A stretch of 64,000 nt of DNA from Porticoccaceae bacterium (GTDB lineage: Bacteria; Pseudomonadota; Gammaproteobacteria; Pseudomonadales; Porticoccaceae), in contig JAGPUQ010000011.1 of assembly GCA_018069525.1 (NCBI GenBank), positions 62,001 to 126,000 on the forward strand, read 5' to 3'. How positions within the stretch are numbered: the first letter of the stretch is position 1; each line of letters opens with the position of its first letter. The position numbers and the translations under genes were made by a program. The notes beneath the pieces are model-generated. The model was given only the letters and a program-made list of their open reading frames with translations, was not told where the DNA came from and did no database searches. Of this stretch, positions 1 to 64,000 are shown one piece after another.

Positions 1-1
1 C

Positions 2-94
2 AGGCTGATGGCTCCTACTTATGATACCTCCTTTGTCAAAAATCAAATACTGAAACATCCTAACCGAGAGTATCTGCGTGAAAAATTTGTCTAA
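2..94 (+). CDS. 3' end of an unidentified upstream gene (partial)
   Basis: An open frame enters from the left edge and stops at TAA 92-94. The visible tail is about 30 residues and ends in NREYLREKFV. It overlaps the GTG start of the next gene by 17 bases, in a different frame, which suggests translational coupling within one operon. Too little is visible to assign a family. It could be a chance open frame, but the tight overlap and the absence of any other signal in the first 77 bases favour a real C-terminus. Confidence 0.45.
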   Translation, partial: RLMAPTYDTSFVKNQILKHPNREYLREKFV

Positions 95-896
95 TAAAGT
101 GGCTGTTATTACCGGAGCAGCATCCGGAATTGGGCGAGCCCTCTGCGTGGAGCTGGCCGGACAGGGAGTTGATATTGCTCTCTGCGATACTGACACCGAA
201 GGTTTACTTACCACTCAGCAAGAAATTCTCTCACTGGGCCGAAAAGCGTCCATCCACCAGATCGACGTGTCAGATCGTAAGGCTATGGAAGCATTACCGG
301 AGCAGGTACTTGCGGAACATGAGCACGTTCACATCCTGATAAATAACGCAGGCGTCTCGTTTATGGACACCGTCGAGCACGCCAGCGTAGAAGATTTTGA
401 ATGGATTTTCGCCATTAATTTTTGGGGGGTGCTCTACGGCAGCAAATTTTTCCTGCCCCACTTACTTAAAGAAGAAGAAAGCCATTTGGTCAATATTTCC
501 AGCGTTTACGGTCTTATCGGTGTTCCGTGCCAAGCGGGCTACTGCGCGACCAAATTTGCAGTACGCGGCTTTACCGAATCTTTACGCCAGGAAATGCTTG
601 GTCGCTCTTTAGGCGTAACCTCTGTTCATCCGGGAGGGGTGGACACCAATATTGCTCGCAGTAGCCGTTTTACCCAGGGTTTCGATGTGGGGTCGAGTGA
701 AGAGCTGGCGACATATTTTAAGCGTGTCGCCATCACCAGCCCTGAACGAGCCGCACAGACCATCATCAAGGGTATACGAAAAAAACACCCTCGAGTCATC
801 GTCGGTCGCGACGCCCGATTTCTTGACCGTGTCCAACGACTGTTCCCGATTCTCTACCCAAAATTTATTAGCTGGGTGACGCCCAAGCCAAGATAA
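78..896 (+). CDS. Short-chain dehydrogenase/reductase (SDR)
   Basis: A classical SDR of 272 residues, predicted to interconvert an alcohol and a ketone with NAD(P)H in the cytoplasm. The cofactor-binding TGAASGIG lies at residues 12-19, NNAG at 89-92, the catalytic serine in NISS around 141-142 and the YxxxK dyad at Y155/K159. The start is GTG at 78, preceded by a weak GAGAG ribosome site at 66-70. It overlaps the end of the upstream frame and is followed by a TonB-dependent receptor in the same direction. With the nearby Baeyer-Villiger monooxygenase, hydrolase and ene-reductase, a role in oxidising a cyclic alcohol before ring oxygenation is plausible, but the substrate cannot be read from sequence. 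The family call is firm and the pathway is inference. Confidence 0.9.
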   Translation: MKNLSNKVAVITGAASGIGRALCVELAGQGVDIALCDTDTEGLLTTQQEILSLGRKASIHQIDVSDRKAMEALPEQVLAEHEHVHILINNAGVSFMDTVEHASVEDFEWIFAINFWGVLYGSKFFLPHLLKEEESHLVNISSVYGLIGVPCQAGYCATKFAVRGFTESLRQEMLGRSLGVTSVHPGGVDTNIARSSRFTQGFDVGSSEELATYFKRVAITSPERAAQTIIKGIRKKHPRVIVGRDARFLDRVQRLFPILYPKFISWVTPKPR

Positions 897-1072
897 AGCG
901 AAGAATCCGGCAAAAGCCTACCGTCAAAGCTCACGTAATAAGCGTGCGCTCGTAATAATAACCAATCCGGCACTGGCTCGCTTTCTAGGCAATTTGGCCG
1001 GATCACCGCTGTCTTCCCGGCAAGCTAATTTTGATAATAGGCTGGATAACTACAACAACTGCCGAGGGAATT

Positions 1073-3535
1073 ATGATTACCCAACACCGTAGCTCGCTAA
1101 CCACCTCTAAACGCCCCCTTATTCTGAGCCTATTACCAACCGCTCTTACCGGGCTGTCTCTAGGCATCCTCCCAGTCGCAACGCTGTCTGCCGATCTCGT
1201 ATTGGAAGAGGTCGTAGTCACGGCGCAAAAGAGGACAGAATCCCTGCAAGACGTCCCCATCTCGGTGAGTACTTTTACCGGCGAGAAGATGGAAGATGCC
1301 GGGATCAATAATATGAATGAGATGTCGGCCTACATCCCTAACTTCCAGCAATCCGTGTCTCCCATTGGGTCTTATGTGGTGATTAGGGGGATTAGCTCAG
1401 GATTGAACTACGGGTTTGAGCAATCTGTGGTGCCCTACATGGACGACATTTCCCTGGGTCGATCTGTGTTGTCACGTATTCCCTTCATGGATCTCGAGCG
1501 AGTGGAAGTACTCCGTGGCCCTCAAAATGTGCTGTTTGGCAAAAACTCTATTGGTGGTGCGCTCTCTATGATCACCGCTAAACCCACTGAAGAATTTGAA
1601 GGTTCATTTCAAATTGAATACGAACCGGAATACAACCAGCAGGAACAGGTTTTAGTGCTTTCCGGCCCACTGACGGACAGCCTTCGCGGCCGTTTAGCCG
1701 TGCGCCACGCCACGGACGATGGTTATTTTAAAAATGACAGCAACGGTAACGACGAAGCGGAAACCAAAGAATTGGGGGTTCGAGCCACCGTTGCCTGGGA
1801 TGTTACCGAGAATTTTGAGGCAACCCTAAAAGTGGAGCGTGATAAATATGACTTTAACGGTCGACCGGAAGAAATTCTGTTTGCCTACGGTGCAGGTACG
1901 ACTCCTGCAACAAATCCATTCGGGGTGCCTGTGGGTAGCACCTATCCACAGATCGCCCAACTCATTGGTGCCACTGTCGGACAGGATGTCGGCGCAGATG
2001 AAACCAGCCAAAACTATCGCCGCAATAGTAATTTTAATTCCTTTAATGAAGTCGAAGTTGATCACGCCACTCTGACAACGAACTGGGATATGGAAAGCGG
2101 TATTCAAATGACCACCGTGAGCGGCTGGATCGAGTACGACGATAATTTTCATTACGATGGAGATCTTTCAGGCATTGACGTTTTTACTTACGGCGTCCCT
2201 CAAGGTTACGAACAGTTTAGCCAGGAGATTCGTTTCACCTCACCCAGTGATCAGAAAATCGAATGGATCGGCGGTGCTTTCTATCAAAGCTCTGAGCAGC
2301 AGGGTACCGGCAACTTCTATGTTGATGATGAAAATTTAATTACCGCTCTGGGCGCTCTGGGTACACTCATTGCAGATCCGAATCTTGCCGCCTTATCGAA
2401 TGTGGCTGACCTCCAAAGCATCCAGCAATACGACGCAGAAAGCGATTTGTGGGCGGTATTTGGCCAGGCCACCTGGCATGTCAGCGATGTCTTTCGCCTG
2501 ACCCTGGGCTTGCGCTACACCGAGGAAGAAAAAGAGGCCGAACGCTCGATCAATGTGTTTAATTCAAACGGCGTGTTTGACCCAACTCAAGCCATTTTTG
2601 GCAGCCTTATATTTGGTGTCGACTACCAAAACCTGGGTGAACTCAGTGCCACCACCCCGCTAGGAGCTTTCCCGCAGGGCTACTTTCCCATACATAAGCT
2701 CAAGGGAGATCGAGACGAGGAATCCTTCACCCCTACGGTTATAGCTGAATGGGATGTCAATGAGGACATCATGTTGTACCTGACGTATTCAGAAGGTTTT
2801 AAAGCCGGGGGTTTTGACGACCGAGGTATTCGGGCAAACAACTTTGAGTTTGAAGACGAAACGGTCACCAGCTATGAGGTTGGCATGAAAGGCGCCTTCT
2901 GGGATGGCCGCGCCGAACTTAACGTAGCGTATTTCTATACGGAGTACGACGACCTGCAAGTCAGCGTGTTCGACGGCAATCTCGGATTTACCGTTGGCAA
3001 TGCAGCACAGAGCACGGCTTCTGGTCTCGAATTTGACGGTCGTATTCTGCTGTCCGAAAACCTCGTGCTATCAGGATCGCTGGGTTATCTGGATTTTGAA
3101 TTCGACTCCTGGAAAGATGCCACTTGCCCGCCCGTTGTAACGCTGAACACTGGTGCAACGACCTGTGACAATACCGGAAAACGAAATATTTATACTCCGG
3201 AATGGTCCTACAGCGCCAGCCTGGATTACACCACGGCATTAACCTCCGGGCTCGATCTACATGCTACTGTTGATGTTAGCTTTAAAGACAAACAATTTGT
3301 CGAGGCGACTTTGAATTCGGACCTGGAGCAAGACTCATACACCAAAATAAATGCTCGCCTGGCCCTGGAAACAGAACAATGGTCTGTCGCGCTGGTCGGA
3401 AAAAACCTGACTGACGAAGAAGTCGTTAGTTTCGCTGCCGACACCCCTCTTTCCAATGTTTCGGGTGCGCCATCTTACTCAGGCTACATGGAGCGTCCTC
3501 GTACTGTGGCGCTACAGTTTCGACACAACTTTTAA
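1073..3535 (+). CDS. TonB-dependent outer-membrane receptor
   Basis: A ligand-gated outer-membrane beta-barrel of about 820 residues. After a basic, hydrophobic signal peptide (roughly residues 1-40, ending near LSADL) comes a TonB box-like LEEVVVTAQKR, then a plug domain with VPISVSTFTGEKM and LRGPQNVLFGKNSIGGA, and a long barrel ending in RHNF with the usual terminal phenylalanine. The frame is open to a TTG at 1031, but the ATG at 1073 has a GAGGGA ribosome site just upstream and gives a clean signal peptide. Receptors with this EEVVVTAQKR pattern are common in aquatic proteobacteria and carry diverse organic ligands as well as siderophores. Next to catabolic genes, uptake of a hydrophobic organic substrate is the likelier role. 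A strong hairpin follows at 3555-3593. Confidence 0.92.
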   Translation: MITQHRSSLTTSKRPLILSLLPTALTGLSLGILPVATLSADLVLEEVVVTAQKRTESLQDVPISVSTFTGEKMEDAGINNMNEMSAYIPNFQQSVSPIGSYVVIRGISSGLNYGFEQSVVPYMDDISLGRSVLSRIPFMDLERVEVLRGPQNVLFGKNSIGGALSMITAKPTEEFEGSFQIEYEPEYNQQEQVLVLSGPLTDSLRGRLAVRHATDDGYFKNDSNGNDEAETKELGVRATVAWDVTENFEATLKVERDKYDFNGRPEEILFAYGAGTTPATNPFGVPVGSTYPQIAQLIGATVGQDVGADETSQNYRRNSNFNSFNEVEVDHATLTTNWDMESGIQMTTVSGWIEYDDNFHYDGDLSGIDVFTYGVPQGYEQFSQEIRFTSPSDQKIEWIGGAFYQSSEQQGTGNFYVDDENLITALGALGTLIADPNLAALSNVADLQSIQQYDAESDLWAVFGQATWHVSDVFRLTLGLRYTEEEKEAERSINVFNSNGVFDPTQAIFGSLIFGVDYQNLGELSATTPLGAFPQGYFPIHKLKGDRDEESFTPTVIAEWDVNEDIMLYLTYSEGFKAGGFDDRGIRANNFEFEDETVTSYEVGMKGAFWDGRAELNVAYFYTEYDDLQVSVFDGNLGFTVGNAAQSTASGLEFDGRILLSENLVLSGSLGYLDFEFDSWKDATCPPVVTLNTGATTCDNTGKRNIYTPEWSYSASLDYTTALTSGLDLHATVDVSFKDKQFVEATLNSDLEQDSYTKINARLALETEQWSVALVGKNLTDEEVVSFAADTPLSNVSGAPSYSGYMERPRTVALQFRHNF

Positions 3536-3554
3536 TCCTCCAACTATCACATAG

Positions 3555-3593
3555 CTTGGTCACGCTGTGCCGTACGGGTACAGCGTGACCAAG
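3555..3593 (+). terminator. Strong hairpin after the TonB receptor gene
   Basis: A perfect 14-bp stem (3555-3568 with 3580-3593) encloses an 11-base loop. It lies 19 bases after the receptor stop codon. The nearest T-rich stretch (ATTTTTAT) begins about a dozen bases further on, so it is not a textbook intrinsic terminator in the forward direction. It sits between convergent genes and may protect or end both transcripts. Confidence 0.55.
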
Positions 3594-3673
3594 TGCTTAC
3601 CCTGATTTTTATTGGCTGATAAGTGTTTATCAAACAACACAGATGGTTTTTAGCAAGCAGACTCTAGTGCGCG

Positions 3674-4699
3674 TTAAGCAGAGGCTTCAGAACGGCTTTT
3701 TGAGGCTTGCCGGTATTGCGTAGGGGTGGTTCCAGACCAACGTTTAAATGCTTGCGCGAAACTATTCGCGTCAGAAAACCCGCATAAGTCCGAGATTACA
3801 TTTACCTTAAGTTCGGATTCCTTTAAATATTCCTTGGCAACTTCAAATCGAGTTTCATCTATAGCCGCCTGAAAAGTGGTTTTTTTATCGAGCAATTTCC
3901 TTCTTAAGGTTCGTGACGACACCCCAAGATGGGATGCAATTTGTTCTATACCAGGAAACACCCCTGGCCGCTCCTTTATGAGCATTTTAACTTCATTAAC
4001 AATGTCATATTCCGAAACTAACTTAGCAGATAAGCGCTGACACAGACCTTCAAGAGCATTCTTGGTGCTCGGATCGAAGTTTGGCAGTGGGGTATCAATA
4101 TATTCGACTGGGTAACATAGTTTTGCTAAGGGCTTATCGAAGTAAACTGGACAGTTAAATAACTCTGTATAACGCTCCTTATACCCTGGGTTAGGGAAAT
4201 TCAAGTGAACCTCTACAGGATAAACAGATTCGCCTAGCAATTGCACAACACTGTTTTGCACCGCCATGAATTCCCAGTCGATCGCTATTCGTTCCATATC
4301 ACCTTGCATCGAGGTACTCAGTATTTTCCAGGAAAAATATTTACCATTAATTTCAGTATCGACTCGAATAAAGGAATTATAAATTTCGCGATATTTTTTA
4401 TTAACAACTGCCGAATGCCGTAATGTTGGAGAGGTTAGCCCAAGATAACCAATCGCCCCTATATCCAGCATAGAGAATGACTGGCCTAACTCTAAGCCCA
4501 GTGTCGGTCGGTTGATGGCAGTGCTAATTTGACGGAAAAACTGCAGGAATTGGGTCTCGGTTAAAAGCGTAGGTTCTTTCTTAATTAAATCGGGGTCGAT
4601 ACCAGCGTTGCGCAAAAGACGTTCTGCGCAAAAACCTTCGTTTTCTACAAAGGCAGTCAGGTACCTGATCAGGTAACTGAATTGCAAGATTTTTTTCAT
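3674..4699 (-). CDS. AraC-family transcriptional regulator (OruR/ArgR-like architecture)
   Basis: A DNA-binding regulator of about 341 residues. The first ~190 residues match the 'Arabinose_bd-like' N-terminal domain found in AraC relatives such as OruR and VirS. The C-terminal ~100 residues form the double helix-turn-helix, with IEQIASHLGVSSRTLRRKL followed by the second-helix signature GFSDANSFAQAFKRW and the usual PTQYR end. The frame extends to a TTG at 4720, but ATG 4699 (MKKILQ) is the more ordinary start. It lies between the receptor gene and the monooxygenase/hydrolase pair, so it is the natural candidate to control the cluster in response to its substrate. That assignment is inferred from position only. 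Confidence 0.88.
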   Translation of the reverse strand: MKKILQFSYLIRYLTAFVENEGFCAERLLRNAGIDPDLIKKEPTLLTETQFLQFFRQISTAINRPTLGLELGQSFSMLDIGAIGYLGLTSPTLRHSAVVNKKYREIYNSFIRVDTEINGKYFSWKILSTSMQGDMERIAIDWEFMAVQNSVVQLLGESVYPVEVHLNFPNPGYKERYTELFNCPVYFDKPLAKLCYPVEYIDTPLPNFDPSTKNALEGLCQRLSAKLVSEYDIVNEVKMLIKERPGVFPGIEQIASHLGVSSRTLRRKLLDKKTTFQAAIDETRFEVAKEYLKESELKVNVISDLCGFSDANSFAQAFKRWSGTTPTQYRQASKSRSEASA

Positions 4700-4909
4700 G
4701 GTAACCCAGCCTACGTGCAAAACATCGAATACAGTATATACCCTGAAGCCTGGAAGGGTACCGACACAACAGGGCTGGCCGTTATCGAATGTCTGAAGAT
4801 CGGCTGTTCATTAAGGCGGGAATGTAAAACCAGGCGACATAACTTTTAGAGATAAAAAATCGAACTGTAGCGTCGTCTAGATATAGCTGGATTTCTGGCT
4901 AGTTTGTAA

Positions 4910-6412
4910 CTAGCGCTGGCCCATGACCTTATGGTATTCCTTCTGATCAAAGCGACGGGTGGCAAGACGAAATTGCCATGAAAATCCTGGCCAAAGCGTG
5001 GTTATCTTGCCGTTACTGGCCTGGTACCAGCTTTTACAACCACTGCTCCACACCATTTTTTTCATTTTTCGCTCAATTCGGGCATTAAATGTATCCTGGC
5101 ATTCCTGAATAACATCCACGTATTTTAGGTTTTTATCAAGAATTAGCTGAATACCCTGCAGGATGTAGTGAATTTGCGATTCGATATAGTAGACCATGGA
5201 TGTACTACCGCTGCCGGTGTTTGGCCCCATCATAATAAACAAGTTAGGAAAACCCGAAACGGTGGTTCCCCGGTGGGCTTCGGCACCATCGCGCCACTGT
5301 TCGTTCAAAGAAGCCCCGTTCAAACCAATAATCTCGAAGGGCGCGGCAGCCGTCGGAACGTCAAACCCGGTGGCAGCAATAATAACATCGAACGGATATT
5401 CGGTGCCTTCTTTGGTAACCACGCCACTTTTATTAATTTCGAGAATAGGGTCGGTGACTAGATCAACGTTGGATTTGGAGAGCGTTGAATACCAGTCGTT
5501 GGTCAACAAAATACGTTTACAACCTACTTTAAATTCCGGGGTCACCTTTTTTTTGAGGATCGGGTCTGAAATATAATGATTAATATTACGAAGCCCTTCC
5601 TTCTCCAGTAATTTGGATAAAAACGTATCGAAAATAATGAGCGGCGCGCGCACTTCATTGAGTAAATAGATATACCCTCGATATAATTTTTGAATAAACG
5701 GCACCCGACCTAACATATTCTTTGTGCCTTGCCGGTAAGGTTTATCTGCTTTTGGCACTACCCAGGGTGCCGTACGCTGAAAGACCGTGAGGTTTTTTAT
5801 TAGAGGAGCGATGGCCGGTACTACCTGTATCGCACTGGCACCGGTTCCAATAACGCCGATACGCTTATTTTCAAGTGGATAATCATGATCCCACTGTGCG
5901 GTATGCATAATTTTTCCAGCAAAGGTGTCAATCCCCTTTATTGAAGGTAATGCGGGATTGCTTAATGCACCACACGCCGTCACAAGCACCTGAGCGGTAA
6001 AGTGTTCACCGTGAGCACTTTGCAGAGTCCAGCGCCCGGTATTTTCTGCAAATGTTGCGCGATTTATCGGTGTATTGAGGCGAATATGTTTGCGTAACTG
6101 GTATTTTTCTACGCAGTGCAACATATAGTCCTGTATTTCCTGCTGGGGCGAAAAGGTGCGAGACCAGTTTGGGTTTTTCTCAAATGAAAATGAGTAAAGG
6201 TGTGATTGCACATCGCAAGCCGCGCCGGGATAAGTGTTGTCCCGCCAGGTTCCACCAATTTCTCCAGCACGCTCCAAAATGATAAATGAATGAATGCCTT
6301 GCTGTTTCAGTTTAATCGCTGCGCCCACGCCAGAGAAACCCGTGCCAACGATAATAATACGGTGATCATTGGTCTCACTAAAATTATTAGAAATATCTTG
6401 CTCGTTGCCCAT
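4910..6412 (-). CDS. Baeyer-Villiger-type flavin-containing monooxygenase
   Basis: A FAD- and NADPH-dependent monooxygenase of about 500 residues that would insert oxygen next to a ketone to give an ester or lactone. A FAD-binding GTGFSG lies near residue 23. The Baeyer-Villiger fingerprint FxGxxxHxxxW is intact (F164, G166, H170, W174, in FAGKIMHTAQW), followed by the NADPH-binding GTGASA near 189. Later come ATGFD and a C-terminal GPNTGSGSTS stretch typical of the group. The frame runs to ATG 6442, but ATG 6412 has a GAGGGCAG ribosome site at good distance, whereas the outer ATG has none. The hydrolase gene lies about 100 bases upstream on the same strand, so the two are probably co-transcribed. 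The family is clear and the substrate unknown. Confidence 0.92.
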   Translation of the reverse strand: MGNEQDISNNFSETNDHRIIIVGTGFSGVGAAIKLKQQGIHSFIILERAGEIGGTWRDNTYPGAACDVQSHLYSFSFEKNPNWSRTFSPQQEIQDYMLHCVEKYQLRKHIRLNTPINRATFAENTGRWTLQSAHGEHFTAQVLVTACGALSNPALPSIKGIDTFAGKIMHTAQWDHDYPLENKRIGVIGTGASAIQVVPAIAPLIKNLTVFQRTAPWVVPKADKPYRQGTKNMLGRVPFIQKLYRGYIYLLNEVRAPLIIFDTFLSKLLEKEGLRNINHYISDPILKKKVTPEFKVGCKRILLTNDWYSTLSKSNVDLVTDPILEINKSGVVTKEGTEYPFDVIIAATGFDVPTAAAPFEIIGLNGASLNEQWRDGAEAHRGTTVSGFPNLFIMMGPNTGSGSTSMVYYIESQIHYILQGIQLILDKNLKYVDVIQECQDTFNARIERKMKKMVWSSGCKSWYQASNGKITTLWPGFSWQFRLATRRFDQKEYHKVMGQR

Positions 6413-6509
6413 TACTGCCCTCACGCTACCATCCAAAGTCATAAAAAATAATAACGTAATTGCGGTATCACGGTAATCGCCTGGATGGACAAATTACCTT
6501 GTTAAGCGG

Positions 6510-7457
6510 TCAAGGAGTAATTAGCGGAGGCAAGCAATTAGGTTTGTCCAGCGTGACAAAATGCGTCGTGCCCGCCACTTCTACGATATCGAGCGAACTC
6601 TTGGCGTAACCTGCGCTTTTTAGCATGGAATCGCGGTCAAGCACTCGCTCGTCCTCCCCGACTAATAGAGTGCCGCGCGGGATAAGCTGGTACACGTCAT
6701 ATTGGCGCGTTCGCGCCCAGGATCGAATCGCTTTTGAGTTTTTTACTAAAGTTGAATAATGTTTGGGGGTAGAGGCCAAGCCAGCTAAAATTTCTCGCTT
6801 TCGCTCACTTCCCAGGTCGCCATAAAGGTGTTCGCCGTAAGCAGTTAATGGCAGCCTTGCAAGCAAGGGTAACGTGAAGGGCAACAACCAAATACCCAGG
6901 GGAGAGAAGTTTCTCTCCGTATTGGGATGAAAGCCGATCTGCGGCAGCACGGGTGCCTCCAGAATAAATTCAACATTTTGATGTAACTCTGGTCGCTGAA
7001 TAGCTGCTTCCAGAATGACCGCACCACCTCGAGAGTGGCCATGTAGGCGAATGATCTCAGTTGAAGGTAAATGCTCTAAAGCCTGATTAATAACGGCCGC
7101 ATCGTATTCGATCGTCGCGGGTTCATAGACAATACTCTTTTCCCAGGAGGGGCGTTGGATTTGGGCATCGTTAACGGGAACGTGGTAATCCGCGCTGGTA
7201 ATAAGAATGAGCTCTATCTCTGAATCGGTATATAAGCCAGTAAAATATCGCTGATCTTCCATAAATCCGTGCATGGCAATGACCGTCGCTTTTGGAGGCA
7301 CTGCGCTGGCTCTGACGGCAATAACTGACTCCCCGATTGCATATAAAATACCATCAAAGGGCTCACTGTTTTTTTTGGTCTGAAGGCGATGCAGGCCCAA
7401 TTGGCGCAAGATGATAACGGTAGCAACTAATATGGCGGCGATAAAAATATTATTCAT
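6510..7457 (-). CDS. Alpha/beta hydrolase with N-terminal membrane segment
   Basis: A 315-residue serine hydrolase. Residues 2-20 form a hydrophobic helix (signal anchor), followed by an alpha/beta-hydrolase fold with the oxyanion motif HGF near 63-65, the nucleophile elbow GHSRGG (S142), a likely acid in VGEDERVLDRD, and a late histidine in GTTHFVTL. It would cleave an ester, lactone or similar bond at the cytoplasmic membrane. It is upstream of and co-directional with the Baeyer-Villiger monooxygenase, the enzyme that makes such esters or lactones, so a coupled ring-opening role is a reasonable inference. The nucleophile and histidine are seen directly; substrate specificity is not. Confidence 0.8.
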   Translation of the reverse strand: MNNIFIAAILVATVIILRQLGLHRLQTKKNSEPFDGILYAIGESVIAVRASAVPPKATVIAMHGFMEDQRYFTGLYTDSEIELILITSADYHVPVNDAQIQRPSWEKSIVYEPATIEYDAAVINQALEHLPSTEIIRLHGHSRGGAVILEAAIQRPELHQNVEFILEAPVLPQIGFHPNTERNFSPLGIWLLPFTLPLLARLPLTAYGEHLYGDLGSERKREILAGLASTPKHYSTLVKNSKAIRSWARTRQYDVYQLIPRGTLLVGEDERVLDRDSMLKSAGYAKSSLDIVEVAGTTHFVTLDKPNCLPPLITP

Positions 7458-7716
7458 TGTTTTGGCAAGCCTGTTATTTTTTGGTCACATCCCGGTATGT
7501 CGTTACCGAGTTTAATGAAAGGATAACCTCTTAAGACCTGTTTCGACATCGGTATAGCGGACATGAGATCGTATGGAAAGGCCAACGGTAAATTACCGTC
7601 CGAGAGATTAAACTTAGATATTTTACAAATTAAACCAACTGCCTAAATTGACCCGGGGCAACCTTCCCACGTACTATCCGGGCCAAATTATGATTTCACC
7701 CCGAGATTTATTACAC

Positions 7717-8814
7717 ATGCAGTCTTTATTCGATCCCCTATCGTTCCATCATGGTCCGACTCTGAAAAACCGTTTTGCTCTTGCACCACTGACCAACCTG
7801 CAAAGCCATAAGGATGGTCGCCTGTCCGATGACGAACACAAGTGGTTGACCATGCGCGCCGAGGGCGGTTTTGCTTTAACTATGAGCTGCGCCGCCCATG
7901 TACAGGCCGTCGGACAGGGCTTCCCTGGGCAGCTGGGTATTTTTTCCGACGCCCACCTCGAAGGCCTAAGCCGCCTGGCCAAAGATATTAAACAACACAA
8001 TAGTCTGGCGGTGATGCAACTGCACCACGCGGGCATGCGTTCTCCGGAAGAACTTATCGGCGGCCAGCCCGTCGCGCCTTCAGACGATGAGGAAACCGGG
8101 GCACGAGCACTATCCACTGCCGAAGTGGAACAACTCATCGAAGATTTTATCGCCGCCGCAGAGCGCGCCGAAAAAGCGGGCTTTGACGGTGTCGAGCTGC
8201 ACGGCGCCCACGGTTATATGCTGTGTCAGTTCTTGAGCGGCGAAAGCAACCGACGCGAGGATCAATATGGCGGTAGCCTGGAAAACAGGGCGAGACCGAT
8301 ATTCGATATTATTACCGGTATTCGCAAACGCTGCCGCAACGACTTCAATATCGGCATCCGCTTATCCCCGGAACGCTTTGGTATGCAATTAATGGAAGTC
8401 ACTGAAGTCGCCCAGGGCCTGATGACGGAAGCCCAAATCGATTACATCGATCTATCGCTGTGGGATGTGTTTAAAGAACCAAACGAAGAGGACTACCAGG
8501 GACGCAGTTTGCTGTCTTATTTTACTAAACTCGAGCGCGGCGACGTACGCATTGGCGTCGCCGGAAAAATCAGGGCGCCGCAAGACGCGCTACGCTGTCT
8601 CGACGCCGGCGCTGATTTTGTTTTACTGGGCAGAGCCGCGATTTTGCATCACGACTTTCCTAAGCTGAGCGCGGCGAATAATAACTTTGTCCCGGTAAGT
8701 AACCCGGTATCGGAGGATTACTTAAGGTCCGAGGGTTTGGGCGAGGCCTTTGTGGAATATATGGGAACCTGGAAGGGCTTTGTGGAACAAACACCTTCGC
8801 CGACAAAAATCTAG
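7717..8814 (+). CDS. Old Yellow Enzyme-family NADH:flavin oxidoreductase
   Basis: An FMN-dependent ene-reductase of about 365 residues with a TIM-barrel fold. It opens with the family start SLFDPL...[13 protein letters not shown], has the substrate-side [13 protein letters not shown], then [16 protein letters not shown] and the phosphate-binding [13 protein letters not shown]-type stretch (here [13 protein letters not shown]). The frame is open to a TTG at 7648 and has an ATG at 7690, but ATG 7717 matches where the family begins. Members reduce activated C=C bonds such as alpha,beta-unsaturated ketones. It is divergent from the hydrolase/monooxygenase pair and fits a pathway handling enones. 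Its stop codon overlaps that of thyA, which runs convergently. Confidence 0.9.
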
Positions 8815-9644
8815 ATCGCTATCGGCGCGGCAATGCCCGGATGGGGATCGTAACCTTCCAAAGTAAAATCGTCATAATCAAAATCAAATATATTGTCGAC
8901 TTTTGGATTGAGAATCATTTTCGGTAATGCGCGGGTGTCCCGCGCCAACTGCTTGTCCGTCTGTTCCAGGTGGTTAGCATATAAATGCGCATCGCCCAGG
9001 GTGTGTATAAATTCACCGGGCTGCAAGCCCACCACCTGCGCAACCATCAGCGTTAATAGCGCGTAGGAAGCAATATTAAAGGGCACGCCAAGAAAAATAT
9101 CGGCGCTGCGCTGGTAAAGCTGGCAACTCAATTTACCTTCCGCAACATAAAACTGGAAAAACGCGTGACAGGGAGCGAGCGCCATGCGGCCCTGCTCCAC
9201 ATTGGCCTGGGGCGAAATACTTTCGTCGGGCAGCTGCGCCGGATTCCAGGCCGACACGATTAAACGCCGAGAATCGGGGCGGCTGCGTAACTGCTCTATC
9301 ACCTCACTAATTTGATCAATGGCGCCGCCGCTGGGCGATGGCCAGGAGCGCCACTGGTAACCATAGACCGGGCCGAGATCGCCGTCGGCAGTGGCCCACT
9401 CGTCCCAAATACTAACTCCGTTGTCGCGCAAATATTGTGTCTTGGTGTCGCCTTTAAGAAACCACAGCAGTTCATAAATAATGGACTTTAAGTGGACTTT
9501 TTTGGTGGTCACCAGGGGGAAACCCGCGGCGAGATCAAAACGCATTTGATGGCCAAACACACTGAGCGTGCCGGTGCCGGTACGGTCGCCCTTTTGTATA
9601 CCGTTGGTCCGCACGTGACGCATTAAATCGAGATATTGACGCAT
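8811..9644 (-). CDS. thyA: Thymidylate synthase
   Basis: Methylates dUMP to dTMP using methylenetetrahydrofolate. The 277-residue protein carries the catalytic cysteine in [12 protein letters not shown] (C159), the dUMP-binding [18 protein letters not shown], the N-terminal [12 protein letters not shown], and the usual ending [14 protein letters not shown]. It is slightly longer than the E. coli enzyme. It follows lgt on the same strand with a short gap, the order seen in many gammaproteobacteria. Its TAG stop shares the CTAG at 8811-8814 with the opposing ene-reductase gene. Confidence 0.98.
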
Positions 9645-9720
9645 GCCCTTAGCGCTCTCCTACAAAGTTATATTCATGGTTTGTTTAAAATTTTTGCCGC
9701 GCGACGCTTTTGCTACGTGA

Positions 9721-10527
9721 TTATTTTACTGAATTGTTAACAACGCGATGCCGAATCGTGGCAAACACGATTAGCAGGATACCCGCCGCCGCCATCGGCA
9801 GACACAAAATTTGTCCGCGGGTCATCCAGCCATCGACATCAAAACCAATATGGCTATCCGGTTGCCGCACAAACTCTACCGCAAAACGGAACACCGCATA
9901 AGCGAGTAGAAACACGCCGCCGACGGCTCCTGTCGGCCGCGGCTTGCGGGAATACCAAAACACAATAATAAATAACACTAAGCCTTCCAGCAGCGCTTGA
10001 TACAACTGGGACGGGTGGCGAACAAGCTGTTCAAGATCACGGGGGAATACCATGCCCCAGGGTAGATCGGTCTGCCGACCCCATAATTCCTGACCGATAA
10101 AGTTACCGATGCGACCCAGACCCAGACCAATCGGCACCAGCGGCGCGGTGAAATCCGCCACTGCGAAAAACGGTTGCTTAATTTTACGAGCATACAACGC
10201 AATCGCCACCACCACGCCGAGCAAACCGCCGTGGAAGGCCATGCCGCCTTCCCAAATGCGAATCACCCACAGCGGGTCAGCCATCCATTTGTCAAAGTTG
10301 TAAAACAGGGCAGATCCTAAACGGCCACCAATAATAACGCCTAGCGCCGCATATAGAATCAGGTCTTCTATTTGATGGGAGCGCACTGCCGACCAGGCGC
10401 GCTTGCTACGCCGGTGAGCCACCAGCCAGGCCGCAACGAAACCGAGCAAGTACATCATGCCGTACCAGTGCACACTCACTGGCCCCAGGGAAAAAGCGAC
10501 GGGGTCGATGTCGGGATACGCAATCAT
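9721..10527 (-). CDS. lgt: Prolipoprotein diacylglyceryl transferase
   Basis: Transfers diacylglycerol from phosphatidylglycerol to the lipobox cysteine of prolipoproteins at the inner membrane. The 268-residue protein has about seven hydrophobic segments, the early VHWYGMMYLLGF, the Lgt signature GLGRIGNFIGQELWGR, and HPSQLYQALLEG near the end. The usual asparagine in the signature (INGE) is replaced by glutamine (IGQE), which occurs in relatives. It is immediately upstream of thyA, and the HAD-family gene lies upstream in the same direction. Confidence 0.97.
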   Translation of the reverse strand: MIAYPDIDPVAFSLGPVSVHWYGMMYLLGFVAAWLVAHRRSKRAWSAVRSHQIEDLILYAALGVIIGGRLGSALFYNFDKWMADPLWVIRIWEGGMAFHGGLLGVVVAIALYARKIKQPFFAVADFTAPLVPIGLGLGRIGNFIGQELWGRQTDLPWGMVFPRDLEQLVRHPSQLYQALLEGLVLFIIVFWYSRKPRPTGAVGGVFLLAYAVFRFAVEFVRQPDSHIGFDVDGWMTRGQILCLPMAAAGILLIVFATIRHRVVNNSVK

Positions 10528-10577
10528 AATTATTCAACTACCACTAAAGTGACGAAATTTTCCGCTAACCTTTACGG

Positions 10578-11288
10578 TTAAACGATTTCACGCAAACTGA
10601 TTACCGGCCAGCCACGGGCTTCTGCTTCGCGGCGCAACTCGTCATCGGGATCGACAGCCACCGGGTTATCGACAACCATTAATAAAGGTAAATCGTTATT
10701 GGAGTCGCTGTAAAAAAAACTGCCCTCTAGACCCTCGCCAATTAGCGCACCAGTTTTGCCGTCCGCGCCCGGCTGTGCACCAAAACCTCGCTCTGCCAAC
10801 CACTGCTGCAAGCGTATTACCTTGCCTTCTTTAAAGCTTGGCTCGCCCACCACCGCACCAGTATAACGACCGTTCAAGATTTCCGGCTCAGTGGCGATAA
10901 TGTCACTTACGCCCAGCGCTGCACAAATAGGTTCGACCACAAAGCGATTGGTGGCGGTAATAATAACCAGTTGATCACCTTGCTCGCGATGCTGAGCGAT
11001 TAGAGCTTCAGCCTTCGACAACCAAAGGGGGCGAATAATGTCGGCCATAAACTGTTGATGGATCGCCGCAAGCTCACTGGGTTGCATGGCGGCCAGGGGC
11101 GCTAAGGCAAACCGCAGGTAGGCCTGAATATCGAGCTGTCCCCGCTGATAGTCGCGATAAAACACCTCGTTGGTGCGCTGGTACAGGTCGGCGTCAACCT
11201 TGCCAATGCTCACCAGAAATCGGCCCCATTCGTAGTCGCTATCCCCGGCAATTAGGGTGTTATCCAGATCAAAAAGGGCCAGCGGCAT
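10578..11288 (-). CDS. HAD-IB family phosphatase (SerB-like)
   Basis: A 236-residue haloacid-dehalogenase phosphatase. Motif I is DLDNT (D7 nucleophile, D9), motif II is ITAT, a lysine sits in SFKEGK and motif IV is YSDSNNDLPLL. Length and the helical cap (residues ~20-80) place it with the HAD-IB proteins related to phosphoserine phosphatase, which occur in Pseudomonas in this same neighbourhood. The substrate is unknown. It is divergent from rppH and lies 50 bases upstream of lgt, so it may lead a HAD-lgt-thyA transcript. Confidence 0.88.
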   Translation of the reverse strand: MPLALFDLDNTLIAGDSDYEWGRFLVSIGKVDADLYQRTNEVFYRDYQRGQLDIQAYLRFALAPLAAMQPSELAAIHQQFMADIIRPLWLSKAEALIAQHREQGDQLVIITATNRFVVEPICAALGVSDIIATEPEILNGRYTGAVVGEPSFKEGKVIRLQQWLAERGFGAQPGADGKTGALIGEGLEGSFFYSDSNNDLPLLMVVDNPVAVDPDDELRREAEARGWPVISLREIV

Positions 11289-11406
11289 GAGTCGGTAAGG
11301 GTTCCGTATCGATTGGAAAAATGGCGCATGAGCATAGCGTTATTTGCACTGCTCCACAATCCGCATTGGTGCCGTCTGCCTAACTGTGGAACAATACCTG
11401 CATACT

Positions 11407-11412
11407 TATAAT
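11407..11412 (+). promoter_or_regulatory. Candidate -10 box for rppH-ptsP
   Basis: A perfect TATAAT lies 30 bases before the chosen rppH ATG. No good -35 hexamer is found at standard spacing, so this rests on the -10 box and position alone. If used, transcription would begin near 11419 and exclude the upstream in-frame start candidates of rppH. Confidence 0.4.
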
Positions 11413-11442
11413 TACCGACGTAGGGAACGCTACGAAAACCCC

Positions 11443-11967
11443 ATGACAGACAATATCGACAAAGACGGCTTCCGCCCTAATGTAGGTATCGTGATTTGCG
11501 ATAGCCAAGGCCGTGTATTTTGGGCGAAGCGGGTGAGGCAAGATGCCTGGCAATTTCCTCAGGGTGGCATTGATGCGGGTGAGTCTCCGACTCAGGCAAT
11601 GTATCGCGAACTTAAGGAGGAAGTCGGCCTCGGTCAGGACGATGTCGAACTGCTGGCGCAAACCCAAAACTGGCTGCGCTACCGCCTGCCGCAACGCTAT
11701 ATCCGCAAAGGCGGTAGTGGGCGCTGCGTGGGCCAAAAACAAAAATGGTTTTTACTGCGCCTCAGCAGTGACGAGTCCTGCATCCAGTTCGATCAGTGCC
11801 ATAAGCCCGAGTTCGACGGTTGGCGCTGGGTTAATTACTGGTATCCGGTTAGCCAGGTGATCGACTTCAAGCGCGGAGTCTACCGCCGCGCCTTAAAGGA
11901 GTTAGCCAGGGCACAACAACAACTGGAACAACAAGGTTTAGCCGAAGGTAGAGCTGACCGTGCTTGA
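11443..11967 (+). CDS. rppH: RNA pyrophosphohydrolase
   Basis: A Nudix hydrolase of about 174 residues that removes pyrophosphate from the 5' end of mRNAs and so starts their decay. It has the family start [13 protein letters not shown], the Nudix box [20 protein letters not shown] followed by VG, and [10 protein letters not shown]. The frame is open much further upstream, but ATG 11443 gives the family length and follows a TATAAT at 11407. It overlaps ptsP by 8 bases, the same rppH-ptsP pairing known from Pseudomonas and E. coli. Confidence 0.96.
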
Positions 11968-14251
11968 TTCACTGCGTAAAATTGTTCAGGCGGTTAATAA
12001 CGCTGAGGATTTTCCGAGCGTACTTAACATTATTGTCGATCAAGTTAAAAGCAGTATGAACACCGGAATGTGTTCGATTTATCTGCTCGACAAACAGTCC
12101 AGCCGCTATGTGCTGTGCGCTACCGAGGGCCTGATGCCAGAAGCCGTCGGCACGGTGGCCATGACCACCGACGAAGGCCTGGTCGGTCTGGTTGCCGAGC
12201 GCGCTGAACCCCTCAACCTCGAGCACGCAGAAACCCACCCCCGGTTTTCCTACTTCTCCGAATCCGGTGAAGAAAAATACAGCTCGTTTTTGGGCGCGCC
12301 CATCATTCACCACCGGGAAGTACTCGGCGTATTAGTAGTACAGCAGCAGCAGCGCCGTAAGTTCGACGAAAGCGAAGAGGCCTTTCTGGTGACCATCTCG
12401 GCCCAGCTGGCCGGGGTAATCGCCCACGCAGAAGCCACTGGGGAACTGGCGCGAACCACTTCTCCGGACAGCGATAAAAGTCGCGATACGGCTTACCAGG
12501 GTATTGCCAGCGCTCCCGGCATCGGCATTGGTCACGCCGTGGTGTTGTCTTCTCCCTCCGACCTCTACGCGGTACCCAAACGCCGCTCCGAAGATCCGAA
12601 AGCCGAATTGCGCCAGTTTCGCAAGGCGCTGAGAAGTACTCGATCCGACATTAGCGCTATTCAGGAGAGCCTCACCGGCACGCTCAATAAAGAAGAGCTG
12701 GCCATGTTCGATGTTTACCTCGGCCTGCTCGCTGACCGCTCCCTCGGTGGCGAAGTCGTGGCATTGCTCAAACAGGGCTTCACCGCACAAAGCGCCTGGA
12801 GCCAGGTGATTATTGAGCATATTCGTACCTTTCAGCGCATGGACGACGCTTACCTGCGCGAGCGCGCTGCCGACGTGCGCGATCTTGGCAGGCGCGTTCT
12901 TGAACACATGCAGCAAACCTCCAAACTCGACCGGGTGTTCCCTAAAGACACTATCCTGATTGGCGAAGAACTCGCTGCCTCCCATCTGGCGGACATATCG
13001 CTAGAAAATATCCGCGCCATGATATCGGCGCGCGGCTCGCAAAACTCCCACATGGCCATTATTGGTCGTTCGATGGGCATCCCCACTGTGATGGGCGCGG
13101 TAGATCTGCCCTGGGCAGAGCTGGATGGCTTACCCATTATCGTGGACGGCCACGAGGGGCGTGTTATCCCCAACCCTTCCCGTAAAGTACTGCGGGCCTA
13201 CAAAGCGCTGTACCGGGATGAACAAACCCTGGCCAAAGATTTACTGGCAACCCGCGACCAGCCCTGTGTTACTACCAATGGAGACCCGGTGTCGTTGTGG
13301 GTTAATACCGGCTTGCGCATGGACACCCAGCTGTCGCTAGAATACGGCGCCGAAGGTGTCGGTCTGTATCGCACCGAAATCCCGTTTTTTCTTCATGAAC
13401 GCTTTCCCTCCGAGGAAGAGCAACGCCTGATTTATCGAGAACAACTGGAGTTGTACGCGCCCCGCCCTGTCACCATGCGCACCCTCGATATTGGCGGCGA
13501 CAAAGCGCTGCCCTACTTCCCCATCGAAGAGGAAAACCCCTTCCTGGGCTGGCGTGGTATTCGCGTCACGCTGGATCATCCGGAAATTTTTCTTGCCCAG
13601 GTGCGCGCCATGATGCGCGCCAGCGAAGGTATTAATAACCTGCGCATTTTGCTGCCGATGATCTCCAACACTTTAGAGATGGATAGCGCGGTCGCGTTGA
13701 TTAACCGAGCCTATATGGAACTCACTATAGAGGAGGGTTTCCGTCTCGAAATGCCGAAAATCGGTGCTATGATCGAGGTTCCGGCAGCGGTCTACCAAAC
13801 TCGCGAGCTGGCCCAACGCTCCGATTTTCTTTCGGTTGGCACCAACGACCTCACTCAGTATCTACTGGCGGTCGATCGCAACAATCCCCGAGTCGCAGAG
13901 CTGTACCACTCGTTTCACCCTGCCCTGCTCGCCGCACTCACGGATATACACCGGGAAGCGAAAGCCGCTAACTGTGAAGTCAGCGTCTGTGGCGAGATGG
14001 CCGGCGATCCTCTGGGTGCCGTGTTATTGATAGGCTTGGGCTACCACACACTCTCCATGAGTGCCGCTAATTTACTGAAGGTAAAAGCTGTCGTCCGGCA
14101 ACTCTCCAGCGCAGAAATGCAGGACATTGCCGCTCTGGCCTGTACTCTGCCCGATGCCCCCTCGATTAAAGCCGAATTAAATAAAGCCCTTGACCGCCCC
14201 GGTATCACGCGCCTGATTCGCTCGCAAAACACCGCGCCTCTGTTAACTTAG
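11960..14251 (+). CDS. ptsP: Phosphoenolpyruvate-protein phosphotransferase of the nitrogen PTS (enzyme I-Ntr)
   Basis: Takes phosphate from PEP and passes it to NPr (PtsO) in the regulatory nitrogen PTS. The 763-residue protein has an N-terminal GAF domain (about 15-155), a linker, then the enzyme I core: [11 protein letters not shown] near 181, the phospho-histidine in [16 protein letters not shown] (H364), and the PEP-binding barrel with [38 protein letters not shown] and CGEMAGDP. The GTG start at 11960 lies inside the end of rppH. Complete and conserved. Confidence 0.97.
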
Positions 14252-14262
14252 GTTAACTTAAA

Positions 14263-14290
14263 TTAACTTTACCCCGCCGTATAAAGTTAA
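14263..14290. repeat. AT-rich inverted repeat between convergent ptsP and ypfJ
   Basis: A perfect 9-bp inverted repeat (TTAACTTTA at 14263-14271, TAAAGTTAA at 14282-14290) encloses a GC-rich 10-base loop. It follows two copies of GTTAACTTA at the ptsP stop codon. The stem is nearly all A-T, so it is a weak candidate for a bidirectional terminator. Confidence 0.35.
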
Positions 14291-14305
14291 GCGCTAGCTC
14301 TAGCT

Positions 14306-15169
14306 CTAGCTAAAGGTATCGCAAGCCCGAACACTACCGTGGGAAAACCCCTGTTTAAACCACCGCACTCTTTGTGCCGACGTGCCGTGAGTAAAACTTT
14401 CTGGCACCACGTAACCCTGCCCCTGTTTCTGTAGCCTGTCGTCGCCAATCGCGCTGGCGGCGTTAAGCGCTTCTTCGGTGTCACCCACTTCAAGAATGCT
14501 TTTGGCGCGCTCCGTGTGATACGCCCACAGCCCGGCGAAGCAGTCGGCTTGCAGTTCCAACTTTACCGACAGCGCGTTGCCTTCGGCCTTGCTGACACCA
14601 CGCCGCGCCTGATGCACTCGGCTGGAGGTACCCAGTAAACTTTGTACGTGGTGACCGACTTCGTGAGCGATAACATAGGCCTGGGCAAAATCACCGGGGG
14701 CACCGTGGCGCTGCTTAAGGTCGTTATAAAAACTTAGGTCGATGTATATTTTGCTATCCGCAGGACAATAAAATGGTCCCATCGCAGACTCGGCCATACC
14801 GCAGGCAGATTTTACGACGTTCTTAAACAACACCAGCACGGGTTCTCGATAGGTGCTTCCCTGGGACTTAAATACCTCGCGCCAGGTATCTTCTGTATCG
14901 GCCAACACTACGGCGACAAACTGAGCTAATTGGTTTTCCTCGGCGGAACCACGATAGGGCACCGACTGGGTTTGCGTCGATCCATTCGATCCACCCAAAT
15001 CACTCAAGCCGCTACCCAACTGGCTGGCGATTTCCGGATCGACACCAAAATAAATCGCAATCAAGGTGATCACAATTGCACCCAGACCGCCGCCTTTTGC
15101 TTTGCGACTCACACGGCTGCCGCGACGATCTTCTATGTTGCTGCTGGAACGACGATTTTTCCATTTCAT
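14306..15169 (-). CDS. ypfJ: Neutral zinc metallopeptidase, YpfJ family
   Basis: A membrane-anchored member of the YpfJ/KPN_02809 family, 287 residues. A positively charged N-terminus with low complexity (about 1-27) is followed by a transmembrane helix (LGAIVITLIAIYFG) and the peptidase-like domain with HEVGHH (an HExxH zinc motif) and the downstream ELQADCFAGLWAYH, which supplies further ligands. FYCPADSKIYIDLSFY is characteristic of the family. The zinc ligands are visible; physiological substrates of the family are not established. It is convergent with ptsP. Confidence 0.92.
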   Translation of the reverse strand: MKWKNRRSSSNIEDRRGSRVSRKAKGGGLGAIVITLIAIYFGVDPEIASQLGSGLSDLGGSNGSTQTQSVPYRGSAEENQLAQFVAVVLADTEDTWREVFKSQGSTYREPVLVLFKNVVKSACGMAESAMGPFYCPADSKIYIDLSFYNDLKQRHGAPGDFAQAYVIAHEVGHHVQSLLGTSSRVHQARRGVSKAEGNALSVKLELQADCFAGLWAYHTERAKSILEVGDTEEALNAASAIGDDRLQKQGQGYVVPESFTHGTSAQRVRWFKQGFSHGSVRACDTFS

Positions 15170-15246
15170 GATTCAACAACCCTCATTAGTTCACAGCGGC
15201 AGACACTGCGCTCGACGTATAAGAACCGTCATTTCCTTCAGGCTCG

Positions 15247-16500
15247 TTAGAATTCGGCCAAAATGGTATCCAAAAAATAATGGCCTTTGCCCGTAACTCT
15301 AAAATCCTGATTTCGGTTTTTGGGTAAGGCTTCCACCAGACCTTGCGATTCCAGTTTACGCCAGGCCTCGACGATATTACCGAAATCCATGCCAGTGCGC
15401 TCGGCAAAATAGTGCTGCGGTACACCTTCGTTAAGCCGTAGGGCATTCATCATAAATTCCAGTGGTAGTTCTTCGTTATTGAGCAGACGGGTATCCGCAA
15501 GGTAACTTTCTTCGCGGGCAAGGTAGCCCTCCGGGCGACGCGTTTTTCGAGTGCGCACAATATGCTGTTCCTCGGCTACGGTAATTTTGCCATGGGCGCC
15601 GGCACCGATACCGAGATAGTCTCCAAACTGCCAATAATTGGTGTTGTGCCGACTCTCCTTACCGGCCTGGGCATAAGCCGAAACTTCATATTGTTTAAAC
15701 CCTTCTTGCTCCAGCAGAGCCTGCCCGTAATTTTGTATATCAGCCAGTATTTCATCCCTGGGTAATGTTGGCGGCGCGGTATAAAACTCCGTGTTGGGTT
15801 CAATAGTAAGCTGATACCAGGACAGGTGTGTAGGCCGCAAAGCGATGGCGCTGGAAAGGTCGACGTCGGCCTGCGCCATCGTTTGCCCCGGAAGGCCATG
15901 CATTAAATCGAGATTGATATTATCAAAGCCAGCCTGGCGAGCAAGTGCCACTGCTCGCCGCGCTTGATCGCCGGAATGAATACGCCCAAGGGCTTTTAAA
16001 TGTTCGTCGTTAAAACTTTGTATCCCGATGGAGAGCCGATTGACCCCCGCCTTTCGGTAGCCTTCAAAATGACCGCTGTCGGCCGTACCGGGATTCGCCT
16101 CAAGGGTGATTTCTATATCGCGGCTAAAACCAATATAGTGCTCTGCGGCATCCAGAACTTCCCCAATCGCCTTTGCTGAAAACAGGCTCGGCGTCCCACC
16201 CCCAAAAAATATACTGTGTAATTCTCGGCCCTGAACATAATCGAGATCGCTACTAAGATCGCGAATCAGTGCCCCAGTATATTCTGCTTCGGGAATATTG
16301 GATTCTGCCTCGCTTGATTTTCGAGAGCCTGACTTGCGAGAGTTTAACTTGGTAGAGCTGGCAATAATTTTTGTGTTGCTTTTTACATCACTACGACTCG
16401 CCAGAGAGTCGATACTATGAGAATTAAAATCGCAATAGGGGCATTTTTTAACACACCAGGGAATATGTACATAAAGCGAGAGCGGCGGTAATTTAAGCAT
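15247..16500 (-). CDS. hemW: Heme chaperone HemW (radical SAM)
   Basis: A coproporphyrinogen-oxidase-like radical SAM protein, now known as a heme chaperone, about 417 residues. The 4Fe-4S cysteines are C16-x3-C20-x2-C23 (WCVKKCPYCDF). GGGTPS, EANPG, GIQSFN and NLDLMHGLPGQT follow, with a C-terminal HemW domain. ATG 16500 is chosen over an open extension to 16548 because the protein family begins near LPPLSLYVHIPWC. It overlaps the rdgB stop by 8 bases. Just after the cluster, residues ~30-65 are a serine/lysine-rich insertion not usual in the family, encoded by 15-bp repeats (16315-16359). Confidence 0.95.
   Translation of the reverse strand: MLKLPPLSLYVHIPWCVKKCPYCDFNSHSIDSLASRSDVKSNTKIIASSTKLNSRKSGSRKSSEAESNIPEAEYTGALIRDLSSDLDYVQGRELHSIFFGGGTPSLFSAKAIGEVLDAAEHYIGFSRDIEITLEANPGTADSGHFEGYRKAGVNRLSIGIQSFNDEHLKALGRIHSGDQARRAVALARQAGFDNINLDLMHGLPGQTMAQADVDLSSAIALRPTHLSWYQLTIEPNTEFYTAPPTLPRDEILADIQNYGQALLEQEGFKQYEVSAYAQAGKESRHNTNYWQFGDYLGIGAGAHGKITVAEEQHIVRTRKTRRPEGYLAREESYLADTRLLNNEELPLEFMMNALRLNEGVPQHYFAERTGMDFGNIVEAWRKLESQGLVEALPKNRNQDFRVTGKGHYFLDTILAEF
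16315..16359. repeat. Three imperfect 15-bp tandem repeats inside hemW
   Basis: Three consecutive 15-base units (16315-16329, 16330-16344, 16345-16359) share the pattern T(G/A)A(T/C)TT..(G/T)AGAG. On the coding strand they give the five-residue units STKLN, SRKSG and SRKSS. They lie in the extra loop of HemW just after its iron-sulfur motif. Confidence 0.8.
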
Positions 16501-17131
16501 GGCGAACGGCGCTACCCTCAGTATTTTTATTAACAACACCACGGGCAAACGCAGCCAACAATTTTTTCATCGCCCGCCCGCGATGACTAACCATATTTTT
16601 TGTATCGGCAGACAACTGCGCCGAAGTGCAATTTTGATCCGGCGCAAAAAATAACGGGTCATAACCAAAACCGTTGATTCCTCGGGGCTCCGACAAAATC
16701 ATGCCTTCCCAGGTGCCCTGACAAATTAGCGGACCGGGATCCTGAGCGTGGCGCATATACACCAGCACGCACTGAAAGCGCGCGCTACGTTGCTGCTCCG
16801 GAATATCTTGAAGCTGATCCAAAAGCTTTCGGTTGTTATCCTCGTCGCTGGCATTTTCGCCAGCAAAACGCCCAGAATAAATACCGGGGGCTCCGCGCAG
16901 GCAATCCACTTCCAGGCCAGAATCATCGGCGAGTGCCGGCAAGCCACTATGGTTTGCGGCATAACGCGCTTTAATGATGGCGTTTTCAACAAAACTTAAA
17001 CCGCTTTCTTCGGCTTCAGTAGCAAAAAATTCGGCTTGCGGCAATACCTCGAAATCCGCGCTCGCGAGTAGTGCCTGAAACTCTTTCAATTTGCCGGAAT
17101 TGCCGCTGGCCAACACCAATTTCTCAGTCAT
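16493..17131 (-). CDS. rdgB: dITP/XTP pyrophosphatase
   Basis: Hydrolyses non-canonical purine nucleotides (dITP, XTP) to monophosphates and keeps them out of DNA. About 212 residues, starting LVLASGNSGKLKEFQALL, with SFVENAIIKARYAA, the metal/catalytic PALADDSGLEVDCL, GAPGIYSGRFAG, and FGYDPLFF...SHRGRAM. A TTG at 17146 is in frame, but ATG 17131 has an AAAGGA ribosome site six bases upstream. It is followed directly by hemW, as in Pseudomonas. Confidence 0.97.
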   Translation of the reverse strand: MTEKLVLASGNSGKLKEFQALLASADFEVLPQAEFFATEAEESGLSFVENAIIKARYAANHSGLPALADDSGLEVDCLRGAPGIYSGRFAGENASDEDNNRKLLDQLQDIPEQQRSARFQCVLVYMRHAQDPGPLICQGTWEGMILSEPRGINGFGYDPLFFAPDQNCTSAQLSADTKNMVSHRGRAMKKLLAAFARGVVNKNTEGSAVRHA

Positions 17132-17252
17132 CCTCTGTCCTTTCAACGAGCATTAGCTATTTTTATTGTAAAAAACTCTGGCCGTAACTCTGGCCACAAT
17201 AAATAACGGTTAAAAATCGGTCGCGTTAAACGATTCTCTTCACTACGACTGT

Positions 17253-17328
17253 TTATTCATCGCGGCTCTTATCTGTTGTGGCAGTCATCCGTCACGACCG
17301 TCATTCGCCGCGGCGCTTATTCGTCGTG
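17253..17328. repeat. Degenerate 28-bp direct repeat at the 3' end of the DUF4426 gene
   Basis: Bases 17253-17280 and 17301-17328 are about 75 percent identical over 28 bases with a 48-base period. The second copy contains the last codons and stop of the DUF4426 gene and the first lies downstream of it, so it looks like an old partial duplication of the gene end. Confidence 0.6.
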
Positions 17329-17766
17329 ATAAAAGGTACGTTGAAACGACAGGTTGTAGGAGGGCATGTCGGGGCTAGGTTTAACCTTAATTTTAAACGT
17401 CAGCGGGTCTTCGTTTTCAAAACGAAACGGCGCCAGGTAATACACTACATTGCCTTCGCGCACTTCAAAAAAATCCAGCTCCTGGCGCTGAGCAAAAATA
17501 TTGGATACGTAACCCGTTACTAGCGCGGCTCGCCCGCCCTCAATACCGTCCGGCACCACCGCGATATTGATCAAGCCGCGATCCTTGCCCCGGGTAATAT
17601 CGTATTTAGCTGCGACGCCCGGACTGATAAAACTACTATTAAACGCGCTGTAATAGACTTTGTTACTACCGAACTCACGGTAAGCTGGCTCGCCGGAAAA
17701 CGCACTGGCGGCACCAAATAACGACACACACAACATTGTAAAAAATAAAAGGTGGGGGTTTTTCAT
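17317..17766 (-). CDS. Exported DUF4426 family protein
   Basis: A small secreted protein of about 149 residues. A signal peptide (MKNPHLLFFTMLCVSLFGAA with cleavage near ASAFS-GEP) precedes a beta-rich domain with YREFGSNKVYYSAFNSSFISP and LDFFEVREGNVVYYL, matching the DUF4426 family found next to rdgB and metW in Pseudomonas. The frame extends upstream, but ATG 17766 has an AGGAG ribosome site and produces the signal peptide. The function of the family is unknown; a periplasmic role is inferred from export. Confidence 0.88.
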   Translation of the reverse strand: MKNPHLLFFTMLCVSLFGAASAFSGEPAYREFGSNKVYYSAFNSSFISPGVAAKYDITRGKDRGLINIAVVPDGIEGGRAALVTGYVSNIFAQRQELDFFEVREGNVVYYLAPFRFENEDPLTFKIKVKPSPDMPSYNLSFQRTFYHDE

Positions 17767-17899
17767 CGAAGACTCTCCTGTTAGTTTTCGTTGCACCGCT
17801 ACCGCGCGCCACACCGTTTTCAACGCTCTGAGCATCCCAGCCAATGCGAGCGTCACTTAAATTACACCATTCAATTACAAAACCCAGTTACAAATCCAA

Positions 17900-18496
17900 C
17901 TATCGAGTTAAACGGTAAATCGCTGTAGTGCCGAACGCGTTGGGCCACAAGGCTTTGAGTGCTTTATCCGGGTTTTGTTCAGCCACCACACTGCGATCCA
18001 AAATCCGGATACCCTTGAGCCGGCATAAATCCTCAAAGTCACGCACCGTGCAAAAATGAATATTCGGGGTATCGTACCACTGATGAGACAACTGCTTAGT
18101 CACCGGCATACGACCGCGAAACAGCAGCGAACAGCGGGTGCGAATATGGCCAAAGTTGGGGAAGGTCACGATGCACTCTCTACCCACGCGGAGCATTTCG
18201 TCGATCATTAAATCGGGACGGCGCAATACTTGCAGCGAGTAAGTCATGACAACGATGTCAAAGCTGTCGTCGGCAAAATTCGACAGGCCCTCGTTCAAAT
18301 CCTGCTCAATAACATTGACCCCCTTACCAATACAGGTAGCAATGTTCTCGGGATCAATTTCCAGGCCATAGCCCTCAATGATCTGGTGATTATCCGTGAG
18401 CGCGCGCAACAAATCGCCCTGCCCACAGCCGAGATCAAGCACCCGGCTATCTGGGGTAATCCACTGTTGTAAAATGTCGAGGTCAATTCTAAGCAT
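17900..18496 (-). CDS. metW: Methionine biosynthesis protein MetW (methyltransferase-like)
   Basis: A class I SAM-dependent methyltransferase-fold protein of about 198 residues, found almost always with metX and thought to assist homoserine acylation. SAM motif I is RVLDLGCGQGDLL, later motifs are EQDLNEGL and FDIVVMTYSLQVL, and the typical FPNFGHIRTR and HQWYDTPNIHFCT are present. The ATG at 18496 shares its A with the metX stop in TGATG, with GGAGGAG just upstream, a classic coupled start. An in-frame GTG lies two codons earlier. Confidence 0.95.
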   Translation of the reverse strand: MLRIDLDILQQWITPDSRVLDLGCGQGDLLRALTDNHQIIEGYGLEIDPENIATCIGKGVNVIEQDLNEGLSNFADDSFDIVVMTYSLQVLRRPDLMIDEMLRVGRECIVTFPNFGHIRTRCSLLFRGRMPVTKQLSHQWYDTPNIHFCTVRDFEDLCRLKGIRILDRSVVAEQNPDKALKALWPNAFGTTAIYRLTR

Positions 18497-19698
18497 CAGC
18501 ACTCCTCCGCGACGCGAGCCATGTAGGTTCCAAGGGCTGTTTCATAGCGTTCATTAGGGAGTAAAAATGCGTCGTGGCCCATGTCCGATTCAATACAGGC
18601 GGAAGACACGTCGCGATTAGCGGCAATCAACGCATTCACGATTTCCCGCGAGCGATCGGGGGCAAAACGCCAATCACTGGTAAACGACACCACCAAAAAT
18701 TTGCATTGCGCCTGCTTAAACGCACGCACCGGATCGTCCTGATAGTCCCGCGCCAAATCAAAATAGTCCAGCATTTTAGTGATCAGCAGATAGGTGTTGG
18801 CGTCAAAACTTTCGGCGAATTTTTCGCCCTGATACTGGAGATAACTTTCAACCTGAAACTCCACCGGAGACTCCAAACCCCGCTGTAATGAACCCGTACT
18901 CAGTTCCCGCCCAAAGCGCAGGCCCATCAAGGCATCGGATAGGTAGGTGACGTGCCCGACCATGCGGGCCAGCGCCAGACCATTGCGCGGCAAGGTATCG
19001 TGCTCGGCAAAATCGCCATCGTGAAAATCCGGATCCGAGCGAATCGCCCGTCGCGCAATTTCGTTAAAAGCAATATTTTGTGCCGTTAATTTCAGCGCGG
19101 AGGCGATCACCACGCAGTGCCGTACACGCTCGGGGCAATCTACCGCCCAGCGCATGGCGTTCATGCCACCCAAACTGCCGCCGATAACCACCGCCCACTG
19201 CTCAATACCCAGGCGGTCGGCAAGATCGGCCTGGCTACTGACCCAGTCCCTTACCCGCAGTGGCGGGAAGTGCTTACCCCAGGCTTTACCCGTATCGGGG
19301 TCAATGGAGCGCGGCCCGGTACTGCCGTCGCAACCACCGATATTATTTAAACACACGATAAAAAAACGCTCGCTGTCGATGGGCTTTCCGGGGCCGATGT
19401 AATCGTCCCACCAACCGGGTTTTTTATCGTCTTCAGCGTAATAACCCGCCGCGTGGTGATTGCCACTCAAGGCATGGCAAACCAATACCGCATTGGTTTT
19501 CGCGGCATTAAGCTGGCCGTAGGTTTCCACCACCAGGTCGTAGGAACGCAAAGTGCGGCCACAGCTCAAGGCCAGGGGCTGGTCAAAGTGGTAGGTTTCA
19601 GGGCTAACCGGGCCGACGGAACGGCTGGCCTCGCGATTAGCTAAGAGACTGGGATCTCTGCTACTACTTTTACTATTATTAAAAGGCGCTTCCGACAT
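18496..19698 (-). CDS. metX: Homoserine O-acyltransferase MetX
   Basis: Acylates L-homoserine in methionine biosynthesis. An alpha/beta-hydrolase fold of 400 residues with the nucleophile elbow [13 protein letters not shown] (S175), [28 protein letters not shown], an aspartate in [10 protein letters not shown] and the catalytic histidine in MGHDAFLLP. MetX proteins of gammaproteobacteria are often succinyl- rather than acetyltransferases; which one this is cannot be settled by eye. The first ~30 residues are serine/asparagine rich, longer than in Pseudomonas MetX, and no internal start removes them. No SAM riboswitch is evident in the short upstream gap. Confidence 0.95.
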
Positions 19699-19769
19699 AG
19701 GTGGGGAGTACTTATTTAGCAGAGGCCAGTCTAAAGAGGGGCCGACAGTGGCGCAAGCGTCATCGCTGC

Positions 19770-20360
19770 TTAAATCCCCGGCACCAGACTTAACGGCAAG
19801 TAGCTTGCTTTCGCGAAATTACCCAAGGCGATACGCAGCACCATGATGATCAGCAACACCCCCATGGTTGATAGATCGAGTCCGCCCATAGGAGGAATGA
19901 CCCGCCGCACCGGCGCGACGACCGGTTCGATCAATTGCCAGACCAGGGAAACCGCCGGATGATTGGTGCGCGGTGCAACCCAGCTGACGATGACCACCAC
20001 AAAAATACTATAAAAATAGACATTCAACACGGTCGAAGCGACGCCAATCAAGGCCCATAAGGCCGGATACAACAAATTGCCAGATGCACCTCCAGAAGCA
20101 ATAGCGATGCTAGCAACGATAGTGATAAATTCCACCACCAGTGCGAGTGTTAGGCTCGCGGTATTAAACGTACGGTAGGGCGGCAGGATCTTACCGAGAG
20201 CGTTGGTCGGCACATGAGTAATTTTATAAACCGTCTGGGCGATAGGGTTATAGAAACTCGCACGGCTCAGTTGCAATAAAAACCGCAGTAAAAACGCGAT
20301 CACTAACAGGCCGCCGAGGAATTGAATTACAAACAAACTGATCTCTAACAAAGTGTTCAC
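19770..20360 (-). CDS. yggT: YggT family integral membrane protein
   Basis: A 196-residue membrane protein with two YGGT repeats, each a pair of hydrophobic helices with an [16 protein letters not shown]- or [17 protein letters not shown]-type loop between them. The second repeat contains the conserved [17 protein letters not shown]. The family is linked to osmotic or membrane homeostasis and lies beside proC in many proteobacteria, as here, with a 5-base gap after proC. Confidence 0.93.
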
Positions 20361-20365
20361 GCTGC

Positions 20366-21211
20366 TTACTCCTGAGCCTCAGCTGCTTCAATACCCATTG
20401 CCTGGGCGCGCTCGAATGCCGCCGTCATGGCGTTTTCAAAAATATCGGCAAGTCCCTGCGCCTGAAAATTGTTTAACGCGGCCTCGGTAGTCCCGCCAGG
20501 AGACGTTACCCTACGCCGTAACTCGGCAACATCGACGTCGCTTTCAAGCGCCATCTGAGCCGCACCCAGTGCGGTTTGCAGGGTGAGGTCGCGCGCCACC
20601 CCGGGTGCCAGACCGAATTTTTCACCCGCCGCCATCATGGCTTCCATGACCAGAAAAAAATACGCCGGACCGCTACCAGAGAGCGCCGTCACCGCATCAA
20701 TACCGCGCTCGCTGTCCAGCCAGGCGGTGATGCCGACGGCAGCGAGAATATCTTCGGCGAGCTGCCGCTGCTGCTCATTTACCGACTCGGTTGCGTACAG
20801 GCCGGTAGCACCAAGTTGTAATAATGCCGGGGTATTGGGCATACAGCGCACGATGGGCAACTCGGTCAGCTCAGATACCATAAGGCCATTCAACACCGCC
20901 ACCGGGATGCCTGCGACAATGGAAATAACCAGGGGACGATGATTTAAAGCGCCCTTCAAGCCGCCGGCGACCTCATTGATTAACTGTGGCTTAACCGCCA
21001 ACACCACCACCTCGGCCTCGCCGACGGCCGCGCGATTATCCGCGCTGGTGTTAATGCCGTATTGCTCGCTAAGTCGAGAGCGGGTTTCTGGTACTGGATC
21101 GCAGGCGGTGATGCGCTCAGTCGCATAGCCCTTGTGCACCAAACCCCCGATTAAACTAGCAGCCATATTACCGCCGCCGACAAATACCAAATTAGCGTGA
21201 TTCTTTACCAC
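20366..21211 (-). CDS. proC: Pyrroline-5-carboxylate reductase
   Basis: Last step of proline synthesis: reduces 1-pyrroline-5-carboxylate with NAD(P)H. The 281-residue protein has the Rossmann start LVFVGGGNMAASLIGGL, VVVLAVKPQ, VSIVAGIP, the IVRCMPNTPAL stretch and the signature ALSGSGPAYFFLVMEAM with VTSPGGTTEAAL at the end. It lies between yggS and yggT on the same strand with small gaps. Confidence 0.97.
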   Translation of the reverse strand: MVKNHANLVFVGGGNMAASLIGGLVHKGYATERITACDPVPETRSRLSEQYGINTSADNRAAVGEAEVVVLAVKPQLINEVAGGLKGALNHRPLVISIVAGIPVAVLNGLMVSELTELPIVRCMPNTPALLQLGATGLYATESVNEQQRQLAEDILAAVGITAWLDSERGIDAVTALSGSGPAYFFLVMEAMMAAGEKFGLAPGVARDLTLQTALGAAQMALESDVDVAELRRRVTSPGGTTEAALNNFQAQGLADIFENAMTAAFERAQAMGIEAAEAQE

Positions 21212-21236
21212 CTTTAAGCCACCCTCATTGTCATTT

Positions 21237-21953
21237 TCACTGTTTTAATTGTGTTTTCGAAGCGGCCCGAGGACCAAATATAGCGCTACCAATGCGCAGT
21301 AGCGTTGCGCCCTCAGCGACTGCCACAGCAAAGTCGCCGGACATGCCCATCGACAGTGTATCCAAACCCGCCAGCCTCGGCGACCGGGATTTGAGTTCAG
21401 CCAGCAAATCGGCGAGGACACGCAGTGGTTGTACCTGCTCTTTCGCAGTGGCGCGGGGCCGAGGAATGGCCATCAGTCCGCGCAAACACAAGTTAGGCAA
21501 AACGCTCACCTGATCGGCCAGTGTGGCAAGCTGTTGCGGCGAGACGCCACTTTTCGACGCTTCGCCATCGATATTAATCTGCACACACACCTGCAAAGGC
21601 GGCAGCTGCTGCGGTCGTTGACGACTCAGACGCTCGGCAATACTGAGGCGATCAATCGAATGCACCCAATCAAAATGCTTAGCTATGACAGCCGTCTTGT
21701 TGGATTGCAGCGGCCCGATAAAATGCCAGATGATATCAAGGTCACTCAATTGCTCGATTTTTATCAGCGCTTCTTGCAGATAACTTTCGCCAAAATGCCG
21801 CAAGCCAGCGGCATAAGCCTCTCGAATCGCAGCGGCGGTTTGCCCCTTGCTGGCTGCCACGATGGTGACGGTGTTAGCATTTCTCCCCACTGCCATCGCA
21901 ACACGGTTAACACTTTCCATGACAAGAGTTATATTTTCAGTAATATTCGGCAT
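21237..21953 (-). CDS. yggS: PLP homeostasis protein YggS/ProY family
   Basis: A pyridoxal-phosphate-binding single-domain alanine-racemase-like barrel, about 238 residues, involved in vitamin B6 homeostasis. The PLP lysine is in IVAASKGQTAAAI (K36), followed by FGESYLQEAL, WHFIGPLQSNK, VCVQINIDGEASKSG, GLMAIPRP and LSMGMSGDFAVAVAEGATLLRIGSAIFG. A TTG at 21977 is in frame, but ATG 21953 matches the family start. It is divergent from pilT, with only 62 bases between them. Confidence 0.95.
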   Translation of the reverse strand: MPNITENITLVMESVNRVAMAVGRNANTVTIVAASKGQTAAAIREAYAAGLRHFGESYLQEALIKIEQLSDLDIIWHFIGPLQSNKTAVIAKHFDWVHSIDRLSIAERLSRQRPQQLPPLQVCVQINIDGEASKSGVSPQQLATLADQVSVLPNLCLRGLMAIPRPRATAKEQVQPLRVLADLLAELKSRSPRLAGLDTLSMGMSGDFAVAVAEGATLLRIGSAIFGPRAASKTQLKQ

Positions 21954-22015
21954 ATACTTAGTGTGTTTTGTGAGCAAAGCTCCAAAGGAGCGGTGAAAAT
22001 AAACGGGAACGGTTA

Positions 22016-23053
22016 ATGGATATTACAGAATTATTGGCCTTTAGCGCCAAACAAGGTGCTTCTGATCTACATTTGTCCGCGGGTCTACCGCCGATGATTC
22101 GTGTCGATGGCGACGTGCGCAGAATCAACCTGCCCGCCATGGAACACAAGCAGGTACACAGCCTGATCTACGAGATTATGAACGATAAACAGCGCCGCGA
22201 CTTTGAAGAATTCCTGGAAACGGATTTTTCTTTCGAGGTACCCGGGGTGGCGCGCTTTCGAGTCAATGCCTTCAATCAAAATCGCGGCTCTGCTGCGGTG
22301 TTCCGAACCATTCCCTCTAAAGTGTTAACCATGGAAGACCTGGGTATGGGCCAGGTGTTTCGCGATATTTGCGCGACACCGCGCGGCATTGTGTTGGTCA
22401 CTGGCCCCACCGGCTCGGGTAAATCTACTACGCTCGCCGCGATGGTGGATCACATCAATGAAAACAAATACGAACACATACTCACTATCGAAGACCCTAT
22501 TGAGTTCGTTCATGAATCCAAAAAATGCCTGGTCAACCAGCGGGAAGTTCATCGCGACACTCACGGTTTCGGCGAGGCACTGCGCTCAGCACTGCGGGAA
22601 GATCCCGATATTATCCTGGTAGGCGAGATGCGCGACCTGGAGACCATCCGCTTAGCGCTAACCGCAGCTGAAACTGGTCACCTGGTGTTCGGCACACTGC
22701 ACACCACCTCGGCGGCAAAAACCATTGACCGGGTAGTAGACGTATTCCCCGCCACCGAGAAAGCCATGGTACGTTCGATGCTGTCGGAATCTCTGGAAGC
22801 GGTTATTTCGCAAACTTTGATGAAAAAAGTTGGTGGCGGCCGCGTTGCCGCTCACGAAATCATGCGTGGTACTTCGGCGATTCGCAATCTGATTCGAGAA
22901 GATAAAGTCGCACAAATGTACTCAGCGATTCAGACCGGCGCGTCGCTGGGCATGCAAACTCTCGACCAGTGTTTGCAGCGTCTGGTAGAGCAAAGAGTCG
23001 TGAGCAAAGAAGTGGCTAAAGAAAAGGCCAGAATGCCAGATGATTTTTCGTAA
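22016..23053 (+). CDS. pilT: Type IV pilus retraction ATPase PilT
   Basis: The hexameric motor that disassembles and retracts type IV pili, 345 residues. Walker A is G130PTGSGKST138, followed by the Asp box (ILTIEDPIEFVH), Walker B (DIILVGEMRD), the His box (TAAETGHLVFGTLHT) and the retraction-specific C-terminal motif AIRNLIRE. It is followed by pilU after 70 bases and is divergent from yggS. Confidence 0.98.
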   Translation: MDITELLAFSAKQGASDLHLSAGLPPMIRVDGDVRRINLPAMEHKQVHSLIYEIMNDKQRRDFEEFLETDFSFEVPGVARFRVNAFNQNRGSAAVFRTIPSKVLTMEDLGMGQVFRDICATPRGIVLVTGPTGSGKSTTLAAMVDHINENKYEHILTIEDPIEFVHESKKCLVNQREVHRDTHGFGEALRSALREDPDIILVGEMRDLETIRLALTAAETGHLVFGTLHTTSAAKTIDRVVDVFPATEKAMVRSMLSESLEAVISQTLMKKVGGGRVAAHEIMRGTSAIRNLIREDKVAQMYSAIQTGASLGMQTLDQCLQRLVEQRVVSKEVAKEKARMPDDFS

Positions 23054-23123
23054 TCGTGCCCTGTTAGCAGCGAGATAGCTCGGGGCTCGACCCCAAAGGT
23101 AAGAAAACGGTGGAGAAGGCGAC

Positions 23124-24278
23124 GTGGAAATAGATACCCTATTAAAATTAATGGTCGACAAAAAGGCCTCTGACCTGTTCGTAACCGAAGGCGTACCACC
23201 GAGCATAAAAATTAACGGCAAAATTATGCCCGTCGGCAAATCTCCGCTGAACAGCACGCACACACGCATGCTGGTCGAAAGCGTGATGGACGAAAAGCAG
23301 AAGGCGGTGTTTCACGATACCCACGAGCTCAACTTTGCGATTGCTTCCGATAACGTTGTGGGCGCGCGTTTTCGGGTCAGCGCGTTCTATCAGCGCAATG
23401 AAGTAGGTATGATCCTACGGCGCATTGAAACCGAGATTCCAACTACTCAAGATTTATTACTGCCGCCTATTCTCGAAGAACTGGTGATGGTCAAGCGCGG
23501 CATTATCTTCTTTGTGGGCGCCACCGGCACCGGTAAATCGACGTCGTTAGCGGCGCTGATTGGACACCGCAATCGCAATAGCAAGGGTCATATTATTTCC
23601 ATCGAAGACCCCATCGAATTTGTTCACAAACACGAGGGCTGCATCATTACCCAACGGGAAGTCGGCATAGACACCGAATCCTTCGAAGTCGCCCTGAAAA
23701 ATACTTTGCGGCAAGCACCTGACGTCATTTTAATCGGCGAAATTCGTTCTACCGAAACCATGGAAAATGCCATCACCTTTGCCGAAACCGGGCATTTAGT
23801 ACTCGCCACACTACACGCCAACAACGCCAACCAGGCGCTCGATCGCATTCAGCATTTTTTCCCCGCAGATCGGCATTCCCAACTGTGGATGGATTTGTCA
23901 CTCAATCTGCGCGCCATGGTGGCTCAACAATTAATTCCCACCATCGATGGCAACGGGCGTCGAGCCGCGATTGAAATTCTTATCAACACACCACTGGTCT
24001 CCGATATTATTCGCAAGGGCGATGTTCACAAGCTTAAAGAATTAATGAGCCGCTCTACCGAGCAGGGCATGCAAACCTTTGATCACGCTCTGTACACTCT
24101 TTTCAAAGAAGGCTCTATTTCTTACGAAGACGCACTTGCGGCTGCGGATTCGAAAAACGACCTGCGCCTGCTGATTAAACTGCAATCGGATAGTGATACA
24201 GATTACTTAGATGAAGCCGCTGACGATTTTTCAATGAGCGAAGACGAGGACGAAGGCACCCGGGTATTTCAACGCTAA
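23124..24278 (+). CDS. pilU: PilT-dependent retraction ATPase PilU
   Basis: The accessory retraction ATPase that assists PilT, 384 residues. Walker A is G132ATGTGKST140, with IISIEDPIEFVHKHEG, DVILIGEIRS and FAETGHLVLATLHANN. The start VDKKASDLFVTEGVPPSIKING and an acidic C-terminal tail (DEAADDFSMSEDEDEG) are usual for PilU. It is co-directional with pilT and convergent with ruvX. Confidence 0.97.
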   Translation: MEIDTLLKLMVDKKASDLFVTEGVPPSIKINGKIMPVGKSPLNSTHTRMLVESVMDEKQKAVFHDTHELNFAIASDNVVGARFRVSAFYQRNEVGMILRRIETEIPTTQDLLLPPILEELVMVKRGIIFFVGATGTGKSTSLAALIGHRNRNSKGHIISIEDPIEFVHKHEGCIITQREVGIDTESFEVALKNTLRQAPDVILIGEIRSTETMENAITFAETGHLVLATLHANNANQALDRIQHFFPADRHSQLWMDLSLNLRAMVAQQLIPTIDGNGRRAAIEILINTPLVSDIIRKGDVHKLKELMSRSTEQGMQTFDHALYTLFKEGSISYEDALAAADSKNDLRLLIKLQSDSDTDYLDEAADDFSMSEDEDEGTRVFQR

Positions 24279-24326
24279 GCTGCCAATGCCTTCAGCCCTT
24301 AAACAGTACCGGCATTTTCCCGCATC

Positions 24327-24848
24327 TCAGGGCTCCAGACCGCACGCTGGATTGTATAACCAGGTTTGTAAAATAAGGGCGGCAGCCTCGGCATCAATGG
24401 GGTTTTCACGATAGTTAGTGCTCGCTCCCGATCGACTCCCCAAGCGAACACTCGACCGGGAGGTTCTTTTCTCGCGTTTCCCCCCAGGTACTTCCTCACT
24501 TTGAAAGCGCTCCGACTTGGCGCTGGCGGTCGATAAACGCTCGTCCACCATCGTCGCCTTAAGTCCCGTTCTGGCTGACAAACGCCGGGCAAATTTTCGG
24601 CAGCGTCGACAAAATTCGCTCTCAGTGCCGTCCATATTAAGCGGCAAACCCACCAGTAGTTGATCCGGCCGCCACTGCTCTACCAAGGTTGCAACCTGAC
24701 TCCAATTCGGCTGACCGTCCCGTGCTTTTAATACGCTGAGGCCGCGCGCACTGGCCGCCACCGTCTGGCCCACGGCAACACCAATCTGCCCCGTACCGAA
24801 GTCGAAACACAAAATCGTTTGGGCGGAAATGTCAGGCGCGTCCGGCAC
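24327..24848 (-). CDS. ruvX: Holliday-junction resolvase-like protein RuvX/YqgF
   Basis: An RNase H-fold nuclease implicated in 16S rRNA 5'-end maturation, 173 residues, longer than the usual ~140-150. The catalytic pattern is present: FDFGTGQIGVAVG, LLVGLPLNMDGTE, VDERLSTASA and the late acidic DAEAAALIL. Between the last two lies a basic, serine-rich insertion of about 20 extra residues (GGKREKRTSRSSVRLGSRSG). It overlaps yqgE by 17 bases. In Pseudomonas, pyrR-pyrB-pyrC follow this gene; here pilU follows convergently instead. Confidence 0.93.
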   Translation of the reverse strand: MPDAPDISAQTILCFDFGTGQIGVAVGQTVAASARGLSVLKARDGQPNWSQVATLVEQWRPDQLLVGLPLNMDGTESEFCRRCRKFARRLSARTGLKATMVDERLSTASAKSERFQSEEVPGGKREKRTSRSSVRLGSRSGASTNYRENPIDAEAAALILQTWLYNPACGLEP

Positions 24849-25401
24849 TATTGCTCAACTTTGATAAATCCACCCCAATACTGGCGGCGGCGCGATCGGC
24901 GCGCTGCTCTACCGGCGTTTCAAATAATAAAACGGCGTCCGCAGGCACGGTCAGCCAGGCGTTACCGAGCAGCTCTGCTTCCAGTTGACCCGCACCCCAA
25001 CCGGCATAACCCAGCACCACACAGCTGTGCTCAGGGGCGTCTTTGCCGCGGGCAAGATCTTCGATAATATCTCTCGATGCCGTCATTTTAATGCCGCCGC
25101 CCACCTGCTGTGTGCCCTGCCACTGTTTGGTGGAATCCGAGTGCAGTACAAAACCCCAGTCCCGCTGCACCGGACCACCATTTAGCAAGGTCTCGTTGCC
25201 GCGACTGCCAGTACAGGGTAAATCAAATTGCTCAAATAAAGTGCGCAAGGGCACATCGAGGGGTCGATTCACCGTAAGCCCCATGGCCCCCTCTTCATCG
25301 TGGTTGCACAGGTAGATCATGGTGCCCGCAAACGCGGGATCGACCATACCCGGCATGGCGATCAAAAAATGGTGACTTAGATCTGTCAGTGAACCGCTCA
25401 T
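24832..25401 (-). CDS. yqgE: YqgE/AlgH family protein
   Basis: A 189-residue member of the YqgE/AlgH family, with HHFLIAMPGMVDPAFAGTMIY, CNHDEEGAMGLTVNRPL, LNGGPVQRDWGFVLH and the C-terminal VVLGYAGWGAGQLEAEL. The Pseudomonas homologue AlgH affects alginate and virulence regulation, but its biochemical role is not settled. It lies upstream of and overlaps ruvX, and follows the tonB-like gene after 114 bases. Confidence 0.95.
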   Translation of the reverse strand: MSGSLTDLSHHFLIAMPGMVDPAFAGTMIYLCNHDEEGAMGLTVNRPLDVPLRTLFEQFDLPCTGSRGNETLLNGGPVQRDWGFVLHSDSTKQWQGTQQVGGGIKMTASRDIIEDLARGKDAPEHSCVVLGYAGWGAGQLEAELLGNAWLTVPADAVLLFETPVEQRADRAAASIGVDLSKLSNSAGRA

Positions 25402-25515
25402 AGTTTCAATCTAAGGTCGGATACAACGGGGGCTTATATAAAATCAACACGAGTCTGACTCCTGGCTTTAATTTTAGCTTTGGTTTTAAAACAACAGCCA
25501 CGGGACTTATCAACC

Positions 25516-26403
25516 CTAACGGGTTTCAATGCGATTTCCCGGCACAAAGTGCCAGGTGCGAATAATTTCAATCTTATCAAACTGGCTCATTTCCGGCGGA
25601 AAGGCGGAAAAGGGTGACGCTAGCCTGATGGTCCGTATCGCAGCCTGATCCAACACCCGCTGTCCCGAACTTTGGCGTATTTCGATGTCCTCGACGCTGC
25701 CGTCGGGGAGCAAAACCACCACCACCCGCAGATCGCCAAAAATACGATTAAGCCGCGCTTCCTCGGGATAGTTGAGGTTCCCTGCCTCCTCAACGCGCGC
25801 CACCCAGTAATTTAAATACGCCGCGTGATCAGCCGCCTTGGTACTTACCGAAGTCAGGCGCAGCACTTTCGGCATCTTCGCGTAGTGCTGTCGCGACCGG
25901 TCGAGGCGGGCGCGCAAGCTGGCAATTTCCTTAGCGGCGGACGACAGCGGTTGGAACTCTTCCGCCGTTGCTTCAATTTCTTTGGGTAAGACCCGGTCCG
26001 GGCTGGTCTCTACGCTATCTGAGCTAGTGGTGAGCACCGGCGCGAGTTGCTGCTCACCCATGATTTGCGCCGGTTCTGGTGGCGCGGGCACTTCGGTTTC
26101 ACGCCAAACCGAATCGTTAAATTCAGGCATTTGATCCGTAGTAATTTCCTGCTTTTCACGCTGCTCTCCGCTGCCCTCCTGATTGACCTGGGCGAGATAA
26201 TCAGCTTCGTCCGGCTCCACCTGAGAACGCCGCAGGGCCACAGTAATCTCCATAGACTGAGCGGAAGGTGCTTGCTGAACCAGCTTGAAGCCTACCCCAA
26301 AAATGAGCATGACATGAATGGCCAGAGCCACCAACATGGCAAAACCGAGACGGTCGTTGTCGTGGTTATTAAAGGTTTGCGGAAAACTGACATCAATCGC
26401 CAT
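25516..26403 (-). CDS. TonB-family energy transducer (TonB3-like, pilus-linked locus)
   Basis: A 295-residue inner-membrane protein. One transmembrane helix lies at about 18-40 (FAMLVALAIHVMLIFGVGF), then a long periplasmic spacer with a helical section (AAKEIASLRARLDRSRQHYA), then a C-terminal TonB domain (YPEEARL...GDLRVVVVLLPDGSVEDIEI...AAIRTIRLASPFSAFPPE). The spacer lacks the usual proline/lysine repeats. In Pseudomonas the gene at this position (tonB3, between algH and gshB) is needed for normal twitching motility and pilus assembly rather than iron uptake, so the same role is likely. Its ATG shares a base with the gshB stop (TAATG). Confidence 0.88.
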   Translation of the reverse strand: MAIDVSFPQTFNNHDNDRLGFAMLVALAIHVMLIFGVGFKLVQQAPSAQSMEITVALRRSQVEPDEADYLAQVNQEGSGEQREKQEITTDQMPEFNDSVWRETEVPAPPEPAQIMGEQQLAPVLTTSSDSVETSPDRVLPKEIEATAEEFQPLSSAAKEIASLRARLDRSRQHYAKMPKVLRLTSVSTKAADHAAYLNYWVARVEEAGNLNYPEEARLNRIFGDLRVVVVLLPDGSVEDIEIRQSSGQRVLDQAAIRTIRLASPFSAFPPEMSQFDKIEIIRTWHFVPGNRIETR

Positions 26404-27368
26404 TAGCTAAAGCGCAGCTCCAGAGCATCCATCAGACGATGACCGATCCGGGTATCCTGCTCGCGATCAATCTCTCGCGCGCAGGTTGGGCTGGTTACGT
26501 TAATTTCAGTGAGGTAATCGCCGATCACATCCAGGCCCACGAAGAACAGGCCCCGCTGCTTTAAGCTCGGGGCAACCTGATCGGCAATCCAGCGATCCCG
26601 ATCGGAGAGAGGCTGCACGATGCCGCTGCCCCCCGCGGCCAAATTGCCGCGCAACTCTCCGGCCGCCGGCACCCGCGCCAGACAGTAAGGTACTGGTTCG
26701 CCATCGATCATCAGAATACGCTTGTCCCCCGCTTTGATCTCGGGAATATAGCGTTGCGCCATAATTGAGCGCGAACCAAACTCCGTTAAGGTTTCAATAA
26801 TTACGCTGAGATTAGAATCGCCGCCTCGAACACGAAAAATACCGGTGCCCCCCATGCCGTCCAAAGGCTTGTAAATCACATCGTCGTGAACTTTATGGAA
26901 GGCCTTCAGGCGCTCGGCGTCCCGACTTACTAATACCGGAGGCGTGCATTGAGGGAACTGCGTAGCAAAGATTTTTTCGTTGCAATCACGCAGGCTCTGC
27001 GGCCTGTTCGCTACTAAAACACCCTGTTTTTCAGCGACTTCGAGCAAATAGGTGGTGTACACATACTCGCTATCAAACGGCGGATCCTTGCGCATCAAGA
27101 TGCAGTCGAGCTCCGCCAACGGCCGCTCCTGGGCCTCGCCTTTGCTGTACCACTGATCCAGAGAATCAAAGACTTGCAGCGGGCTTTGCCGGGCCACGGC
27201 AACGCCATCGACTAAGGCTAAATCGCTTTGCTCCATGTACCACAGCGACCAACCTCGCTCCTGGGCAGCCAGTAGCAAGGCGAGCGTGGTGTCTTTTTTA
27301 GGAGTGATCGATGCAATGGGATCCATGATCACACCCAACGACTTTATAGGGCCCCGTGACTTCGCCAT
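26403..27368 (-). CDS. gshB: Glutathione synthetase
   Basis: ATP-dependent ligation of gamma-glutamylcysteine with glycine. The 321-residue ATP-grasp protein has VIMDPIASITPKKDTTLALL, LMRKDPPFDSEYVYTTYLL, NRPQSLRDCNEKIFATQFP, YKPLDGMGGTGIFRV and the late INVTSPTC...REID. Complete. It is divergent from the pilus chemosensory operon across a 347-base gap and coupled to the tonB-like gene downstream. Confidence 0.97.
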   Translation of the reverse strand: MAKSRGPIKSLGVIMDPIASITPKKDTTLALLLAAQERGWSLWYMEQSDLALVDGVAVARQSPLQVFDSLDQWYSKGEAQERPLAELDCILMRKDPPFDSEYVYTTYLLEVAEKQGVLVANRPQSLRDCNEKIFATQFPQCTPPVLVSRDAERLKAFHKVHDDVIYKPLDGMGGTGIFRVRGGDSNLSVIIETLTEFGSRSIMAQRYIPEIKAGDKRILMIDGEPVPYCLARVPAAGELRGNLAAGGSGIVQPLSDRDRWIADQVAPSLKQRGLFFVGLDVIGDYLTEINVTSPTCAREIDREQDTRIGHRLMDALELRFS

Positions 27369-27715
27369 GATTATTAATTTCCTCGGTTAGTGCGGACTAA
27401 TCGCCAGCCAACAATGCGCAGGCTGAGTAGACTAAGCCCTGAATCCAAATAGTGACACAAACGATCGTACGAAAGTCCAAAAATGAGACATATTTATCTT
27501 TTGAATCCGCCTGTTATGGATAATACCTTGAGATTGTGTTAAATATAATCCCTGTCTAATACATTCGCAAAGCGGCGCTGCTCACTTTGAGTACCGAGCG
27601 TTCTTTATGGAGCGTAATTTAAACCCTGGAACCGGGTGTCGGGTGTAGGTTAAGGGATTCGAGTCGTATACACTGGCTTGGGTTGATATATGGCTAAATC
27701 AAAGGTTTGGTAGAA
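27369..27715 (+). promoter_or_regulatory. Intergenic region upstream of the pil-chp operon, with candidate -10 box
   Basis: This 347-base gap separates divergent gshB and pilG and has no convincing gene. A perfect TATAAT lies at 27544-27549; a -35 at standard spacing is poor (TAATAC), so it may need an activator or be fortuitous. If used, the pilG transcript would carry a leader of about 160 bases. AAAGG at 27701-27705 is the likely ribosome site for the pilG ATG at 27716. Confidence 0.4.
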
Positions 27716-28135
27716 ATGACGGCAAGTATCGAAAACATGAAAGTGATGGTCATTGACGATAGCAATACCATACGACGCACCGCGGAAACTCTGCTCACTA
27801 AAGCGGGTTGCAAAGTAGTCACTGCGGTGGATGGATTTGATTCCCTCGCCAAAATTGCCGACAACCGCCCGGACATGATCTTTGTCGACATTATGATGCC
27901 AAGACTCGACGGCTATCAAACCTGCGCCCTAATTAAGAGTAACAGTGAATTTAGCGATATTCCCGTGGTTATGCTGTCGAGTAAAGATGGCCTGTTCGAC
28001 AAAGCCAAGGGACGCATCGTCGGTGCCGATGAATATCTCACCAAACCCTTTAGCAAAAATGAATTGTTCGAAGTTCTGGAGCGAGTGACCGCAGGCAAGC
28101 CAGCGGGCGCAGCCGATGTCGCGCCCGCCAATTGA
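27716..28135 (+). CDS. pilG: Type IV pilus response regulator PilG
   Basis: A single-domain receiver of about 139 residues, phosphorylated by ChpA and thought to promote pilus extension. It has MVIDDSNTIRRTAETLL, the phospho-acceptor in IFVDIMMPRLDGYQTC (D58), VVMLSSKDGLFDKAKG and YLTKPFSKNEL. The wording matches Pseudomonas PilG closely. An in-frame TTG lies three codons upstream, but ATG 27716 has better spacing to AAAGG. First gene of the operon. Confidence 0.96.
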   Translation: MTASIENMKVMVIDDSNTIRRTAETLLTKAGCKVVTAVDGFDSLAKIADNRPDMIFVDIMMPRLDGYQTCALIKSNSEFSDIPVVMLSSKDGLFDKAKGRIVGADEYLTKPFSKNELFEVLERVTAGKPAGAADVAPAN

Positions 28136-28215
28136 TCAGCGCGTTAGACCGAGTAAGCGGCAGCCAGGCAAACCAAAACATAGCGAAACCAGTAGATCGG
28201 TAGTGGAATAACAAA

Positions 28216-28578
28216 ATGGCAAAAGTATTAATCATTGATGACTCCCCCAGCGAGACCTACAAGCTTGAAGGCATCCTCAAAAAACATGGCCACACCGTCA
28301 TTTCGGCGGAGTCCGCAGAAGAAGGCGTTCAGCTAGCCAAGCAAGAGCAGCCCGACATCGTGCTAATGGACATAGTGATGCCCGGTCTCAACGGCTTTCA
28401 GGCTACGCGCTTGCTCACCAGAGATAAAGGCACCGAACACATCCCCGTCGTTATGGTCACCACCAAAAATCAAGAGGCTGACCGGGTATGGGGTGCACGG
28501 CAAGGTGCCAAGGCCTACCTAACCAAACCGGTGCAAGAGAGCGACCTGTTAAATACTATTAAACAGTTTTCTGCCTAA
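28216..28578 (+). CDS. pilH: Type IV pilus response regulator PilH
   Basis: A single-domain CheY-like receiver, 120 residues, the second regulator of the Pil-Chp pathway, acting as a phosphate sink or retraction-side regulator. It has VLIIDDSPSETYKLEGIL, the phospho-acceptor D52 in VLMDIVMPGLNGFQATRLL, VVMVTTKNQEADRVWG and the KPV lysine. It lies 80 bases after pilG and 16 bases before pilI. Confidence 0.96.
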   Translation: MAKVLIIDDSPSETYKLEGILKKHGHTVISAESAEEGVQLAKQEQPDIVLMDIVMPGLNGFQATRLLTRDKGTEHIPVVMVTTKNQEADRVWGARQGAKAYLTKPVQESDLLNTIKQFSA

Positions 28579-28594
28579 GTCGGGAGCGATATAA

Positions 28595-29146
28595 ATGACT
28601 GAGTCGCCTGGCGCATTTTTGGCATTGAACAACATTGCACAGGCTTATGCGCATGGGGCTAAACCCCTGCCCGCACAGGTTGACTACGCGCCGGTGGCAA
28701 CGGTGATTTGCTTTAGTGTTTTGGGGCGAGAGCTCGCGGTTCCCCTCGACAAATTAGCCGAATTACTGCCTCTGCAACAATATACCGTTGTGCCCAGGGT
28801 AAAACGCTGGATGCGCGGCATAGCCAATGTGCGCGGCAAATTGTTACCCGTCATTGACTTTGCCGACTACCTTGGCGGGCAGTTGCAGGAATCGACGCGC
28901 GGCCAGCGCATGCTGGTAATCGACAGCGAAGATATTCATGCCGGTTTGTTAGTGGACGGTATTCGAGGGATGCGCCACTTCACTCTGAACACCTACAAAT
29001 CTACGGTCGAGGATGTCCCCGATACCCTGGCCCAATATGTAGTAGGTGGCTTTGAAGAACCAGACGGCAATGTGGTCCCCTTATTTGAGCCGGAATTTTT
29101 AGCCCTTGACGAGGCATTTCGAGATGCGGCGATTAAACTAAATTAG
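28595..29146 (+). CDS. pilI: CheW-like adaptor PilI
   Basis: A 183-residue CheW-fold coupling protein that links the PilJ receptor to the ChpA kinase. The CheW core runs from about residue 40 (ATVICFSVLGRELAVPLDKLAELLP) through VKRWMRGIANVRGKLLPVIDF to the C-terminal LVDGIRGMRHF. It sits between pilH and pilJ, as in other Pil-Chp operons. Confidence 0.95.
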   Translation: MTESPGAFLALNNIAQAYAHGAKPLPAQVDYAPVATVICFSVLGRELAVPLDKLAELLPLQQYTVVPRVKRWMRGIANVRGKLLPVIDFADYLGGQLQESTRGQRMLVIDSEDIHAGLLVDGIRGMRHFTLNTYKSTVEDVPDTLAQYVVGGFEEPDGNVVPLFEPEFLALDEAFRDAAIKLN

Positions 29147-29295
29147 CGAGAACACTCAATCAAGGTTTTTGATTTAGCAGTTCTAATATTTAAACCATTT
29201 TAAATTTAGAGACACCGCGAGCTTTAAGCTCTGGAGCTTTGAACTAAACAACGGCATCATAATCAGCGAACTGGATAGGCTGGGAGCATAAAAAA

Positions 29296-31677
29296 ATGAA
29301 CAATCGCAAGGGCGCAAGTCTGGCCGGAGTCTCGGTCGTCATCATGGTAGCGTTGCTGGTCGCATTGGCGATCGTCCTCGGCTATGTGTTTTATACTCTG
29401 TCGCAGGGTTCGGAATTTGACAATGCCGGAACTCAACTCGCTACTGATATGCGCACTTTATCGGCGCAAGCCGGACAGGCCGCAACGGCGGCCGCACACG
29501 GCGACGAAGCAGCGTTTGACGAACTCGACGACGCGGCTACCCGCATGCAGAACATCTGGGAAGGTATTGAAGCCAATCCCGGCAATCAGCTACCCGCAAA
29601 TGACGTTGTCGCCTTTGGCAAACAATGGCAAGTTTCCAAAGGCCATATCGCAACCGTATTGTCCAGCCGCGGCAACATTCTCAAGTTCCGCGCCGCAATT
29701 ACCGACGTCCAGAATGCCCTCCCTAAATTGCAAACTGATTACTCTAAAGTCGCTGAACGCTTGCTGGCGACCAACACTCCCTCCAGCCTGGTGGAAGCTG
29801 CCCACACCCAAACCCTGCTGATAGAGCGCATCGGTCGTAGCGGAGACCGCCTACTGGCGGGTGACAACATAAAGGACAATGCCGCTCAATTCGTTAAGTA
29901 CTCCAATCTATTCAATAAAGTACTGGACGGTATGCGCCAGGGCGATAGCGCGCTTGGTATCAAAAAAGTAGCAGATCAACAAGGCCAGGTAGTGCTCGGG
30001 CGAGTCAGCAGCCAGCTAGGGGAAATTAAACCCTCGATAAGCATCATACAAAACGATAGCGCAGGTGTTATCGCCGCGGCCGAAGCCGCTCGAAATGTCG
30101 AAACCGGACACGCTCAGCTGGTTGAGCGCGGTGAAACTTTAGCCGAAGCTATGGACCCCCTGGGCCGCGCTAACCGCGATATTCTTCCAGGCGTGTCGCT
30201 GGTGCAGGCGGCGATTGTCGGGGTTGGCCTGTTAATCGGCGGTCTCGCACTCCTTGCTTTTGTGTTTTATGTGGGCGCACGCAAGCGTTTGCGGGAAACC
30301 GAAGAATCCAGCCGCGCCAATCAGGAAGCGATTTTGCGTCTGCTGGACGAAATTCAGGGCCTTGGTGAGGGCGACTTAACAGCAGAGGCAACAGTTACCG
30401 AAGATTTCACCGGCGCGATTGCCGACGCCTTCAACTTTGCCATTGTGCAGCTGCGGGAGCTGGTGTCGCGCATTGTGGATACCGCAGAAAAGGTATCCTC
30501 CTCTTCCAAGGTCACTCGCTCTACGGCACTGCAACTGTCAGAAGCTGCGGAGCATCAGGCGCAGGAAATCGCTGGCGCTTCTGCTGCCGTAAACGAAATG
30601 GCCATTACCATTGATCAGGTGTCGGCGAATGCAGCTGAATCCGCAGCGGTAGCGGAACGCTCTGTATCCATTGCCGCTAATGGCGCGGAAGTGGTGCGTA
30701 ATACCATCAAAGGCATGGATCGTATCCGCGAACAAATTCAGGACACATCGAAGCGTATTAAGCGTCTCGGCGAAAGTTCTCAGGAAGTCGGCGATATCGT
30801 CTCGCTGATTGGAGACATTGCCGACCAGACCAACATTTTGTCACTAAACGCAGCTATTCAAGCGTCGATGGCCGGAGATGCCGGTCGTGGTTTTGCGGTG
30901 GTCGCAGATGAGGTGCAGCGCCTGGCAGAGCGCTCGGCAAATGCCACCAAACAAATTACCGCTCTGGTCAACACGATTCAATCGGACACCAAAGAGGCCG
31001 TCGCCTCCATGGAAACCACCACGGCAGAGGTAGTGTCTGGAGCTGCACTCACGCAAGATGCGGGGGTTGCCCTGGGTGAAATTGAAACGGTATCTGCCAA
31101 CCTGGCGGAACTGATTCAGGATATTTCTACTGCGGCGCGACATCAGTCCACCACCGCTGGGCATATTTCCAACACCATGAATGTGATTCAGGATATCACC
31201 TCCCGTACCCTGGAGCGCGCCAACGAAACGGCCGCATCAATCGCCGACGTCGCAGAAACCGCTATCGAACTGCGCGAATCTGTTTCCGGCTTAAAACTAC
31301 CCAGTGGTAGTGGTGGCACCTACAGCGCAGCGATGCCCACAACTGCGGCCAGTCTCGCCGCAAGGCATCAGGCTACGGATAATGATTCGTACCAGGACCG
31401 CCGCCCGAGCGACATCGACGAACTGTTTGTCGACCCCAGTGAAGACGAGCGCTCCATGAATAACTACGCGGCTCCACCCTCCGGGTCGGGTATCTCATCC
31501 ATGCTGGCGGAAAATAGCGCCACTCTAGACGAAATGGATTTCTCCGACGACCAACCTGACTTTTCAGACACAAGCACCGCGCCAGGGGGCGATTTTGCAC
31601 AGCAACTGGAAGGTGAATTGGCTGACCTCAACCTGGATGAGTTTGATCTAGGCTCCACTGCTGACAATCGCAGTTAA
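29296..31677 (+). CDS. pilJ: Pilus chemoreceptor PilJ with long acidic C-terminal tail
   Basis: A methyl-accepting receptor of 793 residues. Transmembrane helices lie at about 8-33 and 300-325 around a helical periplasmic sensor, followed by a HAMP-like linker and the methyl-accepting coiled coil. The hairpin tip reads IADQTNILSLNAAIQASMAGDAGRG-FAVVADEVQRLAERS, with the PilJ-type AIQA in place of AIEA. In Pseudomonas the protein ends shortly after the coiled coil (about 680 residues). Here about 120 more residues follow from ~672, poor in order-promoting residues and strongly acidic, with recurring DELFVD, LDEMDFSDD and LNLDEFDL patches. It lies 149 bases after pilI. Confidence 0.94.
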   Translation: MNNRKGASLAGVSVVIMVALLVALAIVLGYVFYTLSQGSEFDNAGTQLATDMRTLSAQAGQAATAAAHGDEAAFDELDDAATRMQNIWEGIEANPGNQLPANDVVAFGKQWQVSKGHIATVLSSRGNILKFRAAITDVQNALPKLQTDYSKVAERLLATNTPSSLVEAAHTQTLLIERIGRSGDRLLAGDNIKDNAAQFVKYSNLFNKVLDGMRQGDSALGIKKVADQQGQVVLGRVSSQLGEIKPSISIIQNDSAGVIAAAEAARNVETGHAQLVERGETLAEAMDPLGRANRDILPGVSLVQAAIVGVGLLIGGLALLAFVFYVGARKRLRETEESSRANQEAILRLLDEIQGLGEGDLTAEATVTEDFTGAIADAFNFAIVQLRELVSRIVDTAEKVSSSSKVTRSTALQLSEAAEHQAQEIAGASAAVNEMAITIDQVSANAAESAAVAERSVSIAANGAEVVRNTIKGMDRIREQIQDTSKRIKRLGESSQEVGDIVSLIGDIADQTNILSLNAAIQASMAGDAGRGFAVVADEVQRLAERSANATKQITALVNTIQSDTKEAVASMETTTAEVVSGAALTQDAGVALGEIETVSANLAELIQDISTAARHQSTTAGHISNTMNVIQDITSRTLERANETAASIADVAETAIELRESVSGLKLPSGSGGTYSAAMPTTAASLAARHQATDNDSYQDRRPSDIDELFVDPSEDERSMNNYAAPPSGSGISSMLAENSATLDEMDFSDDQPDFSDTSTAPGGDFAQQLEGELADLNLDEFDLGSTADNRS

Positions 31678-31694
31678 GCCGAGGGCAACCCACC

Positions 31695-32579
31695 TTGTCG
31701 GAGCAGGCCGAACGCACACTATCGCCACCAGATAACTCTTTAACTTTGAGTGATCGGCAGTTTCGACTATGGGCCGATATGCTGGAATCGCGCACTGGTG
31801 TCATCGTAGCCTCAGATCGAGAAGCTTTTTTTCGTAGCCAAATAGCCACTCGTGTCGACGAGCTAGGTTTTGATGACGCCGATGCTTATTTCCATGGTGT
31901 TCTTGCCACGGTCGCCGGAATGGGCGAATGGAGCTTGCTACTTGATCGCTTGCTGATCAAAGAAACGCGCTTTTTTCGACACCGGGAATCTCACGAATTT
32001 ATCCGCGACACTCTGTATCAATCGCTACAGGAAGGTCGTCGCGACTTAATCAATTTATGGAGCGTCGGCTGTTCCACGGGTGAGGAAACCTACTCCCTGG
32101 CCATTAATGCGTTTGAAGCATTTGCACGGGCGCGGGTCAAACCACTGTTTGCTGTCACTGGCTCTGACGTCAGCCGTAGCGCGGTCAAGGAAGCTCGCGA
32201 TGGAACCTATACTGCGAACCATTACCCCAATATCACCGACCACGAGATGGTGGCCTATTTCCGCAAGCTCGATGGCCGCCGTATTACTGTAAAGCAGGCC
32301 GTTAAGCAAAATGTAAGTTTTGTTATTAACAATATTTTTGAGCACAACGACGGGTTTTTTGCCGGCAAAATGGACTACATCTTTACGCAAAACATGTTGA
32401 TTTATTTTAAACGCTGGCGCAGAAAAGAAGCGGTTAATTTTATGATCGAATACCTAAAGCCCGGGGGTTATCTTATCGTTGGGCCCGGCGAATTGTCCGA
32501 CTGGCAACCGTCTGGAATAACTCGCGTGAATTACCCGGGTGTTCAGGCCTACCAAAAACCTCATGGAAATGATCAGTAA
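31695..32579 (+). CDS. pilK: CheR-type protein methyltransferase PilK
   Basis: SAM-dependent methyltransferase that would methylate glutamates on PilJ, 294 residues. It has an N-terminal helical domain, LLIKETRFFRHRESHEFI, the SAM-binding LWSVGCSTGEETYSLAI, VTGSDVSRSAVKEAR, YIFTQNMLIYFKRWRRKEAV and YLIVGPGELSDW. The start is TTG at 31695 with GAGGG about ten bases upstream. Its TAA overlaps the chpA ATG (TAATG). Confidence 0.94.
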   Translation: MSEQAERTLSPPDNSLTLSDRQFRLWADMLESRTGVIVASDREAFFRSQIATRVDELGFDDADAYFHGVLATVAGMGEWSLLLDRLLIKETRFFRHRESHEFIRDTLYQSLQEGRRDLINLWSVGCSTGEETYSLAINAFEAFARARVKPLFAVTGSDVSRSAVKEARDGTYTANHYPNITDHEMVAYFRKLDGRRITVKQAVKQNVSFVINNIFEHNDGFFAGKMDYIFTQNMLIYFKRWRRKEAVNFMIEYLKPGGYLIVGPGELSDWQPSGITRVNYPGVQAYQKPHGNDQ

Positions 32580-35500
32580 TGGTGGATACCAAACAAAATG
32601 TCTGGGGGCTTGAATGGCTAATAGACGAGGTTGAAACCAGCCTCCACGAAGCCTATAGCGGTCTGGAAGCCTACCTCCACGACGACAGTAACGCCCAGCA
32701 ACTGCAATTTTGCCTGAGCCACCTGCACCAGGTTTCGGGTTCTCTGAAAATAGTCGCTTGCCACGGCGGCGTGCTGTTAGTGGAGGAGATGGAGTCTCTG
32801 GTGCGCTCGATGATAGACGGCAGTATTACCGATGTCGCCGAAAGCTCGGAGCTACTGGTTAACGCCATCCTTAAGGTACCCGCGTACCTGCGTCAAATAC
32901 TGAGCAACCGTCGGGATGAACCTGCCATCCTGCTCACTTTGTTGAACGATTTGCGCGCGCTGCGCAATCACCCCCTGGCCACAGAAACCAGTCTATTTAA
33001 TCCAAATTTTGATTTTATGGCCGCCGTTCCTGCCAACATTTCCCCTGGCGCGCAACGCATCGACGCCGTCGTCGGTCTGGTCAAAAAATTACGCCAAATT
33101 TATCAATTCGCCCTGCTTGGAGTATTAAAGAAACAGGAGCTGGAAAAAAACATCGGCTTTCTACAAAAAGTGACGACGCGCTTACAGGAGTTATTTGCCA
33201 ACTCACAACGACAACAATTATGGCGAACGGCTGGCGCGATCCTGCAATCAATCAATCCGAAAGAGCCCGCGATCAGCGCGGCCCAACGCCATCTGTTTTG
33301 GGAGCTCGACAAAGAGCTACGAGCGATTATTCAGCACGGTGGGGCGGCCTTTGATGCCGCCTTGCCCGAGGGCTTGCTGCGCAACTTACTTTATTACGTT
33401 CTAATCATTAAATCTGCCAATGGCGCAAGCAGCAGCGAGCTGATCGACGCCTTATGCGACGATTTCAAACTCAGCGAGGCCTTACCCAGAGGCGTAATGT
33501 CGATGGGTGACAGCGGTCTCACACCCACTTACGATCGCGCGGTGATGGAGACCTTGTCGTCATCTCTCGGCGACGAGCTGGATATCATTAAAGAAGTGCT
33601 CGAAAGCCACCTCGAAGCCAGTTCCGCTCCTGCAGAGGCAGTCGGCCAAATTACCACCGGCCTGAAAAAAATCAGCGATACTTTAGCCATCGCAGGCTAC
33701 GCACCCGCTCGCCAGACCGCACTTACTATCACTTCCCAACTCGCTGCTTATGGGAGTAATCAACAGGCCTCGCGGGCAGAGTTAACGCCCATCGTGTCCA
33801 ATGTTGTACTTCTGGAAAATGTACTCAAAGCCTGGCCACTGCAGGGCGATGACGACGAAGCCACCATGGACGACGCGCAACAAACCGCCTACATGCTGGG
33901 TTCCGCGCAACAGGCTCTAGTTGCCGAAGTCCACAACAGCATCGAGCAAGTCAAAGATGCCATCGTCGGTTATATTTCATCGCGCAATGATAAACAGCAT
34001 TTGCAGGAAGTCCCCAGGTTGCTCAATGAAATGCAGAGGGCGATGGCAATCATTGATTATCGCCGTCTCGCGGAAATCATTAAAAGCTGCGGCAGTTATG
34101 TTTCGAAAGAATTAATCCGTGGCACTGTGCCGCCACAATGGCAGGACATCGACGCCCTCGCCGATTCCATTATCAGTGTGGAATACTATCTCGACTCACT
34201 GGGCAGCGCCGAAACCGATGACAGTGAAAAAATACTACTGACCGCCGAACAAAAATTAAGCGCACTGGGCTATACCCCGCAGCCGGTGCCGCAATCTACA
34301 ACTACGACACCAGTTGCCTCCAGTAAAACGGCAACCAGCGACGAATCCAGCAGCGAAGCCAGTAACGAAGAAGCCCCGTTGCTGACCGAAGCGGTAACCG
34401 TCGCAGATGAGGTGATCGAAGCAAGCCTTGTAGAACCCGACACCCTCGAATCAGATTCGGTCGACTCAACTCTGGAGCTGGAGTCTGTATCGCCGACGTC
34501 CGTAGTTACACAGACATCCGAGTCCACGTCAGAAACGGAACTGGAATTTGAATCTGCTGTAGAGGCATCGACGACGTCAGAACCTGGGCGCACGCATACT
34601 GCTCTCGACGAATTCAGCCTCGATATTCCGCAACGCGGCTCTTCGGCTCCCGCCGCCAGTTCAAATACTGTTGTGGAAACTGAACCCGAAGTGGAAGAAT
34701 TAGCTACAGGTGCTAACGCCGATACCAGCACCGATACCACCACGACAGAAAGCCCCGCACAACCAGCGGACGAAGACGAAATCGATCCCGAAATCCGGGA
34801 AATTTTTGTCGAGGAAGCCCGGGAAGTTCTCGACAGCCTGCAAGAATATATGCCGGAATGGATCAACGGCAACGCTGACGCACTGCCCGACATCCGTCGT
34901 GCCTTCCACACGCTCAAGGGTAGCGGACGGATGGTCAACGCCATGGTGATTGGCGAACTCGGCTGGGCGATCGAGAACGTGCTCAACAAAATTGTCGAGG
35001 GCCGCCTCACCCAAAACGACGACGTCAACGGCTTAATTGAGCGCGCGCTCCACATCATTCCCGACATGGTCACAGAGTTTGAGCAGGCTCAGCCCCACGG
35101 TAATCTCGAGTTTATCGAGGCATTGCAAAACTCAGCAGAATGCATCGCCCGTGGAGAAGCTGCTTCTTTGCCGCCGCTACCCGGAGAAGCGCCTACTGCG
35201 GACGCAGCGACAGACACATCATTCCTCGCCGAGCTCTCCGCCGAGCCTCAACCAGAAATCTTCGCAACTGAGCCGGACGAGCTCCTTGTCGACGACCTGG
35301 AGGCCGACACCGATCTCGGGTTCAGCCTCGATGCCGATGCCGATGCCGATGCCGATGCCAATATAGACACCGAAACGGAACAGAATTTCGAATTTGATCA
35401 AGCCAGTTTATCGGAGCTCGATGCCGCGCTCGGCCTGGATCAAACCGATTCGCTCGAGAGTGAGATCGAAAACGCACCAGTTGACCCAGTTGACCCAGTT

Positions 35501-38500
35501 GAAGATGACGCGCTAAGCGTGGCCTTCGAAGCGAAAAGTTTACAGGCGACCGCCGTCGAAATACCTGAAGACTCGACATACGACGAAACTCTGCTGGCTA
35601 TTTTTGCTGATGAAGCCGACAACTATCTCGATGTTATGTCCAGCTTCATCACCGAATCCCAGACTGCGTCACCATTTTTTAGTGTTCCGCCAAACACCCT
35701 GTTACGCGCTCTGCATACGCTAAAAGGCAGTGCGCACATGAGCGGAGTAACCTTTGTTGCCGAAATAGCCACTCATCTCGATCACTTAATGAACGAAATG
35801 TCAGATCGCCAGGTTGCGATGGACGACAATATTATCGTCCTTCTCGATACGGCAACTGCCCAGTGTCGCGACGCGATTCCGGCGATGCAACAAGCGCGGC
35901 GGGCGGTCGAGCCGGAGGGCTTTGGCGAACTTACCCAGCAAATCGCTGAGTTAACTGCCCGCGTGCAAGCAAAACCCTTAAAGAAAAGCGCGAACGAGGC
36001 GATGAGGTCCGACCAGGCACTGCGCGGTCTGATGACCGAGGGTATGCATCACTCCCTGGGCGCAGATGAAATGCTCGATGTCTGGCTGTTTGAGCCGGAG
36101 GCCCTGCAACAACAACAGCCGGAAATGGTCGCGGAACTACAGGATATTGCCGCCGCCGCTAAGGAAGCGCAGCTACCTACAATGCAAGCCCTGTGTAACC
36201 TTTTGGTTCAGGTTTACGATCGCATCGGAGAGCACCAGGTTCTGTTGACCAACGATACCATCAGCAACTTGAACGACGCTCATAATCTCCTGCTCAATAT
36301 GTTCGATGCCGTCGCCGCTTACCAGGACATCCCCGATTTCCCTGCTGAGTTACAAACCCGGCTACAAGCAAGCGCATCGGCTGAAATACCCATCGAAGCC
36401 GCATTGCCCTACCTAAACGGCACGGACGATGCTGATACGGACGAGGTCGCGACCTTGTCCGGTATCTCAAACGATCTAACTGAGATCCTCGACGACCTTC
36501 CCGTCGAACTCGAGAGTCCCGAGCTTCACAGCTCCCTATCTAGCGCTCAACACGACGATCTCGATAGCTTTCCCCTGTCCGAGCCGTTTGAGCCCGAAGC
36601 ACTGAAGCCCGAAACACTGGAACCCGAGCCCCCAGCGCCCGCTGCAGCAACACCACAGGAGCCTGAAGCGCAGACCGCTGCCCCTGAAGCTGAAGCTCCC
36701 GAGGAAGACATCGACGAAGAACTTGTCGCTATTTTCCTCGAAGAGGCGGATGACCTTAACGAGGAGGTCGAGGCCGCGCTGGTGCAGTGGAAAGAAAATC
36801 CGCGCAGCCGCCAGCCCATCGATGTCCTCAAACGCGCCCTGCACACCTTGAAAGGCGGTGCGCGCATGACCGGTTGTCGTGCCCTCGGCGACCTCTGCCA
36901 CGACTTTGAAACGGATGTGATTAAGGCTGAACCACGCCGCGACCAGTTAGACCCAGATTTTTTCAATGCAATGCTGAAGCGCTACGACCAACTCCACTCC
37001 GAGTTAGAGCAAATCAAAACTGGCGCGCCGAGTGGCGGTTTTGTCGAACCCATTGACGATCCAGAAGCTGCCTATTCGTCGCAGAGTCAAACTGAAGATC
37101 AATCTGAGCGGACAACAGAAGTCACTGAGCCAGGCGCTGCAGACGAAGCGCCGCAACACAACACTGCTGAGGTTCTGCCTTTTGCGCCCCCTATCACTAA
37201 AGCCCCGGCGGCCACTAAAGCACTAACACCCAGCGCGCCCGCTCAACAAAAAACGGCGGTTCAGACTGCTCCCAATACTGGGGGCTTAAATACCGGAAAC
37301 AAACCTCGCTTTGGCGAGCCTCAGGAAACCATCAAAATAGCCGCCCCGATGCTGGACGCCCTGGCTAACCTTGCCGGTGAAACCAGTATTACGCGGGGTC
37401 GGGTCGAACAACAGATTAACCAGTTCCACTTCTCTCTCGACGAAATGGACGCCACCATTGCGCGCTTGCAGGATCAAATTCGTCGGCTGGGCTCAGAAAC
37501 CGAAGCACAGATTACCTATCGCCAGGGGCAGATTGAATCTTCACAGGAAGAAGAGGGTTTCGACCCTCTGGAAATGGATCGCTACTCCGACTTACAACAA
37601 CTGACTCGGGCGCTGCAAGAATCTGCCTCGGATTTACAGGATCTTAAAGAAACCCTGGTACTACGGGCGCGCGATGCTGAAACGGTATTAGTACAACAAT
37701 CGCGCATCCAGCACGACCTGCAGGAAAACCTCATGCAGACGCGGATGGTGCCCTTTTCCCGGCTGGTGCCCCGCTTGCGTCGCATCGTGCGGCAGGTCAG
37801 CGGCGAACTCAACAAAATAGTAGATTTCAAACTCGAGGGCGTCGACGGTGAAATGGATCGCACGGTACTTGAGAAAATCGTACCGCCATTAGAGCATTTG
37901 ATTCGCAACGCCATCGATCATGGCGTCGAAACACCGGAGCAACGAGAGCAAGCGGGCAAGGCCGGCACCGGCAAGGTTTTCCTCGACTTTAGTCGCGAAG
38001 CCGGTGACATCGTTATCCGCCTGGCCGACGACGGCAATGGAATTAATCTTCCAGCGATTCGAGCCCGTGCCATCAAACAAAAACTGTTAACAGAAGACAG
38101 CCAAATCAGCGATCAGGAACTGATGCAGTTTATCTTCCAACCCGGCTTCTCAACCTCTGAAACGGTAAGTCAGGTATCCGGTCGCGGCGTCGGCATGGAT
38201 GTAGTCAACAACGATATTCATCAACTCGGTGGCACCGTGTCGATCAATTCGAAACCCGGAGCCGGCACCGAATTTGTGCTGCGCCTGCCGTTTACCGTGT
38301 CCGTCAACCGGGCGCTGATGATACGCAATAGCGGTGAACGCTATGCAATTTTACTCAACTCCATTAACGGGGTGGTCAACGTCGGCATCGATGAATTGGC
38401 CAACTTCTACGCCAATCCATCGTCTCGTCTACATTACGGTGGCGAGCAGTATCAAATTTTGTATCTCGGCTCGTTACTTCAAGGCTTACCCGCGCCGTCT

Positions 38501-39196
38501 CTAGATAGTTTTGTGCAGAAAGCTTCGCTGGTATTGCTGAGTGGAGAACGCGCTAATTTTGCCGTGCATATCGATGTCCTCGAAGCCAGCCAGGAAGTGG
38601 TGGTAAAAAGTTTGGGCACCCAATTTAGTAATGTTATGGGCCTGTCCGGGGTGACCGTGCTTGGCGACGGCAAGGTCGTCGCCATTCTCGATTTGCGCTC
38701 TCTATTGCGCGAGCGAGATCTATCGTTATCCGTTGGCGCTACTGCGCAGCTGGCACTCGATGTAGACTCGACCCCAGAGACGGGTGTTGCCGCAAGTACA
38801 CCGAATGTCGAGATAGCAAGAGACGAACAAAAAGAAACCACCGTGATGATCGTCGATGACTCAGTCACCGTACGCAAGGTGACCACCCGTTTCCTGGAAC
38901 GCGAGGGCTATCGAGTCATTACTGCCAAAGACGGTGTTGACGCTTTACAGGTACTGCAGGAAGAAACACCGGATTTGATGCTGCTGGACATCGAGATGCC
39001 GCGTATGGATGGTTTTGAAGTGGCGCGACAAGTGCGCTCGTCTGAACGACTACAAGACTTGCCGATCATTATGATTACCTCCCGAACCGGAGATAAGCAC
39101 CGGGAAAAAGCTATGTCTATCGGCGTTAACCACTACATGGGCAAGCCCTATCAGGAAGAGGTATTGCTCTCAGTGATTAAGGATTCACTGGTCTAA
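32579..39196 (+). CDS. chpA: Hybrid chemosensory histidine kinase ChpA
   Basis: The central kinase of the Pil-Chp system, 2205 residues. In order: a divergent N-terminal Hpt-like domain (HQVSGS, H50); a long helical region without an evident phospho-histidine; acidic low-complexity linkers; three canonical Hpt domains with HTLKG (H777, H1046, H1422); the CheA dimerisation region from about 1580; the ATPase with IRNAIDHGVE (~1775), ADDGNGI and GRGVGMDVV (~1868); a CheW-like domain (~1910-2045); and a receiver (from ~2085, phospho-acceptor D2137 in LLDIEMPRMDG). The Pseudomonas aeruginosa protein is longer and has more phosphotransfer domains. Linkers contain DADADADADA and PVDPVDPVE repeats. 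Confidence 0.96.
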   Translation: MVDTKQNVWGLEWLIDEVETSLHEAYSGLEAYLHDDSNAQQLQFCLSHLHQVSGSLKIVACHGGVLLVEEMESLVRSMIDGSITDVAESSELLVNAILKVPAYLRQILSNRRDEPAILLTLLNDLRALRNHPLATETSLFNPNFDFMAAVPANISPGAQRIDAVVGLVKKLRQIYQFALLGVLKKQELEKNIGFLQKVTTRLQELFANSQRQQLWRTAGAILQSINPKEPAISAAQRHLFWELDKELRAIIQHGGAAFDAALPEGLLRNLLYYVLIIKSANGASSSELIDALCDDFKLSEALPRGVMSMGDSGLTPTYDRAVMETLSSSLGDELDIIKEVLESHLEASSAPAEAVGQITTGLKKISDTLAIAGYAPARQTALTITSQLAAYGSNQQASRAELTPIVSNVVLLENVLKAWPLQGDDDEATMDDAQQTAYMLGSAQQALVAEVHNSIEQVKDAIVGYISSRNDKQHLQEVPRLLNEMQRAMAIIDYRRLAEIIKSCGSYVSKELIRGTVPPQWQDIDALADSIISVEYYLDSLGSAETDDSEKILLTAEQKLSALGYTPQPVPQSTTTTPVASSKTATSDESSSEASNEEAPLLTEAVTVADEVIEASLVEPDTLESDSVDSTLELESVSPTSVVTQTSESTSETELEFESAVEASTTSEPGRTHTALDEFSLDIPQRGSSAPAASSNTVVETEPEVEELATGANADTSTDTTTTESPAQPADEDEIDPEIREIFVEEAREVLDSLQEYMPEWINGNADALPDIRRAFHTLKGSGRMVNAMVIGELGWAIENVLNKIVEGRLTQNDDVNGLIERALHIIPDMVTEFEQAQPHGNLEFIEALQNSAECIARGEAASLPPLPGEAPTADAATDTSFLAELSAEPQPEIFATEPDELLVDDLEADTDLGFSLDADADADADANIDTETEQNFEFDQASLSELDAALGLDQTDSLESEIENAPVDPVDPVEDDALSVAFEAKSLQATAVEIPEDSTYDETLLAIFADEADNYLDVMSSFITESQTASPFFSVPPNTLLRALHTLKGSAHMSGVTFVAEIATHLDHLMNEMSDRQVAMDDNIIVLLDTATAQCRDAIPAMQQARRAVEPEGFGELTQQIAELTARVQAKPLKKSANEAMRSDQALRGLMTEGMHHSLGADEMLDVWLFEPEALQQQQPEMVAELQDIAAAAKEAQLPTMQALCNLLVQVYDRIGEHQVLLTNDTISNLNDAHNLLLNMFDAVAAYQDIPDFPAELQTRLQASASAEIPIEAALPYLNGTDDADTDEVATLSGISNDLTEILDDLPVELESPELHSSLSSAQHDDLDSFPLSEPFEPEALKPETLEPEPPAPAAATPQEPEAQTAAPEAEAPEEDIDEELVAIFLEEADDLNEEVEAALVQWKENPRSRQPIDVLKRALHTLKGGARMTGCRALGDLCHDFETDVIKAEPRRDQLDPDFFNAMLKRYDQLHSELEQIKTGAPSGGFVEPIDDPEAAYSSQSQTEDQSERTTEVTEPGAADEAPQHNTAEVLPFAPPITKAPAATKALTPSAPAQQKTAVQTAPNTGGLNTGNKPRFGEPQETIKIAAPMLDALANLAGETSITRGRVEQQINQFHFSLDEMDATIARLQDQIRRLGSETEAQITYRQGQIESSQEEEGFDPLEMDRYSDLQQLTRALQESASDLQDLKETLVLRARDAETVLVQQSRIQHDLQENLMQTRMVPFSRLVPRLRRIVRQVSGELNKIVDFKLEGVDGEMDRTVLEKIVPPLEHLIRNAIDHGVETPEQREQAGKAGTGKVFLDFSREAGDIVIRLADDGNGINLPAIRARAIKQKLLTEDSQISDQELMQFIFQPGFSTSETVSQVSGRGVGMDVVNNDIHQLGGTVSINSKPGAGTEFVLRLPFTVSVNRALMIRNSGERYAILLNSINGVVNVGIDELANFYANPSSRLHYGGEQYQILYLGSLLQGLPAPSLDSFVQKASLVLLSGERANFAVHIDVLEASQEVVVKSLGTQFSNVMGLSGVTVLGDGKVVAILDLRSLLRERDLSLSVGATAQLALDVDSTPETGVAASTPNVEIARDEQKETTVMIVDDSVTVRKVTTRFLEREGYRVITAKDGVDALQVLQEETPDLMLLDIEMPRMDGFEVARQVRSSERLQDLPIIMITSRTGDKHREKAMSIGVNHYMGKPYQEEVLLSVIKDSLV
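35330..35359. repeat. Five perfect 6-bp tandem repeats in a chpA linker
   Basis: GATGCC is repeated five times without interruption and encodes an Asp-Ala dipeptide run around residues 918-928 of ChpA. A second short array (about 2.8 copies of a 9-base unit coding VDP) lies about 120 bases downstream near 35478-35501. Both sit in acidic linkers between Hpt domains and could vary in copy number by slippage without a frameshift. Confidence 0.85.
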
Positions 39197-39208
39197 CCCG
39201 CCCCGCCC

Positions 39209-40141
39209 ATGTCACTAAAAGTAGGTATTCTCACCCACGACTCTGCACAGAGTTACTCACTGAAAACCGCTCTATCCGAACTCGGTCATTTCGTGGTCTA
39301 TTTCAACACCCCGGATCTGAGTGCGACCGACCAGCCTCCACCGACGGACGTCGAATTGTGGATCGTGACCGCACAGCCCGGTGCGAAAGACCGCATCCCC
39401 ATCGACAATCGCAGTACCTTTAGCCTCTTACTCGATGGGCAAATCCCATCTTTGCTCAGCCCCGGTTACGAAGCCTGGAAACGCGCCCTGCGAGACAAAA
39501 TCAATCGCGCCAGTTACCGCATGCCCGACAATCATCGTTTCGCTAGAGCGCGTCGACTGTGGGTGCTGGCAGCGTCAACCGGGGGTTTAAAAGCCGTCGA
39601 GGAATTTCTCAGTTTGATCGACCCGGCACCGGGTCGCGGTGTTGGTTTGCTCTATGCCCAGCATATTGAGGGAGCCCATGTTGACCAACTTGAGAAAATG
39701 GTCACCCGCAGCAGTAACTGGGGAGCACAAATGGCCGACACCGGGCGCTTTGTGCTGGAGGGTTCAGTCTCCATCGTACGCCCGGACCACAAAATTCGCA
39801 TTACCCCAGAACGCAAATTTCAAACCCTCAAAGCGCCCTGGGGTGGATCGTATCGACCCAGTATCGATTACGTCGCTGAAATGGTGGCTCGAAAATACGG
39901 TGCCGCTGCCGGTCTCATCGTCTTTACCGGGATGGGTGATGATGGTGTCCTCGGCAGCCAGCATATCCGTGAAAATGGCGGTCAGGTATGGGCACAACAA
40001 CCCAAAACTTGTATGGTGTCAGCGATGCCTGACGCGGTGATCAATGCTGGAACCGTCGATTTTACCGGCAGTATTTCCGAACTCGCGGCTCACTTCCAAC
40101 AACAGACCCTGGCATTGCCTGCTAAATCTACGGCTAGTTAA
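39209..40141 (+). CDS. chpB: CheB-like methylesterase ChpB with degenerate receiver
   Basis: Removes methyl groups from PilJ, 310 residues. The C-terminal CheB domain has the nucleophile in LAASTGGLKAV (S123), H152 in AQHIEGAH, and the aspartate region VFTGMGDDGVLGSQHI (D244/D245). The first ~100 residues resemble a receiver fold by position and secondary structure but lack a clear phospho-acceptor aspartate, as in the ChpB group, so control is probably not through CheA-type phosphorylation. It lies 12 bases after chpA. Confidence 0.92.
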   Translation: MSLKVGILTHDSAQSYSLKTALSELGHFVVYFNTPDLSATDQPPPTDVELWIVTAQPGAKDRIPIDNRSTFSLLLDGQIPSLLSPGYEAWKRALRDKINRASYRMPDNHRFARARRLWVLAASTGGLKAVEEFLSLIDPAPGRGVGLLYAQHIEGAHVDQLEKMVTRSSNWGAQMADTGRFVLEGSVSIVRPDHKIRITPERKFQTLKAPWGGSYRPSIDYVAEMVARKYGAAAGLIVFTGMGDDGVLGSQHIRENGGQVWAQQPKTCMVSAMPDAVINAGTVDFTGSISELAAHFQQQTLALPAKSTAS

Positions 40142-40147
40142 TTCCTT

Positions 40148-40642
40148 ATGAAAGATTTGATCGGACTCACAAAACTTCCTCAAAACCTCGATGGCTTACT
40201 GTTGCCGGTCGGTGTCGATACTTTGCTAGTGCCGATGACCTGCGTCGCCGAAATTATTGAAGAGCGCCCTGCGCTGACGCGAAGCCCGCAGTCAAAACCC
40301 TGGCTCCACGGCTGGATTGACTGGCGTAAACAACACATCCCTCTACTCGCCTTCGAGGGCCTGGAAGGCATCGGGCCCATGCCGCTAACCGAGACCTCAC
40401 AAATAATCATCTTCAATGCCATCGGTGTTGGCGCTGAGCGAGGTTTTTTCGCGCTGGCGATCGACAATCTGCCTCGCCCTATGCGGTTCTCCGAGGAACA
40501 GGACTTACCCATCGCCTCCAGCCCTGAACGCACCGGTATAGCGTTTGCCACGATAATCGAAGACAAACCCGTGTTGATCCCCGACCTCGAATACCTGGAA
40601 CAGCTCAGTGTCGAAGCTGCCCTTGAGGGCTCCATTGCTTAG
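40148..40642 (+). CDS. chpC: CheW-like protein ChpC
   Basis: A 164-residue CheW-fold protein, the second adaptor of the Pil-Chp operon, thought to connect other receptors to ChpA. It has LDGLLLPVGVDTLLVPMTCVAEIIE, LHGWIDWRKQHIPLLAFEGL and FFALAIDNLPRPMRF. Only 6 bases separate it from chpB, and it ends the operon. The 255 bases that follow hold only imperfect short repeats (such as two copies of ACCTGAGG(C/T)ATT at 40674-40697) and a possible -10 TAGAAT at 40784. Confidence 0.88.
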   Translation: MKDLIGLTKLPQNLDGLLLPVGVDTLLVPMTCVAEIIEERPALTRSPQSKPWLHGWIDWRKQHIPLLAFEGLEGIGPMPLTETSQIIIFNAIGVGAERGFFALAIDNLPRPMRFSEEQDLPIASSPERTGIAFATIIEDKPVLIPDLEYLEQLSVEAALEGSIA

Positions 40643-40897
40643 CCGTATTGCCTAGCGCATTACTTAACGCATAACCTGAGGCATTACCTGAGGTATTGCC
40701 GCCAGGGCTTGCAGTCCCGACGCGATAACTTTACCTTTCTCAAGGCATAAGCGTTTACCCCTACACACCGCTTTAAAAATCGTTAGAATAGTCGGCTTTC
40801 GTAATTTATCTAATCCACTGCTGGTCGGCACACCGTCGACACGCAACTGTAAATATCAACAGACAATATATTAGTCACCAAACTGAGGGGAAACACC

Positions 40898-42517
40898 ATG
40901 CGCGGACAAATGATGGACGATGCCTTAACCATCACTTCAATTATGGATTTTGCGGATCGGGTATTCCCCAACACTGAAATTGTTTCAGTCACCGCAGATA
41001 ACCCCCGCCACCGCTCCAACTTTGCCGAAGCCTTTGCGCGCTCCAGAAAGCTCGCCAATGCCCTGACTAAATTGGGCCTGCAAGCCGGCGACCGGCTCGC
41101 CACACTGGCCTGGAACGATTACCGCCATTTTGAGCTTTACTATGGCATTAGCTGCTCCGGCTATGTGTGCCATACCATCAACCCGCGCTTATTTCCCGAA
41201 CAAATCACTTATATCGCCAATCACGCTGAAGATCAGTGGGTTTTTGTTGATGTCGCTTTTGTTCCACTATTGGAACAAGTTCAAGATCAACTGGAAACGG
41301 TAAAAGGTTTTGTGGTGCTCACCAGCGCTGAACATATGCCGAAAACCACCCTTAAAAATGTGCACTGCTATGAAACCCTGATCGCAGACCAGCCGGACAC
41401 CTTTGCCTGGCCAGAGCTAGATGAAAACAGCGCCTGCGCCCTGTGCTACACCTCTGGCACCACTGGCAACCCTAAAGGCGTGCTTTATTCTCACCGCAGC
41501 ACTGTACTGCACTGCATGGGCACCAATCAGTCTTCTTCCTTGAGTTTATCTGCCAGCGATTCCGTTATGCCGGTAGTGCCGATGTTTCACGTAAATGCCT
41601 GGGGGGTGGTCTATAACGCCGCGGCGACCGGTGCCAAACTGGTGTTCCCCGGCCCGAAAATGGGTGACGGCGAAACCCTGGCGAGCCTGGTCAACGAAGA
41701 GCAAGTGGACTTTGCCATGGGCGTACCCACGGTGTGGTTAGCGCTGGTCAACTACCTGAAAGAATCCGGCACCCGCGTGGACTCCCTGCAACGGGTCATT
41801 GTCGGCGGTGCCGCCTGCCCGGAATCATTGATGCGCGCCATGGACGAATTCGATGTCGCCATGCAAGTCGGTTGGGGCATGACCGAAATGAGTCCCCTCG
41901 GCACTTATAACACGCTGTTACCGTGGATGAACGACCTGCCCGACGACGAAAAAATGGTCTATCGTTTGAAAGCGGGGCGTTTGATCTACGGGGTAAAAAT
42001 GCGCATCGTCGATGAAGAAGGTAACGAACTCCCCTGGGACGGAAAAGCCTCTGGTCGCTTGCAGGTGCGCGGTCCCTGGGTATGTAAAAGCTACTACAAA
42101 CTCGAAGATTCCGATGCCCACCTGCCCGATGGCTGGTTCGACACTGGCGACGTTGCCACCATTGATAAATACGGTTACATGGCCATCACCGACCGCACCA
42201 AAGACGTGATCAAGTCCGGCGGCGAGTGGATCAGTTCCATCGATGTTGAAAATGCGGCCATGGGACACGAAGATGTACAGGAAGCCGCCGTTATCGGTGT
42301 ACCCCATCCCAAATGGACAGAGCGTCCGCTATTGGTGGTGGTCAAACGACCCGGCACCGATCCCAGCAAGGAAGAGCTTCTCGGCTTTTTAGAGGGTAAG
42401 ATCGCCAAGTGGTGGATTCCGGAAGACTGTGTCTTTGTGGAACAAATCCCCCACACCGCCACCGGTAAAGTCAGCAAAAAAGATTTGCGCGCCGAGTTCA
42501 GTAGCTACACATATTAG
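40898..42517 (+). CDS. Acyl-CoA ligase of the DmdB/AlkK type (AMP-forming)
   Basis: An ANL-superfamily acyl-CoA synthetase of 539 residues. The P-loop is Y184TSGTTGNPKG194, followed by the conserved GWGMTEMSPLG, DGWFDTGDV, DRTKDVIKSGGEWIS and the C-terminal catalytic lysine region TATGKVSKKDLR. A GAGGGG ribosome site precedes the ATG. It belongs with medium-chain fatty acyl-CoA ligases and with DmdB, the methylmercaptopropionate-CoA ligase of DMSP demethylation; the two share architecture and about this length. A matching acyl-CoA dehydrogenase lies just downstream. The exact substrate cannot be decided by eye. Confidence 0.9.
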   Translation: MRGQMMDDALTITSIMDFADRVFPNTEIVSVTADNPRHRSNFAEAFARSRKLANALTKLGLQAGDRLATLAWNDYRHFELYYGISCSGYVCHTINPRLFPEQITYIANHAEDQWVFVDVAFVPLLEQVQDQLETVKGFVVLTSAEHMPKTTLKNVHCYETLIADQPDTFAWPELDENSACALCYTSGTTGNPKGVLYSHRSTVLHCMGTNQSSSLSLSASDSVMPVVPMFHVNAWGVVYNAAATGAKLVFPGPKMGDGETLASLVNEEQVDFAMGVPTVWLALVNYLKESGTRVDSLQRVIVGGAACPESLMRAMDEFDVAMQVGWGMTEMSPLGTYNTLLPWMNDLPDDEKMVYRLKAGRLIYGVKMRIVDEEGNELPWDGKASGRLQVRGPWVCKSYYKLEDSDAHLPDGWFDTGDVATIDKYGYMAITDRTKDVIKSGGEWISSIDVENAAMGHEDVQEAAVIGVPHPKWTERPLLVVVKRPGTDPSKEELLGFLEGKIAKWWIPEDCVFVEQIPHTATGKVSKKDLRAEFSSYTY

Positions 42518-42532
42518 TCATTAGCGATAGAT

Positions 42533-42576
42533 ATCCGGTAATCGAATTCGGCGATTGCTTACTTTGCTTACCGGAT
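42533..42576 (+). terminator. Candidate terminator after the acyl-CoA ligase gene
   Basis: A perfect 9-bp inverted repeat (ATCCGGTAA at 42533-42541, TTACCGGAT at 42568-42576) encloses a 26-base segment that itself contains a small TCG/CGA stem. It starts 16 bases after the stop codon and is followed by a modest T-rich stretch (CTTTTATT). This probably limits read-through into the next gene. Confidence 0.5.
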
Positions 42577-42582
42577 GGCTTT

Positions 42583-42624
42583 TATTACCGAATGGGTATT
42601 ACTGAATTGGTATTACCGAATTAG
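42583..42624. repeat. Three imperfect 14-bp tandem repeats
   Basis: Units at 42583-42596, 42597-42610 and 42611-42624 follow the pattern TATTAC(C/T)GAAT(G/T)(G/A)G. They lie directly after the hairpin downstream of the acyl-CoA ligase gene, in the 206-base gap before the dehydrogenase gene. No function is apparent. Confidence 0.75.
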
Positions 42625-42723
42625 TTTGCTACTGAACATAGCCGTCGTGATCAAGCCGTCATCGTTAAGCACGGCTGGTCACACCAACCTGTTTCGTTTT
42701 CAAATAAATGATAGCCCGCCATT

Positions 42724-44529
42724 ATGATCCCACTATTAAATGACCGCGACATCGAGTTTCAATTATACGAAGCACTCGACACCGAATCACTGCTCACCCG
42801 CCCGCGCTATGCCGACCATTCCCGCGAAGTGTTTAATGCCACGCTAAACACCGCCAAAAGTGTCGCCGAGCGTTATTTCGCCAATCACGCGGTCAAAGCC
42901 GACACTCAGGAACCGACCTTCGATGGTGAGTCGGTGCATTTGATTCCGGAAACTAAAGCTGCCTGGGATGCCTTTGTAGAAGCCGGTTTTCTGGCTGCCC
43001 ACGAAGACTACGACGAGGGTGGCGCACAATTACCGGAAGTGATCTTCCGTGTCATTATGTCTTACACCAATGCCGCCAATATCGGCACTGCGGCTTATCC
43101 TTTTGTATCCGTTGGTGTCATTAACCTGATCCGCGCCTTTGGTACCGCAGAGCAAAAAGCCCTCTACCTGCCGTTAATAATGCAGGGCAACAGCAACGGC
43201 ACCATGGCACTCACCGAACCGGCACAGGGTTCCGCCCTCGGCGATATTAAAACCATGGCAGAACCCGCAGACGACGGCAGTTATCGCCTGTTTGGCCAAA
43301 AAATGTATATCAGTTGCGCCGAGCACAATATCGCTGGCAACGTGGTCAACATGGTGCTCGCCAAAATCAAAGGCTCGCCGGATGGGGTCAAAGGCATATC
43401 ACTGTTTATCGTTCCCAAATATCTGGTCAATGCCGATGGTAGCCCTGGTCAGCGTAACGATGTGGTTCTGGCTGGCCTCAATCACAAAATGGGTTACCGC
43501 AACGCTACCAATACCGTACTTAACTTTGGTGAAAAAGACGGGGCCGTCGGGTATCTGATCGGTGAAGCGAACAAAGGACTGGGCTATATGTTCCAAATGA
43601 TGAACGAAGCCCGCATCGGTATCGGTCTCGGTGCCGCTGCTATTGCCTATCAAGGTTACAACCTGTCCCTCGACTACGCACGGCAGCGACCCCAGGGGCG
43701 CTTAGCCTCGAGCAAAGATCCTTCATCACCTCAGGTGATGCTCACCGAACATGCCGACGTGCGGCGTTTATTATTAGCCCAAAAAGCCTATGCCGAAGGC
43801 AGTCTGTTTATGGGACTGTTCGCCAGCGCCTTATTTGAAGACCAAAATACTGCCGAAGATCCCGATCAAAGAAAACGCGCAGGTTTGTTACTCGACCTGA
43901 TCACTCCCATGGTTAAATCCTGGCCTTCAAAATACGGCTGCATCGGTAATGATCATGCCATTCAAATTTTAGGTGGCGCGGGCTATATGCGCGAATACGA
44001 AGCCGAGCGTCTATATCGAGACCAACGTCTCAACCCGATCCACGAAGGTGCTGAAGCCATTCACGGCCTCGATATTCTGGGTCGCAAAGTCACCATGAAA
44101 AATGGCGCATGCCACCAGGTTTTTCTTGAAGAAGTACAAAAAGATATTAGTGCGGCACAAGCTATCGCTTGCCTGAGCGATATGGCAAAGCAACTCGAAA
44201 CCGCACTGAGCACCCTGGATAACACTACTCAATCATTAATTGCCCTGATGGGCGAAGACGTCGATCTCGGCCTGGCCAACGCCACCTTATATTTGGATAT
44301 GTATGGCCGAGTGCTGGCTTCCTGGCTGTGGTTAAAGCAGGCGCTGGCTGCCGACAAAGGTTTGTCCAGCACCCAACAACACAACGAACAAGATCAGCAT
44401 TTTTATCAGGGTAAGATTCACACCGCCCGATATTATTTTGACTGGGAACTGCCTGCGGTAAATCAATATGCAGACATCTTGAATAGCGGTAATCGAGTAC
44501 CCTTCGATATGCAGGACGACTGGTTTTAA
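42724..44529 (+). CDS. Acyl-CoA dehydrogenase with C-terminal extension (DmdC-like)
   Basis: A FAD-dependent acyl-CoA dehydrogenase of 601 residues. The N-terminal helical domain, the middle beta domain (GTMALTEPAQGSALGDIKT) and the C-terminal helical domain (MMNEARIGIGLGAAAIAYQGY; YRDQRLNPIHEGAEAIHGLD, with likely catalytic E441) are followed by about 130 extra residues of the ACDH C-terminal type. This long form is shared by DmdC (methylmercaptopropionyl-CoA dehydrogenase) and several broad-range enzymes. It is co-directional with the acyl-CoA ligase and would desaturate the CoA ester that enzyme makes. Methylthioacryloyl-CoA hydratase (DmdD) is not in the window. Confidence 0.9.
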   Translation: MIPLLNDRDIEFQLYEALDTESLLTRPRYADHSREVFNATLNTAKSVAERYFANHAVKADTQEPTFDGESVHLIPETKAAWDAFVEAGFLAAHEDYDEGGAQLPEVIFRVIMSYTNAANIGTAAYPFVSVGVINLIRAFGTAEQKALYLPLIMQGNSNGTMALTEPAQGSALGDIKTMAEPADDGSYRLFGQKMYISCAEHNIAGNVVNMVLAKIKGSPDGVKGISLFIVPKYLVNADGSPGQRNDVVLAGLNHKMGYRNATNTVLNFGEKDGAVGYLIGEANKGLGYMFQMMNEARIGIGLGAAAIAYQGYNLSLDYARQRPQGRLASSKDPSSPQVMLTEHADVRRLLLAQKAYAEGSLFMGLFASALFEDQNTAEDPDQRKRAGLLLDLITPMVKSWPSKYGCIGNDHAIQILGGAGYMREYEAERLYRDQRLNPIHEGAEAIHGLDILGRKVTMKNGACHQVFLEEVQKDISAAQAIACLSDMAKQLETALSTLDNTTQSLIALMGEDVDLGLANATLYLDMYGRVLASWLWLKQALAADKGLSSTQQHNEQDQHFYQGKIHTARYYFDWELPAVNQYADILNSGNRVPFDMQDDWF

Positions 44530-44595
44530 TCGACGGTACGAACTAATCGTCAAAGCCTCAACATGAACGCTACAATGTAAACTTCGGATATCTCT

Positions 44596-45915
44596 ATGAG
44601 CGAACTCAATCTCGAACACTGGTGGCAACCCTTTACCAACGTGCGTGGCTTCCGCGAAAACCCTCGCTTAATCGAGCGCGCCGAAGGTTGCTTTCTCTAT
44701 ACCCCCGACGGTCGTGAAGTTCTCGATATTACTGCCGGACTTTGGTGCGCCAACCTTGGCCACAGCCGCAAAGAAGTTGCCGACGCGGTGCATAAACAAT
44801 TAATGGAAATGGATTTTGCGCCGCCCTTCCAGTTTGGCTCACCGGTCACCTTCCGCTTTGCCGAAAAACTGGTGGAGCACGCGCCGGCAGGTTTAAATCG
44901 CGTATTTTTTACCAACTCGGGTTCTGAGTCGGTAGAAACCGCAATGAAGATCGCTCACCGCTATCAGGTAGCCCGGGGGAAGGGCAATAAAACCCGCTTT
45001 ATTTCTCGCGAGCGCGCTTATCACGGCGTCAATATTGGCAGCACCTCCTTGCAGGGTATTCCCAATAACCGCAAAGGTTTCCCGACTTTAGAAAACATCG
45101 ACTTTTTACCGGACATGCTCGACATTGCCGCTAACGCTTTTAGTCGTGGCTTACCGGAAAAAGGCGCTGAAAAACTCGATGTGCTGGAAAAGCTTATCGC
45201 CCAGCGCGGCGCGGAAAACATCTGCGCGGTTATCGTTGAGCCCATCGTCGGCGCTGGCGGCATGGTGCCGCCACCCAAGGGTTATCTCGAACGCCTACGC
45301 AGCATTTGCGACGCTCAAGACATTCTGCTTATTTTTGACGAAGTGGTTACCGGTTACGGCCGCACTGGCTCGGCCTTTGCCGCTACAGAGTTTGGCGTAA
45401 TTCCCGATTTAATGACCACCGCCAAAGCCATTAACGGCGGCACCGTACCCATGGGCGGCGTATTTATTAAAGAGGAAATCCAGCAAACTATTTTTGATGC
45501 CGCGCCTACAGGTATGCCGGAAATATTTCACGGTAATACCTACGCGGGCGCTCCAGTAGCAGCGGCGGCGGGACTAGCCGCCTTTGAAATTTACGAGCGC
45601 GAAGGTTTACTGACTCGCGCCTCCGGCCCCATTGGCCAATATTGGGAAGACGCCCTACACAGCCTGCGGGACATTCCACATATTATTGATATTCGTAATT
45701 ACGGCTTGCTGGGCGCCATTACCTTTGCACCCAACCCGAAGAAATATCCCACCGGGGTCGGCGTTCCGGTTCACAACCGATGTTTTGAAAACGGCTTGCT
45801 GTGCCGCCCGGTGATGGACAATATGGTGATGTCGCCGCCGCTGACGATTTCAGAAACTGAAATCGATTTATTTATCGAGCGCTTGCGCCTATCCATTGCG
45901 GATGTCCTGGGATAA
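44596..45915 (+). CDS. Class III omega-amino acid:pyruvate-type aminotransferase
   Basis: A PLP-dependent fold-type I transaminase of 439 residues. It has [12 protein letters not shown] at the start, [34 protein letters not shown], the PLP aspartate in [15 protein letters not shown] and the Schiff-base lysine in TTAKAINGG (K277), then [10 protein letters not shown]. The overall pattern fits omega-amino acid (beta-alanine)-pyruvate aminotransferases. The usual partner, methylmalonate/malonate-semialdehyde dehydrogenase, is not adjacent. It lies 66 bases after the acyl-CoA dehydrogenase and 20 bases before the formaldehyde dehydrogenase gene, suggesting one transcript. Confidence 0.88.
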
Positions 45916-45935
45916 ATGTACTAAGAAAAAACCAA

Positions 45936-47042
45936 ATGAAAACTAACGCTGCCATCGCTTTTGCCGCCGGTAAACCTCTGGAAATCCATCAGGTTGATTT
46001 ACAGGGTCCCCGAGCGGGAGAAGTATTGGTAGAAATAAAAGCCACCGGGGTTTGTCACACCGATGCTTTTACTTTATCCGGCGACGACCCGGAAGGCGAG
46101 TTTCCCGCGATCTTAGGCCATGAAGGTGCGGGCGTCGTGGTAGACGTCGGCGCGGGCGTAACAAGCTTACGCCCCGGCGATCATGTGATCCCTCTCTACA
46201 CACCAGAATGCCGCACGTGCGAGTTCTGCTTAAACCCCAAGACCAATCTCTGCCAGTCGATTCGCGACACCCAAGGCCGAGGTCTAATGCCCGACGGTAG
46301 CAGCCGCTTTTCCCTCGACGGCTTACCCATACTGCATTACATGGGTTGCTCTACTTTTTCTAACTACACGGTGTTGCCCGAAATAGCCCTGGCTAAAATT
46401 CGCGAGGACGCACCCTTCGATAAAGTCTGCTACATCGGTTGCGGTGTCACCACCGGAGTTGGCGCGGTGGTGTATCGCGCTCAGGTCGAGCCCGGTTCCC
46501 GGGTGGTGGTATTCGGTCTCGGGGGTATTGGTCTCAATGTTATTCAGGGCGCACGTTTAGTTGGCGCGCGACAAATTATCGGCGTGGATTTAAATCCAGA
46601 CAAAATAGCTCTCGCCAAAAAATTTGGCATGACGGACTTTATTGATGCTGGCAAAACCGAAAACGTTGTGGAAGCCATTCAAGACTTGACCGGTGGCGGA
46701 GCAGATTATGCTTTTGAATGCATTGGTAATGTAGACGTTATGCGCCAGGCGCTGGAGTGCTGCCACAAGGGCTGGGGAGAAGCGTATATTATTGGTGTCG
46801 CGGGTGCCGGGCAGGAAATCAGCACTCGGCCGTTTCAACTCGTTACCGGTCGCTCCTGGCACGGCGTGGCGTTTGGCGGCGCTAGAGGTCGTACGGATGT
46901 ACCCACTATTGTGGATTGGTATATGGAAGGCAAAATCAATATCGACGACTTAATTACTCACACCATGCCCTTGTCGGATATTAATAAAGCCTTTGATTTA
47001 ATGCACTCCGGCGAGAGTATTCGTTCTGTTATTACTTATTGA
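45936..47042 (+). CDS. frmA: S-(hydroxymethyl)glutathione dehydrogenase / class III alcohol dehydrogenase
   Basis: Zinc-dependent oxidation of the glutathione-formaldehyde adduct, and of longer alcohols, with NAD. The 368-residue protein has catalytic zinc ligands C40, H62 and E63 ([18 protein letters not shown]), structural zinc cysteines C92, C95, C98 and C106, [14 protein letters not shown], and the NAD-binding [19 protein letters not shown]. Length and motifs are those of class III. The S-formylglutathione hydrolase gene that often follows is not here; a convergent ABC-F gene follows instead. Confidence 0.96.
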
Positions 47043-47108
47043 TTTGCTTTTTAAAACCTACCAAAACCTTCCCCAAAAACTTTCCCAAAATAAATAATAT
47101 CGAATTTA

Positions 47109-48692
47109 TTACTGACTAAGCAGGTATTCTTCATAAGTACCGGAGAAGTCGATTAGCTGTTGATCTTTAATTTCAATAATACGCGTTGCCAACGACGAGA
47201 CAAATTCCCGGTCGTGGCTGACAAAAATCAAAGTACCATCGTAATTTTCCAAAGCCAGGTTCAGCGCTTCAATCGCCTCCATATCCAGGTGATTGGTCGG
47301 CTCGTCCATCAGTAGTACATTGGTATCCATCATCATCAGCTTGCCAAACAACAGACGGTTTTTCTCTCCACCAGAACAGACACTCGCCTGCTTTTTAAAA
47401 TCGTCGGTAGAAAACAATAAACGTCCTAGCATGGCACGGACAATTTGGTCGTCGTGACTGGGTTTGCGCCACTGACTCATCCAGTCAAATAAATTTAGCT
47501 TACCTTCAAATTCCGCCGTACTGTCCTGCGGGCAATAGCCCAACATGGCATTTTCCGCCCATTTTATAACGCCGCCATTAACGCTAAGCTGATCCATTAA
47601 ACAACGCAGCAAGGTAGTTTTACCGACGCCATTTTCGCCAATAACAGCCACTCGCGCACCCGCTTCTAATGACAAACTACCGTTTTTAAACAGCGTCTCG
47701 CCATCAAAACCATGTTCCAGGTTCTTCAGTGTTACCGCCTGACGATACAGTTTTTTGGCCTGCTTAAAACGCACATAAGGACTAACCCGACTTGAGGGCT
47801 TAATATCCGCCAGACTTATTTTTTCTAAGCGCTTGGCCCTCGAGGTCGCCTGCTTGGCCTTTGAGGCATTCGCCGAGAAACGACTGACAAATTGTTGAAG
47901 CTCGGCGATTTCAGTTTCTTTTTTGGCGTTCTCTGAATGTAGAAGCTCGCGCGCCTGCGTTGAGGCCGTCATAAAATCATCGTAATTGCCGGGGTATAAG
48001 CGCAATTCGCCGTAGTCGATATCGGCCATATGAGTACACACCGCATTGAGAAAATGCCTATCGTGGGAAACAATAATCATGGTGCTTTTGGATTCGTTGA
48101 GCAGCGCTTCGAGCCAACGGATGGTATTTATATCCAGGTTGTTGGTTGGCTCGTCCAGCAATAAAATATCGGGTTCCGAAAACAGTGCCTGAGCCAGCAA
48201 TACTCTCAACTTCCAGCCAGGAGACACCTGGCTCATCAGTCCGTAATGTAACTCTTCGGTGATCCCGGCTCCCAGTAGTGTTTCCCCGGCACGGCTTTCC
48301 GCACTGTAGCCGTCCAGCTCGGCGTATTGAGCTTCCAGGTCAGCCACTTTCATGCCATCTTCGTCCGACATCTCCGGCAAAGCATAGATACGATCCCGCT
48401 CCTGCTTGACGGCCCACAGTTCCTCGTGCCCCATAATCACCGTGTCAATAACGCTGAAATCTTCAAAAGCAAACTGGTTCTGGCTCAGCTTACCGACACG
48501 CTGATTCGGACTGAGTGCCACATTTCCGGAAGTCGGCGTCAAACTGCCATCCAATATCTTCATAAAAGTGGACTTGCCACAACCATTGGCGCCAATCAGA
48601 CCGTAGCGATTGCCGTTACCAAATTTGGCCGAGATATTTTCAAACAATGGCTTAGCGCCAAACTGCATGGTGATGTTTGCGGTGGAGATCAA
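47109..48692 (-). CDS. ybiT: ABC-F family ATPase, YbiT-like
   Basis: A ribosome-associated ABC-F protein of 527 residues, with two ATPase domains and no membrane part. Domain 1 has GANGCGKST near 35-43 and [19 protein letters not shown]; a charged linker follows (about 240-300); domain 2 has GENGVGKTT and [15 protein letters not shown]...[14 protein letters not shown]. The [19 protein letters not shown] arm and the overall length match YbiT. ABC-F proteins of this group act on the ribosomal exit site to relieve stalling. It is a single gene with its own candidate promoter upstream. Confidence 0.95.
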
Positions 48693-48791
48693 AGGGATAG
48701 TCCTGGGTAGTAATGAACAGGCAGGTATAGCAGGTGGGCTAACAGGTCAGGTGGACTAACAGGTATAGATGCGCTGCAAAACGGGGTGCGT

Positions 48792-48797
48792 ACTATA
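48792..48797 (-). promoter_or_regulatory. Candidate -10 box for ybiT
   Basis: On the reverse strand this reads TATAGT, about 100 bases before the ybiT start. A weak TTCGAC lies 18 bases upstream as a possible -35. The 217-base gap also holds two 15-base near-copies of GGTGG(G/A)CTAACAGGT and no gene. Confidence 0.3.
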
Positions 48798-48909
48798 GAG
48801 ATTTGTGGCCGCGAGGTCGAACAAATTGTACAAAAAATCGACAAAATAGCTTTAAGCTAGGTCGATCTAAGCCGAGCTAGGCCGGTAATGGAAAGCTGTT
48901 GTCAGCTAT

Positions 48910-49470
48910 TTAGCGTTCTGAGCCAGGTGGCTGTAAAGGTAGATGTAAGGGTAACCAGGGCACCTCGCACTCTCCCAGGCGGGTGGCGACATAGGCCGAA
49001 TCGTCATTGATGGTGACGGACAGCTCCATGGTGCGCTCTACAAGAGCGGCCAGGGCCTGAATGCTTTCCCACTGAAACTGGAACACGGACGCCTTCAAAC
49101 CATCGAATTTACCCTGATTTTGCGTCCACCACGCATTCGACTTGGAGTTAAAACTATAGACCTTAACGCTGCGCGCCAGTCGCGTGGCTTTTTTTATTCT
49201 ATCGGCGGCCGGTTCGCCGACATCGAGCCACAAATCTAGCTGCCCGTCTAAAGTGTGCCCCCAGATATCGGGCTCATCAATCGCACTCAGCCCTTTAGTA
49301 AACACCAAATGCTCCTCGGCATTAATACAAAAGGCGAGCACACGCACCATCATCCGCTCTAGCGTTTCGGAGGGGTGTTGAGCAAGGGTTAAGTTGAGCG
49401 CCTCATAATGATTGCGGTCGAGATCAGACAGCGCAATATTCAGTTTATAAATAGTTGGCTTTAATGCCAC
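48910..49470 (-). CDS. yaeQ: YaeQ family protein
   Basis: A 186-residue member of the YaeQ family (PD-(D/E)XK nuclease-like fold, no established activity). It has MALKPTIYKLNIALSDLDRN, LAQHPSETLERMMVRVLAFC, EPDIWGHTLDGQLDLWLDVGEPAADRIKKA, VYSFNSKSNAWW and a C-terminal beta strand rich in tryptophan and leucine. The conserved E...D-x-W...ExxxxxRxKK layout of the fold is visible. It is co-directional with the ferredoxin pair upstream. Confidence 0.94.
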   Translation of the reverse strand: MALKPTIYKLNIALSDLDRNHYEALNLTLAQHPSETLERMMVRVLAFCINAEEHLVFTKGLSAIDEPDIWGHTLDGQLDLWLDVGEPAADRIKKATRLARSVKVYSFNSKSNAWWTQNQGKFDGLKASVFQFQWESIQALAALVERTMELSVTINDDSAYVATRLGECEVPWLPLHLPLQPPGSER

Positions 49471-49543
49471 GAATGTCCCTTAAATTTTTCAATATAGAGT
49501 GATTTCTACACTGCATTTTCAATAGCCCACTTACTCTATTTGC

Positions 49544-49858
49544 CTATTCCATTGGCGTCAGATTCACTACCAGACCGTCTATGTTGTCAGACACTTTAAT
49601 CTGGCAACACAAACGGGAGGTATGGGTAAGACCGTGGGCGGTATCGAGCAGGTCTTCTTCTTCCTCACTCAGCTCGCCTAATTTTTCAAACCACGCTTCA
49701 TCGACAATAACATGGCAGCTAGCGCAAGCCAGCGAGCCACCACAGGCCGCAAGCATGGGTAAGTCGTGTTCCCGAGCCACCTCCATCACGGTAGAACCGG
49801 GGATCGCATCGATAGATACTTTCTCTCCATTCGTTCTAATAAAATGAATCATTGTCAT
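49544..49858 (-). CDS. Adrenodoxin-type 2Fe-2S ferredoxin
   Basis: A 104-residue electron carrier. The cluster cysteines follow the vertebrate/bacterial adrenodoxin pattern: C39-x5-C45-x2-C48 (ACGGSLACASCHV) and C85 in SRLCCQI, with an extra cysteine at 84. The acidic EEEEDLLD stretch is the usual partner-docking helix. It is not the Isc ferredoxin context (no isc genes here). The adjacent upstream gene encodes a ferredoxin reductase, so the two form an NAD(P)H-to-ferredoxin chain, probably for an oxygenase or P450 encoded elsewhere. Confidence 0.93.
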   Translation of the reverse strand: MTMIHFIRTNGEKVSIDAIPGSTVMEVAREHDLPMLAACGGSLACASCHVIVDEAWFEKLGELSEEEEDLLDTAHGLTHTSRLCCQIKVSDNIDGLVVNLTPME

Positions 49859-49900
49859 AAAAAATTTTGTCCTTTCCCAAAACAGACCGTCAACATCTAA

Positions 49901-50971
49901 TTATTTTTCCAGCCCTGGAATGCCACTGGTGGTGGAGTGCTGAAAGTGCAGCGCCTTGCCCGGATTAACCACGGTGTAGGCGGCATGTGCTGCCTGTGCT
50001 GCTTCAGCAAAACCGGTGAGGATCAGTTTAAGTTTGTGAGGATACATGGCAATGTCGCCAACCGCGTACACGCCTGGGAGCTCGGTAACACACGTCGTCG
50101 GGTCAACGGCGATTCCGCCGTTGTGAATGCCCAGATTCCAGTTGTTGATGGGACCGAGCTTGCTGGCCAGACCGAAAAATGCCAATAAATGATCCGCCTC
50201 AAGACGACGCTCTGTACCATCCAGATGTTTAACGAGCACCGCTCTTAGCGTCGAATCTTCGGCGCTAGTTTTATCGCCTTCAAGACCAGCAAGCTGATAG
50301 GGAATCACCAGTTCGATTTTCCCGGCATTTGCCAACGCGTGCATTTTATCGACGCTGTCTGGCGCGGCGCGAAAACGCTCCCGACGATGAATAACATAGA
50401 TTTTGGCCGCCACGTCGACCAGCGCCAGCGCCCAGTCGACGGCAGAATCGCCACCGCCAGCAATCACTACACGCTGATCGCGAAACTGTTCGCGCTCGCC
50501 CACCATGTAATGGACGTGACGGCCTTCGTAACGCTCAATATTTGCCAATGGCGGACGATTGGGACCAAAGGCGCCCACACCCGCCGCGATAATAATAGCT
50601 TTACCACGTAAACTCTTGCCTGCAGCGGTGAGTAAGTCCCAATACTCCCCCACCCGTTGGAGTTCGATAACTTGCTGATCGAGATGAAAGATCGGGGCGA
50701 AGGGCGCAATCTGTTGCTCGAGGCAATCAATAAGCTCTGCGGCATTTAATTGGGGTACGGCGGGAATATCGTAGATCGGTTTTTCTGGGTAGAGAGCGGC
50801 ACATTGCCCGCCACTGGCCGGTAATGCATCAACAAGCTGGCAGGACATGCCCAACATTCCACATTGAAATACGCTAAACAGTCCCACTGGCCCAGCGCCA
50901 ATAATAACAATGTCACTGGTGTGTATTTCGTCACTGCCGTGAATTTCTGGCTCACTCACCGTTTCATCCAC
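49901..50971 (-). CDS. Thioredoxin reductase-like ferredoxin-NAD(P)+ reductase
   Basis: A FAD-dependent reductase of 356 residues. FAD-binding IIGAGPVG (G25, G27, G30), GGQCAALYPEKPIYDIPA, the NAD(P)-binding AGGGDSAVDWA (~171-181) and YAVGDIAMYPHKLKLI match the homodimeric TrxR-like ferredoxin reductases. There is no CxxC redox pair where thioredoxin reductase has one (the region reads AGVGAFGPN), which excludes thioredoxin reductase. The ferredoxin gene starts 43 bases downstream. The N-terminal ~18 residues are an extra acidic extension. Confidence 0.93.
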   Translation of the reverse strand: MDETVSEPEIHGSDEIHTSDIVIIGAGPVGLFSVFQCGMLGMSCQLVDALPASGGQCAALYPEKPIYDIPAVPQLNAAELIDCLEQQIAPFAPIFHLDQQVIELQRVGEYWDLLTAAGKSLRGKAIIIAAGVGAFGPNRPPLANIERYEGRHVHYMVGEREQFRDQRVVIAGGGDSAVDWALALVDVAAKIYVIHRRERFRAAPDSVDKMHALANAGKIELVIPYQLAGLEGDKTSAEDSTLRAVLVKHLDGTERRLEADHLLAFFGLASKLGPINNWNLGIHNGGIAVDPTTCVTELPGVYAVGDIAMYPHKLKLILTGFAEAAQAAHAAYTVVNPGKALHFQHSTTSGIPGLEK

Positions 50972-51012
50972 TCTCTCATTAACGTAGGCCTCTCATTCAC
51001 AGGAATAGAGCC

Positions 51013-51870
51013 TTACTCGAACACAACGGTTTTATTACCATGCACCAGCACCCGATCTTCCAGATGGGATCGCAGCCCGCGCGCCAATACTATTTTTTCA
51101 ATATCCTTACCCTTGCGCACCATATCGTCGATGGTATCGTGATGACTGATGCGGGTAATATCCTGGTCGATAATCGGCCCCGCATCCAGATCTTCGGTGA
51201 CGTAATGACAGGTCGCACCAATCAACTTAACCCCGCGCTCCGCGGCCTGATGATAGGGTCGCGCCCCCGAAAAGGCGGGTAAAAAACTATGGTGAATATT
51301 GATGATTTTGCCCGCGAATTGATCGCACAAAGTCGGCGGCAAAATTTGCATATAGCGGGCTAGTACAATGACATCGGGGTTGATGTCCTGTAGTAAATCA
51401 GTCACCGCCTGGAAATGCTGCTCTTTACTACCCTCTAAGGCCGGGATGTGATGGTAGGGCAAGTTATGCCACTCCACGTAGTCCCGCAGGTCATCGTGGT
51501 TCGAAATCACCGCCGCGATATTGGCGGGCATTTCTCCGCTGCGCCAGCGATACAACAAATCGGAAAGGCAGTGAGCCTGCTTGCTCACCATCAACACCAC
51601 TTTTTTCGGCAGGCGCGTTTCCTCCACCTGCCACTGCATGGAAAATTGAGTACCGATGGGCTCAAAGCGGCGACGCAATTCCTCCAGAGAATACGGCAGT
51701 GAATCTGCCGCAATCACCTGCCGGGTAAAAAACCATCTGGTTTCTGGATCGCGAAAGTGATTTGCCTCGGTGATAAGGCCGCCCTCATCAGCAAAAAAAG
51801 AACTCATCGCCGCAACAATGCCCACTGCATCGGGACATGCGACGGTTAAGCGAAAACTATGTTCCTTCAT
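51013..51870 (-). CDS. purU: Formyltetrahydrofolate deformylase
   Basis: Hydrolyses 10-formyltetrahydrofolate to formate and tetrahydrofolate, balancing one-carbon units. An N-terminal ACT domain (about 1-85, CPDAVGIVAAMSSFFADEGG) precedes a formyltransferase domain with IINIHHSFLPAFSGARPYHQA, GVKLIGATCHYVTEDLDAGPII and the catalytic N/H/D set. 285 residues, complete. Confidence 0.97.
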   Translation of the reverse strand: MKEHSFRLTVACPDAVGIVAAMSSFFADEGGLITEANHFRDPETRWFFTRQVIAADSLPYSLEELRRRFEPIGTQFSMQWQVEETRLPKKVVLMVSKQAHCLSDLLYRWRSGEMPANIAAVISNHDDLRDYVEWHNLPYHHIPALEGSKEQHFQAVTDLLQDINPDVIVLARYMQILPPTLCDQFAGKIINIHHSFLPAFSGARPYHQAAERGVKLIGATCHYVTEDLDAGPIIDQDITRISHHDTIDDMVRKGKDIEKIVLARGLRSHLEDRVLVHGNKTVVFE

Positions 51871-51930
51871 AAGGGTTCCTGCATAACTAAAGCCTACCTT
51901 GCTTAACTATTTCCAAGTTTGGGCCTAATC

Positions 51931-51969
51931 GCTCAAACCAAACGCTCAAACCAAACGCTCAAACCAAAC
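51931..51969. repeat. Three perfect 13-bp tandem repeats upstream of purU
   Basis: GCTCAAACCAAAC occurs three times head to tail (51931-51943, 51944-51956, 51957-51969). It lies in the 265-base gap between the divergent purU and glutaredoxin genes, about 60 bases from the purU start. It could be a slippage product or part of the purU control region. Confidence 0.85.
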
Positions 51970-52059
51970 CACCGGCGGAGAACAAACCGCGCAACTAAGG
52001 CTATTGTACAGGGCATTACGCCTAACGAAACCTTGGGAAAACCCAGCGCTGGCCCTGGA

Positions 52060-52087
52060 TTCACCACTAGCCCTAAACTTGTATAAT
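52060..52087 (+). promoter_or_regulatory. Candidate sigma-70 promoter of the exported glutaredoxin gene
   Basis: A perfect TATAAT (52082-52087) is preceded by TTCACC (52060-52065) with a 16-base spacer. Transcription would start near 52094, about 42 bases before ATG 52136, which supports that ATG over the longer open frame. Confidence 0.55.
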
Positions 52088-52135
52088 ACGATCGTTAATA
52101 GCGCCATAAAAATAACGACTCTCAGGGCATACCTA

Positions 52136-52618
52136 ATGAAATGGCCAATGGTTTGTTTGCTTATCAGCTTATCGCTCGCTGGCGTATTTGCCCATGGCGA
52201 AGTCTATAAATGGGTCGATGCTCAGGGCCGAGTTCACTACGGCGACAAGCCACCTGCCAGCGCTAAGGCCGAAGACATTAGCGACAAAATCACCATTAAC
52301 TCATTTCAAGGCACGGAGGTCACCGCTAACGAATTTTTCGATGCCGTGGAGGAGACACGCGCCGAAGAAGCCCGGAATCGGCCCAAACGCGTGGTAATGT
52401 ACAGCACCGTCTGGTGCGGAGTGTGTAAAAAGGCCAAGCGCTATTTTCAAGAAAACCGGATTCCCTTTAAGGAATACGATGTTGAGAAATCAGCAAAGGG
52501 CAAAAAAGATTACGCGCAAATGCAGGGCCGCGGGGTACCTATTATTTTAGTAGGCAAAACTCGAATGAACGGCTTCAGCGCTCAGCGCTTCGAGCAAATG
52601 TATCGAGGGCCGCAGTAA
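52136..52618 (+). CDS. Exported DUF4124-glutaredoxin fusion protein
   Basis: About 160 residues. A signal peptide (MKWPMVCLLISLSLAGVFAH) is followed by a DUF4124 module (GEVYKWVDAQGRVHYGDKPP, up to about residue 45), an acidic linker and a glutaredoxin domain with the redox motif C-G-V-C in VVMYSTVWCGVCKKAKRYF, the cis-proline GVPIILV and NGFSAQRFEQM. It would act in the periplasm or envelope on disulfides or mixed disulfides. The frame is open to a TTG at 52004, but the signal peptide and the promoter at 52060-52087 support ATG 52136. It is convergent with the nitroreductase gene. Confidence 0.9.
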   Translation: MKWPMVCLLISLSLAGVFAHGEVYKWVDAQGRVHYGDKPPASAKAEDISDKITINSFQGTEVTANEFFDAVEETRAEEARNRPKRVVMYSTVWCGVCKKAKRYFQENRIPFKEYDVEKSAKGKKDYAQMQGRGVPIILVGKTRMNGFSAQRFEQMYRGPQ

Positions 52619-52657
52619 TCAGCTCTGGTTAAATCCTGGTTACACTTTAGTTAAACG

Positions 52658-53338
52658 CTAGCTAAACCCCAGGAATTCCGTAAAACCATCAACCTCTTCT
52701 CGCCCCATATCGAGATGGTTCGCCGGACTGTCCGGGTCAATTTTCCCCAGGGCCATACCGTTGTACACCAAATAGTCTTCCGGTATCTCCAGCACTTCGT
52801 GAACGGCCGGACTCACGTCCTGCCAAAAGCCCTGGGCGCAGGTATGCAGATCAAACTGTCGGGCTGCCAACATCACATTGCCCATAAAAATACCTAAGTC
52901 TCCGAGCTGGCCCGGCAACAGACTTTTATGCAAACTAAAAATTAACCCGACCGGCGCATCAAAAAAATAGAAATTGCGCATCAGCTGAGCTTGTCTCGCT
53001 GCTTTGTCCTTACGATCAATACCCAGGGCCTCGTAAAGCCGCATCCCGCATTGAAAGCGCCGGGTTTTGTAGGGCTGAACAAACTCGCGAGGATGAATGG
53101 GGTTGCCCTGCGGGCCAGCACCAATCGGATTTTCCTCCGCATAGGCGATAGCCCGCTCAATCAATTGAGTCCGTGCTTCGCCCGTCACCACATGGACTTT
53201 CCAGGGTTGAATATTACTTCCCGAGGGACACTGCCGTGCCAGATCTAGAATGTTATAAACCGTTTGTCTATCTACCGGAGTATCAATAAAAGCCCGCGCG
53301 GAGAAGCGGCTGGCCATTGCCTCAGTTAATTTCATCAA
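52658..53338 (-). CDS. Nitroreductase family protein
   Basis: An FMN-dependent oxidoreductase of 226 residues. It has the start RFSARAFIDTPV, LARQCPSGSNIQPWKVHVVTG (FMN phosphate-binding), LGDLGIFMGNVMLAARQFDLHTCAQGFW and the late DYLVYNGMALGKIDPDSPAN. The substrate is unknown; relatives reduce nitroaromatics, quinones or enones. It stands alone, between rpiA and the exported glutaredoxin. Confidence 0.92.
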   Translation of the reverse strand: MMKLTEAMASRFSARAFIDTPVDRQTVYNILDLARQCPSGSNIQPWKVHVVTGEARTQLIERAIAYAEENPIGAGPQGNPIHPREFVQPYKTRRFQCGMRLYEALGIDRKDKAARQAQLMRNFYFFDAPVGLIFSLHKSLLPGQLGDLGIFMGNVMLAARQFDLHTCAQGFWQDVSPAVHEVLEIPEDYLVYNGMALGKIDPDSPANHLDMGREEVDGFTEFLGFS

Positions 53339-53456
53339 TTGTTAAACCTTGCTTGTTTTGTATTTGGCTTTGTATGTGATCGTGTATTTGACTTAGCAGT
53401 TACCGAGAGAACAGCGGAAGCATCGAATATTACTCGGCAAATCAGATAGCTCCAGG

Positions 53457-54146
53457 CTAAGTGGTTTTAGCAACAACAGGCTCTACACTCCCATCTCGCG
53501 CCAACAATAATAAATCTGCCGGACGCAGTGCGAACAAACCATTAGTAACGACGCCAACGATATTGTTGATCTGCTCCTCCATTGTCCGCGCCGAGCCGAT
53601 GGGATAAAAGTCGTGGGCATCGATAATAATATTCCCGTTGTCGGTGATTACACCCTCCCGCCACACGGGCCTGGCACCCAGCTTTAACAACTGTCGCCAC
53701 ACATAGCCACGCGCCATCGGAATCACTTCGACCGGCAAAGGAAAGCGTCCGAGATGATCAACCCATTTACTCCCATCAGCGATACAGACAAATTCGCGGG
53801 CCACGGCGGCGATAATTTTTTCCCGAGTGAGCGCACCACCCCCACCTTTAATCATCTCCAGGCGAGGGTTAATTTCGTCGGCACCATCGACATAAATGGC
53901 GACTTCGTCCACTTCATTGAGATCAAACACCTCAATGCCGTGTCCCCGTAACCGCTGGGCCGAGGCTTCAGAACTCGCCACCGTGCCACCAATACGGTTT
54001 TTGCTGGCCGCCAGAGCGTCGATAAAGTAATTCACCGTGGAGCCGGTGCCAATGCCAACAATGGCATCGTAACTGGTCTTCGCCAGCACATATTTTAATG
54101 CCGCCTCGGCGGAATCCTGCTTAAGTTGGTCCTGAGCTTGAGTCAT
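53457..54146 (-). CDS. rpiA: Ribose-5-phosphate isomerase A
   Basis: Interconverts ribose-5-phosphate and ribulose-5-phosphate. The 229-residue protein has [54 protein letters not shown] and VPIEV-like [11 protein letters not shown]. Complete. It is divergent from ilvA, the same rpiA/ilvA pairing as in Pseudomonas. Confidence 0.97.
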
Positions 54147-54331
54147 CGCTACGCGTCACCTGATTATTTAATGGCCATTATACGAAACCCTTACATTAAC
54201 GGGCATTAAAATGTGGCCCATCGTCTGGCTATCCGGGCTATGAAAATTTACTATGGTGGTTTAGGCCTTAGCACAATAACAACTAGGGCATCTGAACCCA
54301 AAACGCCCAAGAACGACTATGCCAAACTCCT

Positions 54332-55843
54332 ATGCCTAAGAAATACGTTAAAAAAATACTCGATGCACGCATCTACGATCTGGTGGAAGAAACCCCCATC
54401 GATCACGCCGAACTGCTGTCTCGGCGCTTTGGTAATCAAGTGCTACTCAAGCGCGAGGACCTACAACCGGTATTCTCCTTTAAATTGCGCGGTGCCTACA
54501 ACAAATTACTGCAGCTCTCCCAGGCACAGCGCGATAAAGGCGTGGTCGCCGCCTCTGCCGGGAATCACGCTCAGGGGCTCGCCATGGCGGCGGCAAAAAT
54601 GGGTGTTAAAGCCATCATTGTGATGCCGCGCACCACTCCGCAAATCAAAGTGGACGCCGTGCGTAACCGTGGTGCCAAAGTAGTGCTCCAGGGCGACACC
54701 TACGACGAGGCCTCGGTACACGCCAATAAACTAGTGGCGGAAAAAGGCCTGACCTATATCCATCCCTTTGACGACCCCGATGTGATCGCCGGTCAGGGCA
54801 CTGTCGCGGTTGAAATCCTGCGGCAGCACCCCGGACAGCTCGACGCCATCTTTATTCCCGTCGGCGGCGGTGGCTTATGCGCAGGCATGGCCGCGTATAT
54901 CAAATACGTCCGTCCCGAGATCAAGATCTTTGCCGTCGAATCAGAAGACGCCGCTTGCCTCGCAGCGGCGATGGACGCCGGTCGCCGGGTACGCCTGAAA
55001 GACGTGGGCCTGTTTGCCGACGGCACCGCCGTAGCGCAAATCGGCAAAGAAACCTTCCGCGTACTCAAGCAGACCATCGATGGTGTTATCACCGTTTCCG
55101 TCGATGAAATCTGCGCCGCCATCAAAGATATCTTTGACGACACCCGCTCCATCGCCGAACCCTCTGGCGCGCTATCCATTGCCGGGCTAAAGAAATATGT
55201 CGAGCTAAACGGCACACAGGGACAAACCCTGCTGGCCATTAACAGTGGCGCCAATATCAACTTTGATCGACTGCGCTACATTTCAGAGCGCACCGAAATT
55301 GGCGAAAAACGCGAAGCCGTTATCGCCGTCACCATTCCTGAACGCCCGGGCAGTTTTGGCAAGTTCTGCCGTGCCATGAGCCGACGTATGGTGACCGAAT
55401 TTAACTATCGCTATACCGATAAGGATGAAGCACATATTTTTGTCGGGCTGTCGATTAGCTCCGACCAGGATCGAGAAGACCTAATCGCGGATTTACAGGA
55501 AAAAGGTTATCCGGTCAGCGATATGACCGATAACGAAATGGCGAAATCACATATTCGTCATATGGTGGGTGGCCGCGCGCCGGAAATTACCGACGAGGTG
55601 GCCTATCGCTTTGAATTTCCCGAACGCCCCGGCGCGCTCGGCAACTTCCTCAGCAAGCTCGGTGGCCGCTGGAATATCTCCATGTTCCACTACCGCAATC
55701 ACGGCGCAGCCTACGGACGGATTTTGGTTGGTTTGCAGGTGCCGACAAAGGATCGCAAGGAAATTCCTAAATTTCTCGACGAGCTAAATTATCCTTATCA
55801 GGAAGAAACTGACAACGAAGCCTATCGGTTTTTTCTGAGTTGA
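54332..55843 (+). CDS. ilvA: Threonine deaminase (biosynthetic threonine ammonia-lyase)
   Basis: Converts threonine to 2-oxobutanoate and ammonia, the first step of isoleucine synthesis. 503 residues: an N-terminal PLP domain with the lysine in VFSFKLRGAYN (K51), SAGNHAQGLA and VPVGGGG-type FIPVGGGGLCAG, and two C-terminal ACT-like regulatory domains (EAVIAVTIPERPGSFGKFC; AYRFEFPERPGALGNFLS) that bind isoleucine and valine. The full two-domain regulatory half marks the biosynthetic rather than the catabolic enzyme. Complete. Confidence 0.97.
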   Translation: MPKKYVKKILDARIYDLVEETPIDHAELLSRRFGNQVLLKREDLQPVFSFKLRGAYNKLLQLSQAQRDKGVVAASAGNHAQGLAMAAAKMGVKAIIVMPRTTPQIKVDAVRNRGAKVVLQGDTYDEASVHANKLVAEKGLTYIHPFDDPDVIAGQGTVAVEILRQHPGQLDAIFIPVGGGGLCAGMAAYIKYVRPEIKIFAVESEDAACLAAAMDAGRRVRLKDVGLFADGTAVAQIGKETFRVLKQTIDGVITVSVDEICAAIKDIFDDTRSIAEPSGALSIAGLKKYVELNGTQGQTLLAINSGANINFDRLRYISERTEIGEKREAVIAVTIPERPGSFGKFCRAMSRRMVTEFNYRYTDKDEAHIFVGLSISSDQDREDLIADLQEKGYPVSDMTDNEMAKSHIRHMVGGRAPEITDEVAYRFEFPERPGALGNFLSKLGGRWNISMFHYRNHGAAYGRILVGLQVPTKDRKEIPKFLDELNYPYQEETDNEAYRFFLS

Positions 55844-55927
55844 TATTTTTTGCACAACCGCAAAAAAATAAAAAAGATAATCGTACTCGGCGCGAATTAA
55901 AACAACGCAATATAAATTAAGCCGCGT

Positions 55928-56119
55928 CTAATTTAACTTTCGACACCCTTTTAATGGATGCAGACTGTATCCAGGGAGATCAAGATCGTCTATGTGTTGA
56001 GGCGTATCAAGTGCGGCTAACTGGAATCTCAGCTTTACTGAATGTTTCGCCTGAATACCCGCCGCAGAACCCTTCAAACAGAATCTCTCAAGACCCTTGT
56101 GTTTGAAGGATTTAATCAT
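55928..56119 (-). pseudogene. Truncated HigB-type (RelE/ParE fold) toxin gene
   Basis: A 63-residue frame begins MIKSFKHKGLERF and continues GSAAGIQAKH and LPGYSLHPLKG, the order seen in HigB-family plasmid-maintenance toxins of about 92 residues. It stops soon after LHPLKG, so the last third, including the NGNWR-type and DYEDYH-type C-terminal segments with the active-site residues, is missing. No antitoxin gene follows: only 84 bases separate it from the ilvA end. It is a decayed remnant of a toxin-antitoxin module, almost certainly inactive. The remaining bases of this 329-base gap between ilvA and pyk hold nothing else recognisable apart from a palindrome at 56135-56146. Confidence 0.8.
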
Positions 56120-56134
56120 CCGATAAGCGTAGCG

Positions 56135-56146
56135 CGTTGCGCAACG
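56135..56146. repeat. 12-bp perfect palindrome upstream of the HigB remnant
   Basis: CGTTGCGCAACG lies 16 bases before the remnant's ATG and just past the pyk stop codon. Palindromes at this position often serve as antitoxin operators in toxin-antitoxin operons, so it may be a leftover operator; it could also be a chance GC-rich palindrome. Confidence 0.4.
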
Positions 56147-56172
56147 ACGTCAACGCCCGTCCGATCAACAAT

Positions 56173-57588
56173 TCACGACAACACCAAATCCCCCAGCCGC
56201 CGTATCTGAATCGCCCCCACTCCCGCCCCGGCGAGAATATCCTGAAGCACGACCATTTTATCGTCTGCTGAAAACTCCTCTCGCGCACTGAGTATGGCGC
56301 CGGCCTCCGCTAGAATCTCCTCGGGGCTGCCGTGTTCGGACAGGCAATAACTCAACACATTGCGGTTGAGCACCAGTTGGCGGCGGGTTTGTTCGTCAAA
56401 GGTAAACGCACAAATCACCGATGCCTGGGGATGACAATTGGATACGTAACTGGCCATGCGCCCGCTGCGGGTCGGCACAATAATCGCCTTGGCCTTGATC
56501 GACTCGGCGAGTTTAACGGCAGCAGCGGCGACTTCCTGCTTGTCGTTGTCGAGGATCAGGTCATCGGCAAAACGTAAACCTCGGCTGTTTTCGATGGATC
56601 GCGCGATGCGATCGAGCATCTCAACACAGCGCACGGGATATTTACCCATCGCGGTTTCACCGGAAAGCATGATAGCGTCCGCCTCTTCGTACACCGCATT
56701 GGCCACATCGGTGACCTCAGCGCGGGTCGGCGTCGGGTTTTCGATCATCGATTCGAGCATATGGGTGGCCACAATCACCGGCTTGCCGTGCTGTGCGCAA
56801 TGGCGAATAATGCGCCGCTGCACCCGAGGTAGATATTCGATGGGAATCTCTACACCTAAATCGCCTCGAGCTACCATAATGCCATCGGCGGCATCGATAA
56901 TGCTTTCTACGTTGGTCAGGCCCTCTTGATCTTCAATTTTGGCAATAATCTTAATTTTTGCGTCTTTTTCATTCAAAATCTGCCTAAGTTCGGCGATATC
57001 GTCGGCATCGCGCACAAAAGATAGCGCGATAAAGTCCACACCCTGCTCAATGGCAAACTGAATATCTTTTTTGTCTTTTTCGGTAATTGACGGCAAGTTC
57101 ACGCGTATTCCCGGCAAATTCACGTGTCTTTTGCTTTTTAGCACACCTCCATCCACCACCCGACATTTCATCGTGGGCGGCTGCTTCTCAAGCACCTCAA
57201 GATTAATCAGACCATTATCGACGGTGATACGGTCGCCAACTTCTACATCTTCGATCAGGTCGGCGTAGTTGATCTGGATGGAGCTGGCTTCAACGTCCCC
57301 CTCCCCCCTCGCCACCACGCTAATAATGTCGCCCTCTTTCAAATCCAGATCAACGGCGCGGTCACCGGTGCGGATTTCCGGGCCTTGAGTGTCCAGCAAC
57401 ACCGCTACCGGGTGATGTGCGGTTTTGTTTAGCTCGGCGATACGGGCGATGATCTCACTGCACGTTTGATGCTCGCCGTGGGACATATTCAAGCGAACGA
57501 TGTTCATGCCCGCTTCGCAGAGTTGAGCCAGCATTTCCGCCGAACTGGTGGCCGGGCCGATGGTGCAAATAATTTTAGTTTTACGCAT
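56173..57588 (-). CDS. pyk: Pyruvate kinase
   Basis: Final step of glycolysis: PEP plus ADP to pyruvate plus ATP. 471 residues with KIICTIGPATSS, IVRLNMSHG, VALSFVRDADDI, the active-site KIEDQEGLTNV, IMVARGDLGVEIP and the activator-site domain IIVPTRSGRMASYVSNCHP. Complete length for type II pyruvate kinases. It lies 72 bases downstream of fau on the same strand. Confidence 0.97.
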   Translation of the reverse strand: MRKTKIICTIGPATSSAEMLAQLCEAGMNIVRLNMSHGEHQTCSEIIARIAELNKTAHHPVAVLLDTQGPEIRTGDRAVDLDLKEGDIISVVARGEGDVEASSIQINYADLIEDVEVGDRITVDNGLINLEVLEKQPPTMKCRVVDGGVLKSKRHVNLPGIRVNLPSITEKDKKDIQFAIEQGVDFIALSFVRDADDIAELRQILNEKDAKIKIIAKIEDQEGLTNVESIIDAADGIMVARGDLGVEIPIEYLPRVQRRIIRHCAQHGKPVIVATHMLESMIENPTPTRAEVTDVANAVYEEADAIMLSGETAMGKYPVRCVEMLDRIARSIENSRGLRFADDLILDNDKQEVAAAAVKLAESIKAKAIIVPTRSGRMASYVSNCHPQASVICAFTFDEQTRRQLVLNRNVLSYCLSEHGSPEEILAEAGAILSAREEFSADDKMVVLQDILAGAGVGAIQIRRLGDLVLS

Positions 57589-57660
57589 TAAGGGTTCTCT
57601 TAAAAGGGGCTTGTTTTGACAGGTGCTGTCTTGGCGGAAATTTTCTTGATAGAAGCTCTA

Positions 57661-58287
57661 TTAATTAATAGGGGCTCTCTTAATAGACTTTCTCTTAATA
57701 GACTTTCTCTTAATAGAAAGAAACTCCTGTTCAGTCGCGATACCGTGCAGCGGAATATCCCAGGGCGACGCTTCGAGGTGATCGACCTGCTGAAAACTAT
57801 GGGCCAGACCTATAAGCAGCGGACTGCTTCCCGGCCTGTTGCGGGTAAAGGCTAAACTACGGTCGTAAAAACCACCCCCCATACCCAGGCGATTACCCGC
57901 GCTATCAAAAGCCACCAATGGCACAAAAATAATCTGCAAACTCCAGGCGGGAACCATACGATGCTGACGCAATTCTGGCTCGGGAATACCAAAGCGGTTG
58001 GCTTTAAGTGTATCGCCATACTGATGACGAACAAAATGTAAGCTGTTGTCTTTAAGCGGATGTAGCACCGGCAGGTGGCAGATTTTACCTGCGATTTCGG
58101 CTAAATGCTTGATTGGCGCCGGATCAATTTCGCCACCGTGGGCGAGATAGATGCCGATGCGGCGCGCAAACTGAAATTCTCGCAAGCGCGACACAACACC
58201 TAGTAATCGGTCGGCAGCCAGCGTCTGCGCAGACGGGCTCAGCTGCCTGCGTTTGTGGCGCATCTCTGTGCGTATCTTATTATTCAT
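57661..58287 (-). CDS. fau: 5-formyltetrahydrofolate cyclo-ligase, with repeat-derived C-terminus
   Basis: Converts 5-formyl-THF to 5,10-methenyl-THF with ATP. 208 residues with the N-terminal RTEMRHKRRQLSP, GIYLAHGGEIDP and the signature VPLVAFDSAGNRLGMGGGFYDRSLAF. The final ~18 residues are SIKRK repeats encoded by a 15-bp tandem array (57676-57717) and are not part of the family core. It lies downstream of 6S RNA and zapA, the conserved order in gammaproteobacteria. Confidence 0.95.
   Translation of the reverse strand: MNNKIRTEMRHKRRQLSPSAQTLAADRLLGVVSRLREFQFARRIGIYLAHGGEIDPAPIKHLAEIAGKICHLPVLHPLKDNSLHFVRHQYGDTLKANRFGIPEPELRQHRMVPAWSLQIIFVPLVAFDSAGNRLGMGGGFYDRSLAFTRNRPGSSPLLIGLAHSFQQVDHLEASPWDIPLHGIATEQEFLSIKRKSIKRKSIKRAPIN
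57676..57717. repeat. 15-bp tandem repeat at the 3' end of fau (2.8 copies)
   Basis: Units TCTCTTAATAGACTT at 57676-57690 and 57691-57705 are identical, with a third partial copy to 57717. On the coding strand they give SIKRK, SIKRK, SIKRA. Weaker copies of the same motif continue past the stop codon toward pyk (57643-57675), so the array seems to have crossed the gene end. Confidence 0.88.
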
Positions 58288-58462
58288 TTGGCCCTATGCC
58301 GCCGGCCTCACACCGCTCTTACGTTGCAACCACCCTTGTACAGCAGTACTTGCGGCGAAATTTTTAATTTTGCACTTTAAATTTATGCCTATTTTTAATA
58401 CCTGTCATTAATGCCTGTACAGACGCACATCTATTCACAGCAATAGACACAACACATAAATA

Positions 58463-58633
58463 GTAACCCCAAGATGCCGCTGTCAACGTTGCCTCGAACC
58501 GAAAGGTTCAAGGTGGGTATCCCTTTCAGGTATCAGGCTCTCCGTCGCGCGGATATGCACAACAACCCAAGAAGAGATTCCCGGTTGGGTAGTATCGGCT
58601 CAAGGACATTATGACTGGCAAACACCCCAGGGT
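58463..58633 (-). ncRNA. ssrS: 6S RNA
   Basis: The 6S RNA that binds sigma-70 RNA polymerase in stationary phase. It sits in the 527-base gap between zapA and fau, its conserved location. On the reverse strand the conserved 5' segment CCTTGAGCCGATA (near 58595-58607), a central irregular stem, the 3' segment CACCTTGAACC...GGTTC and GCGGCATCTTGGGG are all present, and the ends pair (ACCCTGGGGTGTT with the terminal GGCATCTTGGGGT). Length is about 170 nucleotides; exact ends are estimated. The remaining ~180 bases toward zapA show no other gene. Confidence 0.88.
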
Positions 58634-58639
58634 CATTGG

Positions 58640-58645
58640 ATTATA
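58640..58645 (-). promoter_or_regulatory. -10 box of the 6S RNA promoter
   Basis: On the reverse strand this is a perfect TATAAT about seven bases before the predicted 6S RNA start. The -35 region is weak. Confidence 0.6.
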
Positions 58646-58814
58646 AGCGATGCGAGGGGAATTTAAATGACATCGTTCAACTGGGGTTCAACAAGGGCTT
58701 AATAAGCGGCTGACCCATCGGAGATGACACGCTGGCGATAACACACCTGCGATGAGTATCCACAAAGAAGATATTGAAAAATCAGGGATGCCGGGGAGGG
58801 GGAATTAGAGGCAA

Positions 58815-59135
58815 CTAATTAGGCGCGGGGGCGACCTTCTCAAGGGCAGACAAGGCACGCGACAGCTTCTTGTCGAGACGGGTAATATCCTTGCCAACAC
58901 CAGCTCCACTGGCCGCGCGGCCCTCTGCCTCGCCGAGTTCGTGTGCCAGGTTGAGCGCCGCCATGACGGCAATGCGCTCAAGCCCGATCACGTTGCCCGA
59001 TTTACGAATTTCACGCATGCGCTTATCAAGATTGTCGGCACTGCTCATCAGCGCTTCGCGCTCATCGAGAGGACAGTTAACCTGATACTCTTTATCGAGT
59101 ACGCGGATGATAACGGTATTTGCAGAATCGCTCAC
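58815..59135 (-). CDS. zapA: Cell division protein ZapA
   Basis: A 106-residue FtsZ-ring stabiliser. N-terminal VIIRVLDKEYQVNCPLDEREAL is the ZapA beta domain, followed by LDKRMREIRKSG and the conserved GLERIAVMAALNLAHEL, then a C-terminal helix. It lies upstream of 6S RNA and downstream of the small coiled-coil gene. Confidence 0.96.
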   Translation of the reverse strand: MSDSANTVIIRVLDKEYQVNCPLDEREALMSSADNLDKRMREIRKSGNVIGLERIAVMAALNLAHELGEAEGRAASGAGVGKDITRLDKKLSRALSALEKVAPAPN

Positions 59136-59255
59136 AGTTTGATCTCGGACCTTGGTCTAGTGCATTGTTCTTAGCGTTTATTTTAACTATTCAATGGCTG
59201 TCTACTGCCATCCTACTGTCATCTATCGACAGTCGACTGGCATTCGGGGCGAGAT

Positions 59256-59465
59256 TTAAATTTCGGGGCCAAGTGCTTTCAGCCGGGTAATCATACCCTC
59301 TACCTTGGTGCGTGCCATCTCATTTTTTTCGATCAACAGCGTGCGCTCCTTCATCAACCCGGCTTCGCGTTCTTTGAGCGACCCGTTTTCACTTCTCAAA
59401 TGATCACTCAAGGCGACCAACTGATCGATTTTTCCTTCCAAATCACCAAAAGCATCGTTACTCAT
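59256..59465 (-). CDS. Small coiled-coil protein (TIGR02449 family, ZapB-like)
   Basis: A 69-residue protein almost entirely one charged helix with heptad spacing (LEGKIDQLVALSDHLRSENGSLKEREAGLMKERTLL split over residues 9-43), matching the TIGR02449 family that is always found next to zapA in Pseudomonas relatives. The length and coiled coil resemble ZapB, so a role at the division ring is plausible but unproven. Confidence 0.9.
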   Translation of the reverse strand: MSNDAFGDLEGKIDQLVALSDHLRSENGSLKEREAGLMKERTLLIEKNEMARTKVEGMITRLKALGPEI

Positions 59466-59617
59466 AGCTCACCCACTCCAATGTCTGCGTCAAACTATAT
59501 TGACACTCAGGGTGTTGGTCAATAATGTTGATGTTATTTCGAGAAACAAGTCCACATTCTGTTGCTTTTATAAGATATTTTCAACACCTCATCATCACGT
59601 GAAGCCCAAAGACCATC

Positions 59618-60226
59618 ATGGTAGGATGCTGCGTTTTACTGGCGACGATTCCCGTGACTACTTTCGACCACCTTAGCAGCACTTTTGCCGAAGCCGACAT
59701 TGGCCAACATCCCTCCGAATGGCACGGCTTTCTCTGCGGTGCTGCCGCAGGCGGCGCACTTCCCCAGGCCGACTTACTCACCCTGGCAACGGAAGAACTG
59801 GCCGCCGATCACACCGACACCGAAGGCCTGCGTAGTCTGGTAGAAAGCCTCACCAGCAGCACCTCGGAAGACCTCAATAGCGGACAATTTACCCTGCAAC
59901 TGCTATTGCCAGACGACGAATGGCCGCTCTCCGACCGGGTGGAAGCACTTGCTGCCTGGTGCCAGGGCTACCTTTCCGGCCTTGGGCAGTCGGGCAGGGC
60001 CAACCGGGATTGGTCAGAAGAATCCAGGGCCGCCATACGTGATATTTCCGCCATTGGCCAGGCCGACACCGAGCTAGAAGAGGACGAGTCAGAGGAGCAG
60101 GACTACACCGAACTCGTCGAATATGTGCGCATTGCGGTACTCATGGTGCACGCCGAATTGTGCGGCGATCCAGCTGCCGACGCGCTAAACTCAAGCACCG
60201 CCAGCAAGGCCGAGCCTATTCATTAG
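59618..60226 (+). CDS. UPF0149 (YgfB/YecA-like) family protein
   Basis: About 190-202 residues, all-helical, with HPSEWHGFLCGAAAGGAL near the start, ALAAWCQGYLSGLGQSG and the acidic DEDESEEQDYTELVEYVRIAVLMV (split around residues 160-185) typical of YgfB. Homologues lie before pepP in Pseudomonas and E. coli; Pseudomonas YgfB has been linked to regulation of AmpDh3 and beta-lactam tolerance. ATG 59618 is used; GTG 59654 (VTTFDHL) would give a start closer to the family and cannot be excluded. Divergent from the coiled-coil gene. Confidence 0.9.
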   Translation: MVGCCVLLATIPVTTFDHLSSTFAEADIGQHPSEWHGFLCGAAAGGALPQADLLTLATEELAADHTDTEGLRSLVESLTSSTSEDLNSGQFTLQLLLPDDEWPLSDRVEALAAWCQGYLSGLGQSGRANRDWSEESRAAIRDISAIGQADTELEEDESEEQDYTELVEYVRIAVLMVHAELCGDPAADALNSSTASKAEPIH

Positions 60227-60298
60227 CACAATGAATTGAAAGTAAGCCCTTACTAAAAAACCATACACCCATGATTAATAAATAATGATCAACAGACC

Positions 60299-61609
60299 AT
60301 GATTAAAGCCAAAGAATTTGCCCGCCGACGTCGCGACTTGATGTCGATGATGGGCAAAAACAGCATTGCCATCCTCACGGCAGCACCGGAGAAAGTGCGC
60401 AGCAAAGACACGCACTTCCCCTACCGGCAGGACAGCAATTTCCAGTACCTGACGGGATTTCCCGAACCCGAAGCCGTGCTGGCACTGATCCCGGGCCGGG
60501 AACAGGGTGAATTCGTGCTGTTTTGCCGAGATCGAGACCCAAAACGGGAAATCTGGGACGGCTACCGCGCCGGGCCAGCAGGCGCGGTTAGCGACTACGA
60601 CGCCGACGATGCCTTTCCCATCGGCGATATCGACGACATTCTCCCCGGCCTGATTGAAGGCCGCGAGCGGGTTTACTACGCGGTGGGCAAAGACCAGGCC
60701 TTCGATGCCCACTTAATGGCCTGGGTTAACGACATTCGCGCGCAGGCTCGCACCGGTGCCGTGCCCCCCGGTGAATTTGTCGATCTCGACCACCTGGTGC
60801 ACGAGATGCGCTTATTTAAAAGTGCCGCCGAAATCAGCCTGATGCGCAAATCCGCAAAAATTGCCGCTCGCGCCCACTGTCGCGCCATGACCTTGTCCAA
60901 ACCCGGTCTTTACGAATACCAGTTACAGGCGGAAATCGAACACGAATTCGCCACCTCGGGCGCGTCTTTCCCGGCCTATAGCTCCATCGTCGGCGGTGGC
61001 GTCAATGCCTGCGTACTGCACTATGTGGAAAACCGCTGCCAGCTGGCCGACGGCGACCTGGTGCTGATCGATGCTGGCTGCGAACTCGAACACTACGCCT
61101 CGGACATTACCCGCACCTTCCCGGTCAACGGCACGTTCTCCGCCGCGCAAAAAGCGATTTACGAAGTGGTGCTAGCGGCCCAACTTGCGGCGATTGAAGC
61201 CGCGGTGGAGGGCAACCATTGGGACGACCCGCACCTTGCGACCGTCCGAGTCATCACCGAAGGCCTGGTGGATCTGGGCCTTTTGAAGGGTAAGGTCGAT
61301 GACCTGATCGAAAACAAAGCCTATTTCGATTTTTATATGCACCGCGCCGGACATTGGCTGGGCATGGATGTACACGACGAGGGCGACTACAAAGTCGATC
61401 ACCAATGGCGCTTGCTAGAACGCGGCATGGTGATGACCGTGGAGCCCGGCATCTATATCGCACCGGACAATATGCAAGTGGCTAAACGCTGGCGCGGCAT
61501 TGGTATTCGTATCGAAGATGATATCGCCATTACCGCCAAGGGCACGGAAGTGCTCACCAGCGGTGTACCCAAAACCGTAGCGGAGATCGAGGCCCTGATG
61601 GCTGGGTAA
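60299..61609 (+). CDS. pepP: Xaa-Pro aminopeptidase P
   Basis: Removes N-terminal residues preceding proline. 436 residues: an N-terminal regulatory domain (RRRDLMSMMGKNSIAIL, FPYRQDSNFQYLTGFPEPEAVL) and a pita-bread metallopeptidase domain with the metal-binding set in LIDAGCELEHYASDITRTFP, HWLGMDVHDEG, MTVEPGIYI and GIRIEDDI. Complete. It is followed by ubiH after five bases, as in E. coli and Pseudomonas. Confidence 0.97.
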   Translation: MIKAKEFARRRRDLMSMMGKNSIAILTAAPEKVRSKDTHFPYRQDSNFQYLTGFPEPEAVLALIPGREQGEFVLFCRDRDPKREIWDGYRAGPAGAVSDYDADDAFPIGDIDDILPGLIEGRERVYYAVGKDQAFDAHLMAWVNDIRAQARTGAVPPGEFVDLDHLVHEMRLFKSAAEISLMRKSAKIAARAHCRAMTLSKPGLYEYQLQAEIEHEFATSGASFPAYSSIVGGGVNACVLHYVENRCQLADGDLVLIDAGCELEHYASDITRTFPVNGTFSAAQKAIYEVVLAAQLAAIEAAVEGNHWDDPHLATVRVITEGLVDLGLLKGKVDDLIENKAYFDFYMHRAGHWLGMDVHDEGDYKVDHQWRLLERGMVMTVEPGIYIAPDNMQVAKRWRGIGIRIEDDIAITAKGTEVLTSGVPKTVAEIEALMAG

Positions 61610-61614
61610 ATGCG

Positions 61615-63117
61615 ATGACCAAACCCTCACCAACACCTACCAACAATATAGCTGCCGGCAACATAACTGCCGATAATCTAGCTACTGATAATCTGGCTAC
61701 TGATATAGCCATTGTCGGCAGCGGCCTTACCGCACTGGCCAGTGCCGCACTGCTGGCCCAGGCCAACCCGGAATGGCGCATAGCGCTTATTAGATCTGCT
61801 AGCGTTTTAAATTCGGGCGCTAATGCAGATAAAAAAGCGAATACAACTTCACTCGCTGAAACCAGGCCGGACGACATAAGAACCACCGCGCTATCGGCTA
61901 GCAGCCTGGAAATTTTTTCCAGCATGGGACTGTATAGCGCCATTGAAGCGGAATCTGCGGCCATCAACACCATTCAAGTCAGTGATCGCGGGCACAGCGG
62001 ACTAAGCCGTCTGGACTCTGAACCAGGCGCTGGCCCCCTCGGTCTGGTAATCGAAAACCAGCGCCTGTCAACCCTGCTGGAAACCCTGCTGTCCCAGCAG
62101 CACAACGTCACCCGGATCGCGGACATAGCCGTCCACACACTTCAGCCAAAAGCCAAAGGCATCTCTTTAACGGGAGACTGTTTAACAGGCGAGCCCATAA
62201 CAGTAAGCACTCACTTATTAATGATTGCCGACGGCTCTTCATCCCCCCTGCGAAAGCAATTGGGTATTAAGCAGGAGGTATACGACTACCACCAAACTGC
62301 CCTGGTCGCGACGCTGACATTAGCCGACGCCCATCGCGGCGTCGCCTATGAGCGCTTTACTGCGGACGGGCCGATGGCCCTACTGCCGATGACTGATGCC
62401 GATACCGACGCAGATAATAGCGAAGGACATGGCGAGCCCCGCGCACAACACCGGGCCTCGCTGGTGTGGACGCTGCCGAGCGAGCGAGCGCAACAATTAC
62501 GGGACCAGGATCAAGCCCTGCTACTAAAGAATTTGCCAGAACTGTTTCACGCAGAGTTTGGTGATCGAGCAGGAGCTATTACCGCCATCGGAAAACCGGT
62601 ATTTGTGCCACTGCAACGCAAACTCGCGGCGGAACAAGTGCGCAGCCATGTGGTGCTGATGGGCAGCGCCGCCCAAAGTTTACACCCGGTCGCGGGTCAG
62701 GGTTTTAATCTGGCCTTGCGCGATATTGCCGCCTTGGCCGAGACCGCACTTATTGCCCATCACCAGGGCCGCAACCTGGGCGAACTGCCAAATCTGCAAC
62801 GCTACCTAAAAACCCGCGAGCGGGATCAACTGCGCACCATACTGCTCAGCCATCAACTGCCTAAAGTATTTGCCAGCGCTTCGGCCCCGATGATACTGGG
62901 TCGAAACCTGGGTTTGATGGGGCTTAACCTCAGCCCGCCGTTACGGCGAGGCTTTGCCCTCCAGGCCACCGGTTTGGGTGTGAGGCAGGCTCGCATTGAT
63001 CACAACTATCGCCGGACCGATTCTCGTCGAGCTGATGACCGTCGCACTAATCAGTACATGAAATCCGCTTACCTTAAATCTGGATCTCAACAAAACCCAT
63101 CCGGGGGGTCAACGTGA
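61615..63117 (+). CDS. ubiH: 2-octaprenyl-6-methoxyphenol hydroxylase UbiH
   Basis: A FAD monooxygenase of ubiquinone synthesis, 500 residues, longer than the usual ~390-400. The FAD-binding DIAIVGSGLTALASAALL begins only at residue ~30, after an N-terminal extension of pentapeptide-like repeats (NIAAG, NITAD, NLATD, NLATD). The DG motif is LLMIADGSSSPLR and the second FAD motif is LMGSAAQSLHPVAGQGFNLALRDI. Loops at ~60-85 (SVLNSGANADKKANTTSL) and ~255-275 (DADTDADNSEG), and a ~35-residue polar tail, are also extra. The GTG of the next gene overlaps its stop (GTGA). Confidence 0.94.
   Translation: MTKPSPTPTNNIAAGNITADNLATDNLATDIAIVGSGLTALASAALLAQANPEWRIALIRSASVLNSGANADKKANTTSLAETRPDDIRTTALSASSLEIFSSMGLYSAIEAESAAINTIQVSDRGHSGLSRLDSEPGAGPLGLVIENQRLSTLLETLLSQQHNVTRIADIAVHTLQPKAKGISLTGDCLTGEPITVSTHLLMIADGSSSPLRKQLGIKQEVYDYHQTALVATLTLADAHRGVAYERFTADGPMALLPMTDADTDADNSEGHGEPRAQHRASLVWTLPSERAQQLRDQDQALLLKNLPELFHAEFGDRAGAITAIGKPVFVPLQRKLAAEQVRSHVVLMGSAAQSLHPVAGQGFNLALRDIAALAETALIAHHQGRNLGELPNLQRYLKTRERDQLRTILLSHQLPKVFASASAPMILGRNLGLMGLNLSPPLRRGFALQATGLGVRQARIDHNYRRTDSRRADDRRTNQYMKSAYLKSGSQQNPSGGST
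61645..61704. repeat. Four 15-bp tandem repeats at the 5' end of ubiH
   Basis: Units 61645-61659, 61660-61674, 61675-61689 and 61690-61704 follow the codon pattern AA(T/C) (A/C)T(A/G) (G/A)CT (G/A)C(C/T) G(A/G)(T/C). They encode NIAAG, NITAD, NLATD and NLATD; the last two differ by a single base. They sit in the non-conserved N-terminal extension of UbiH. Confidence 0.88.
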
Positions 63118-64000
63118 GTAAGACTCACTACGATATAGCCGTTGTTGGCGCTGGCCCGGTCGGGCTCGCTGCTGCCCTGGCGCTGGCGCAATCCCCCGTA
63201 GGTAAAAGCCTCAAAATCGCCCTCATTGAATCGCGACCGCCTCGGCAAGCACCTACAAATGGAAAGTTTGATACCCGGGTCGTCGCCATCAACGAAAGCT
63301 CACGCCGCTTACTCGACAGCCTGAGCTCTGGTAGCCCAGGGACTGGAAGCCTGTTTAATTCCCCTCGAATTTGCCCTTACTACACCATGGAAGTTTGGGA
63401 CACCGCCGGCAGCGGCCATGTTCGCTTTGACTGCGCCGAACTACACCACGACAACCTGGGCCATATTGTCGAGCAGTCGGTATTGATGGCAGCACTGCTC
63501 GACACACTGGCCAACACCAAAAATGTGGACTTTCTGTGTCCCCACACCGTACTGGACATTCAGCGTGCGAAGCCACAAGCCACGAGCCAGGCGATCACCT
63601 TAAAGCTGGACGCTAATACCTTAAACAAAAGCGCAGAAACCATAGCATCCGAAACTACAGACATAAGTGCTGACTTGTTAATTGCCGCCGACGGTGCGCG
63701 CTCGCAGGTACGCGAGCATCTTGGCTTTACTCATCATGTTAGCGACACCGGCCATACCGCCATTGTCGCCACCATAAAAACTGAACACCCCCACGCGTAC
63801 AGCGCCCGTCAATGGTTTTCAACTACCGGGCCACTGGCCTTTTTGCCGCTGCAAGCAGGCCCGCTAACAAATTCTGAAACTGGCGACGCGCAATTTGTAT
63901 CTATTGTCTGGTCACAACAACATCAGCGCGCCGAGCACTTGATGGAGTTATCGGACCAAGATTTTTGTCGGGAACTGGAGCTGGCCAGCGAACATTGCCT
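63114..64000 (+). CDS. UbiH/UbiF/VisC-family FAD hydroxylase, UbiI-like (partial)
   Basis: A second ubiquinone-type FAD monooxygenase, of which the first 295 codons are in the window. It has AVVGAGPVGLAAALALA near residues 9-25, FDTRVVAINESSRRLL, HIVEQSVLMAALLDTL and the DG motif LLIAADGARSQVREHLGF. The start is GTG 63114, overlapping the ubiH stop by four bases. In this position (pepP-ubiH-x) Pseudomonas and E. coli carry ubiI/visC, so C5-hydroxylation of the ring is the likely role. A polar insertion (TLNKSAETIASETTD) sits just before the DG motif. No stop occurs before the window end. Confidence 0.92.
   Translation, partial: MSKTHYDIAVVGAGPVGLAAALALAQSPVGKSLKIALIESRPPRQAPTNGKFDTRVVAINESSRRLLDSLSSGSPGTGSLFNSPRICPYYTMEVWDTAGSGHVRFDCAELHHDNLGHIVEQSVLMAALLDTLANTKNVDFLCPHTVLDIQRAKPQATSQAITLKLDANTLNKSAETIASETTDISADLLIAADGARSQVREHLGFTHHVSDTGHTAIVATIKTEHPHAYSARQWFSTTGPLAFLPLQAGPLTNSETGDAQFVSIVWSQQHQRAEHLMELSDQDFCRELELASEHC

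Follow-up and report, generated by a model that had tools for sequence, protein, structure and literature searches.

In NyZ410, the sad cluster (sadC, sadD, sadA, sadB) joins a secondary alcohol step to a Baeyer-Villiger monooxygenase (BVMO) and to cleavage by esterase, as outlined in PMC10045523 and PMC12753306. The BVMO of Pseudomonas fluorescens DSM 50106 is described as acting on C8-C10 open-chain ketones and as not accepting cyclic or aromatic ones (PMC5407406). In Thalassolituus on a C28 alkane, a BVMO, an esterase and a TonB receptor are reported to be raised, and a passage of the same paper calls the import step for long-chain alkanes unclear (PMC6304351). The virS-mymA locus of Mycobacterium tuberculosis, which is tied to the cell envelope, is described as having a regulator, a BVMO and the esterase LipR (PMC13234193, PMC10272862). 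Genes of the Baeyer-Villiger type are readily taken for ring-opening enzymes.

The locus analysed here lies in a 64,000-nt stretch of DNA from a Porticoccaceae bacterium (contig JAGPUQ010000011.1; the window), where six genes occupy the gap that separates thyA from folA; folA itself lies immediately to the left of the window. All six are real open reading frames (ORFs), at or near the positions given by an earlier sequence-only reading, and Pfam matched each to the family that it had named. At a minimum length of 100 aa, the gap has no further non-overlapping ORF. The greedy ORF caller misreads some loci of high GC content (L097-L099, L240, L243, L244). The features are as follows.

78 to 896, plus strand: short-chain dehydrogenase (SDR), 272 aa (PF00106, E 1.2e-51)
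1073 to 3535, plus strand: TonB-dependent receptor (TBDR), 820 aa, a candidate importer (PF07715 plug and PF00593 barrel)
3555 to 3593, no strand: inverted repeat, 17 nt, 94%, spacer of 5 nt, where the TBDR and AraC genes converge
3674 to 4720, minus strand: AraC-family regulator (PF12625, Pfam name Arabinose_bd, and HTH_18)
4910 to 6442, minus strand: type I BVMO, 510 aa (PF00743, E 2.7e-16)
6510 to 7457, minus strand: alpha/beta hydrolase, 315 aa (PF12697, E 1.7e-7; GHSRG elbow)
7648 to 7677, plus strand: promoter-like site of the OYE gene, TTGACC-18-TACTAT, conserved across loci
7717 to 8814, plus strand: Old Yellow Enzyme (OYE; PF00724, E 1.1e-60)

The genes are arranged as two convergent units, the SDR and TBDR running rightward and the hydrolase, BVMO and AraC leftward, with the OYE separate and rightward. 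Dehydrogenase, BVMO and esterase-type genes, as judged by family, are together within 7.4 kb. The inverted repeat is a possible two-way terminator between the TBDR and AraC genes; it was not flagged by the terminator scan. The best explanation, which we hold with moderate confidence, is that the SDR, TBDR, hydrolase, BVMO and AraC genes are a five-gene block with a role in ketone cleavage, inserted, perhaps as one event, between folA and an OYE gene that was already present.

The sequence-only reading had joined all six genes in a pathway that would open the ring of a cyclic ketone, steroid or terpenoid, the OYE reducing an enone. Such chemistry is within reach of these families, and the OYE and hydrolase genes point away from each other across about 230-260 bp, which would allow shared control. 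However, the OYE has a separate history. Six related genomes have an orthologue in the interval bounded by folA and thyA, and in a further two, whose thyA is on a different contig, it stands within 6 kb of folA. These orthologues have 73-79% identity, and in none of the eight genomes are the other five window genes at the folA site. The promoter-like site is kept in seven of these eight relatives: across the nine loci compared, five have the strict pattern, three (L090, L094, L088) differ from it by a single base of the second box, and L096 lacks the site. The in-frame starts of the OYE are 7648 (the first listed), 7690 and 7717, of which the ATG at 7717 (giving 365 aa) appears more likely than 7648, because the latter overlaps the -35 box of the site. 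The GC3 of the OYE is host-like (z of +0.1 against the 44 other window genes). No gene specific to ring compounds was found among the ORFs of the gap, and within 7.5 kb of the BVMO an OYE-like gene, 33% alike, was found in one of the 39 top-ranked loci described below. The OYE was rejected as a member of the pathway on the grounds of synteny, promoter-like site and composition. It is probably an older resident of the site, the six genes are probably not one unit, and a six-gene ring-opening pathway is quite unlikely.

For the order's non-own BVMO loci, partner genes were counted in the 39 that ranked highest among the matches listed, with only three candidates scored per genome in the order-wide BVMO list. 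Within 3 kb of the BVMO, 26 of the 39 loci have an SDR (a strong match in 20), 25 have a hydrolase and 21 have both. A strong TBDR match lies within 7.5 kb in 16, all from family f24, and a strong SDR together with a hydrolase and a related TBDR is found in 13, again all f24. AraC genes lie within 3 kb in six, all of them closer to the AraC of G042 than to that of the window. Among 20 weaker BVMO loci of the window's own family, a strong SDR within 3 kb is found in none, any SDR in six and a hydrolase in six. Among 41 more distant BVMO loci (33-42%), one has a strong SDR nearby and four have an SDR-BVMO-esterase row. No partner genes were found at 20 thyA or folA anchors, a weak control that represents one locus type. 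The f24 loci dominate these partner counts, and f24 is one lineage. The co-occurrence in relatives on which the sequence-only reading would have been judged thus holds in part: the SDR, BVMO, hydrolase and TBDR types show partial joint recurrence, and AraC and OYE scatter.

The gap between folA and thyA is variable, and in genus g7 holds other genes, including those for a PepSY protein and a P450 (from Pfam for L091 and by resemblance for the remaining g7 loci). It might therefore be an insertion site that collects unrelated genes, so that the five would be accidental neighbours and at most the hydrolase and BVMO a pair. For the TBDR and AraC, closer or different relatives do occur away from BVMOs, and the same five genes in the window's arrangement were found in no other locus seen. 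Against this, SDR, hydrolase and TBDR recur in f24 near BVMOs of the same clade, and all five genes have a GC3 under the mean of the 44 other window genes (z of -1.4 to -4.0), the AraC having the lowest of the six genes in the gap. We consider an accidental grouping unlikely, though it deserves some weight.

No convincing repeats were found at the block ends, and comparison at the folA-side breakpoint gave no significant similarity. Among 36 congeners and family members there is no full-length BVMO match above 39%, and no full-length match to the hydrolase. The GC content of the window is 0.52, and loci of congeners have 0.63-0.71. There is no sign of contamination of the assembly, because eleven loci on six of its other contigs resemble the window (0.48-0.53).

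The BVMO carries the FxGxxxHxxxW fingerprint intact, as had been noticed from the sequence, and also the second type I fingerprint. The two (GGTWRDNTYPGAACD and FAGKIMHTAQWD) meet the patterns [G/A]GxWxxxx[F/Y]P[G/M]xxxD and FxGxxxHxxxW[P/D], following the definitions given in PMC5407406, and there are two Rossmann motifs of the form GxGxxG/A (GTGFSG and GTGASA). It is thus a type I BVMO by sequence, predicted to convert a ketone to an ester in an NADPH-dependent reaction. It belongs to a clade of 23 rows (the window, 15 from f24, three from f17 and one each from f29, f22, f26 and f43), with SH-aLRT 97 in a 105-row tree that leaves out those mycobacterial rows among L126-L159 that score below 365 bits, and 98 in an 82-row tree that leaves out L125-L159. 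All trees are quick ones except the 23-row TBDR tree, which is a careful one; long branches, including that of the window, were flagged.

The top BVMO homologues of the order score 498-579 bits, among the matches listed. Steroid, phenylacetone and cyclohexanone enzymes are among the nearest solved BVMOs, which speaks for ring opening, but all are so distant (at most 255 bits) that they decide nothing on the substrate. The analysis yielded no evidence that the substrate is cyclic, a steroid or a terpenoid, and that part of the sequence-only reading is not supported. From the literature on other BVMOs, an open-chain or lipid-like ketone would be at least as likely as a terpenoid ring, and perhaps more so.

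BVMO homologues were found by tblastn in 200 PLSDB records, several of them chromosome-sized, the best of the 25 listed having 48% identity. Of five plasmid loci inspected, three are annotated, and in two of these SDR and hydrolase genes beside the BVMO are missing: that of Aquabacterium has a divergent AraC with neither of them adjoining the BVMO, and that of Streptomyces likewise lacks both. The Deinococcus locus has hydrolase, BVMO, SDR and AraC. Carriage of the block by a plasmid was considered, and the PLSDB matches gave no evidence for it.

The SDR is 42-47% identical to SDRs adjoining related BVMOs in the loci compared. It falls in a 27-row group (SH-aLRT 94; L177 and L119 left out of the tree), in which 22 of the 26 other members lie near a BVMO, a proportion favoured by the sampling; in the one SDR sample not centred on BVMOs, two of 24 non-own matches lie near a listed BVMO, as judged by eye. 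The hydrolase gene is 67 bp upstream of the BVMO gene on the same strand. Its product has a hydrophobic N-terminus (read by eye), and the GHSRG motif and His299 are invariant among eight aligned proteins. For the TBDR, a paralogue on contig C10 of the same genome has 43% identity, and matches within the family reach 45%. TBDRs of family f1 that lie away from BVMOs are 38-45% identical, nearer than those of f24. The careful tree, from which eight TBDR loci were left out, places the window between the f24 and f1 groups; identity favours f1. For the AraC, ATG 4699 is a possible start in place of TTG 4720, and the best non-own match of this protein among 390 genomes has 34% identity.

For the five-gene block, the most likely function, by analogy with the sad pathway, would begin with import of a hydrophobic compound by the TonB receptor. 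The SDR would convert a secondary alcohol to the ketone. The BVMO would turn this into an ester or lactone by placing oxygen next to the carbonyl, after which the hydrolase would split the product into an alcohol and an acid that could enter general metabolism. The AraC protein would sense the compound and might control induction. Synteny parts this likely functional group from the OYE as a bystander, and it points to a ketone route coupled to a receptor. In the open-access literature, we found no paper joining a BVMO with a TonB receptor and a steroid, nor one joining a BVMO with a metal-dependent hydrolase and a short-chain dehydrogenase.

The block can be compared with each of the systems above, by description rather than by sequence for the first two. 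Like the sad cluster, it has dehydrogenase, BVMO and esterase-type genes, as judged by family; there are two esterases in the sad pathway (SadA and SadB) and one hydrolase among the six gap genes here, and the window adds a TonB receptor. Esterase and alcohol dehydrogenase genes presumably adjoin the BVMO gene of P. fluorescens DSM 50106 as well, and compared with the secondary-alcohol pathway of that strain the window adds a receptor and an AraC. The virS-mymA locus shares with the window a regulator, a BVMO and an esterase-type hydrolase, and we take VirS to be of the AraC type, Rv3085 to be an SDR, and the regulator gene to be divergent from the BVMO gene. On this model, the BVMO and hydrolase would act on envelope or foreign compounds, modifying or detoxifying them, instead of supplying growth. 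However, a TonB receptor is present both in the window and in the f24 loci, which suggests uptake, and the window AraC is not divergent, lying 3' of the BVMO on the same strand. In addition, the hydrolase is of another family, with no match to PF07859, to which the esterase next to other BVMOs belongs; virS-mymA has further genes and no TonB receptor. An envelope or detoxification role is thus highly improbable.

The ketone-cleavage block also resembles the f24 loci (L160 and others), which carry TBDR, START, PF10118, hydrolase, BVMO and SDR genes together. TBDR, hydrolase, BVMO and SDR occur together in the window too, and in the six loci compared the sister BVMOs are 46-50%, the SDRs 42-44% and the TBDRs 35-37% identical to those of the window. 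Unlike the window genes, those of f24 are on one strand, their hydrolase is of another subfamily, and a divergent MerR takes the place of the AraC; START, PF10118 and MerR genes are absent from the six ORFs of the window gap, as judged by Pfam. In all three f17 loci listed in the top BVMO set, a hydrolase of the window's type lies no more than 1.4 kb from the BVMO. The import and ketone-cleavage pathway as a whole looks like a known type. We tentatively suggest that the window and f24 loci may represent, in two versions, a type of locus not described before, in which genetic coupling joins a TonB receptor dedicated to a hydrophobic secondary alcohol or ketone to a set of Baeyer-Villiger cleavage genes. 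Its logic might possibly be comparable to that of polysaccharide-utilisation loci, with lipid-like ketones in place of polysaccharides, and if true it would offer a concrete candidate for the import of oily ketones by Gram-negative bacteria.

All six genes named in the sequence-only reading, encoding an SDR, a TonB receptor (TBDR), an AraC regulator, a Baeyer-Villiger monooxygenase (BVMO), an alpha/beta hydrolase and an Old Yellow Enzyme (OYE), are present in the window. Since folA lies to the left of the window and thyA within it, the six genes occupy the gap between them, as follows:

L009:15198-15737 (locus fetched to the left of the window), minus strand, folA
window 8811-9644, thyA
window 7648-7677, upstream of the OYE gene, promoter-like site TTGACC-18-TACTAT

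The window BVMO has two Rossmann motifs and both type I fingerprints; the host assembly (G000, 2.73 Mb, with the window at C11:62001-126000) holds 16 FMO-like matches. In an alignment of eight proteins, the GHSRG elbow and a C-terminal His of the hydrolase are each invariant, and the acid residue is less clear, the position that is Asp in the homologues being Glu, with a neighbouring Asp. The AraC reading frame carries at its 5' end a near-perfect palindrome (window 4657-4680), which is possibly an autoregulatory site or else due to chance.

The folA-thyA site differs among relatives. In three congeners (G001, G002 and G003) folA directly adjoins thyA. Eight genomes belonging to genera g5 and g7 carry an OYE orthologue (73-79%) at the folA site. 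In six of them (G007, G034, G009, G028, G035 and G020) it lies between folA and thyA on a single contig; in the other two, G018 and G027, it is less than 6 kb from folA, and thyA has a separate contig. The gap in these genomes measures between about 2 kb and about 19 kb and holds other genes, among which there is no match at E 1e-8 to the SDR, AraC, BVMO or hydrolase of the window; at the same threshold, the TonB receptors found there match the window TBDR at only 22-24%.

Variable cargo surrounds the resident OYE in the g5 and g7 loci (L087-L096), including a P450 and a PepSY protein (identified by Pfam in L091) and, read by eye, a ferredoxin, a reductase and another TonB receptor. On the far side of folA from the window, genes resembling ExbD, TonB, ExbB and TPR proteins by eye (L009:9075-14845) stop about 1.2 kb short of the SDR gene, and a number of g5 and g7 genomes have similar ORFs next to folA. 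GC content is 0.48-0.53 in host loci as against 0.63-0.71 in congener loci (L097-L099, L205, L209, L214, L216), and the host thyA has 81-88% identity to those of g5 and g7, compared to 76-79% for congeners.

The OYE looks older at the folA site than the other five genes. Its GC3 z score relative to the 44 other window genes is 0.1, equal to theirs, whereas the scores are low for the SDR (-1.7), TBDR (-1.4), hydrolase (-2.1), BVMO (-2.7) and AraC (-4.0). Its start at ATG 7717 agrees with the orthologues. Promoter-consensus matches are no commoner in the region than in shuffles (11 observed, 11.8 in shuffles), and the weight therefore rests on conservation of the site upstream of OYE. The strict pattern is found there in five of nine loci, against an expectation of 0.0006 per 150 shuffled bases; the second box is TACCAT in L090 and L094, L088 has TATTAT further upstream, and no such site was found upstream of OYE in L096. 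It is therefore probable that the other five genes entered by insertion, in one event or in several, between folA and an OYE already in place.

Homologues of the five were sought in 58 genomes (the host, 36 of its genus or family and 21 others from the order) and in a larger set of 390 genomes of the order, host included. Within the genus and family, the best BVMO match over most of the protein is 39%, with partial matches of 45% (G001) and 42% (G034); the best among the 58 genomes is 46%, from another family. In the larger set, a BVMO match reaching at least E 1e-130 is present in 95 genomes (host counted); the highest-ranked of these matches are 46-51% and come mainly from family f24. The hydrolase is matched in 27 of the 390 genomes at E 1e-50 and in five of the 58 at E 1e-8, host counted in both, and no other member of the host family within the 58 has a match at E 1e-8. 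The best AraC match among the 390 is 34%. TBDR relatives within the family reach 45%, with a 43% paralogue in the host.

This paralogue, a second host TonB receptor of the same type, lies in L225 (G000:C10:64001-82500). Its neighbours resemble ring-hydroxylating and extradiol dioxygenases and hydratase-aldolases, read from sequence, together with a P450-like gene, a neighbourhood resembling aromatic degradation.

The best 39 non-host BVMO matches of the 390 genomes were fetched with flanks, some ending at a contig edge. Within 3 kb of the BVMO there is any SDR in 26/39 and a strong SDR in 20/39, a hydrolase in 25/39, and SDR plus hydrolase in 21/39; AraC is found in 6/39. Within 7.5 kb, a strong TBDR is found in 16/39, PF10118 in 19/39 and an OYE-like gene in 1/39. 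The SDR, hydrolase and TBDR types partly recur together with the BVMO, and AraC and OYE scatter. The unit is more likely the five genes than the six of the proposed ring-opening pathway for a cyclic ketone or a steroid- or terpenoid-like compound, OYE occurring at the folA site without the five.

The pattern varies between families. Loci of f24 have a strong SDR in 15/16, a hydrolase in 13/16 and a TBDR in 16/16 (L190 differing in arrangement), and a strong SDR occurs in 4/6 loci of f29 and 1/3 of f21. None of the four f43 loci has a strong SDR, three having a weaker SDR with hydrolase and AraC. All three f17 loci have a window-type hydrolase and none an SDR; in another genome of f17, G177, the hydrolase gene sits on an 8-kb contig that carries no BVMO. 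The six f20 loci have one hydrolase and one AraC between them, and in f26 PF10118 alone was found, in one locus. Among 20 lower-scoring BVMO loci of the host genome and family, six have any SDR within 3 kb, none a strong SDR and six a hydrolase. A strong SDR is near one of 41 more distant BVMOs, four of these loci having an SDR-BVMO-esterase row. Searching from the SDR in the 58 genomes, 2 of 24 non-host matches adjoin one of the BVMOs matched in the same genomes (G042:C15 and G048:C13).

Two quick trees join the window BVMO and those of f24 and f17 in a single clade (support 97 and 98), outside which fall the host's other BVMOs that were included (L210, L217, L218). The window SDR sits in a 27-row group; among the 26 others, 22 are near a BVMO, but most of these loci were sampled via the BVMO. 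The TBDR tree leaves the window TBDR between the f24 and f1 groups.

In the f24 locus L160 (G059:C1), the order is MerR (divergent), TBDR, START, PF10118, alpha/beta hydrolase, BVMO and SDR. The remaining f24 loci are like L160 in ORF size and order, and a PF10118-like gene is found in 15/16. By ORF size, order and similarity (Pfam being for L160 alone), this locus recurs among L161-L183. No published description of it was found in the open-access literature searched.

Because of their enzyme families, the proteins would carry out import of a compound, oxidation of an alcohol to a ketone, conversion of the ketone to an ester, and ester cleavage. Comparable rows occur elsewhere: a Deinococcus plasmid has an annotated row of hydrolase, BVMO, SDR and AraC, and an Acinetobacter record, read by resemblance, has AraC, BVMO, SDR and esterase; an Aquabacterium and a Streptomyces plasmid have no hydrolase/BVMO/SDR/AraC row at the BVMO. 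On a C28 alkane, Thalassolituus raises a TonB receptor together with a BVMO and an esterase, with locus tags far apart (PMC6304351). Published work on other BVMOs suggests that the window BVMO may act on open-chain substrates. For a divergent BVMO clade that includes the enzyme of P. fluorescens DSM 50106, a possible preference for linear ketones has been remarked (PMC5407406), and with a Rhodococcus BVMO progesterone was not converted and 2-dodecanone, 2-hexadecanone and 4-phenyl-2-butanone were (PMC12724338). The sad pathway (PMC10045523, PMC12753306) is a further published line that would fit open-chain substrates.
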